Assembly (NCBI GenBank): GCA_021774195.1
Contig: JAJFJJ010000096.1
Location: 1 to 38,306 of the forward strand
Length of the DNA stretch: 38,306 nt
Source: Nitrosomonas sp.
GTDB lineage: Bacteria > Pseudomonadota > Gammaproteobacteria > Burkholderiales > Nitrosomonadaceae
Direction of reading: 5' to 3'
The notes below the pieces were generated by a model. It worked only from the letters and a program-made list of their open reading frames with translations, had not been told where the DNA came from and made no database searches. Made by a program: the position numbers and the translations under genes. Every line of letters begins with the position of its first letter. Position 1 is the stretch's first letter. Shown here in pieces: positions 1 through 38,306 of this stretch.

Positions 1-303
1 CATGCATGCTATTCCTCCAAGACGAGATACTAAAGGGCCACCGACTTTGCGATGAGTAAACAGGTCATGAGAACAAAACCCAAGTATCTGCAGCACGAAT
101 CCCTGCAGAATAAAACAGCCGCCCCAGATCCATCCGAAAGGGAGTGTTCCAAGCAGATACATCAGCCCAAAAAAAACAGACCAAATAGAGATTAACCCCA
201 ATGCATCATATAGCCTGTTTTCTTTATGTAATCCTTCAATTACATCGCGTCCTAATCGATCATAAATATATTTTGTTGCATCTCGATGTGTCTTAGTATT
301 CAT
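1..303 (-). CDS. Fatty-acid desaturase, N-terminal part (runs off left edge)
   Basis: The minus strand is open from an ATG at 303 to the window edge, giving 101 residues without a stop. Residues 36-75 are strongly hydrophobic, as expected for the first membrane hairpin. Near the end is SHDLFTHRKVGG, which matches the first histidine box plus following residues of membrane di-iron fatty-acid desaturases. The later histidine boxes would lie outside the window, so substrate and regiospecificity cannot be judged. A role in membrane lipid unsaturation would suit the neighbouring hopanoid and lipid-asymmetry genes, but that link is inference. There is no clear Shine-Dalgarno sequence (bases just upstream read GGAGATGTTTC), yet the start is plausible because an acidic/basic N-terminus precedes the hydrophobic stretch. 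Confidence 0.72.
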   Translation of the reverse strand, partial: MNTKTHRDATKYIYDRLGRDVIEGLHKENRLYDALGLISIWSVFFGLMYLLGTLPFGWIWGGCFILQGFVLQILGFCSHDLFTHRKVGGPLVSRLGGIACM

Positions 304-787
304 GAAACATCTCCAGTTCTAAGATTCGTTTTAAAAAACGATTGCGTAAAGAACAACCTTTCCCCGAAGAATTATATTCGAGTAAAACAAAATATAAGGT
401 TATAAAAAAGGGGAATTACCCGCTAATCTTCAATCTAAACTGCAGGCATTACAAACAGGAATGTGTCAAACATGCTCCACCCCGTGTCAATCAACACCTA
501 AAACCCTCACCTATCAACACCAAGAAGTTTCCTTTATTATCATTTGGTTCAAAGAAATCACAGTGATAAATATACGATCAAATAAGGCGGCAGTCATTCT
601 TTATCACCAAAAACTTAGACCCACCCAGTGAAATTGAGACTAAAGGTAATGATTAACACAGATTTTCCATTAGAACTTTTTAAGACGAAAAACGGGGGGT
701 AAATTTAACGGGTAAAGTGAAGTTTTTGGATTTATCCCACAGACCTTCAAACCATTCCCGTTGCCGCATAGCAACGGCTAAGTTAAT
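304..787. other. Gene-free stretch with one repeat-end copy
   Basis: I see no credible gene. The longest open frame (342-566) begins at TTG, has no ribosome binding site and resembles no family. At 653-676 is a degenerate copy of the sequence that forms the left arm of the hairpin at 788-856, in the same orientation (TTAACACAGATTTTCCATTA versus TTAATCCCAGATTTCCCATT). A small 7-bp hairpin lies at 758-777. The stretch looks like decayed mobile DNA. Confidence 0.6.
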
Positions 788-856
788 CCCAGATTTCCCA
801 TTAGACAAGATTCCTAATGGCTTCCATTAGGAATCTTGTCTAATGGGAAATCTGGG
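788..856. repeat. Perfect 33-bp inverted repeat with 3-nt loop
   Basis: Bases 788-820 are the exact reverse complement of 824-856, with loop CTT at 821-823. Each arm also contains its own smaller palindrome (CCATTAG ... CTAATGG), so the site could fold as one long or two short hairpins. The right arm supplies the stop codon and last residues of the truncated yefM frame. Perfect symmetry over 33 bp suggests a recent or actively conserved insertion end rather than an ordinary terminator. There is no T-tract on either side. Confidence 0.85.
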
Positions 857-1049
857 TTAAATGCTCGGCATTTGCCGGAGACTTTAGTAAATAAACCGTT
901 TCCATCAAACTATTGTAATAATTGAGTGACATCACAACGGTATCCTCACTATCCGGGCGCGTTATTACGGTACAATCAGCGTCATTAACCACTTGGTGGA
1001 GCACTGATTTCAATCCGTTTCTTGCTTCTGTAAAGGATACAATACGCAC
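840..1049 (-). pseudogene. yefM: YefM/Phd-family antitoxin, 3'-truncated
   Basis: From a GTG at 1049, preceded by GGAGG at 1054-1058, the frame reads VRIVSFTEARNGLKSVLHQV, the N-terminal DNA-binding half of YefM antitoxins, and continues through VVMSLNYYNSLMETVYLLKS. YefM normally runs about 83-90 residues; this one has 69, and the last five (TQISH) come from the hairpin at 788-856. The C-terminal toxin-neutralising tail is therefore lost. The YoeB-type RNase toxin gene expected just downstream (below 840) is absent; only repeat DNA is there. The frame is open upstream to 1145, but those 32 residues lack family similarity and I reject that longer start. Most likely a remnant of a type II toxin-antitoxin pair; residual repressor activity cannot be excluded. 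Confidence 0.8.
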
Positions 1050-1245
1050 CCCACCTCCAACATGTACATGATAAAAGGCAACAACAAACCGCTTTTTAAC
1101 CAATTTCAAGATAAACTTCTCATTTGAATGATATTTAGAGTCCACTACTGCTCCTTTTTAATAAGGCACAAAGAGAAGTAAACACGTTCACAACAAATTG
1201 TGAAACGGTCTAATTATCTTGTATTAATTTAAACAGCACCCATTC

Positions 1246-3015
1246 ATGACAGATCAATCCGGTTCAAAAATTCGTTGGCAAAGTGTCAAAATAGCAGCAA
1301 GGTTTATAGCACCATATAAACGCCAGGTTATATACAGCTTATTGGCGCTTTTTTTTACCGCAGCCATAACGCTATCAATCGGCCAGGGTATCCGGCTGCT
1401 CATCGACCAAGGTTTCGCGACACAATCAACGGATTTATTAAGCCAGTATGTATTGATATTTTTATTCTTGGTCGTCGCGCTCGCGATCGGTACCTTTACC
1501 CGCTATTACTGGGTGACCTGGCTGGGCGAACGGGTGATTGCGGATATTCGTCGTAAAGTCTTTAATCATTTGATCCATTTACATCCTGGGTTTTTTGAAG
1601 AAAACCGTAGCCTTGAAATCCAATCCCGTTTGACCGCCGATATGACGCTACTGCAATCTGTCATTGGCTCGTCCATCTCCTTCGCCTTGCGCAATTTTAT
1701 TATGATGATTGGCGGCATCATCTGGTTGTTTATCACCAACGCTAAATTAACGGCCATTGTGATGATTTGTGTGCCACTTGTAGTTGCTCCAATCCTGATA
1801 TTTGGTCGTCGTGTACGCAGCTTATCGCGCCAAAGTCAGGATAAAGTTGCCGCTGTGGGTGCGTATGTAGGCGAAGTGCTCGGACAAATTAAAACCGTTC
1901 AAGCATACAATCATCAAGCCATTGATCAACGGAAATTTCAAGATCATGTCGAAGAAGCCTTCTTAGTCGCTAAACAACGTATTACACAACGCGCATTACT
2001 AGTCACCATGGTAATTATTCTGGTACTCGGTGCGGTCGGTATGATGCTTTGGGTGGGCGGCATTGATGTGATAGAAGGACGTATCAGTGGTGGAGAGTTA
2101 GCCGCTTTTGTTTTCTACAGCGTCATTGTTGGTTCGGCAGTCGCTTCCATCTCAGAAGTGATTGGTGAATTGCAACGCGCAGCCGGTGCAGCTGAGCGCA
2201 CCATAGAATTACTCCAGGCACCCAACCAAATCACCCAACCTCAACTACCGCAAACATTACCCAAAGTGTCGGGTAATATCGAAATCAATCAACTGTGTTT
2301 TGCTTATCCATCGCGCCCTGATGTACTTGCCATTAATCAGTTGTCTTTGAAGATTAACGCAGGAGAAACTTTGGCTCTGGTTGGTCCTTCTGGGGCGGGG
2401 AAATCGACATTATTTGATTTGCTACTTCGTTTTTTTGATTGTCAATCCGGCACCATCAAATTGCAAGGGATTGATATCCGACAGTTAGATTTATTTGCTT
2501 TGCGACAGTGTTTTGCGTTAGTTTCACAAAACCCGGCTCTGTTTTATGGCACGATCCATGAAAACTTACGCTATGCTCGTCCTGATGCTTCGCAAAAAGA
2601 TGTTCAAGCTGCCGCTGAAGCAGCTTACGCACATGAATTTATCACTGCACTACCGCAGGGCTACGATACCAATCTGGGAGATCTAGGACTTGGTTTATCT
2701 GGCGGACAGAAACAACGCTTGACGATAGCACGTGCTATTTTGGCCGACGCACCCATTTTGTTATTAGACGAAGCCACCAGCGCACTGGACTCTCAAAGCG
2801 AATTCTGGGTACAGCAAGCACTCAAGCAATTAATGGTGAATCGTACCACGCTGGTTATTGCACACCGTCTGGCCACCGTACAATCAGCAGACCGCATTGC
2901 CGTTCTAGATCACGGGCAACTCAACGCCCTGGGAACACACGCTGAACTATTGCAATCGAGCCAACTATACGCGCAATTAGCAACATTACAGCTTCAATCC
3001 CCAACTGCTGGTTAA
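1246..3015 (+). CDS. ABC transporter half-exporter (permease + ATPase)
   Basis: A 589-residue type IV (MsbA/Atm1-like) half-transporter that would act as a homodimer in the inner membrane, exporting a lipid, peptide or drug. Residues about 25-320 hold six membrane helices. The nucleotide-binding domain follows with Walker A GPSGAGKST at 380-388, Q-loop Q428, signature LSGGQKQR at 484-491, Walker B ILLLDE at 504-509 and switch histidine H540. All catalytic residues are present. The family is the one usually annotated as 'ABC transporter permease/ATP-binding protein, MsbA-related'; the substrate cannot be inferred. The start ATG at 1246 has only a weak ribosome binding site. The stop is 4 bp from the end of convergent hpnG. 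Proximity to hopanoid and mlaA genes makes a lipid substrate attractive but unproven. Confidence 0.9.
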   Translation: MTDQSGSKIRWQSVKIAARFIAPYKRQVIYSLLALFFTAAITLSIGQGIRLLIDQGFATQSTDLLSQYVLIFLFLVVALAIGTFTRYYWVTWLGERVIADIRRKVFNHLIHLHPGFFEENRSLEIQSRLTADMTLLQSVIGSSISFALRNFIMMIGGIIWLFITNAKLTAIVMICVPLVVAPILIFGRRVRSLSRQSQDKVAAVGAYVGEVLGQIKTVQAYNHQAIDQRKFQDHVEEAFLVAKQRITQRALLVTMVIILVLGAVGMMLWVGGIDVIEGRISGGELAAFVFYSVIVGSAVASISEVIGELQRAAGAAERTIELLQAPNQITQPQLPQTLPKVSGNIEINQLCFAYPSRPDVLAINQLSLKINAGETLALVGPSGAGKSTLFDLLLRFFDCQSGTIKLQGIDIRQLDLFALRQCFALVSQNPALFYGTIHENLRYARPDASQKDVQAAAEAAYAHEFITALPQGYDTNLGDLGLGLSGGQKQRLTIARAILADAPILLLDEATSALDSQSEFWVQQALKQLMVNRTTLVIAHRLATVQSADRIAVLDHGQLNALGTHAELLQSSQLYAQLATLQLQSPTAG

Positions 3016-3019
3016 CACA

Positions 3020-3784
3020 TTAATCTTGTTCCGCATATTCGCTCGGATCATACCTTTCAGAATCATCCGGATCACACCCTAACCGTTTACCCGAAACTTG
3101 CACCACCTTCTTTAAAGTCGTCCGCGCTGAATACATACCTAAACCCAAATGCGCCAAAGTTTTGAATTTTACCGAACGATTGTATAACAGTGATGTTAAA
3201 CGAATTATATCCACACTGCCTTCAGGATAAACCGCGCTTAACAATGCATCTGGCGGAGAAAACTCGAGGGGATCAACAATTGCACGTATCGCAATAAATG
3301 GAACGCCTTCACGTGCTGCTATCCTTGCAATCGCCGCACTTTCCATATCGGCTGCACAAGCACCGGTTGCCTCACCTAATTCAAGCTTTGCCTGCGCGGA
3401 GGTTAATGGCATTGTAGATTTCGCGATTGACCCGCCGACAATGGTCAACTTCGGTGACAACATCTGTTCTAATCGATTACGCCACTGCAGCGACACGGGT
3501 AAAATTTCATTCTCAGCACCTGTATCAATAATTTCTTCAGCCAACACCAAATCACCAGGAATTAATTTTTTATCTAGCGCTGCGGCGACCCCAAAACTGG
3601 CCAAAGCCTCGACACCAAATTCCAACAAGACTTCAGATGCAAGCTGTGCGGCTTCATCACCCATACTACTTAAACATAATCTTGCATGCCGATCAATATT
3701 CGCAACCTTCATGACTGGGAAACGCAAATTCATTAAACAACTCGCTTCAGACTTCAATGCTGAAACAATCCCTACGACATACAT
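3020..3784 (-). CDS. hpnG: Hopanoid-associated nucleoside phosphorylase HpnG
   Basis: 254 residues of the purine-nucleoside-phosphorylase/MTAN fold. In the hopanoid pathway HpnG releases adenine from adenosylhopane, giving ribosylhopane (phosphoribosylhopane), the precursor of extended bacteriohopanepolyols. Visible features are the N-terminal VGIVSALKSEA, the glycine-rich FGVAAALDKKLIPGDLV, the substrate-binding ADMESAAIARIA at about 145-156 and the D171 region (RAIVDP). The ATG start overlaps the last 13 bases of shc in another frame and has AAGG four bases upstream, so the two genes are translationally coupled, matching the usual shc-hpnG order. No hpnH (adenosylhopane synthase) lies in the window; the enzyme making its substrate must be elsewhere. 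The gene ends tail to tail with the ABC transporter. Confidence 0.88.
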   Translation of the reverse strand: MYVVGIVSALKSEASCLMNLRFPVMKVANIDRHARLCLSSMGDEAAQLASEVLLEFGVEALASFGVAAALDKKLIPGDLVLAEEIIDTGAENEILPVSLQWRNRLEQMLSPKLTIVGGSIAKSTMPLTSAQAKLELGEATGACAADMESAAIARIAAREGVPFIAIRAIVDPLEFSPPDALLSAVYPEGSVDIIRLTSLLYNRSVKFKTLAHLGLGMYSARTTLKKVVQVSGKRLGCDPDDSERYDPSEYAEQD

Positions 3785-5775
3785 ACAGCCTTCTCCCTAG
3801 TCAACACACGATAACGAGCCAAGGCCCACACTGGAAAATATTTTGAATAGCCATGATATCTCAGATAAAAAACCCTTGGAAAACCAGGGGCTGTGAACCA
3901 AGGGTCATCCCATAATCCATCATCCGGTTGCGTCTCTAACAAATAATTAATACCACGACGAACCGACTCGCTACCCACCTCACCGGCAGCCATTAAGCCC
4001 AGTAACGCCCAAGCGGTTTGAAATGAGGTACTGGTATCAAATTGACCGGCTAAGTTTGAATCCAAATAAGAATCATTGGTCTCTCCCCAACCACCATCAT
4101 CTCTCTGTACAGATTTTAACCACTGGATAGCACGACGAACGCCAATATGGTCCATATCCTGATTGGCCAATTGAAACGCTTCCAGCACTGACCAGGTGCC
4201 ATAAATATAGTTGGTTCCCCAACGCCCAAACCAAGCACCATTCGATTCTTGCTCACTGAAGAGAAAATCAATGCCGCGTTGCACGGCTTCCTGATGCTGC
4301 TGTTCACCATGTTTACCGAGAAAACCAACACAACGTGCTGTCACATCGCTCGTCGGTGGGTCTATTAATGCGCCATGGTCAGCAAAGGGAATTTCATTTA
4401 AAAAATGATAAGTATTATCAACATCAAATGCAGCAAACCCACCATTCTTTGATTGCATACCAGCCAACCAGTTTGCCGCACGCATGATGCTATACTGATA
4501 CGCTTGATCATTGTCATGATTCAGCGCCCATGCCACTGCAGCAGTATCATCGAGATCAGGGTAATGTGGATTTGCGTATTGGAATGCCCAACCACCCCCC
4601 GGCAATTTTGGACAGCTATCTCGCCAATCCCCCGGCTCATCTAGAACTTGCTGTGTCACCAACCAATCCAACGCCGCTTTAACTGGTTTTTGGTCCGTAT
4701 TCTGATCTTCCTGCAAAGCAAGACCTGCCAATACCGTATCCCATATCGGTGAAGTACACGGCTGACACCAGGCACGTTCACCTTCATCAATCAGCAAACC
4801 TTGCAATGCTTTTCTACACTGGGCCCGTTGGGGATGATCATATTCGTAGCCCAATAGCGCTAAAGCCTCATGTGCATTCACCATGGCTGGAAAGATCGCA
4901 CCAATGCCACACTCTCCATTTAAGCGTTCAAGCGTCCAACGTTCGGCACGACGAATAGAAAAACGACGTATCCAATCCGGGAAACGTGGCTCCACTTTAG
5001 ATAAGACACGCTCTATCAGCATAAAAGATCGCTTCAGACGTGTATCGGCTTTGGGGAAATAGTTCTTTTCTTCTTCTGGTGGGATAACAAATAATTCACG
5101 AATATGAATATTTCGCGGATTTGCGGCGCGTGCTTTTAAGGTACATAAAATTGACAAAGGCACCATAACGGTCCGTGACCAATAGGAAACCTTACTCAAA
5201 TGAAAAGGAAACCAGCGGGGCAGTAAAATCAGTTCCGACGGAACAACCGGTATGCCTCGCCATGGGATTTGATCATACATGGCCAGCAAAATACGGGTAA
5301 AAACATTTGCTTTCGCTGCCCCACCATAATCCAAAATCGCCTTGCGGGCAGTAACCATATGCGGTTCATCTGGGGAATCCCCGACCATTTTCAAAGCATA
5401 ATATGATTTGACCGTGCAGCTAATGTCAAAATCCCCACCATAGTATAATGGCCACCCACCATGTGAAACAGCTTGTTGCTGACGAATAAAACGTGCAATC
5501 TTTTGTTCCAAGATAACATCCACTTCATCCATGAAGTGCATCATCAGGATATATTCAGCCGGTATCGTACAATCGGCTTCTAACGGGAAACACCAATGCC
5601 CATCTTCATTTTGCACGGATAACAATGATGAACGCGCTTTGGAGAACTTTTCTTCCAGCGCTACCTGGTCAACATCATTCTGATCTAATTCCTGTTGAGA
5701 AAAGGCAGACTCGCTACTATGCACCAAATTGTTAGATTTCTGAAGCACACCCGATATTTTTTGCAACCCTTTCAT
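3772..5775 (-). CDS. shc: Squalene-hopene cyclase
   Basis: 667 residues, full length. Shc (HpnF) cyclises squalene to hopene/diplopterol on the cytoplasmic membrane. The catalytic DxDDTA motif is seen as DLDDTA at 407-412, and several QW-type repeats are present (around QSKNGGFAAF 441-450, QRDDGGWGE 557-565 and QPDDGLWDDPW 616-626). A long acidic N-terminal extension of about 40 residues precedes the first repeat. Start ATG at 5775 has a weak ribosome binding site; no better start exists before the conserved LLSVQNEDGHWCF. The 3' end overlaps hpnG. A possible promoter lies at 5797-5823. No squalene-synthesis genes (hpnCDE) are in the window. Confidence 0.96.
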   Translation of the reverse strand: MKGLQKISGVLQKSNNLVHSSESAFSQQELDQNDVDQVALEEKFSKARSSLLSVQNEDGHWCFPLEADCTIPAEYILMMHFMDEVDVILEQKIARFIRQQQAVSHGGWPLYYGGDFDISCTVKSYYALKMVGDSPDEPHMVTARKAILDYGGAAKANVFTRILLAMYDQIPWRGIPVVPSELILLPRWFPFHLSKVSYWSRTVMVPLSILCTLKARAANPRNIHIRELFVIPPEEEKNYFPKADTRLKRSFMLIERVLSKVEPRFPDWIRRFSIRRAERWTLERLNGECGIGAIFPAMVNAHEALALLGYEYDHPQRAQCRKALQGLLIDEGERAWCQPCTSPIWDTVLAGLALQEDQNTDQKPVKAALDWLVTQQVLDEPGDWRDSCPKLPGGGWAFQYANPHYPDLDDTAAVAWALNHDNDQAYQYSIMRAANWLAGMQSKNGGFAAFDVDNTYHFLNEIPFADHGALIDPPTSDVTARCVGFLGKHGEQQHQEAVQRGIDFLFSEQESNGAWFGRWGTNYIYGTWSVLEAFQLANQDMDHIGVRRAIQWLKSVQRDDGGWGETNDSYLDSNLAGQFDTSTSFQTAWALLGLMAAGEVGSESVRRGINYLLETQPDDGLWDDPWFTAPGFPRVFYLRYHGYSKYFPVWALARYRVLTREKAVCMS

Positions 5776-5796
5776 ATATTTACACGCACCATATCT

Positions 5797-5823
5797 ATTA
5801 TAAAGTTTTTATAATCAGTACAA
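5797..5823 (-). promoter_or_regulatory. Possible shc promoter
   Basis: On the minus strand, TTGTAC (5818-5823) and TATAAT (5797-5802) are separated by 15 bp and lie just ahead of the shc start. The -10 is perfect but the spacer is short. The same bases form an 8-bp hairpin (5797-5815). Confidence 0.35.
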
Positions 5824-5906
5824 GAAAAAAAGTAAAAACTAGGCCTTATCTACTCGACACCTAGCCGAAAACCAAAAACACCTAACAAAACAGTCACCTA
5901 AATATT

Positions 5907-6683
5907 TTATTCCTGATCATCTGTATCAAATGGATTATCCTGAAACGGCTCATTATATAGATTCAGCGGAGGATTGCCGTCATATATCAAGTATTCCCGC
6001 TGCTGCAATGATGCCTCTCGTACAAACAAGTAGGGATCAAGCGCTGCTTGATCCCGAATACGCATTGGTCCCGATAAACGGGCCCGCTTGTCAATCGCAC
6101 CTAGCACGGTTAACGGAGCAAGTACTGTCGCTCCAACCGCATAGCTGGCATAAAACAAAACATTAGTAACCACCGATACCGGAACATTTGATACATCACG
6201 CTCACTACTAGGACCCAATAAAGGAATAAATAAATAAGATCCCGTGTCAATCCCCCATACACCTAATGTTTGGCCAAAATCTTCGTCATGTTCTTCTAAA
6301 CCCATATGGGTCGCCATATCAAAAAGACCAAACAAGCCAATCGTTGAATTCACAATAAAACGCAAGCTATCACCAAGTCCTTGGCGAAATTTTCCTTGCA
6401 AAAATGCATTTAAAACCACATTTGGATAAGACAGATTATCGTAGAAGTTCCCAATAGATCGTTGTGCGCCATCAGGCACATATTCGACATAAACATCGAC
6501 TACAGGCTCAAAAATCTTACGATCAATACTATCAGTAAAGTTATAAGACACACGATTAACATCCTCATGCGGATCAATCTCATCCACCACATCGGACTCG
6601 CCACTTTTTGGTAAAGTCTCACAACCCTGGAAAATTATAACACAAAACAATAATATTATAATAGTCAGATAGTTACAAGGCAT
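5907..6683 (-). CDS. mlaA: MlaA/VacJ-family outer-membrane lipoprotein
   Basis: MlaA sits in the outer membrane and removes misplaced phospholipids from the outer leaflet, passing them to the Mla shuttle. I choose the ATG at 6683 because AAGGAG lies at 6688-6693, four bases away; the frame is open upstream to 6725 but that start gives a poor signal peptide. From 6683 the protein has 258 residues: a lipoprotein signal (MPCNYLTIIILLFCVIIFQG) with lipidated Cys21, an acidic linker, then the MlaA core with VNRVSYNFTDSIDRKIFEP, NFYDNLSYPNVVLNAFLQGK and FGQTLGVWGIDTGSYLFIPL. Encoded upstream of shc on the same strand (131-bp gap), it fits an envelope-lipid role. The rest of the Mla system (mlaBCDEF) is not here. 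Confidence 0.92.
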   Translation of the reverse strand: MPCNYLTIIILLFCVIIFQGCETLPKSGESDVVDEIDPHEDVNRVSYNFTDSIDRKIFEPVVDVYVEYVPDGAQRSIGNFYDNLSYPNVVLNAFLQGKFRQGLGDSLRFIVNSTIGLFGLFDMATHMGLEEHDEDFGQTLGVWGIDTGSYLFIPLLGPSSERDVSNVPVSVVTNVLFYASYAVGATVLAPLTVLGAIDKRARLSGPMRIRDQAALDPYLFVREASLQQREYLIYDGNPPLNLYNEPFQDNPFDTDDQE

Positions 6684-6740
6684 TGATCTCCTTGCATTTT
6701 CCAAAACTTTAGTTTTTTCTTCCATTCACTATAAAAACAA

Positions 6741-6885
6741 TACGTAACTATTCAGTATATTGCAGCAACTGTTCTGACTGCCCCTAGAATTCATCAGTTC
6801 AAAGCACAAAATGTGAGTCTACACGTGTAAATGATCATTTTGTAGCGCAGAAATGCTGAATTCTAGGGGCGAACTGAATCGTTAC
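6741..6885. repeat. MITE-like hairpin element, copy 1 (intact ends)
   Basis: The element has imperfect outer inverted ends, GTAACTATTCAG at 6744-6755 and CTGAATCGTTAC at 6874-6885 (11 of 12 match), enclosing 14-bp perfect arms (GCCCCTAGAATTCA 6780-6793, complement at 6857-6870). Inside these are ACAAAATG/CATTTTGT arms around the palindrome TACACGTGTA. It has no coding capacity. A related copy lies at 35948-36062. It sits between hpnA and mlaA. Confidence 0.82.
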
Positions 6886-6930
6886 AACAATACTTCATTG
6901 AATACATGCCACCCCGTATATTCACGATGA

Positions 6931-7947
6931 TCAGACCTGTTGTTGCAAGGGCAATACACGCGTTATTAGCCCTCTGCTGCCCAACCACTCTATCTCGTCT
7001 GCCAGCGCCTGACGAACCGGATTCTGAGGCAGGCCAATCTCTTTCACTGCCTTACTGCTATCAAAATACATTGGGTAGCGAGCCAAACGAACACCTGTCA
7101 AAGGCGCTCGCGGCGAACGGTGCGTCACATAATCTGCCACAAATTCAGACACTGCACCTGCAGTCAGAGCCAACCAATAGGGTATCTGTGTTTTCGGCAT
7201 CGCTAAACCTGTTACTTCTTCAATCTGCAGCAACAAATCTCCTAACGTTATATTTTCATTGCCGAGAATATAACGTTCACCAAGTCTTCCATGATCCGCC
7301 GCAAGAATATGTCCTTTTGCCACATCACGCACATCAATTAAATTAAAACCGCAATCAAGGTACGCGGGTGTCTTAACATTAATAAAATCCAGAATCATTC
7401 TGGTTGGCGGGGTAACCTTATAGTCTCCAGGGCCAATCGGCAGAGTTGGCGCAACAATCACAACAGGCAAACCTGATTTAGCCGCATCAAACGCAGCTTG
7501 CTCAGCCAAAAATTTGGAACGACAATATGGGCCCGGCATTTCATCAAAAATCCTCTGGGCCGCAGCATCCACCAGTTGTGTTCGACGTGTATTACCAGTC
7601 AGAATTGACTCTGTAGAAGTATGCACCACCACTTCCAGGTCCATCCTGGCTGCCTCTTGTAGAACCGTACAAGTCCCCTCGTAATTGACTCGCCTGAAAT
7701 CACCTTTATCACGCGCCCATAAGTTCGGGTTTGCAGCTAAATGATACAATCGCTGCACCCCTTTCAAGGCACGACGTACGACATCAGCATCACAAACGGA
7801 ACCACGCACGACCTCCACTGTCGACGGCAAATCTACCTCAGGTAACTCCAAGACTCTTACTGTTTCACCTTGTTCCAATAATTGCCGAACCAAATGTGAA
7901 CCAATAAAACCACCGCCACCTGTTACTAATGAGCGCCTGTTGCTCAC
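6931..7947 (-). CDS. hpnA: Hopanoid-associated NAD-dependent sugar epimerase HpnA
   Basis: An extended short-chain dehydrogenase/epimerase of 338 residues from GTG at 7947. That start is chosen because GAGGAGG (7954-7960) lies six bases upstream; the frame is open to 8019 but the extra 24 residues precede the Rossmann fold without similarity. Seen from the GTG: nucleotide-binding TGGGGFIGSHL at about 9-19, catalytic YxxxK as YCRSK (Y141, K145), and HpnA-type signatures LWARD, SKFLAEQAA, GPGDYKVTPPTRMI and GERYILGNENITL. HpnA homologues accompany hopanoid clusters and are thought to modify a sugar or side chain of bacteriohopanepolyols; the exact reaction is not settled. It lies 171 bp after exbB-like, with a MITE-like element separating it from mlaA. 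Confidence 0.83.
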   Translation of the reverse strand: MSNRRSLVTGGGGFIGSHLVRQLLEQGETVRVLELPEVDLPSTVEVVRGSVCDADVVRRALKGVQRLYHLAANPNLWARDKGDFRRVNYEGTCTVLQEAARMDLEVVVHTSTESILTGNTRRTQLVDAAAQRIFDEMPGPYCRSKFLAEQAAFDAAKSGLPVVIVAPTLPIGPGDYKVTPPTRMILDFINVKTPAYLDCGFNLIDVRDVAKGHILAADHGRLGERYILGNENITLGDLLLQIEEVTGLAMPKTQIPYWLALTAGAVSEFVADYVTHRSPRAPLTGVRLARYPMYFDSSKAVKEIGLPQNPVRQALADEIEWLGSRGLITRVLPLQQQV

Positions 7948-8118
7948 ATCAAGCCTCCTCTTATCCAGACAAAAAGCCTTACCTATCACAAAGCCAGAAT
8001 AAATAATCGGGGTTATCAAGCTTAGTGCATCTACTTGATATTAGGAAATTTCAGATTGACTCACACAAATCGATATTACGATCAATCAGAGACTTCACAG
8101 GAATCATCTTTTAAAAAA

Positions 8119-8727
8119 TCAGCTGTTTCGCTCCCCGTGTACAATTTCCACCAATTTTAAAGCTTGCAGCTCCATCTCCATCACGAGTGCATCAACCTTC
8201 GCACGAAAGTGACGATAAAAAATCATACTCGGAATAGCGACGAGTATACCAAAAGCCGCATTATATAAAGCTACAGATATTCCATAAGCTAATTGCGCGG
8301 GGTTACTACCCGTTGGTGAATTAGCACCAAATATTTCGATCATACCGACCAACGTTCCAAACAAACCCATCAATGGACTTAGCGCAGCAATTGTACCCAA
8401 CGTTGTCAAATAGCGGTCCAAGTTATGAGCGACAACACGTCCCGCCTCTTCAATTGAATCCTTCATGATTTCACGGGAGCTGTCTACATTCTTTAAACCA
8501 GCAGCAAAAATTTGCCCTAAAGGTGAATGTTTTTTTAGACGCGAAATCATTTCTGGATTCACACCATTTCTTTTACATTCACTTAAAACCTTGGGCAGTA
8601 AATCCTTGGGTACAATGACACGCATACGTAATACCCACATACGTTCACCAATGATCCCTACCGCAATAATGGAAGCAAAAATTATCGGCCAGATCGGCCA
8701 ACCTGCCGCTTGTATTAAAGATAACAC
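8119..8727 (-). CDS. exbB: MotA/TolQ/ExbB-family proton-channel protein
   Basis: 202 residues from GTG at 8727, with AGGAG eight bases upstream. Three membrane segments (about 9-28, 110-135 and 148-172) and the conserved block LGTIAALSPLMGLFGTLVGM identify the TolQ/ExbB/MotA proton-channel family, which uses proton-motive force to energise outer-membrane transport or envelope functions. ExbB size and the absence of TolQ-type flanking genes favour ExbB. A partner ExbD/TolR gene normally follows directly; here only 171 bp separate the stop from hpnA, too little for ExbD. The gene is divergent from xseA, a familiar arrangement in related bacteria where exbB-exbD-lpxK follow. ExbD must be encoded elsewhere, or this subunit is an orphan. 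Confidence 0.88.
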   Translation of the reverse strand: MLSLIQAAGWPIWPIIFASIIAVGIIGERMWVLRMRVIVPKDLLPKVLSECKRNGVNPEMISRLKKHSPLGQIFAAGLKNVDSSREIMKDSIEEAGRVVAHNLDRYLTTLGTIAALSPLMGLFGTLVGMIEIFGANSPTGSNPAQLAYGISVALYNAAFGILVAIPSMIFYRHFRAKVDALVMEMELQALKLVEIVHGERNS

Positions 8728-9100
8728 GCAAAAGACTCCTCATTCATTAAGTCCATTCACCCTACCACTATCTGACACAGACACAGTATGGAAAAACCTC
8801 AGATCCAATTTGGACTTGCAAATTTTTTGTCACAGGTGCGTAATGTATCCTGTCAGCATATTTTCAGCAAGAAATCAGATAATTTTTGTCCACAATTCCT
8901 GTGGATAAGTTTGTTAGTATTTTTCGAGTATTGGCATTAAGTCACCGTGACATAATAACTTTTTACAATTTGTCTAAATTTTAGACTAATTAGTTACATC
9001 TTCATAAACAACAAGTTAATAATAAACACTATATTTTCGTATACTTAGCCGCAACCGAAGACCCGCTAACATAAAAATGTGGATTAATACAAAAGATAAC
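8728..9100. promoter_or_regulatory. Divergent exbB/xseA control region with palindromes and DnaA-box pair
   Basis: This gene-free stretch carries three clear sites. TTGTCCACA (8886-8894) and TGTGGATAA (8900-8908) form an inverted pair of DnaA-box-like 9-mers 5 bp apart; the second is a perfect TTATCCACA on the minus strand, the first has one mismatch. GTCACCGTGAC (8941-8951) and GTCTAAATTTTAGAC (8972-8986) are short perfect palindromes typical in size of repressor operators. What binds them is unknown. No small gene with a ribosome binding site was seen. Confidence 0.5.
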
Positions 9101-10441
9101 ATGAATTTTTTTTCAGAACCTAATGTTACGCATACAGTAATTACTGTAAGTGAATTGAATAATCGAGCTAAAACTCTGTTAGAACAGGCTATACCGTTAC
9201 TTTGGATTGAAGGAGAAATTTCCAATCTCAAACGCTATCCATCCGGGCATTGGTATTTTTCTCTTAAAGACATTGGCGCACAAGTACGCTGTGTCATGTT
9301 TCGGCACAAGAATCAATACCTCGATTGGCAACCAAAAGAAGGACAACACGTTGAAGTACGTGCACGGGCAACCCTTTATGAATCACGCGGAGATTTTCAA
9401 CTTAATGTTGAAACCATGCGTCGTGCCGGTCAAGGCGATTTATTTGCGGCCTTTGAACAACTCAAAGCTCGGTTGAAAAAAACAGGGTTATTTGACCCCT
9501 CTCGCAAAAAACCGCTACCGACTTTTGCGCAACAAATTGGCATAATCACCTCACCCAATACTGCAGCATTACAAGACGTCCTATCTACTTTACAGCGACG
9601 CATGCCAATGTTACCGGTGATTATTTACCCTACGCCCGTACAGGGTACAGACGCTGCAAAAAGCATTGCTGCAGCGATTAACATCGCCTCTAACCATGCT
9701 GATTGTAATGTTTTGATCTTATGTCGAGGCGGCGGCAGCATAGAGGATCTTTGGTCATTTAATGAAGAAATAGTGGCCCAAGCCATCGTGGCTTGCAACA
9801 TCCCAATTATTAGCGGCATTGGTCACGAAACTGACTTTACCATTGCAGACTTTGTGGCCGACCAACGCGCACCAACCCCAACCGCTGCAGCCGAATTGGC
9901 CAGCTTAGACAGCTCAGAACTGCACCACCGTCTCAACACACAATATCAACGATTAACACGCATCATATTGCACCATATTGAGCAGCAGATGCAACAAACT
10001 GATATTCTTGCGCACCGCCTCACGCATCCCGGCGAACGACTACATAATCAGCAGTCGCTGTTAAAACACACCAAAGACCGACTAATCAACAGTTATACCC
10101 ATTATATTGAAAAGAAACACTGGAAATTAAACGGATTCAAGCAACACCTAGCATCAACCGCACCTAAAATTCCACGCTTACTCACACATCAAGATGAACT
10201 GACGCGACGATTACAACAAGCAATGGCTCACCATCTAAAAACACAGACAATTTCTTTACAACACAAGCAAACACAACTCGCTCATTTAAATCCACAATCC
10301 GTACTTGACCGTGGTTACAGCATCACCTATTCCGCACAAGGCACCGTCATACGAAACAGCAATCAAGTTAAACCTGACGACAAAATTCAGGTAAAATTCG
10401 CACAAGGAAAGGCTGATGCTGAGATCATCAAGAGAAAGTAA
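9101..10441 (+). CDS. xseA: Exodeoxyribonuclease VII large subunit
   Basis: XseA is the catalytic subunit of exonuclease VII, which degrades single-stranded DNA in both directions with several XseB subunits. I start at ATG 9101 (MNFFSEPNVTHTVITVSELN), which matches the family's N-terminus; an ATG at 9077 in frame adds eight residues, and neither has a clear ribosome binding site. From 9101 the protein has 446 residues: an OB-fold DNA-binding domain (about 10-105, with WIEGEISNLKRYPSGHWYFS), then the nuclease core with RGGGSIEDLWSFNEE (about 209-223) and GHETDFTIADFVADQRAPTP (about 241-260), then a coiled-coil rich tail ending in the DRGYSITY segment. Full length. xseB is not in the window. 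49 bp separate it from the DUF423 gene. Confidence 0.95.
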   Translation: MNFFSEPNVTHTVITVSELNNRAKTLLEQAIPLLWIEGEISNLKRYPSGHWYFSLKDIGAQVRCVMFRHKNQYLDWQPKEGQHVEVRARATLYESRGDFQLNVETMRRAGQGDLFAAFEQLKARLKKTGLFDPSRKKPLPTFAQQIGIITSPNTAALQDVLSTLQRRMPMLPVIIYPTPVQGTDAAKSIAAAINIASNHADCNVLILCRGGGSIEDLWSFNEEIVAQAIVACNIPIISGIGHETDFTIADFVADQRAPTPTAAAELASLDSSELHHRLNTQYQRLTRIILHHIEQQMQQTDILAHRLTHPGERLHNQQSLLKHTKDRLINSYTHYIEKKHWKLNGFKQHLASTAPKIPRLLTHQDELTRRLQQAMAHHLKTQTISLQHKQTQLAHLNPQSVLDRGYSITYSAQGTVIRNSNQVKPDDKIQVKFAQGKADAEIIKRK

Positions 10442-10490
10442 TTAACGATGCATTTCAGTACCCCGACAATCTTTTAAGGAAACCAATACG

Positions 10491-10874
10491 ATGCCAAAAA
10501 CTTTTCTCTTACTGGGTGCTATCAATTCATTCATATGCATTGCGCTAGGGGCTTTTGGCGCACATGGTCTTAAGCAGATCATGACTAGCGACATGCTGGA
10601 AACTTACTTGACCGGCGTGCAATATCATTTCTATCACGCACTGGGTTTGTTGTTTGTTGGATTAATTCTGTTTCATTTCCCAAAATCCCGTATGATTCAG
10701 GCCTCTGGTTGGCTCATGCTATTAGGCATACTGTTATTTAGTGTAACCATTTACGTCTACAGCCTGACCGGAATACGCAGCATGACCATGATCACACCTT
10801 TTGGTGGCTTATCTTTCATAACCGCTTGGGCAATACTTGCCGTGGCACTTTGGAAAGAAAATAATTCCGCTTGA
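10491..10874 (+). CDS. DUF423 (YgdD-type) small inner-membrane protein
   Basis: 127 residues with four predicted membrane helices (about 4-24, 42-62, 68-90 and 98-121). The opening LLLGAINSFICIALGAFGAHGLK, the YHFYHALGLLFVGL segment and TPFGGLSFITAWAILA are hallmarks of DUF423. The family is widespread and its biochemical role is not known. AAGGA lies about nine bases before the ATG. The stop TGA overlaps the TTG start of the next gene, suggesting translational coupling with the RNA methyltransferase. Confidence 0.88.
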   Translation: MPKTFLLLGAINSFICIALGAFGAHGLKQIMTSDMLETYLTGVQYHFYHALGLLFVGLILFHFPKSRMIQASGWLMLLGILLFSVTIYVYSLTGIRSMTMITPFGGLSFITAWAILAVALWKENNSA

Positions 10875-12055
10875 AATCAAAATCCCAGCAATTTTTTTCG
10901 CCCTGTCCTCGTGGTTTAGAAACCGCTCTTGCAGATGAACTCAACACATTGGATGCCAAAGCGATTAAGGCATCCAATGGTGGCGTACACTTCCAAGGTG
11001 ACTGGAGAACCTGTTATCAAATCAACCTGAAAAGCCGCATCGCTAGCCGTATTCTTTGGTTAATCAGCAAAAAGCCTTATCGTAAAGAGCAAGACATCTA
11101 TGACTCGGTGTTCGCCTTGCCCTGGCATGAATGGTTCTCGCCAGATTTAACCATACGCGTCAATCTGGCCGCCATCAAATGCCCGTTACGCAGCCTTAAT
11201 TTTATTACCCTTAAAATTAAGGACGCCGTCTGCGACAAATTCCGCAAAGCCACCCACAAACGTCCTAGCGTCAACACGGTACAACCCGACATTCGTATTC
11301 ATGGCTTTCTTGACGCGCACACCTTTACGCTTTATCTGGACACATCTGGTGACGCACTATTCAAACGAGGTAACCGCAAATCCTCAGGGGATGCGCCTTT
11401 ACGTGAAAATTTGGCCGCCGGTATCTTGCATCTATCCGGCTGGCAACCTGGCACCCCACTACTAGACCCGATGTGTGGCAGCGGTACTTTTTTACTGGAA
11501 GCCGCACAAATGGCGTTAAATATCGCCCCCGGTCAAAAAAGGGATTTTGCCTTTGAGAAGCTCAAACAATTTGATGCAACACTTTGGCAACAACTAAAAG
11601 AAAATGCCATTGCCGCGCAACATCCACCATCACCACAACCGATCTATGGCAGCGACCTGTATGGTTACGCATTAACCGACACAAGAACCAATCTGGAAAC
11701 CGCAGGATTACTGGATAGCGTACATTTAAAACAAGCCAATGTACTTGAAATTTCCGCCCCGGAACCAAATGGCATCCTGGTTACAAACCCACCCTATGGC
11801 GTTCGAATTGGCGAGCTGGAAACACTGGTCGATTTTTACCCGCAACTGGGCGACACACTAAAGAAAAAATTCAGTGGATGGAATGCCTACATCCTCTCCG
11901 CCGACCCCGCACTGCCAAAAACCATCCGTCTCAGCGCCTCACGCCGAACCCCACTGTTTAATGGCGCGCTGGAATGCCGCTTGTTTGAATATAAAATGAA
12001 GACAGGCAGTATGAGGAAAGGCGTTAAAGACGACATAAAAACCGACATACCGTGA
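10871..12055 (+). CDS. rlmL: THUMP-domain 23S rRNA guanine-N2 methyltransferase (RlmL-type)
   Basis: 394 residues starting at TTG 10871, which overlaps the preceding stop. The protein has a THUMP RNA-binding domain (about 40-155), then a Rossmann-fold methyltransferase of the UPF0020/RlmL-N type: AdoMet motif LLDPMCGSGTFLLEAA (197-212) and catalytic NPPYG (306-310). In E. coli RlmL this half makes m2G2445 in 23S rRNA and is fused to RlmK; here it stands alone, as in many Betaproteobacteria. Ferredoxin-like N-terminal CPRGLETALADEL agrees. The last 20 residues are lysine/aspartate-rich and poorly conserved. Which guanine it methylates is inferred from homology. Confidence 0.88.
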   Translation: MKSKSQQFFSPCPRGLETALADELNTLDAKAIKASNGGVHFQGDWRTCYQINLKSRIASRILWLISKKPYRKEQDIYDSVFALPWHEWFSPDLTIRVNLAAIKCPLRSLNFITLKIKDAVCDKFRKATHKRPSVNTVQPDIRIHGFLDAHTFTLYLDTSGDALFKRGNRKSSGDAPLRENLAAGILHLSGWQPGTPLLDPMCGSGTFLLEAAQMALNIAPGQKRDFAFEKLKQFDATLWQQLKENAIAAQHPPSPQPIYGSDLYGYALTDTRTNLETAGLLDSVHLKQANVLEISAPEPNGILVTNPPYGVRIGELETLVDFYPQLGDTLKKKFSGWNAYILSADPALPKTIRLSASRRTPLFNGALECRLFEYKMKTGSMRKGVKDDIKTDIP

Positions 12056-12117
12056 TAGAAAACAAAGCTGTTCGCATACAAACCAATCAAAATCAGCCAA
12101 CATAGCGTAAGAGTGCC

Positions 12118-12373
12118 CCTAAAATCCGGAGTTTGCTTAAACCTAAAATCCTCAGTTGATCGCTTCGGCATTGGCCAGTCTTATGAAATAAAACAAATAT
12201 TTTGTCAAATTTCACGCGCCCTAACGGTGAGCCACGCTATGATGCTTATAGCACACTGTTGTTTATCTTTTGCTGCGTTGCAGTTCGTTGTGAACTAGTT
12301 ATTATTCCTCACTGCGCCTTGCCAAAAATAAACAACAATGCACTCTAAGCACCATTCAACTGAGGATTTTAGG
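12118..12373. repeat. Palindromic intergenic element with 18-bp terminal inverted repeats
   Basis: CCTAAAATCCTCAGTTGA at 12142-12159 is the exact reverse complement of 12356-12373. Inside, GATGCTTATAGCACACTGTT (12241-12260) pairs imperfectly with the region 12318-12352, so most of the 232 bp could form a long stem. A partial extra copy of the end (CCTAAAATCCGGAGTT, 12118-12133) lies just outside on the left. It encodes nothing credible. It fills the 362-bp gap between the RNA methyltransferase and the propeller gene and looks like a non-autonomous mobile element. Confidence 0.75.
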
Positions 12374-12417
12374 ATAATTCGATGTACCTCATGTTCCGAT
12401 TTCAAGTCATCAATACA

Positions 12418-14565
12418 TTACCAACTGATCGGAGTGTAATAATTGATGAAAGAAGGGTTATGCCGGATCACTATGTTACGGGTCTCGTTGTAGATTCGAT
12501 CGTGATCATCGAAACCTGAATACGTGTTACTGGTTCGATTATCCGTAACAACGTCAGTAACCGTACCAAAATCATCTGTTTCATGTCCGCTACTGGCAGT
12601 CATAGCAAATTCAGTTGCGACCATGGCAGGTGTATAGTACTCGGTTGCGTTAGCAAAGTTTCCGAAGTCTTTTTCGACGTCACCCGTATAGCGGTTGGCC
12701 AATTGTATTGTTTTAACATCTTCGGATGTTACAACCGAATAGAACAGAAAACGACCATCAAAAGAAACGGAAGGAGCGACTTCCGAAATACCGGGGGTTT
12801 CCGTAAATTGAGAAACGCTATTGTCCGTTAGGTCCATTTGATAAATATCAAAAGTACTGCTGCCGCTAGCGATATCCATCGCAGAAAAGAACAGATTTTT
12901 TCCATCTGGAGTGATTGTTCCACCGGGATTAATTAGGCGCCCCGTTGTCCACAACTCTGAGGTTAATTTTGTCTCAAGATCATACTTATCAATAGTAGAG
13001 ATATACCAGTCATGGTGCTCCAGGGTACGATATATTATCGATTTGCTATCCGTGGACCAGGTAGGGCCTGCGGCACCGTAAAAAATCACATCAAGATCCT
13101 CCCTGGGCGCTGTCGAGCTAATCGATAAATTGGTGACCGTATGTAGTATCGCTCCCGTAGATATATTGGCAATGACAATATTATAAGCACCTTGATCAGT
13201 TGGCTTGCCCGACTGAGCGGCATTCACAGTGATACAGGCATAAGCAACTTTAGAACCTTCTGGCGATACTTGCGGCGTTATGCAGTATTGATTGGAGCCC
13301 GTTATAGATCGGACTTGTTCCTCGCCGAGCTGTTTTGTGTAAATTCGCTGTAACTGGTAATCAGTGGTGGCAAGAGTGCTGTTGTCTACGTCGGCAAATA
13401 CAATTCGGTCTCCACCAATATTAATATGAGGGGTGTAACCCTGTGCGATAAAATCCCACTGCATTCCGTCGATGTTAGACATTCCCACATTACGCTCGTC
13501 CCCGCCGCCAGTCAACGGTTTCCTGGCGCCAAAAACAAAGCCCGGGTTGAGTGGGTTCAGGGGGTTATCAATGAGATCCTGCAGGTTTCGATTATACGAA
13601 TCACCCGCACCATAGGCGTTTAAAGTGTTGACATCCTCTAACAACTCGATATCCAATCCAGTTCCTTCATTGAGTTGATCCACCGTGATATTAAATATGG
13701 CTTCAATTAAACGATCACCCTGGTGGCTTTGATCCCGCTCAACTTGGAATAACTTGTATCGTTCTATCCCGCTTTTAGCCAATGATTTCCAAGTGTCCAG
13801 CTTGTCTTCATGCCCAGTAAAAGTGCTATTACTATTCGCTTTGTTGGTATGAAATGCCGTGGTGTAAATCAGGTTAAACTCAACCTCTGCACTTAGATCC
13901 AGATCCTGAAACAAATCATCTTCCATCGTGTCTGTAATGAGCGAGAAGCCGCCGCCATTGCCTAAGACCGCAGAAACAATATAAGCTTTGCCTCGCTCTA
14001 CGGTGAATTCGAAGTCCAGTGTTTCCACTAGCTCGCTCAAAGGTGCTTGCGCAGTGGAGTTTTCAGCCGCGGTGAATTGACAATCGCCAATTTGCTGCCA
14101 TAACAAATCATGCAAACAGACATAATTAACCCCGCCGGAAGGTAGATTATTGGTGTATTGGGTAAAGATATCCGGCGGGATCACGGTGCCTTTAATCCTC
14201 GGTGCGTCCGGTGTAAAGGCATCAGCACGGGTCACCGTAAAATAGCTACCATTGAAAAGCAGTTCGACATGCAACCAAGCATCATTGAACTTCACCATCG
14301 GCAAATCAACCGTTCGCGTTTCTGCATTGAATGTTGCTGCGGTATCTTTCACGTCTGTTAACAGACTAGTAGACGCCAGCTCGAAATCCAATTCGCCTAC
14401 GTGTCGTAGCGTAGCCTGGAAATAGCTATCTCCCACCTTTACCACAGGAATTTCAATGGATAGATCGACGGGGTTCACATTGGCGGCGAGTTCTGCTTTT
14501 GATATAAGTGAGTAGCCTAATATAGCCAAAGACAAAACGAGGGAAGTGATTATTGAACGTGTCAT
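12418..14565 (-). CDS. Secreted PD40/TolB-like beta-propeller protein of unknown function
   Basis: 715 residues from ATG 14565, chosen because GGAGGG (14573-14578) lies seven bases upstream; an ATG at 14580 would itself overlap that site. A signal peptide (MTRSIITSLVLSLAILGYSLISKA) directs export. The N-terminal 120 residues hold two related segments (IEIPVVKVGDSYFQATLR and VDLPMVKFNDAWLHVELLFN), a beta-rich repeat seen in various secreted proteobacterial proteins. From about 420 to 640 come PD40-type propeller blades (ITPQVSPEGSKVAYA, PTWSTDSKSIIYRT, GTITPDGKNLFFSA, APSVSFDGRFLFYS). No catalytic motif is visible. Four cysteines sit in the region 150-450. It is the last of four minus-strand genes for exported proteins but is separated from them by 202 bp, so co-transcription is uncertain. 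Confidence 0.78.
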   Translation of the reverse strand: MTRSIITSLVLSLAILGYSLISKAELAANVNPVDLSIEIPVVKVGDSYFQATLRHVGELDFELASTSLLTDVKDTAATFNAETRTVDLPMVKFNDAWLHVELLFNGSYFTVTRADAFTPDAPRIKGTVIPPDIFTQYTNNLPSGGVNYVCLHDLLWQQIGDCQFTAAENSTAQAPLSELVETLDFEFTVERGKAYIVSAVLGNGGGFSLITDTMEDDLFQDLDLSAEVEFNLIYTTAFHTNKANSNSTFTGHEDKLDTWKSLAKSGIERYKLFQVERDQSHQGDRLIEAIFNITVDQLNEGTGLDIELLEDVNTLNAYGAGDSYNRNLQDLIDNPLNPLNPGFVFGARKPLTGGGDERNVGMSNIDGMQWDFIAQGYTPHINIGGDRIVFADVDNSTLATTDYQLQRIYTKQLGEEQVRSITGSNQYCITPQVSPEGSKVAYACITVNAAQSGKPTDQGAYNIVIANISTGAILHTVTNLSISSTAPREDLDVIFYGAAGPTWSTDSKSIIYRTLEHHDWYISTIDKYDLETKLTSELWTTGRLINPGGTITPDGKNLFFSAMDIASGSSTFDIYQMDLTDNSVSQFTETPGISEVAPSVSFDGRFLFYSVVTSEDVKTIQLANRYTGDVEKDFGNFANATEYYTPAMVATEFAMTASSGHETDDFGTVTDVVTDNRTSNTYSGFDDHDRIYNETRNIVIRHNPSFINYYTPISW

Positions 14566-14767
14566 GGATAGACCCTCCAAGAGTGGATAGGAAAAATAAA
14601 CACCTTTTTCGTTAAAGTAAAATATACGTTAAACTGAGAATACAGTAAAGCTCACCACGAGCAGTCTGCAGGGGGCTCTGCAGTGGTCAAACCTGTTTAT
14701 TAACATTAGGTCTATGCATCCCCAGTTGCCACAATGACTGAGGATTCCTGACCAAATACGTTGTCAA

Positions 14768-16498
14768 TCAAACAAGCAATTCGCCAATCAGTTTACTCAT
14801 GAGAGGACTGGTATTAGCCAGAGTGAGGCCCATCAGCACGAGCAGCAAAGCGCCAAGAAACCAAAGTACAGTAAAATAATTTTGCCATAGTTTCATGTAA
14901 TCAACGTTGGTTTCTGACACCACATAACGAATGCCTTTGGCCCCAACCTTGAATAAAATCAGAAACGTGAACGAAAATGCCATGCCAATATGCGTAGCAA
15001 GGGAGCTAGGAAACTCAGGAGCCACAGAAAAATCTCTTGATTCAATTGGTTGGTAGATCTTGGTTGTGCCGCCTGAAGACTGCATGAAGTTAGCATTGCG
15101 ATCGAAAGATACACGGGCAAGCAATCCTTTTGCAGCGATGACCGGCAATGCGGCCAGTAACCAGATCACCAAAGAAAGGAGCAGGATGCGGCCTGATTTT
15201 GTGCCGTATCCAGTCGGCAGCCCCCATAAGACTCTTTCCGCATAAACAATTACGCGCTGGCCAAGGGCATCTATAAAAGCCAGGCTTTGTTGCGTTGCAC
15301 TGGGTAGCGGAGTGGCAACGGTTTCCATAAATTTTCGGGATTCGAGATGATAACGGGCATCGAGTGCGCCGTTGGTGTCTCCGCTAGTTTTTAGCCGATT
15401 GTGGAATGCAGTTAATATCCTGGAATCCGGGTTGGTTGCCAAAAACGGCTGTTTGATTTCCTGCCAGTAGAAATGAAGCGCCGCAACATTGGCGTTTGCA
15501 AAGTTTAGTGACCCGTCGGCGCGAACACCCGCGAAATCAGCACTTTGATTGCCAAAGTTAGTATAACGGAAGCTGGCTCCGCCAGCACCAAAATGGGCGT
15601 CGACAAAACTTGTTTCGCCACGAAACTCGGCATAGTCATAATGAGCGGACTGCATGACACAGCCGCGAAAATCGGCCCTTTTGGCAAACAGGGTCAGATT
15701 GTTCCGATTGCCAAAATCAGCCGCACCAATGTGACAGAAACGAAATTCGGCGTCACCCATAAAATGCACATTACGAAAACCAGCACCGGATTCGAAGCGA
15801 GTGTTGAGAAATGAAACATCTTGATTAAATAGCACGGATTGAAACTTAGCCTGAGTCAGGAAGCGAGTATTATTAAAAATCGCTGGGCTTTCAAAAACCG
15901 CATTAGCGAAACTGGTGGCTTTTGATAAAGGGGCATTCCGTCCGAATTCACTCGCAAGAAACGCGGTGCGACCAGAAAAGACCGCGTTGCGAAAGCTTGG
16001 CGCGCGCAAAAATTTAGTGTTATGAATAGTGACGGCGCTTTGAAACTGGTTGTGATTAAAGCGGGTAAAGCCATTAAATACGCAGTCTTGAATGATCAGA
16101 TCGCCGGATAAAATGGAATCACTGAGAATAAATTTTTGCAGTTCACAATGCTGTAGGTAGAGCTGTTGATTAAATTGGCTGTTATCGATACGAATATCTA
16201 TATCCAATGTGTGTTGTGACAATGTCACTGGGCCGGAAAAAACGACATTTGAAATGCGTACACTGGTTTTTGAACGAGGGTGATCGGCAAGACTGGTTAA
16301 ATCAGCAAAATCAAACTGATCAGTAATGATCACGGCGGATAATTCACCGGTTTGTTGCAAACGAAGATAAGCTGCATCGGCTGAAATGGGTTCAATAGCC
16401 CAGGCGGATTGTTTAACGACGAGTAAACAAATCAATAATTTAATGTAATGAAGAAAGGTAATTTTAGGCCATGCACCCAACTTTAATCGGTCTCGCAA
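14768..16498 (-). CDS. Exported pentapeptide-repeat protein with C-terminal membrane domain
   Basis: 576 residues from TTG 16498; another TTG at 16480, just past the upstream stop, is equally possible. A signal peptide ends near SAWA (31-34). Residues about 80-345 are pentapeptide repeats with Phe/Leu every fifth position (for example FRNAVFSGRTAF, FLNTRFESGAGFRNVHF), predicting a right-handed quadrilateral beta-helix of roughly 50 repeats. Then follow a linker, WGLPTGYGTKSGRI (425-438) and membrane helices at about 436-456, 502-518 and 538-562. This order (repeats, then a TGYG-type segment and helices) occurs in pentapeptide proteins with ion-channel-like ends, but a channel function is only a guess. 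The start overlaps the preceding gene by 16 bp, so the three-gene set with the protease is probably co-translated. Confidence 0.8.
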   Translation of the reverse strand: MRDRLKLGAWPKITFLHYIKLLICLLVVKQSAWAIEPISADAAYLRLQQTGELSAVIITDQFDFADLTSLADHPRSKTSVRISNVVFSGPVTLSQHTLDIDIRIDNSQFNQQLYLQHCELQKFILSDSILSGDLIIQDCVFNGFTRFNHNQFQSAVTIHNTKFLRAPSFRNAVFSGRTAFLASEFGRNAPLSKATSFANAVFESPAIFNNTRFLTQAKFQSVLFNQDVSFLNTRFESGAGFRNVHFMGDAEFRFCHIGAADFGNRNNLTLFAKRADFRGCVMQSAHYDYAEFRGETSFVDAHFGAGGASFRYTNFGNQSADFAGVRADGSLNFANANVAALHFYWQEIKQPFLATNPDSRILTAFHNRLKTSGDTNGALDARYHLESRKFMETVATPLPSATQQSLAFIDALGQRVIVYAERVLWGLPTGYGTKSGRILLLSLVIWLLAALPVIAAKGLLARVSFDRNANFMQSSGGTTKIYQPIESRDFSVAPEFPSSLATHIGMAFSFTFLILFKVGAKGIRYVVSETNVDYMKLWQNYFTVLWFLGALLLVLMGLTLANTSPLMSKLIGELLV

Positions 16499-17010
16499 AA
16501 CTGATGGTGAGGCGTTTGTTGTATCAAACGGGTAAGGACGCCTACCAGCATGCCCAATTCATCTAGGCTAAAGTCCACTTGCATGTGATTGCCGGTGTTG
16601 ACGATACTTCTGCCAGCCATGCGCTTAAGTGTTTTCAAGTTGTTGGGTGTCGCAGACAGGTGGCATAGTGATAGGCGTAATTGTTCAAATACACCGGTTT
16701 CTATCTGCTGTACTTTGTGATCCAATGAAACAACAGTCATGTGACTACCTGCGCTTAAAGTATCTTCAATGGTTTCAAACAGTTCAAAACGGAGGTCTTC
16801 TGCCTGATAATCGGCCAAAGCATCATAATATTCTGAGAACGCTTGGTTGAATGCTGAGTTTTCCATCACACGGGTATCCCATGTCATATTTTTTCCTGAT
16901 AGCGGCAAACAGAGGACAAGAAGAAACAGCCCGAGAAGAAACGCGTACTGTACCGGACGATAGTTTGTACGGGTTATAGCCAGAATTCCAGTCATAGCGT
17001 TATAGGCCAT
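16483..17010 (-). CDS. Small membrane-anchored protein of unknown function
   Basis: 175 residues; I do not recognise the family. A single hydrophobic segment (about 21-38, YAFLLGLFLLVLCLPLSG) would act as signal anchor or signal peptide, leaving about 135 residues outside the cytoplasm. The rest is helical-looking and acidic (NQAFSEYYDALADYQAEDLR), with two cysteines (C116 region and C172) that could pair. The start ATG at 17010 overlaps the protease stop by 11 bp, and the stop overlaps the pentapeptide gene by 16 bp. This tight overlap on both sides supports a real gene and a joint task with its neighbours. An in-frame ATG at 16995 is an alternative start. No function can be assigned. Confidence 0.7.
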   Translation of the reverse strand: MAYNAMTGILAITRTNYRPVQYAFLLGLFLLVLCLPLSGKNMTWDTRVMENSAFNQAFSEYYDALADYQAEDLRFELFETIEDTLSAGSHMTVVSLDHKVQQIETGVFEQLRLSLCHLSATPNNLKTLKRMAGRSIVNTGNHMQVDFSLDELGMLVGVLTRLIQQTPHHQFCETD

Positions 17011-18151
17011 ATTCTTCTTTCAGGTTTCTACATTCCATTGCGATTAACATTTCAAATAACGCGATATCCTGGTCACTGTCCGAGCTTTCCCCATGATACA
17101 AGCTATAAGGTGATTGCGCCAATTGTCTAAGCGAGTGGGATGCGCGCCGGATATTAGCCGGATGCGTTTTTGGGAAAAAAACTTTGATGGCGCCTCTCCC
17201 AGTGTTTTTTCGTTGAGCAACTAATTCGTTGTAAATGCCCGAACCAAGCTGAATACGCATAGCGCTATGAATGTTTTTGCTGTCTGTCGCAGACAAGGTG
17301 TCGATCATTTGTTCGCTCATGCTGTAAAGAATATACCAGTGCGCGCCAATTTCGTAGCGTAACAGCGGCTTTTCAAGAATGCCGGGCGGAAAGAGAATTT
17401 TGCTTAAAAGCGATACCGCAAAATCATCAGCTTCTTGTTCAATCGATTGTTGCAAACGATATTTTTCACCAATTAGATCCGCGCATACCCAGTGCTTGTC
17501 TTTATCCTCTTTATTGTTAAAACGAAGCGGAATGCGTCGTTTGGTTACACTTTGGTCGCCAAGGGCGATATGCCCTACTTCATGCGCCAGAATAAAAGCT
17601 AAAGCACCTGAAGCTAAAAGAGCCCATTCTTCGGTATATTCCGCATTAGTTAGTGCCGAGTTAATTCGTGGATTCCATATCGGTTGAAAAGCATCAATAC
17701 CCCGCGCTTTGATTGCACCGACAGCGGTAACTGTTTCATAATTGTCATAGGAAACGAGATGAGCTGTTGTGATCAGGAATTTTAATAACAGCGTATCAAC
17801 AAATAATATTTGAGTCGCTTCATGTGCCATTGCATTACCTTGAATGCTTAATCGCGCTAACTCGATTTCGTAGTCTGCCAAAATATTGGCTTCAGGTAAG
17901 CGAGTACTATCAACCAAATAAATATTAATCAAACCATCGACATAAGGTTTGTTAATGCGATAACCCGGCCATTTACCAGCTGTCTGAATGATCGTACCGG
18001 CGATTTCTTCTACTTCTTTAAGCAGGTAATCTTCCAATACATTATTTTTCTGTAATATTGTATATATGCCCGATGGCGAGATTGACTGATCAGCCTTAAC
18101 TGGCAAGGCTGTACTCAATGCGAATAATAAAATAACCAGAAAACGAAACAT
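17000..18151 (-). CDS. Exported HEVGH zinc metalloprotease (gluzincin-like)
   Basis: 383 residues. A short signal peptide (MFRFLVILLFALSTALPVKA) predicts export to the periplasm. The zinc site is complete: HEVGH at 190-194 supplies two histidines and the catalytic glutamate, and E240 in EQEADDFA is the expected third ligand, as in M48-like gluzincins. The segment before HEVGH (WALLASGALAFILA, 176-189) is hydrophobic and may lie against the membrane. It is not a clear HtpX or BepA orthologue: no multi-helix membrane part and no TPR tail. It heads the overlapping three-gene set and is divergent from the second ftsH (178 bp apart). Substrate unknown; the linked exported proteins are candidates. 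Confidence 0.78.
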   Translation of the reverse strand: MFRFLVILLFALSTALPVKADQSISPSGIYTILQKNNVLEDYLLKEVEEIAGTIIQTAGKWPGYRINKPYVDGLINIYLVDSTRLPEANILADYEIELARLSIQGNAMAHEATQILFVDTLLLKFLITTAHLVSYDNYETVTAVGAIKARGIDAFQPIWNPRINSALTNAEYTEEWALLASGALAFILAHEVGHIALGDQSVTKRRIPLRFNNKEDKDKHWVCADLIGEKYRLQQSIEQEADDFAVSLLSKILFPPGILEKPLLRYEIGAHWYILYSMSEQMIDTLSATDSKNIHSAMRIQLGSGIYNELVAQRKNTGRGAIKVFFPKTHPANIRRASHSLRQLAQSPYSLYHGESSDSDQDIALFEMLIAMECRNLKEEYGL

Positions 18152-18238
18152 CAGCTAATATTCTCTCCACTCTTTATTCTGATAGGCTTATGTTATCAAA
18201 CGGTCAGGGTAAGATATAAAATACAATCTACCTGTTGT

Positions 18239-18262
18239 TCAAACACTCAAACACTCAAACAC
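18239..18262. repeat. Three tandem copies of TCAAACAC
   Basis: Three perfect 8-bp direct repeats sit in the 178-bp gap between the divergent protease and ftsH2 genes, 68 bp before the ftsH2 start. They could be an operator array or a slippage tract whose length alters promoter spacing. Confidence 0.7.
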
Positions 18263-18329
18263 CAAAATTATTTTCCTGATAATATCACAATGTTCATACC
18301 ACTTAACTTATTGACTTCATAAGAGACTC

Positions 18330-20156
18330 ATGGACAAAAACGAACAAATCAACTTCTGGTACGTCATGGTGGCCCTGTTAAGCATTTTGGTTGTGCAATC
18401 CCTTTACAATGAATATACCAAAATTGAGCCGATTTCCTACAGCCACTTCCAGACGCTCCTAGAAAAAGGACAAGTATCTGAAATTGAAATCACTGATCAG
18501 TATATTTATGGCAAGTTGAAGGTCCCGCATGGAACGGGGCTTCAGGATTTTATTACCACAAGGGTAGAACCGGAGTTTGCCGAGGATCTGGATAAATACG
18601 GAGTCAGTTATTCCGGCGTCGTAAGTAGTACCTGGTTAAGCGATTTGTTGTCCTGGTTACTACCGGTGGCTGTTTTTGTCGGGGTCTGGTTATATTTCAT
18701 TCGCCGCATAAGCAGAAATATGATGGGCGGTGGCATGATGTCGGTCGGTAAGAGTCACGCCAAGGTGTTTGTCGAGCAAGAAACCAAAGTAACGTTCGAC
18801 GATGTAGCTGGAGTGGATGAAGCCAAGGAGGAGTTGGTTGAAATCATCAATTTCCTAAAAAATCCGGCGGAATATGGTCGTTTAGGTGGACGTGCGCCCA
18901 AGGGTATCTTGCTGGTTGGACCACCTGGCACCGGCAAGACGTTACTGGCACGGGCCGTGGCCGGTGAGGCGAGGGTGCCATTCTTTTCTATCTCCGGTTC
19001 GGAATTTGTTGAGATGTTTGTTGGTGTAGGAGCAGCCAGAGTGCGCGATTTGTTCGAACAAGCACGAAAATTAGCGCCGGCGATTATATTTATTGATGAG
19101 CTGGATGCGTTGGGGCGTGCCCGTGGTGCTTTTGGTTCGGGTGGTGGTGGCCATGATGAGAAGGAACAGACGCTAAATCAGTTGCTGGCTGAATTGGATG
19201 GTTTTGACCCCAGTAGTGGCATTGTGTTATTGGCCGCAACTAATCGGCCTGAAATACTTGATCCGGCCTTGTTGCGCGCCGGGCGCTTTGATCGTCAGGT
19301 GCTGGTGGACCGGCCCGACAAGCTGGGACGTGAACAGATTCTTGCGGTACATGTAAAAAAGGTGAAGTTACATACCGATGTGCTGATTAAACAAATTGCC
19401 GCTTTGACGCCCGGATTTACCGGTGCGGACCTGGCCAATCTGATCAATGAAGCGACTTTACTGGCGACACGGCGGAATGCCGCTGCTGTCACCATGAATG
19501 ACTTTAATAATGCCATTGAGCGCATTGTCGCCGGATTAGAAAAACGCAATCGTTTGCTGAATCCAAATGAACGCCGGGTAGTCGCGTATCATGAATTGGG
19601 ACATGCGATGGTGGCGCTGGCATTGCCCGGAACAGATGAAGTACATAAAGTTTCCATCATTCCGCGTGGGATTGGGGCTTTAGGCTATACCATTCAGCGC
19701 CCAACAGAAGATCGTTATTTGATGACCCGTTCCGAGTTGCAAAACAAAATGGCGGTATTGCTCGGCGGACGTGCGGCAGAACAAATGATATTTGAAGAAA
19801 TCTCAACCGGTGCTTCGGATGATCTGGGTCGTGCAACCGACATCGCCCGTGCCATGGTGCTGCGTTACGGCATGAGTGAGGTACTGGGGAATGTAGCCTA
19901 TGAGCGTGAAAACTCAGCTTTTCTGCAACCCAATGTGCCGATACTACAGACGCGAGAGTACAGTGAAGATACAGCCCAGAAAGTGGATGGCGCCGTGCGT
20001 GTTTTGATCGATCAGGCATTGGAACGAGCGTTGAGTATTTTGCAGACAAACCGTGCTTTGTTGGACCAAACTGCTGAAGAATTATTGGAAACAGAAACGC
20101 TGAATCAACCCGAAATTGAGAAAATAAAACAGGATATTGCTCACAAAGCTTTATAA
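18330..20156 (+). CDS. ftsH: Second FtsH-family membrane AAA+ zinc protease
   Basis: 608 residues with the full FtsH layout: N-terminal helix (about 9-24), short periplasmic domain, second helix (about 107-124), AAA+ module with Walker A GPPGTGKT (197-204), Walker B FIDE (254-257) and arginine-finger region [20 protein letters not shown] (304-323), then the M41 protease with HELGH (421-425) and third ligand near D498. It differs from the canonical FtsH at 25224-27158: HELGH instead of HESGH, a histidine/glycine insert after Walker B ([11 protein letters not shown]), and no acidic C-terminal tail. Such paralogues coexist with housekeeping FtsH in several Proteobacteria. It is divergent from the exported protease set, hinting at shared envelope quality control. 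ATG 18330 has weak AAGAG upstream. Confidence 0.92.
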
Positions 20157-20219
20157 ACCCTACTCCCCCAATGCAATTTAAAAACTTGCCGCTTTATTGT
20201 TCTAGCAACAAAGTTTAGG

Positions 20220-21635
20220 CTATTGGGTATTTTTAGATGACTGGGTTGGGCTCATACCCTCAAACCAGGCAAGTTCTGAATGCAGTTTAACAACTTCACC
20301 AACGATGATCAAAGTCGGTGGAACCAGTTTAGCTTTAGCAACCAAATCCGGCAAAGTATACAAACTTCCAACAACGACTTTCTGTTTTTGTGTGGTACCC
20401 TGCTGTATCATTGCTGCTGGCATCGTCTCTGGTAATCCGTAATCAATGAGTTGTTGACACAACAACGATAAACCATGCAACCCCATATAAATCACAATGG
20501 TTTGGTTGGGTTGTGCCAATGTAGGCCAGTCCAGATCAAGGCCACCATTTTTAAGATGCCCAGTAACAAATATACAGGATTGCGCATAATCCCGGTGCGT
20601 AAGTGGAATACCCGCATAAGATGCGACACCGGAGGCAGCAGTAATGCCAGGAACAACCTGAAACGGGATTTTGTGCGTCGACAAGGTCTCAATTTCCTCC
20701 CCTCCCCGGCCAAAGATGAATGGGTCTCCTCCTTTAAGCCTTAAAACACGTTTCCCCTCTTTTGCCAATCGGACTAACAGTTGATTAATCGATTCTTGTG
20801 GAATGGTATGAAGATCACGCTGCTTTCCTGCATACACCCTGGTTGCGTCCCGCCGTACCATGTCTAGAATTTCAGATGAAACTAAACGATCATACACAAC
20901 CACATCAGCTTGCTGCATCAGACGCATGGCGCGGAATGTCAGCAAATCAGGATTCCCCGGTCCAGCACCAACTAAATACACTTCACCACAGGGCAAGTCA
21001 TCTTTTTCATTTTGCAACGACTGCAACAAATAGTCTTGTGCTGATTGATCTTTTCCCGCAAGCACCATCTCCTTAAATTTGCCTTGCAGCAATTTCTCCC
21101 AGAAAACACGTCTGTTAACCGGGTTTTTAAAGTGTTTTTTGACTTGGTCGCGAAATTTCCCGGCAATGGCCGCCAAACGTCCATAAGCATGAGGGATAAT
21201 GGTTTCTAATTGTGCACGCAATTGACGCGCTAGAACCGGTGACCGACCGCCACTGGAAATTGCGACCAACAACGGAGAACGGTCAATAATGGATGGCATA
21301 ATAAAACTGCACAAATCTGGATTATCAACCACATTGACAGGAATTTGCCGCTGCATGGCCGATTTAGATACCAATTGATTTAATGTTTGATCGTTGGTGG
21401 CTACAATCACCAATGCATTATGCTCTAAATGCACTGTTTGGAAAGTCTCAGCACGATGCAAGATTTTATTTTGCGCCACCAAAGAAGCCAATGATTCATT
21501 GAGATCAGGAGATACAACAATGACCTGGGCGCCCGCTGCAACTAGCAACGAGACTTTACGTGCAGCAACTTCTCCACCACCAACAACCAGGCATCTTTTA
21601 TTTCTGATATTAATGAAAATGGGCAGATAATCCAT
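20220..21635 (-). CDS. cysG: Siroheme synthase (trifunctional CysG)
   Basis: 471 residues. The enzyme turns uroporphyrinogen III into siroheme, the cofactor of sulfite and nitrite reductases. The N-terminal half is the NAD-dependent precorrin-2 dehydrogenase/ferrochelatase: VVGGGEVAARK (17-27), catalytic D104 and the S128 loop (AISSGGRSP). The C-terminal half is the AdoMet methyltransferase: VYLVGAGPGNPDLLTFRA (219-236), RLKGGDPFIFGRGGEE (299-314) and VPGITAASG. Start ATG 21635 has GGGAG three bases upstream. It is convergent with ftsH2 (63-bp gap) and follows pstS on the same strand after a hairpin. Confidence 0.95.
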   Translation of the reverse strand: MDYLPIFINIRNKRCLVVGGGEVAARKVSLLVAAGAQVIVVSPDLNESLASLVAQNKILHRAETFQTVHLEHNALVIVATNDQTLNQLVSKSAMQRQIPVNVVDNPDLCSFIMPSIIDRSPLLVAISSGGRSPVLARQLRAQLETIIPHAYGRLAAIAGKFRDQVKKHFKNPVNRRVFWEKLLQGKFKEMVLAGKDQSAQDYLLQSLQNEKDDLPCGEVYLVGAGPGNPDLLTFRAMRLMQQADVVVYDRLVSSEILDMVRRDATRVYAGKQRDLHTIPQESINQLLVRLAKEGKRVLRLKGGDPFIFGRGGEEIETLSTHKIPFQVVPGITAASGVASYAGIPLTHRDYAQSCIFVTGHLKNGGLDLDWPTLAQPNQTIVIYMGLHGLSLLCQQLIDYGLPETMPAAMIQQGTTQKQKVVVGSLYTLPDLVAKAKLVPPTLIIVGEVVKLHSELAWFEGMSPTQSSKNTQ

Positions 21636-21676
21636 TATCTCCCGCGCACCCTAGGAATTATTAAAGACGCCACGCA

Positions 21677-21699
21677 GCCCTTTCGGTGAATGAAAGGGC
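21677..21699. terminator. Terminator-like hairpin between pstS and cysG
   Basis: GCCCTTTC (21677-21684) pairs with GAAAGGGC (21692-21699) around a 7-nt loop, 18 bp past the pstS stop. No uridine tract follows on the minus strand, so it may attenuate or stabilise a message rather than terminate it. Confidence 0.5.
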
Positions 21700-21717
21700 C
21701 TTTCCCCCATTGACAGG

Positions 21718-22725
21718 TTATAACTCCGCGTCCTTCTTCATAATTTCTTCAAGTTTCACGCCGACTTCTGATTCATTAGTAAATACCGTGCCTAATTTTT
21801 TCTCATCCATATGCTTTAAATTCATATTATAAACTTCTGCAGAGAGCGGGAAATATTTAACTTCGGTCACCAGTTCTGATGCATGCTTCATAAAGAAATT
21901 AACAAATTGCTTAATTTCTGGTTTATTAGCAGATTTCGCATTGACATAGATAAACACTGGCCGGGATAAGGGCTGATAACTGGCGTCTTCTACTGTTGCA
22001 TAGGAAGGCAACACGCCCTCATCGCTGTCACCATTAACGATTTCCACAGCGTTAATTCTTTTACTATTTTCAATATAGTAAGCGAATCCAAAGAAACCCA
22101 ATGCATACAAATCACTGGCAACACCTTGTACCAAGACATTATCATCTTCAGATGCAGTGAAGTCACCTCGACTGGATTTGGCTTTCCCAACGATTGCTTC
22201 GGTAAAATATTCAAAAGTTCCGGAATCTGCCCCTGGACCATAAAGCTTAATTCTTTTATCCGGCCATGCGGGATTCACTTGGTTCCAGTGAGTAATTTTT
22301 CCTTGTGCGGCCGGCTCCCAGAATTGTTTTAACTCGTCAACCGTCATGGATTTACTCCATGTGTTGTTTTTATTGACCACCACAGTCAACGCATCAAAAG
22401 CGATTGGCATTTCAATATATTGCACGCCAGTTGCTTTACAGGCTTCCATTTCCAAATAGGTTATCGGCCGAGAAGCGTTGACGATATCTGTTTCACCTCG
22501 ACAAAACTTTTTAAATCCTCCACCCGTACCAGAGATACCAACCGTTACTCGGATTTTTCCACGCATAGCAATTTGAAAATCTTCCGCAACCGCTTCGGCA
22601 ATCGGATAAACGGTACTGGAACCATCAATTTTAACAATTGGGCTTGCTTGGATAGCACTGACACTTACAAGTAACCCCAATATGGCGATAACAGCGATCG
22701 TCCTGAGTTTTAACAATTTGAACAT
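21718..22725 (-). CDS. pstS: Phosphate ABC transporter substrate-binding protein PstS
   Basis: 335 residues. A signal peptide (about 1-27, ending SAIQA) sends it to the periplasm, where PstS captures phosphate for the PstCAB transporter. Binding-site segments are [18 protein letters not shown], the glycine-rich [25 protein letters not shown] and [16 protein letters not shown]. The length and these motifs match the PstS/SphX group. In many Betaproteobacteria pstS is followed by pstCAB-phoU; here cysG follows, so the permease must lie elsewhere. A Pho-box-like site lies upstream at 22837-22854. The position after glmM fits the conserved betaproteobacterial order. Confidence 0.92.
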
Positions 22726-22836
22726 ATATTTTCCAGATAAAAATAGGTATAAAAATTCTTTGGAGATTAACGATTCATTTAAGGTCCACCTGAACGCTAA
22801 GACTCCGTATTGAGAACATCATTTTATTGCAAAATT

Positions 22837-22854
22837 ATTACAGGAATATGACAA
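22837..22854 (-). promoter_or_regulatory. Pho-box-like site upstream of pstS
   Basis: Read on the minus strand, TTGTCATATTCCTGTAAT resembles the PhoB half-site pair (consensus CTGTCAT-A/T-A-A/T-CTGTCAY): the first TGTCAT is perfect and the second CTGTNA is nearly so. A TAAAAT -10-like hexamer lies eight to ten bases further on. Position before pstS makes phosphate-starvation control likely. Confidence 0.55.
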
Positions 22855-22875
22855 CCCGTTTCGCAGCATTCTTTT

Positions 22876-24234
22876 TTAGGTGCTTGCAGTTTGCACTGTC
22901 TTCGCAATGTGTATGGCCCAGTCATCAACTTTTTGTTTTGATTCGCCCTCAACCATCACACGAATTAATGGCTCCGTTCCAGATGCGCGCAATAAAACAC
23001 GACCCTTAGAACTCAAATCGGCTTCAGCTTCCAATTGAGCTTCCTGCACGACTTTGCTTGTAGCCAGATCAAATGATTTTGGTGTCTTAACATTAATCAG
23101 TCGCTGAGGATAAAGTTTAACACCACGCATCCATTCGGCAAGTGTTTTATTGCCCTCTTTCAATGCATACAATACTTGCATGGCCGAAATAATACCATCC
23201 CCAGTTGTATGCTTATCCAAACAAATAATATGTCCGGAACCTTCACCACCAAGATGCCATCCTTTTTCTTTTAATAGCTCCATTACATAGCGATCACCAA
23301 CATTGGCACGAAGAAATGGAATTTTTAATTTATGGAAACTATTTTCGATCGCCAGATTCGTCATCTTAGTACCAACCACACCACCAGTCATGAGACCTTT
23401 TTGCTGACGATGCTTGGCGATTATATAGATCAGTTGATCACCGTCATATAGTTTTCCTTTCTGGTCCACCATCATTAGCCGATCACCATCACCATCTAGC
23501 GCAATACCTAAATCAGCACGGTGTTTTTTAACCGCCTTTTGTAATGTTTCACAATGTGTAGCACCACATTCGTGGTTAATATTTAGACCGTCAGGCTCCA
23601 CTCCGATAGCAACCACATCGGCACCTAATTCATGTAAAACATGCCCCGCAATATGATAAGCAGCGCCGTTTGCACAGTCCACAACGATACGCAGACCACG
23701 CAAATCAAGATGATGAGGAAAAGTACTTTTACAAAACTCGATATACCGCCCAGCAGCATCACCCAAACGTTGCACCTTACCTAACTGACTCGAAGGCATT
23801 ACTTCTATGGGGACATCTAATCCAGCTTCTATTTCGTGTTCGATCTCATCAGAAAGCTTACTACCTTTGGACGAAAAGAATTTGACGCCATTATCTTCAA
23901 ATGGATTATGAGATGCAGAAATAACAATACCCGCTTGTAAGCGTAACGCACGTATGAGGTAAGCTACTGCTGGTGTAGGCATAGGCCCAGATAGAAGAAC
24001 ATCCACACCGGCAGCCGACAAACCTGCTTCCAAGGCTGATTCCAACATATAACCAGAAACACGCGTGTCTTTACCAATCAACACTGCGGGGCGTTCACCT
24101 TCCATCAAATGCCAATCAGCGGCAGCCAAGACTTTCCCTGCAGAATAACCCAAATGCAAGATCAACCCAGGTGTAATTGGATCTTGACCTACACGCCCCC
24201 GTATACCATCTGTTCCGAAATATTTTTTAGTCAA
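22876..24234 (-). CDS. glmM: Phosphoglucosamine mutase
   Basis: 452 residues. GlmM converts glucosamine-6-phosphate to glucosamine-1-phosphate for peptidoglycan and lipopolysaccharide precursors. The active-site serine is S108 in ISASHNPFEDNG (105-116), the metal-binding loop is DGDGDR, and GEGSGHIICLDKHTTGDG and RASGTEPLIRVMVE provide sugar and phosphate contacts. N-terminal KKYFGTDGIRG is standard. The only suitable start is TTG at 24234, without a clear ribosome binding site. It follows folP by 81 bp on the same strand, the usual ftsH-folP-glmM order, so co-transcription is likely. Confidence 0.96.
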   Translation of the reverse strand: MTKKYFGTDGIRGRVGQDPITPGLILHLGYSAGKVLAAADWHLMEGERPAVLIGKDTRVSGYMLESALEAGLSAAGVDVLLSGPMPTPAVAYLIRALRLQAGIVISASHNPFEDNGVKFFSSKGSKLSDEIEHEIEAGLDVPIEVMPSSQLGKVQRLGDAAGRYIEFCKSTFPHHLDLRGLRIVVDCANGAAYHIAGHVLHELGADVVAIGVEPDGLNINHECGATHCETLQKAVKKHRADLGIALDGDGDRLMMVDQKGKLYDGDQLIYIIAKHRQQKGLMTGGVVGTKMTNLAIENSFHKLKIPFLRANVGDRYVMELLKEKGWHLGGEGSGHIICLDKHTTGDGIISAMQVLYALKEGNKTLAEWMRGVKLYPQRLINVKTPKSFDLATSKVVQEAQLEAEADLSSKGRVLLRASGTEPLIRVMVEGESKQKVDDWAIHIAKTVQTAST

Positions 24235-24315
24235 TGTAAAAATAACGATAGTTAATTAGAACAAATCAGATGCCCTATTAATCACAGGCACCTACGAAAT
24301 CAGTCACTTTTTATT

Positions 24316-25125
24316 TCATTGTATCGCGTTATAGACTGCTAGCGCTTCCTTTGTTGCTTTGACATCATGTACACGAACAATATTGGCACCTTTAGTCACA
24401 GCAATCAAGGCCGCCGAAACACTTTCGTGAACACGGTTAGTCGCTTCGTTACCGGTAATAGCACCAAGCATCGATTTACGTGACAACCCAGCTAAAATGG
24501 GCACATCTAAATCTTTAAAATCTTCAAGACAGCGCAACAATTCAAGATTATGTCGGAGCATTTTACCAAAACCAAAACCAGGATCAATAATTAAACGCTC
24601 TTGTGAGACACCTGCTGCTTTCACTGTATCAATGCGCTCTTGCAAGAAACCTTTCACTTCTGCGACAATATTTTCATATTTTGGATTGGTTTGCATATAC
24701 TGAGGCGCACCTTGCATATGCATCAAACAAACTATCACATGACCATTTCCTGCTATGGTCTCCAACGCACCTGGTGAACGAAGCGCATTGACATCATTGA
24801 TGATTGCAGCGCCAGCTTCTATCGCATGCTGCATAACTTCTGGTTTAGAAGTATCAATAGAGACCGGAATACCGGACTCGACTAATTCTTTCAAGACAGG
24901 AATAACGCGGTTCAACTCTTCACCCACGCTAACAGGTGCGCTCCCGGGTCGGGTCGATTCACCTCCAACATCAAGAATATCAGCCCCCTCTTCGACCAAC
25001 CGCTTAGCATACTCTACCGCAAGTTTAGGCGAATGGTAAAGTCCTCCATCCGAGAAAGAATCCGGTGTGACATTAACAACCCCCATAATCAAAGGGCGGT
25101 TAGATAAACCAATATCGAATGGCAT
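24316..25125 (-). CDS. folP: Dihydropteroate synthase
   Basis: 269 residues. FolP joins 4-aminobenzoate to the pterin pyrophosphate in folate synthesis and is the sulfonamide target. The TIM-barrel motifs are all present: MGVVNVTPDSFSDGG near the N-terminus, DVGGESTRPGSAPV, SIDTSKPEV, IINDVNALR, DPGFGFGK, GLSRKSMLG and the terminal RVHDV. No insertion of the kind linked to sulfonamide resistance is apparent in the STRPG loop. The start ATG at 25125 has a weak ribosome binding site. It lies 98 bp downstream of ftsH with a strong hairpin between. Confidence 0.96.
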   Translation of the reverse strand: MPFDIGLSNRPLIMGVVNVTPDSFSDGGLYHSPKLAVEYAKRLVEEGADILDVGGESTRPGSAPVSVGEELNRVIPVLKELVESGIPVSIDTSKPEVMQHAIEAGAAIINDVNALRSPGALETIAGNGHVIVCLMHMQGAPQYMQTNPKYENIVAEVKGFLQERIDTVKAAGVSQERLIIDPGFGFGKMLRHNLELLRCLEDFKDLDVPILAGLSRKSMLGAITGNEATNRVHESVSAALIAVTKGANIVRVHDVKATKEALAVYNAIQ

Positions 25126-25158
25126 ATTTGAAGGTTGTTAGCTTAAAACATATAGGCA

Positions 25159-25206
25159 GAATTGAATAACGGGGTACGATTTATATCGTACCCCGTTATT
25201 CAATTC
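25159..25206. terminator. Perfect 22-bp hairpin between ftsH and folP
   Basis: Bases 25159-25180 are the exact reverse complement of 25185-25206, loop TTAT. The core is GGGGTACGAT/ATCGTACCCC. It lies 17 bp past the ftsH stop. A T-rich run (TTCTTTC) follows on the plus strand, not on the minus strand that is transcribed, so rho-independent termination of ftsH is not assured; it may be an mRNA-stabilising or attenuating stem. Confidence 0.7.
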
Positions 25207-25223
25207 TTCTTTCGATTTATTGC

Positions 25224-27158
25224 TTAATCGGCGCTTTTCGCAACGCCTTGTGAAGATGGTGTATCCGATTCTTCATCAGACTCATCTGTTACTTCATCAT
25301 CAGACAAAACCTCATCACTTTCTGCCGAAGCCGTTGTTTGAGCCGGCTTTGGAGGGCGCGGCGGTTTGCCTGCCATGATGTCATTAATCTGATCACTATC
25401 AATTGTTTCCCATTCCAGCAAAGCTTTTGTCATGGCCTCAATTTTGTCTTTATTGTCCTCAATGAGCTTACGCGCAAGGGCATACTGCTCATCAACAATT
25501 CGACGAATCTCAGCGTCTACCTTCTGCATGGTTTGTTCACTCATATTTTTATGAGTCGTCACCGAACGCCCAAGGAACACTTCACCTTCATTCTCACCGT
25601 AAACCATTGGCCCAAGTGAATCAGTCATTCCCCATTGGGTAACCATCTGACGTGCTAAATCTGTTGCACGTTCAAAATCATTTGAAGCGCCTGTCGTCAT
25701 TTGCTTCATAAAAACTTCTTCTGCAATACGGCCACCGAACATCACCGCTAAGCGCTGCAAAATTTCCTCACGCTCCATACTGAAACGATCTTCAGTCGGC
25801 AATTGCATGGTGACACCTAATGCTCGTCCACGTGGAATAATTGTGACCTTATGAACTGGGTCTGTTTTTGGTAGCAATTGTGCAACAACGGCATGACCAG
25901 ATTCATGATACGCGGTATTCATACGCTCATGCTCAGGCATCACCATTGAACGTCGCTCTGCACCCATGAAAATTTTATCTTTAGCACGTTCGAAATCGTC
26001 CATATCGACCAAACGCTTGTTACTACGTGCAGCAAATAATGCAGCCTCATTAACTAGATTAGCCAGATCCGCACCAGACATTCCTGGCGTACCACGTGCA
26101 AGAATATCGGCTTTAACGTCAGGAGATAACGGCACTTTCCGCATATGTACTCCCAGGATTTGCTCGCGGCCTCTGATATCCGGTAATGGCACAGTAACCT
26201 GCCGATCAAAACGCCCTGGGCGTAACAAAGCAGGATCCAATACATCAGGACGGTTTGTTGCAGCAATCACGATAACGCCCATCGCTCCCTCAAAACCATC
26301 CATCTCAACCAATAGTTGGTTCAATGTTTGCTCACGCTCATCATTACCACCGCCAAGACCTGCACCACGCTGGCGACCAACGGCATCAATCTCATCAATA
26401 AAGATAATGCAAGGTGCGTGTTTCTTAGCTTGCTCAAACATGTCTCGCACTCTTGACGCACCGACACCAACAAACATTTCAACGAAATCTGAACCAGAAA
26501 TACTAAAGAATGGAACGCCCGCCTCACCAGCAATTGCTCGTGCCAATAAGGTTTTACCCGTGCCCGGACTACCAACCATCAGGACACCTCGTGGAATACG
26601 TCCCCCCAGTTTCTGGAATTTGGTTGGGTCACGAAGAAACTCCACTAACTCAGAGACTTCTTCTTTGGCTTCTTCACAACCAGCAACATCATCAAATGTC
26701 ACCGGATTAGTAGATTTATCCAGCATGCGCGCTTTACTTTTACCAAATGAAAAAGCACCACCTTTGCCGCCAGCACCACCTTGCATTTGACGCATAAAGA
26801 AAATCCAGACGGCTATTAATAGCAGCATCGGGAACCATGAGATAAAAATGCTCATCAGCATGGATGGCTCTTCCTCAGGTTTTGCTTCTATAATGACACC
26901 AGATTTAAGTAAATCACTGACCATCCAGGGGTCGGATGGCGCGTAAGTAGTAAATCGTCTGCCATCAGACTTGGTCCCTCTAAGGGTACGCCCGTCAATA
27001 ACAACTTTGGCAATTCGGCCTTGATTCAACTCAGCGATGAATTGCGAATATTCCATTGGCACTTGTGCCGGTTGGCGCACACTGAATTGATTAAATACCG
27101 TCATTAATACTAGTGCAATCACTAGCCAAATGGCCATATTTTTAATTAAATTATTCAA
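25224..27158 (-). CDS. ftsH: Canonical FtsH membrane AAA+ zinc protease
   Basis: 644 residues from TTG at 27158, fixed by AAGGAG five bases upstream. FtsH degrades misassembled membrane proteins and short-lived regulators. Order: membrane helix (about 8-24), periplasmic domain, second helix (about 103-122), AAA+ module with Walker A GSPGTGKT (196-203; Ser where Pro is usual), Walker B FIDE (253-256), arginine-finger region [20 protein letters not shown] (301-320), then M41 protease with HESGH (418-422) and [15 protein letters not shown] carrying the third zinc ligand. The tail is acidic and proline-rich. It follows rlmE as in E. coli and Betaproteobacteria. A long antisense frame (25966-26790) is a shadow. 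Confidence 0.97.
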
Positions 27159-27307
27159 AATAGCTCCTTAGTTTGCACCTTAATATCTTTGATTTATCAT
27201 TCTAACTCTATTTTTAGATTTATAACAGAATGAGTTGTTCAATCTTATTTTATATAAAAACCCAAGCCTTATTCAATAGTTACGATACCAAATAGCCTTT
27301 TATTTTA

Positions 27308-27928
27308 TTAATCTTTTTTACCTAACCCAAGTAAATATAATTCATTACTTCGATTACGTGATGCCTTTGGTTTGCGTATCACAACTTTTTTAAACCCAGC
27401 ACGCATCTCACGTAAGAACGCGTCAAAATCCCTGCCTTGGAAAACTTTGACAAGAAAGTTCCCATCATAGTTCAGTCTCTCAATAGCAAAAGCTAATGCC
27501 AATTCTGCCAAATACATACTCTTGGCCTGGTCGCTGACTACAATACCACTTATATTGGGTGCCATGTCTGAAATTACAAGATCCAGCTGCTGCTCCCCCA
27601 AATTTTCTTCAAGTTGCTTAACAGCATGCTCCTCTCTAAAATCATTTTGAATGAATATCACGCCAGGTAGTGGTATCATCTCAATGATATCCAACGCAAT
27701 GACTTTACCTTTAACACCAACTTTGTTGATGGCAACTTGAGACCAACTACCAGGCGCAGCGCCTAGATCAACAACTGTTAAGCCTGGTCTTAAAATATGA
27801 TCTCGCTCGGCAATTTCTAATAATTTGTATGCTGCACGGGAACGAAAGCCTTCTTTCTTTGCTTGTTTGACAAAAAAATCATTAACATGCTCTTTCATCC
27901 ACGCTTTACTTGTTTTAGCGTGTTTCAT
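27308..27928 (-). CDS. rlmE: 23S rRNA 2'-O-ribose methyltransferase RlmE (FtsJ)
   Basis: 206 residues. RlmE methylates the 2'-O of U2552 in the 23S rRNA A-loop late in 50S assembly. Seen: RSRAAYKLLEI with the first catalytic Lys, AdoMet motif VVDLGAAPGSWSQVA, catalytic Asp in VISDMAPNISG, and LVKVFQGRDF carrying the second Lys. ATG at 27928 is divergent from yhbY with only 29 bp between the starts, so the two promoters must overlap or lie in coding sequence. The ftsH start lies 149 bp downstream, matching the conserved rlmE-ftsH pair. Confidence 0.95.
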   Translation of the reverse strand: MKHAKTSKAWMKEHVNDFFVKQAKKEGFRSRAAYKLLEIAERDHILRPGLTVVDLGAAPGSWSQVAINKVGVKGKVIALDIIEMIPLPGVIFIQNDFREEHAVKQLEENLGEQQLDLVISDMAPNISGIVVSDQAKSMYLAELALAFAIERLNYDGNFLVKVFQGRDFDAFLREMRAGFKKVVIRKPKASRNRSNELYLLGLGKKD

Positions 27929-27957
27929 TCAATCAAGTATATCTTTCTAGAGAATTT

Positions 27958-28311
27958 ATGTTAACACTAACGGTTTCACAACGACGCGAACTTAAAGCAC
28001 AAGCACATAATTTATCCCCAGTTGTAATAATTGGAAAGGCTGGACTATCAGCCAATGTTATCGATGAATTGGAGCGAGGGTTATTAAGTCATGAACTCAT
28101 TAAAATTAAAGCGCAGCTTGATGATAGAAACGCTAGAAAAGCGCTATTTGAGGAAATCTGCCTAAAACTTACTGCCGCACCAGTTCAGCATATTGGTAAA
28201 ATTTTCGTAATCTACCGGCCCAATCCAGAAAAAGAAAATGCGAAACAAACACAATCACTAATCAGAAAAAAACACCTGCCTCGTCGTTCAAAGCGAAGCT
28301 ATCAAAATTGA
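27958..28311 (+). CDS. yhbY: YhbY-type CRM-domain RNA-binding protein
   Basis: 117 residues, slightly longer than the usual 97-100. The CRM (KH-like) domain fills residues 1-95: LTVSQRRELKAQAHNLSPVV, the GxxG loop as IGKAGLS, and HELIKIK. YhbY associates with pre-50S ribosomal subunits. The extra tail (RKKHLPRRSKRSYQN) is strongly basic and probably touches rRNA. The gene is divergent from rlmE and converges on greA with 10 bp between stops, an arrangement known from E. coli for yhbY/rlmE. Confidence 0.93.
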   Translation: MLTLTVSQRRELKAQAHNLSPVVIIGKAGLSANVIDELERGLLSHELIKIKAQLDDRNARKALFEEICLKLTAAPVQHIGKIFVIYRPNPEKENAKQTQSLIRKKHLPRRSKRSYQN

Positions 28312-28321
28312 ATCTTAATTT

Positions 28322-28795
28322 CTAAATATACTTTACATCTAAAATCTCATACTCTCGGACTCCTCCCGGAGCCTGAACTTCCGCCACATCACCTTCAAAC
28401 TTACCAATCAATGCACGAGAAATGGGAGAGCTGATAGAAATTTTTCCTTCTTTGATATTCGCCTCATCATCACCAACAATTTGGTAGGTCACGATATCGC
28501 CACTTTGCAGATCTTCCAATTCAACTGTGGCACCAAATACACAAGCACCATCCGCATTAATAAGTGCCGGGTTAATAATCTGAGCGCTAGACAACTTACT
28601 TTCTAAATCAGCAATACGACCTTCTATAAAGCCTTGCTTTTCTTTAGCAGCATCATACTCAGCATTTTCAGAAAGATCACCATGAGAACGTGCTTCAGCA
28701 ATCGCAGCAATAACTGCAGGACGCTGAACTGTTTTCATTTCATGTAATTCCTTACGCAGTGCCTCTGCACCGACAACTGTTAATGGCGTGCTCAT
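28322..28795 (-). CDS. greA: Transcription elongation factor GreA
   Basis: 157 residues, the normal size. GreA enters the RNA polymerase secondary channel and stimulates cleavage of backtracked transcripts. The N-terminal coiled coil carries the acidic tip ([21 protein letters not shown], with the DLSENAEYD hallmark, cut here for length at 40-60), and the C-terminal domain is FKBP-like ([14 protein letters not shown]). Lies 56 bp after carB on the same strand, the betaproteobacterial carAB-greA order. Confidence 0.96.
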
Positions 28796-28838
28796 TGTGA
28801 TTTTTGCCTCTTCAAATGCCTGTCACGTTGGGTCATAT

Positions 28839-28864
28839 TTATGAATGTAATTTATGAATGTAAT
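28839..28864. repeat. 13-bp tandem duplication spanning the carB stop
   Basis: TTATGAATGTAAT occurs twice in direct tandem (28839-28851 and 28852-28864). On the minus strand the carB stop TAA lies in the first-read copy and is repeated 13 bases later, so the duplication left the protein unchanged. Confidence 0.85.
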
Positions 28865-31800
28865 TTCTGTAGGTTATAAGCCTGTAATTTCTGCATATTC
28901 GTCATACCCACACAAGCCGCACGTGCACCTGCCAAAGTTGTATAACAAGTTACCCTCGCTTGCAAAGCTGCGTGGCGAATAGAATATGAGTCTCGTATTG
29001 CACTACGCTGATTCTTAACCGTATTAATTATTAGGCTAATTTCACCATTTTTAATCATATCGACAATATGCGGTCGCCCTTCAGCAACTTTGTTAATCGC
29101 GATCACATCAACACCTGCTTCAGAAATCGTAGCAGCCGTCCCTCGCGTTGCATAAATGGTAAAACCTAACGCTACTAAATTACGTGCAATTTCTATCGCT
29201 TGTTGCTGATCCGAGCGCCGCACACTGATAAAAATTTTACCAGAAGTTGGCAACTTAATATCCGTAGCTAATTGGGACTTTACAAATGCTTCTGCAAAAG
29301 TAGACCCCATGCCCATCACTTCACCTGTTGACTTCATCTCAGGCCCTAATATCGTATCAACACCAGAAAATTTAATAAAGGGAAAAACGGCTTCTTTCAC
29401 GGAATAATACGCAGGGGTTACCTCCTCGGTCACGCCCTGACTAGCCAAAGTTAGGCCAGTCATACAACGTGCAGATATCTTAGCCAATTGTTGACCGGTG
29501 GCTTTAGACACAAAAGGTACCGTACGTGACGCCCTTGGATTGACTTCCAGCACATAAACCATATCATCTTGGATCGCAAATTGCACATTCATTAGCCCAA
29601 TAACATTTAATGCACGAGCCATAGCAGCAGTCTGACGACGCAATTCATCTCGCACAGCCGGTGGAAGATTAAACGGCGGCAACGAACAGGCTGAGTCGCC
29701 AGAATGTACACCCGCTTGTTCAATGTGTTCCATGATACCGCCGATCAACACGCTCTCACCATCATGAATAGCATCAATATCCACTTCTGTTGCATTATTC
29801 AAAAAATGATCTAACAATACCGGAGAGTCATTTGACACTTTTACCGCTTCACGCATGTAACGTTCCAGATCACCTTGCTCATGCACGATTTCCATCGCAC
29901 GCCCACCCAAAACATAACTCGGTCTCACAACCAGAGGGTATCCAATTTCTTCAGCCGCAGCCAATGCAGCCTCTGGATTTCTAGCAGTACGATTAGGCGG
30001 CTGTTTTAGACCTAATTGTTGTAGCATCTTTTGAAAACGTTCTCGGTCTTCAGCGCAATCAATCATATCTGGACTAGTGCCAATAATTGGTACACCATTC
30101 GCTTCCAGATCACGTGCCAATTTGAGCGGTGTCTGTCCACCGTATTGCACAATGACACCATGCGGTTTTTCTATCGCAACAATCTCTAGAACATCCTCAA
30201 GTGTTAATGGCTCGAAGTACAAACGATCCGAAGTATCATAGTCGGTAGAAACCGTCTCAGGGTTACAATTAACCATAATGGTTTCATAGCCATCTTCACG
30301 TAGTGCCAATGCCGCATGAACACAGCAGTAATCAAACTCGATCCCTTGCCCAATGCGATTGGGCCCGCCCCCCAAAACAATAATTTTCTTGTTATCTGTC
30401 GGGCATGCTTCACATTCATCCTCATAGGTCGAATACATGTAAGCGGTACTGGTCGCAAACTCGGCTGCGCAGGTATCAACGCGCTTATAAACAGGCCGCA
30501 GATTGAATTGATGTCGATAAATGCGTACAGCCGTCTGCTCTGTATTAAGCAGTTTAGCCAACCGCCGATCAGAAAAACCAGATCGTTTCAATTTACGTAA
30601 GGTGAATTGATCCAATGTTTCCAAACGCTTACTAGTCAAAGCCTGTTCTTGCTTAACTAAATCATTAATTTGAACCAAGAACCAAGGATCAATATGGGTC
30701 AATTGATGAACATCTTCAGGCGTCATATCACATCGAAACGCATCTGCTACATACCAAATGCGTTCTGGGCCAGGATTGGCCAATTCCATACGAATCACTT
30801 CCAGATTGTCCGTTTTCTCATCCAGTCCATCTACGCCCGTTTCTAAACCACGTAAAGCCTTCTGGAGTGATTCCTGGAAAGTCCGGCCAATGGCCATTAC
30901 TTCACCGACCGATTTCATTTGTGTGGTCAGACGATCATTCGTTTGAGGAAATTTCTCAAAAGCAAAACGCGGCACCTTAGTAACCACATAATCAATTGTC
31001 GGCTCAAAGGATGCCGGCGTCACACCGCCAGTAATATCATTTCCAAGCTCGTTAAGCGTATAGCCTACAGCAAGTTTAGCGGCAATTTTAGCGATGGGAA
31101 AACCAGTTGCTTTTGAAGCTAAAGCGGAAGAACGAGACACACGCGGGTTCATTTCAATGACCAGCATACGCCCATCATCTGGATTAATTGCGAACTGCAC
31201 ATTCGAGCCACCGGTTTCCACACCAATCTCTCGCAATACGGCAATGGATGCATTGCGCATCAGTTGATACTCTTTATCTGTCAGTGTTTGAGCAGGAGCA
31301 ACGGTAATTGAATCCCCGGTATGCACGCCCATGGCATCAACATTCTCAATCGCGCAGATGATAATGCAGTTATCTTGCTTATCCCTTACCACCTCCATTT
31401 CAAACTCTTTCCAACCAATAACGGATTCTTCAATCAGCAATTCTTTAGTCGGAGAGGCATCCAATCCACGCTCACAGATATCCAGAAATTCTTCACGATT
31501 ATAAGCAATACCACCACCACTACCACCCATGGTAAAAGACGGACGGATAATAACCGGATAGCCAACCATCGCTTGAACTTGCAATGCTTCTTCCATACTG
31601 TGTGCCACAGCTGAACGAGCAGAACCAAGACCAATTCGAGACATCGCCTGTTTGAATTTCTCGCGATCTTCTGCTTTATCAATAGCCTCTCGTGAAGCAC
31701 CAATCAGCTCGACATTATATTTATCCAGCACGCCGTGTTTAACAAGATCCAACGCGCAATTCAACGCCGTTTGTCCGCCCATTGTTGGAAGCAAAGCTTC

Positions 31801-32049
31801 TGGGCGCTCAATTGCAATAATCTTCTCAAGCATTTTCCAAGTGATCGGCTCGATATAAGTCGCATCAGCCATTTCCGGATCAGTCATAATCGTGGCTGGG
31901 TTAGAATTAACCAATATGATGCGATAACCTTCTTCTCGCAACGCCTTGCAGGCTTGCACACCAGAATAATCAAATTCACATGCCTGACCGATAATAATCG
32001 GGCCGGCACCGATGATGAGAATGGATTTAATGTCGGTACGCTTAGGCAT
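28852..32049 (-). CDS. carB: Carbamoyl-phosphate synthase large subunit
   Basis: 1065 residues, full length. CarB makes carbamoyl phosphate from bicarbonate, ATP and ammonia delivered by CarA, feeding arginine and pyrimidine synthesis. Two homologous ATP-grasp halves are seen, starting at [20 protein letters not shown] and at [20 protein letters not shown] (around residue 555), with [11 protein letters not shown] and [11 protein letters not shown] in their nucleotide loops. The C-terminal MGS-like allosteric domain (about 935-1065) binds regulators. ATG 32049 lies four bases after the carA stop, so the two are co-translated. Confidence 0.97.
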
Positions 32050-32053
32050 GTTT

Positions 32054-33196
32054 TCAGTTTTTGTTACGTTGCATCATTTCAATGAAATGATCAAATAGAT
32101 AATCAGCTTCATGGGGTCCAGGACTGGCTTCAGGGTGGCCTTGAAAGCAAAACGCAGGCCTGTCTAACAACTCAAATCCTTGTAAACTCCCATCGAAAAG
32201 AGACACGTGAGTCACTCTTACATTGTCTGGTAAAGTTTCCGCATCTACGGCAAAGCCATGATTTTGACTAGTAATAAACACCTTTCCACTGTCAACATCT
32301 TGCACTGGGTGGTTTGCACCATGATGGCCAAACTTCATTTTGATCGTCTGTGCGCCACTGGCCAGGCCTAAAATTTGATGTCCCAAACAAATACCAAACA
32401 GTGGAATCTTTTGATTAAGCAGTTCTTTAGTCGCGGCAATAGCATAGTCACAGGGTTCAGGATCACCCGGCCCATTTGATAGAAAAACACCGTCCGGCTG
32501 TAATTCAAGAATCGTGTTAATTGGTGTCTGAGCAGGGAAAACGGTTACTTTACAACCACGTTGCACCAATTTTCGCAAGATATTACGCTTAATACCAAAA
32601 TCAAACACAGCAACCTGAAAACGGTGATCTACTTTAGTTTGATAACCTGATTCCAGAGACCACTCACCTTCTTCCCATATGTAAGGCTGATTGCAACTGA
32701 CTACTTTAGCCAAATCCATACCAGCCAAACCAGGAAATGTTCTTGCATGCTGCAGCGCTTTTTCTTCATCAATATCACCAGCCATAATACAACCTGGTTG
32801 CGCCCCTTTTTCTCGCAAAATACGTGTAAGCTTACGAGTATCAATTTCGGCTATTGCAACAATTCCTTGCTCCACCAAAAAATCAGCCAATGTCATTGTT
32901 TGACGTCGATTACTAGAAGTTAATGGAAGATCACGTATAACGAGGCCTGCAACATGGGCCTTATTAAGATTACCAGATTCAAAATCTTCTAGGTTTATCC
33001 CAGTATTACCAATATGAGGATAAGTTAATGTCACAATTTGTTGGCAATAGGAAGGGTCCGTTAAAATCTCTTGGTAGCCTGTCATGGCTGTATTGAACGC
33101 GACTTCTCCTGAATTAACACCATCTACACCAATTGACACGCCATAAAATATGGTTCCATCAGCAAGTGCAAGGATGGCGCGAACAGGTTGTGACAC
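32054..33196 (-). CDS. carA: Carbamoyl-phosphate synthase small (glutaminase) subunit
   Basis: 380 residues starting at GTG 33196, supported by AAGGAG six bases upstream. CarA hydrolyses glutamine and channels ammonia to CarB. The N-terminal domain holds [20 protein letters not shown]; the class I glutamine amidotransferase domain has the oxyanion segment [12 protein letters not shown], nucleophile Cys in [13 protein letters not shown], and the His/Glu pair in [17 protein letters not shown]. No leader-type or riboswitch-like structure was recognised in the 281-bp gap upstream, though I could not fold it. Confidence 0.97.
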
Positions 33197-33477
33197 AAAG
33201 AACTCCTTGGATACAGACTAGAAATGAAAACAGGGCAGAAACACTTTATTACCCTTACTTTTGAGGATGAAATTATACGTGAAAAAAGATTATATTTGTA
33301 CGAAAATGAAGCGCGTACCCCCTAACCCTTAACTTAACACTCGCATTGACGTAATAACTATAGATCACAAAATGAATGAGACAAAATCAAAATCAGGTGT
33401 AAACTGTGTATCTAATAGAACAAGGCAAGTGTTAGGACGATTGTTTTCAACATATTCACATTTAATGCAATGCTGAA

Positions 33478-35127
33478 ATGCTTAATCTTATGAGCATAAA
33501 AAACAGAATATTTGTTTTTGCCATTCTGGCTACACTTATCCCTTCATTAGGGTTAGGCCTGTTGTCGTTCCAACAACACAAGACAATGATTGATGAAAAC
33601 GTAACACATGAGTTACGCACATCAGCAGAACACGTCCGTCGTGAGTTGGATTTATGGATAAATGAACACAGTTACACAGCAAACACACTATCCGCTTCGA
33701 ATATAATCATCAATGAACTGTTAACCAATAGCCAAATAACTCATAACAAAGAGTATCAGCAAGCATTAACACATTACCTTCGCTCCGTACATGAAAAGCT
33801 AGGCTCAATGTTGGAATTAGCTGTCGCGAATACTGAAGGCGAAATTGTTGCAAGCAACCTGGAAACGCCTTCCACAGAAGCATACACAAAAGAATGGCTG
33901 AAAGACGCATTCTCTCACAGCATTATCACTTCACCACCACAGTGGAATAGCGACCACAATACAACAACAATTAGTATTGCGGCTCCAGTTTTGTCATTAG
34001 ATGAATTTGTTCTAGGTGCTTTAGTAATCACACTTGATTTAAAAACCACGCAATTTGCCTTAAAAGATAAGGGGACCACTCCACAGAGCGAAGTACTCCT
34101 ACTCGATTCCAACAGTGGACATATCATATTAGCCAGCCATGCCGAAACCAACAACGAATCGTCTTTAAGCCTTAAATTACTCGATCATCTACAAACACAT
34201 CCAGGAGAACCATCTATTTTCCAAGGCATAATGCAACAAGAAGTTATCGGCTTAGCTTATACATCAAGAAACCTACCAATAACAATCATTACAAAGAAAG
34301 ATAGCGAAGCCGTTTATGCCGCCTGGGTTCAGCAACGCAATCTATTTATTTCATTAACTGGCATACTCGTTTTGATTGTTACCGCAGTTGCATTAAGAAT
34401 GGGACATTCCATTGTTACGCCACTCCAAAGACTAGTTGACGCAACAAAAAAAATAGTTGAAGGTGATCTAGACGCACGATTAAAGGTTGCAAAACAAGAC
34501 GAACTTGGTCAACTCACAAAAATGTTTAATGAGATGACTAACAAGCTTAAACAAAACCAGGATGAAATCCAGCTGGCCAATCAAACCATGATGCAGAAGA
34601 ACCAGTTACTGGAAACATTATCGATTACAGACGGCCTCACTGGCCTATTTAACCGAGGCAAACTTAGTTTAATTATTGACGAACAGCTTGCCCGATATAA
34701 ACGCAACAAACGTCCATTTGCCATCTTGATGATAGATGTCGATTACTTCAAACACCTTAATGACAGCCTCGGTCATCTGGCAGGCGATGAAATATTAACG
34801 GCTGTAGCAGCAGAATTAGCCAAAACCATCCGAACTGTTGATTATGCTGCGCGCTACGGTGGAGACGAATTCGTTATCATCCTAACTGAAACAAATATAG
34901 ACCAAGCTCTTAAAATAGCCGAACGTATCCGCACACAAGTAGCAAAAACTCATTGCAAATCCATTGGTGAAATCGTAAAAGTGACTTTGAGTATCGGCAT
35001 AGTAGAATGCGAATCAGGCGACACATCACAAACGAAACTTTTATCCCGCGTTGACAGCGCCCTTTATAAAGCAAAACATGCTGGCCGCGATCAGGCTTAT
35101 TACATCAAACCTCAAAGCCATCATTAG
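33478..35127 (+). CDS. Membrane diguanylate cyclase with periplasmic sensor, HAMP and GGDEF
   Basis: 549 residues. Helix 1 (about 10-30), a periplasmic sensor of Cache type (about 31-280), helix 2 (about 288-306), HAMP (about 307-360, SIVTPLQRLVDATKKIVEGD), a short coiled coil, then a GGDEF domain (about 385-545). The active site is intact (RYGGDEFVIIL, GGDEF 461-465) and the inhibitory I-site RxxD is present as RTVD (452-455), so product feedback is expected. It should make cyclic-di-GMP in response to an extracellular ligand. Start could be ATG 33478 or 33490; neither has a clear ribosome binding site. The 3' end overlaps the convergent lipoprotein gene by four bases. Confidence 0.93.
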   Translation: MLNLMSIKNRIFVFAILATLIPSLGLGLLSFQQHKTMIDENVTHELRTSAEHVRRELDLWINEHSYTANTLSASNIIINELLTNSQITHNKEYQQALTHYLRSVHEKLGSMLELAVANTEGEIVASNLETPSTEAYTKEWLKDAFSHSIITSPPQWNSDHNTTTISIAAPVLSLDEFVLGALVITLDLKTTQFALKDKGTTPQSEVLLLDSNSGHIILASHAETNNESSLSLKLLDHLQTHPGEPSIFQGIMQQEVIGLAYTSRNLPITIITKKDSEAVYAAWVQQRNLFISLTGILVLIVTAVALRMGHSIVTPLQRLVDATKKIVEGDLDARLKVAKQDELGQLTKMFNEMTNKLKQNQDEIQLANQTMMQKNQLLETLSITDGLTGLFNRGKLSLIIDEQLARYKRNKRPFAILMIDVDYFKHLNDSLGHLAGDEILTAVAAELAKTIRTVDYAARYGGDEFVIILTETNIDQALKIAERIRTQVAKTHCKSIGEIVKVTLSIGIVECESGDTSQTKLLSRVDSALYKAKHAGRDQAYYIKPQSHH

Positions 35128-35843
35128 ATTCTTGTATCTACTAATGAATTATACACCCACCCTTGCTCACCATTTTCAGCTTGAACCCTCAACCAATTAC
35201 CTTGATAAGCATTTGCGATCAATTTAGCATCTTTCTCAAGCACCAAAAGTATCAAAGCACCTGAATTTGATGCGCGACGCATATTAACGCCAGTATTAGC
35301 ACTCAATGTCACATGAACATGAAACCCAATTAAGGCCTTATTCACGCGACTTTTATCCGAAACCATATTAATCATTTCGTAGGCCTGCGAAGCATAATTC
35401 ATTGATGATGTATATTCATCTTTTTGATACGATTGAATAGCCGCATCTAGAAAAACTTGAGCTTGTTCTTTTAATCTCAAATCAGAAATTGCCAACTGCC
35501 TCTGCTTTAAACGCGCCATAGCAACCTCTACCTCCGCTATTGTAGATGCGGTACTTGGCTTTGTCGCCAAACGATGCAACCGTAACCGTGTTCTACTAAT
35601 TTCGTCGTTAGTTTGTTTCTGTACTTGAATTTGCTTTTGTTGAATTTGGCTTTGTTTATGGATCAAAGCTTCTTTTTCCACAAGCAAATCCTCCAACTCT
35701 TTAACCTTGCTGCGCAATTGATGCAACTCGTCACAGCACTGCGGCTTCGATACAGATTGTTGTTCACCAGTTAACGTTACACATGCCGTTAAGGTATTCA
35801 GACATAGCACCACCATTACTTGACGCCAGCTTTTTTTTGTCAT
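35124..35843 (-). CDS. SH3-domain lipoprotein with coiled coil
   Basis: About 239 residues from ATG 35843; the frame is open to 35942, and ATGs at 35867 and 35903 are alternatives, none with a good ribosome binding site. I choose 35843 because it gives a textbook lipoprotein signal (MTKKSWRQVMVVLCLNTLTA, lipidated Cys21). A glutamine/lysine-rich coiled coil follows (about 35-80), then a helical repeat-like region (LDAAIQSYQKDEYTSSMNYA), and a C-terminal bacterial SH3 domain (VTLSANTGVNMRRASNSGAL to GEQGWVYNSLVDT). Such proteins often bind peptidoglycan or partner proteins in the periplasm. It ends against the diguanylate cyclase (4-bp overlap). Its upstream flank holds MITE-like copy 2. Confidence 0.72.
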   Translation of the reverse strand: MTKKSWRQVMVVLCLNTLTACVTLTGEQQSVSKPQCCDELHQLRSKVKELEDLLVEKEALIHKQSQIQQKQIQVQKQTNDEISRTRLRLHRLATKPSTASTIAEVEVAMARLKQRQLAISDLRLKEQAQVFLDAAIQSYQKDEYTSSMNYASQAYEMINMVSDKSRVNKALIGFHVHVTLSANTGVNMRRASNSGALILLVLEKDAKLIANAYQGNWLRVQAENGEQGWVYNSLVDTRI

Positions 35844-35947
35844 CAAGAAAAGTTTCTCACAAAACATATTTCTGAGTCGGCATTTATCGCTTTTTATGCT
35901 CATCTTTTTTTCATCGACATAAACTAAGAAAGATTTAATCAAAATAT

Positions 35948-36062
35948 TACGTAACTATTCAGCTTGCCCTAGAATTCACCATTTCTGTGTAACAAAATGA
36001 TTATTTACACGTGTAAACTCACATTTTGCACCTTGAACTGAACCTTACATTCTATGCCCTTA
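35948..36062. repeat. MITE-like hairpin element, copy 2 (one end decayed)
   Basis: TACGTAACTATTCAG (35948-35962) repeats exactly the outer end at 6741-6755. The core 35971-36042 matches the reverse complement of the core of copy 1 with most positions identical, including ACAAAATGAT, TTTACACGTGTA and CTCACATTTTG. The right arm (36046-36061) has diverged and no right-hand GTTAC end remains. It has no coding capacity. 36063-36268 shows nothing recognisable. Confidence 0.78.
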
Positions 36063-36268
36063 TTTTCTACAAAGTCATAACAATTATATTAACCAACCAT
36101 TTTCATCTAATCGATTGAGACTTATCTTTGTATTCATGGACTTTAATCGTCCCTGTAGAGAGGCAATAAATACTTTATAAAAAGATCATTTCAAAAACTA
36201 TCGCATGTAATGCTAGTTTATAGCGTTTGATGCCAAAGCAAAACCAAAAATCTTTATTCAACGGATTG

Positions 36269-36930
36269 CTATTCTAATTCAGGATAAAATTCGGACGATA
36301 CGCGCTGACAATAATCGACAAGATTCTGCTTGCTCAGCACATAATCCTTAACGGGCGATTCTATTGGACAAACGAAGATATTGATTAAAAAGCTAAATAC
36401 AGTAACATCCAGGTTAGTTGGTTTATCGTCCATGAAATAAGGCCTAACTGAAAGATTTCTTCGCTACTATGCCGACTAATCCCGTGTCCGTGTATTTGGC
36501 AGTGAATTAGCATGCGATAAACACATGTAGCAATGTCTCTGATCACTGGCGGCAAGGTGTGGAAAATAACGTTTTTTCACCTGCCAGTTTTCTTCATAAT
36601 ATTACCAGCGCATGTACATCGCGATCCAAAATAAATGCTCTTCGAACATAAGTCGCATAGCTAAACTGGTTGCTTTTTCTGTTGGGCTCAAATCCGCACC
36701 CAACTTGCCACCGTATTTTTATATTAAATATTGAATGATGAGGACGCTATCCGCAATTTTCTTGTCACCATTCTCAAAAAACGGTAATTTCCCTTCGGTG
36801 ATTGTAACGACAGGTTTTGGACTATCTGATACGGCGTATTAATCAAGCGCAAATACGTTTCTAGCTTACAGCAAAAGTGACTTAAGTTGAGAACACCCCA
36901 AATGCGGGCAAATTGATGCAGTTTAATCAT
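36269..36930 (-). pseudogene. Glutathione S-transferase family gene, degraded
   Basis: Translating the minus strand from ATG 36930 gives MIKLHQFARIWGVLNLSHFC then CKLETYLRL, a GST thioredoxin-fold N-terminus. A frameshift near 36780 is needed to continue as GKLPFFENGDKKIADS, LIIQYL, and LGADLSPTEKATSLAMRLMF, FEEHLFWIAMYMRW. Further stops and shifts follow, and the C-terminal helical domain reappears as DDKPTNLDVTVFSFLINIFV, VKDYVLSKQNLVDYCQRVSS, EFYPELE, ending at TAG 36269-36271. Total span fits a normal GST of about 220 residues. At least one frameshift and several in-frame stops make it non-functional. It lies just left of the ISL3 element, but its ATG is 21 bp outside the left repeat, so the insertion did not interrupt the frame. 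Confidence 0.82.
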
Positions 36931-36951
36931 GGCATTTACCAGTGAATTGTG

Positions 36952-38306
36952 GGCTCTTCTCCGGTTATATGTATAAAAAAGGATGCCATAAGTACATTAA
37001 TCTGTTGAAATAAAAGGTTTCGACAACTTTACATACAACGGACAAAATGAGCTTAGGCATCCCGGTATCGATATTGGCATTAAAAGGTCAAAAGATCAAT
37101 GAAATACAGTTTGATGAGGAAGACAACAAAGTTATCGTCAAATCTCGGCGAGACAAACGAAGGGCCTTTATAGACCCTCTGACAGGATTAAAAGGGAGGT
37201 TGAATCGCCTGATCCGACGACAAGTTAGAGACATACCTGTTTTTGGTTATCCATGCTGGATAGAAATTGAATTGGCGCAAGTCTTTATCAGTAAAAATGA
37301 ACGCCGGATGGAGTCGTGCCCGTTTCTCGATAAGGGGAGTTATTTTACTCGCAGGTATTGTCGTCTAGTGAGTGGATTATGTCGGCACATGAGCATTGAT
37401 GCGGTATCCCGGCACTTGGGTCTGCGTTGGGAAAGTGTCAAGAATATAGACAGGGACTATTTGCAACAAACACTTCCGGCACTGGAGCCTGAAGAGCTCA
37501 CGGATTTAAGAATCATTGGGGTGGATGAAGTAGCCAGAGCCAAGGGACATGATTATATGACGGTTGTTTATGACATGATCAAAGGGCACTTAATCTGGGT
37601 TGCAACGGGACGTACTTCAGAAGTATTCTCAGATTTCCTAAAGCAGCTGCCGCTTGATACAGCTAATAATATTGAAGCTGTGGCCATGGATATGGGGCCG
37701 GCCTATCAAAAATCCGTGCGGGAATATTTGCCGCACGCTGACATCGTATTTGATCGATTTCATGTGATGAAAAACTATAGTAATGCGATCAAGAATCAAC
37801 GTAGAGTTGAGTTTAGAAAGGCAAATCAAGAAAGCAAAGAACTCATGAAAGGTTGTCATTATCTGTTATTGAAGAATGCTGAAAAGCTCACGGACAAGCA
37901 ATCGAAAAAACTAAATCGCCTGTTGGAAGAAAATGCCAATATGAATACTTTGTATGTCTTGAAAGAACAGTTGCAAGCACTCTGGAACAATTCGGATAAA
38001 AGAACCATGGAACATCATTTAGAACAATGGTGTGATCTGGCCGAACAAACAAATATGACCTATATTAAATCGTTTGTCCGTTCACTAAGAAAGCATAAAC
38101 AAGGAATATGTAACTATGCTAAATATCATATGACATCGGCTCGAATTGAAGCAGGTAATGTCAGTATCGGCATGATTCGTAAACGTGCCAGGGGAATCCG
38201 TGATACAGAATATTTTAAACTTAAAATTAGACAAACATCGGTTCCTGATAACCTGAGCATGTTCTATGTTGCAACATAGATACACTCACAAGACCGGAGA
38301 AGAACC
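36952..38306 (+). mobile_element. Complete ISL3-family insertion sequence
   Basis: Terminal inverted repeats are GGCTCTTCTCCGGTTAT (36952-36968) and, at 38290-38306 on the minus strand, GGTTCTTCTCCGGTCTT (14 of 17 match), in the GGCTCTT style of ISL3 ends. Length is 1355 bp with one transposase gene. ISL3 elements usually duplicate 8 bp; the left copy would be 36944-36951 (GAATTGTG) and the right copy lies past the window end. Confidence 0.9.
37047..38279 (+). CDS. tnpA: ISL3-family DDE transposase
   Basis: 410 residues, full length and uninterrupted, so probably active. The catalytic triad of the DDE transposase fold is visible: D160 in IIGVDEVARAKGHDY, D215 in AVAMDMGPAYQ, E368 in ARIEAGNVSIGMIRKRARG. 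A helix-turn-helix-like segment (MSIDAVSRHLGLRWESVKNI, 115-134) precedes the catalytic core. The N-terminal CxxC zinc ribbon typical of many ISL3 transposases is not obvious here; C70 and C91 are the only cysteines in that part. ATG 37047 is preceded by GGA only. 95 bp separate the left inverted repeat from the start and 10 bp separate the stop from the right one. Confidence 0.93.
   Translation: MSLGIPVSILALKGQKINEIQFDEEDNKVIVKSRRDKRRAFIDPLTGLKGRLNRLIRRQVRDIPVFGYPCWIEIELAQVFISKNERRMESCPFLDKGSYFTRRYCRLVSGLCRHMSIDAVSRHLGLRWESVKNIDRDYLQQTLPALEPEELTDLRIIGVDEVARAKGHDYMTVVYDMIKGHLIWVATGRTSEVFSDFLKQLPLDTANNIEAVAMDMGPAYQKSVREYLPHADIVFDRFHVMKNYSNAIKNQRRVEFRKANQESKELMKGCHYLLLKNAEKLTDKQSKKLNRLLEENANMNTLYVLKEQLQALWNNSDKRTMEHHLEQWCDLAEQTNMTYIKSFVRSLRKHKQGICNYAKYHMTSARIEAGNVSIGMIRKRARGIRDTEYFKLKIRQTSVPDNLSMFYVAT

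Follow-up and report, generated by a model that had tools for sequence, protein, structure and literature searches.

A conserved gene trio in Nitrosomonas suggests a cell-envelope module comprising an M48-like protease, a small exported protein, and a pentapeptide-repeat membrane protein

All four M48 proteases of E. coli (BepA, LoiP, YcaL, and HtpX) seemingly function in the quality control of membrane-protein biogenesis, according to the authors in the excerpted text of PMC7950410. Histidine 246 in the HPx4R motif of BepA is a fourth zinc ligand carried on a plug, and movement of the plug is needed for function (PMC7950410, excerpt). The function of exported pentapeptide-repeat membrane proteins is little known. 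Likened by description alone, the closest published parallel to the locus reported here appears to be Caulobacter YjbI (also named PerA), a secreted pentapeptide protein that is lost through stress-induced proteolysis (PMC12864828). The excerpted text of that study places YjbI within the LPS layer and describes its charged C-terminal tail as a transmembrane segment spanning the outer membrane. As candidates for the proteolysis its authors mention proteases of the CtpA type and a metal-dependent protease of the periplasm, and the excerpt names no proven protease (PMC12864828).

We analyzed a 38,306-nucleotide stretch of DNA from Nitrosomonas sp. (the window), in which an earlier note had picked out three overlapping minus-strand genes with export signals. 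The open reading frames and both overlaps bear out this description (Table 1), and the N-termini of all three products are hydrophobic, with signal peptides assessed by hydropathy and by eye. The 16-bp overlap assumes the TTG start of the pentapeptide gene; a second TTG at codon 7, which is also present in the congener genome designated G858, would turn the overlap into a 2-bp gap in both genomes. The trio is probably translationally coupled. Invariant cysteines outside the signal segments number two in the protease (C223 and C374), two in the small protein (C116 and C172), and four in the pentapeptide protein (118, 139, 255, and 280 in P0003/P0006). These even numbers fit an oxidizing periplasm, and the products are predicted to be exported or periplasmic and to contain disulfides. 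No excess of promoters or terminators, no RNA family at gathering score, and no tRNA was found, and no direct repeats of at least 8 bp flank the trio in the window.

Table 1. Positions of the trio genes, their overlaps, and the region similar to G858
Feature	Position in window	Strand	Basis
M48-like zinc metalloprotease gene, 383 aa (P0001), apparently exported	17000..18151	-	ORF and motifs
Protease/small-protein overlap, 11 bp; equal length in G858	17000..17010	-	G858 comparison
Small-protein gene, 175 aa (P0002), apparently exported, no known family	16483..17010	-	ORF and family scans
Small-protein/pentapeptide overlap, 16 bp; equal length in G858, TTG start in both	16483..16498	-	G858 comparison
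Pentapeptide-repeat membrane protein gene, 576 aa (P0003), apparently exported	14768..16498	-	ORF and Pfam
DNA similarity to G858	14767..18078	-	BLASTN, two pieces: 18078-15133 at 69.4%, 14880-14767 at 72.8%

G858 contains all three genes in unchanged order with both overlaps reproduced to the base. Amino-acid identity between the genomes is 71% for the protease, 56% for the small protein, and 62% for the pentapeptide protein. Identity at codon position 2 (0.74–0.87) exceeds that at position 3 (0.46–0.48), which indicates protein-level constraint on all three genes. Because order, overlaps, and constraint recur in G858, the trio is no chance arrangement of ORFs. The neighbors of the trio in G858 differ from those in the window and the surrounding synteny is lost; DNA similarity ends at the stop codon of the pentapeptide gene on the 3′ side and 73 bp within the protease gene on the 5′ side. 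Since the same order and overlaps stand amid different neighbors, the trio behaves as a constrained unit located at different chromosomal places. The protease was found in 2 of 125 genomes of the family, both of which carry the full trio. The earlier note had counted homologues found apart, or overlaps lost in relatives, as evidence against its proposal; the sole clear homologue of the protease that was found has both partners and identical overlaps. The note had also asked whether the pairing is kept across genera, and nothing convincing was found outside the genus. Five order-level matches to the protease profile (E 0.0067 to 0.1) cover only 36–67 residues, three of them crossing stop codons, and were rejected as homologues. 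Retention of the trio in two related species suggests a small, undescribed cell-envelope module; with two genomes only, the linkage may partly stem from shared ancestry of a neutral stretch. A 720-aa β-propeller gene adjoins the trio in the window. This gene was not found in the 40 other congeners searched and gave no match in G858 in a search run without a positive control. None of the window neighbors of ftsH is retained in 20 congener regions containing that gene, so no empty site was demonstrated.

The HEVGH zinc-protease site reported in the earlier note is confirmed at residues 190–194 of the first product and reads HELGH in the G858 homologue (P0004). It is followed by E238-Q-E-A-D242, which aligns with the invariant E201..A204D205 of BepA, and by H330-P-x4-R336, a motif present in both trio proteases. 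HExxH, ExxAD, and HPx4R occur in the same order in the four E. coli M48 enzymes, with YcaL closest by eye. Among 200,000 shuffles, ExxAD and HP....R fell at allowed spacing after HExxH in 0.017%, and HP....R alone arose in 1.2% of tail shuffles. Judged by these motifs the protease is M48-like, though it falls under the Pfam M48 cut-off (PF01435; 17.7 bits versus 20.3). The G858 homologue scores 12.8 bits in the same search, and its match to Peptidase_M78 is also below cut-off (17.2 versus 22). Profile–profile comparison with M48 enzymes gave a probability of only 45.8% and an E of 2.1e-4 over 22 columns (0.1% for the small-protein control); beyond the zinc-site motifs, neither Pfam nor this comparison detected similarity. 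A PDB search returned no match up to E 5, and a single-sequence structure model was unusable (pLDDT 33). The trio protease has the ExxAD zinc ligand and the HPx4R active-site plug of M48 enzymes, as well as a signal-like N-terminal segment as in BepA, YcaL, and LoiP. It differs from them in some 40–45 extra residues ahead of the plug in the alignment and in the linkage of its gene to a pentapeptide gene.

The second product, described previously as small, anchored, and unrecognized, is indeed small and matches no family, whereas its anchoring is doubtful because C34 in the hydrophobic stretch is not conserved and the G858 homologue contains a signal-peptidase-like SSA-Q site (by eye). Its conserved body begins at NMTW (residues 41–44). 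A weak Pfam match to Vac14_Fig4_bd (19.6 bits versus 25) was not reproduced in the G858 homologue and was dropped. The profile of the small protein drew two PDB matches, at E 0.31 and 0.52, that were judged to be chance, and plasmids yielded no match.

The pentapeptide protein contains a signal-like N-terminus, a solenoid (residues ~78–322), a helical linker (~336–425), the stretch WGLPTGYGTK (425–434), and membrane segments at ~438, 500, and 542, the middle of which is sub-threshold in the G858 homologue. It appears to be an exported protein in which a β-solenoid precedes a C-terminal membrane domain of two to three helices, and these helices would sit in the inner membrane. Five stretches match Pentapeptide_3 (PF13576) in each homologue, with E values of 7.3e-23 here and 1.2e-18 in G858. 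Conservation of the linker (0.69) and of the last helix and tail (0.74) resembles that of the solenoid core (0.69). A low-confidence structure model (pLDDT 51.6) shows a ladder of β-strands at ~78–322. A fold search with this model gave no match at E ≤ 0.001; β-helix pectate lyases ranked best and a pentapeptide protein ranked 16th (E 0.98). No PDB match was found up to E 0.1. The earlier note had seen a β-helix protein with a TGYG-type membrane end and hypothesized an envelope sensor or gate. The repeats and the TGYG (residues 429–432) are present, but the latter is the stretch ahead of the first membrane helix and no potassium-channel filter, so a gate is not supported. The sole GYG precedes helix 1, the position between the last two membrane helices, where channel-type proteins have a TxGYGD filter, reads FTFLILFKVGAKGIRY, and no filter follows; TGYG corresponds to the GYG that other pentapeptide membrane proteins have ahead of their helix. 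Among the latter, the Halorussus protein has a separate TIGYGD filter-like stretch that is missing from the trio protein.

Repeats, linker, and C-terminal hydrophobic helices are shared with proteins from Halorussus (L072), Rhodococcus (L071), Niveispirillum (L070), and five further loci (L065–L069), and the GYG stretch lies directly ahead of a helix in L071 and L072. Unlike the trio protein, six of these eight lack a hydrophobic N-terminus (the start of L068 is itself doubtful); that of L069 depends on a doubtful start and that of L071 is weak. No HExxH gene with ExxAD/HPx4R was found beside pentapeptide membrane proteins in 10 comparison loci, which indicates that such proteins at large occur without this type of protease. 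The only HExxH ORFs in these loci are one in L068 for a 686-aa HEVLH protein, oriented convergently to the pentapeptide gene, and one in L073 for a short protein annotated as an M50 peptidase. Compared by description with the excerpted account of YjbI, the trio protein resembles it in an apparent pentapeptide solenoid and an envelope setting, with the signal-like N-terminus and the conserved cysteines as possible further common features, and YjbI sets an example of stress switching through the proteolysis of a pentapeptide protein. The trio protein differs in having two to three C-terminal hydrophobic segments rather than a charged tail crossing the outer membrane, and in sharing its operon with a protease gene.

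The best reading of the trio is a periplasmic regulated-proteolysis or quality-control module, which agrees with the earlier note on a compact unit of exported-looking products and does without a channel or gate role resting on TGYG. We tentatively favor a model in which the protease, a controlling small protein, and the solenoid turn envelope damage into local proteolysis. The protease would be a periplasmic M48-type enzyme, probably resting in a plugged or self-inhibited state through the HPx4R histidine, as in BepA; such plug regulation is suggested by the motif. The solenoid, anchored in the inner membrane and facing the periplasm, might serve as a platform for docking or as a sensor of stress, and the small protein, soluble in the periplasm, might link or control protease and solenoid. 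Solenoid and small protein would most likely guide the protease to an envelope client or unleash it there, and this client may be the solenoid itself. In that event the protease may cut the neighboring pentapeptide protein with the small protein as inhibitor or adaptor; substrate, direction of control, and the role of the small protein are guesses. A further extension, which we consider improbable, is a portable, self-contained envelope stress-sensing operon that encodes protease, periplasmic control protein, and solenoid target or sensor together. By analogy, it might pack into a single operon the kind of stress-triggered proteolysis that secreted pentapeptide proteins undergo. A compact operon in which an exported pentapeptide-repeat membrane protein is joined by a protease and another partner provides a genetic handle, with three genes whose products may form one complex and a testable catalytic residue. 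Should the protease act on the solenoid or by way of it, removal of secreted pentapeptide proteins under stress would become directly testable.

A somewhat unlikely alternative is quality control on a fixed scaffold, in which the protease degrades misfolded outer-membrane or periplasmic proteins like BepA or YcaL, its partners only position it, and the pentapeptide protein is neither cut nor involved in sensing. The apparent tie of all four E. coli enzymes to membrane-protein biogenesis, the alignment of catalytic, ligand, and plug motifs with them, and the even conservation of linker, last helix, and solenoid core are consistent with this scheme. However, a housekeeping role would lead one to expect a wider presence in the family than 2 of 125 genomes, and the detected M48 similarity stops at the zinc-site motifs. 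Patchy occurrence at different sites would instead suit a cassette for defense or competition, an accessory module whose effector is the protease and which shields the envelope from phage, bacteriocin, or contact-dependent attack. PerA concerns bacteriocin sensitivity, the pRL1 locus described below has Pycsar-effector genes, and the protease weakly resembles CapP (PADLOC, E 1.1e-5), Lit (PADLOC, E 0.031; NCBIfam, E 7.6e-4), and PHROGs 1914 (E 2.4e-5) and 2439 (E 4.6e-5).

These matches indicate no specific link because they are confined to the zinc-site stretch (residues ~160–284) and Lit, too, is expected to have the plug motif. No full-length match to the Lit or CapP model was obtained, and identity of the trio with a defense system was rejected since similarity lies only in the catalytic stretch. 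In contrast to Lit (U49) and CapP, the trio protease appears exported, as do both partners, and shows no signal past that stretch; Pfam and NCBIfam name no defense gene among the scanned neighbors in either genome (PADLOC covered the trio and the propeller gene). The protease also had no match in phages or plasmids and no relative in viral contigs, and we regard a defense cassette as quite unlikely. The trio could also be an uncommon accessory block made up of lineage-specific genes, kept by chance or shared transcription with no joint function. There are two known carrier genomes only, and the adjoining propeller gene was likewise not found in the other congeners searched. We give this account little credence, however: the overlaps are base-exact, all three genes are constrained at the protein level, the trio is intact where synteny is lost, and a search of G858 for the propeller gene (no positive control) gave nothing.

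Searched at full length, the pentapeptide protein had matches in 46 plasmid records, none covering 80% of its length, and the 20 matches listed all lie within residues 30–361. Its C-terminus had no match in plasmids, and viral contigs held no relative of the protein. A phage or plasmid origin of the trio was rejected on searches of phages, plasmids, and viral contigs with the protease, of plasmids with the small protein, and of plasmids and viral contigs with the pentapeptide protein. A distant pentapeptide gene is located on the Streptomyces plasmid pRL1, near genes annotated as an M50 peptidase and Pycsar effectors. In G858, an EndoU nuclease domain is encoded ~5 kb from the trio.

The three overlapping minus-strand genes proposed in the earlier note are present as open reading frames, with overlaps of 11 bp (protease and small protein) and 16 bp (small protein and pentapeptide protein). 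Each of the three products opens with a hydrophobic segment, and hydropathy, together with signal-peptidase-like sites judged by eye, suggests that all three are exported. The pentapeptide gene contains two candidate TTG starts (codons 1 and 7) that are both retained in G858, a congener genome carrying a second copy of the trio; thus, use of codon 7 would replace the 16-bp overlap with a 2-bp gap.

Genes of the trio in the window
Gene	Coordinates	Strand	Product
Protease	17000-18151	minus	383 aa, HEVGH at 190-194
Small protein	16483-17010	minus	175 aa
Pentapeptide protein	14768-16498	minus	576 aa, pentapeptide repeats and hydrophobic C-terminus

Comparison of these two copies, that of the window and that of G858, indicates that the trio is a conserved unit. 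The pairing seen in the earlier note held when the neighborhood of the protease homolog was inspected: in the G858 region (locus L075), the homolog adjoins both partners, the gene order is unchanged, the two overlaps again measure exactly 11 and 16 bp, and the TTG start is shared. The G858 protease probably begins at a GTG (L075:9586) behind AAGGAGG, and was aligned without the first four residues relative to that start. Amino acid identities between the copies are 71% (protease), 56% (small protein), and 62% (pentapeptide protein). Because identity is low at third codon positions (46–48%) and high at second positions (74–87%), and because NG86 estimates of dN and dS are 0.17 and 2.8 for the protease and 0.28 and 2.1 for the pentapeptide gene (for the small gene, dN is 0.33 and dS was not computable), all three genes look constrained at the protein level; dS is saturated, which makes the ratios rough. 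Invariant cysteines outside the signal segments number 2, 2, and 4 in the protease, small, and pentapeptide proteins, respectively, even counts that fit with disulfides.

The trio occupies different chromosomal places in the two genomes. Only 3 of 26 window proteins, those of the trio, match the 19.9-kb G858 region at an E of 1e-4, and BLASTN aligns two pieces (18078-15133 and 14880-14767) that end at the pentapeptide stop codon. In the window the trio is flanked by ftsH and a beta-propeller gene; in G858 it is flanked on one side by mnmA, a Nudix gene, and a DUF4019 gene, and on the other by a small ORF followed by rhodanese and L,D-transpeptidase genes. No direct repeats of at least 8 bp join the window flanks. 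The propeller gene (12418-14580, minus strand), directly downstream of the trio, encodes a 720-aa protein whose start is signal-like and which resembles TolB-like propellers (TIGR02800: E 3.9e-13, score 49 bits, cut-off 343). This gene was not found in G858, in a search run without a positive control, nor in any of the 40 other congeners searched; it is therefore outside the unit. Just downstream of the G858 trio lies an 84-aa ORF with a signal-like start (MKKMVLAAVAAMFVFGS; L075 13228-13482, plus strand). About 5 kb beyond that trio, a gene at L075 17824-18438 (plus strand) encodes a bacterial EndoU nuclease domain (PF14436, E 5.5e-18) behind a signal-like N-terminus; small genes follow this gene, and its product is possibly a secreted nuclease with partners.

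Homologs of the trio are rare. The protease was found in its own genome only among 101 relatives and among 369 genomes of the class, sets that do not contain G858; a search of 125 members of the family found it in two genomes, its own and G858. A two-row protease profile retrieved 6 of 399 genomes of the order at E ≤ 0.1, namely itself and five matches that were too weak and partial to be counted as homologs. The small protein was confined to its own genome among the 101 relatives, as was the C-terminal part of the pentapeptide protein among 274 genomes of the class. Matches to the full-length pentapeptide protein, all of them restricted to the repeat stretch, came from 3 further genomes of the 101 (E 0.001) and, across the phylum, from 4 further genomes out of 398 (E 1e-6); the 101-genome searches left out G858, and the family-wide search used the protease alone. 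Two contig scans, sensitive to close relatives only, and viral contigs yielded no relative; phages, queried with the protease, yielded none, and plasmids gave repeat-only matches to the pentapeptide protein.

The zinc-protease site described in the earlier note is borne out, and the features that follow it suggest an M48-like enzyme. In an alignment with E. coli BepA, LoiP, YcaL, and HtpX, the HExxH motif is followed by E238-x-x-A-D242 and T-H330-P-x4-R336. When the residues after HExxH were shuffled 200,000 times, 0.017% of the shuffles contained ExxAD and then HP....R at an allowed spacing; HP....R by itself appeared in the tail in 1.2%. Comparison with M48 by hhalign gave a probability of 45.8% over 22 columns, and 0.1% for the small-protein control. 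Against membership, the Pfam M48 score falls under the cut-off for both the window and the G858 proteases. Excerpts from a study of BepA identify the counterparts of these motifs as zinc ligands (H136, H140, and E201) and a plug residue, H246, that provides the fourth ligand; a double-cysteine variant, in which the plug is thought to be tethered, resembled the protease-dead form in its behavior, and the study describes HPx4R as a conserved feature of the M48 family that is expected in Lit as well (PMC7950410). By analogy, the protease should be self-plugged and need activation.

Searches of Pfam, NCBIfam, PADLOC, and PHROGs gave no credible family for the small protein. Conservation with G858 is dense from NMTW onward, including invariant C116 and C172; the hydrophobic stretch upstream retains its character more than its sequence. 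The earlier note considered this protein anchored. C34, within the hydrophobic stretch, is not conserved in G858, and a soluble periplasmic protein is the more probable reading.

The pentapeptide protein matches PF13576 (E 7.3e-23). A single-sequence model of low confidence (pLDDT 51.6) predicts a strand ladder at residues ~78-322, followed by a helical linker and three helices (434-472, 498-527, and 532-561); no match in a PDB fold search with this weak model reached E 0.001. Identity with G858 is 0.69 for residues 131-345, 0.69 for the linker, and 0.74 for the last helix and tail, as against 0.36–0.38 for the loops between helices. TGYG, which the earlier note placed in the membrane end of the protein, sits just before the first helix. 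Aligned by eye, pentapeptide proteins of Halorussus (L072) and Rhodococcus (L071) carry CGYG and SGYG, respectively, at a similar position. L072 also carries TIGYGDIGP as a distinct stretch between its last helices; the window protein reads LILFKVGAKGIRY there. TGYG is thus a pre-helix stretch and not a channel filter.

C-terminal helices occur in 8 of 10 pentapeptide-repeat proteins from comparison loci. Since 6 of these 8 lack a hydrophobic N-terminus, an exported solenoid seems to distinguish the window protein within this small set found by repeats; the hydrophobic N-terminus of L069 hangs on a doubtful start, that of L071 is weak, and the start of L068 is doubtful, the open frame being longer than the ORF used. 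The two proteins without C-terminal helices comprise L073, with a hydrophobic N-terminal segment, and L064, without one. An HExxH ORF of at least 60 aa is present in two of the ten loci. L068 encodes a 686-aa HEVLH protein, presumably M1-type, convergent with the pentapeptide gene. On Streptomyces plasmid pRL1 (L073 3284-6335), the pentapeptide gene lies near short genes annotated as an M50 peptidase and a Pycsar effector, which adjoin each other on the opposite strand. These two cases might be taken as weak hints of a link to proteases or defense. Both HExxH ORFs lack ExxAD and HPx4R; hence, across these ten loci, some of them short, there is no regular pairing of pentapeptide membrane proteins in general with a protease of the trio type.

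The best reading of the trio is an envelope module for regulated proteolysis or quality control. Its nearest precedent, by analogy, is Caulobacter YjbI, a pentapeptide protein that excerpts from PMC12864828 describe as secreted. Under stress from zinc, copper, sucrose, or acid, YjbI disappears or can hardly be detected, and two envelope-stress systems become active. The authors propose extracytoplasmic proteases, either CtpA-type or metal-dependent periplasmic, and discuss ExoR of rhizobia, a small helical periplasmic regulator (PMC12864828). The shared cast of metalloprotease, small periplasmic protein, and secreted pentapeptide protein is suggestive as an analogy. We found no paper joining the pentapeptide repeat with the M48 family; among the matches listed for pentapeptide repeat, metalloprotease, periplasm, and operon, titles and abstract openings name no such operon. 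The available part of a review names the pentapeptide membrane protein HglK and mentions no protease (PMC8145042).

Elsewhere, the window contains hopanoid genes and carAB-greA-rlmE-ftsH-folP-glmM-pstS, a gene set that points to a Nitrosomonas-like host. An ISL3-family transposase at the contig end (37047-38279, plus strand; NF033550, E 1.3e-90) has no near match in plasmids. Two FtsH genes, 18330-20156 (plus) and 25224-27158 (minus), encode proteins of 49% mutual identity. The former is matched over its full length, at 75–82% identity, in 35 of the 40 other congeners searched; in all 20 congener regions compared, none of its window neighbors is kept beside it, except that some regions show weak matches (26–37%) to GGDEF, ABC-transporter, and transposase genes. 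An apparent hopanoid run (3020-8019, minus strand) comprises a phosphorylase-superfamily gene, squalene-hopene cyclase, an MlaA-like lipoprotein, and an epimerase-family gene.
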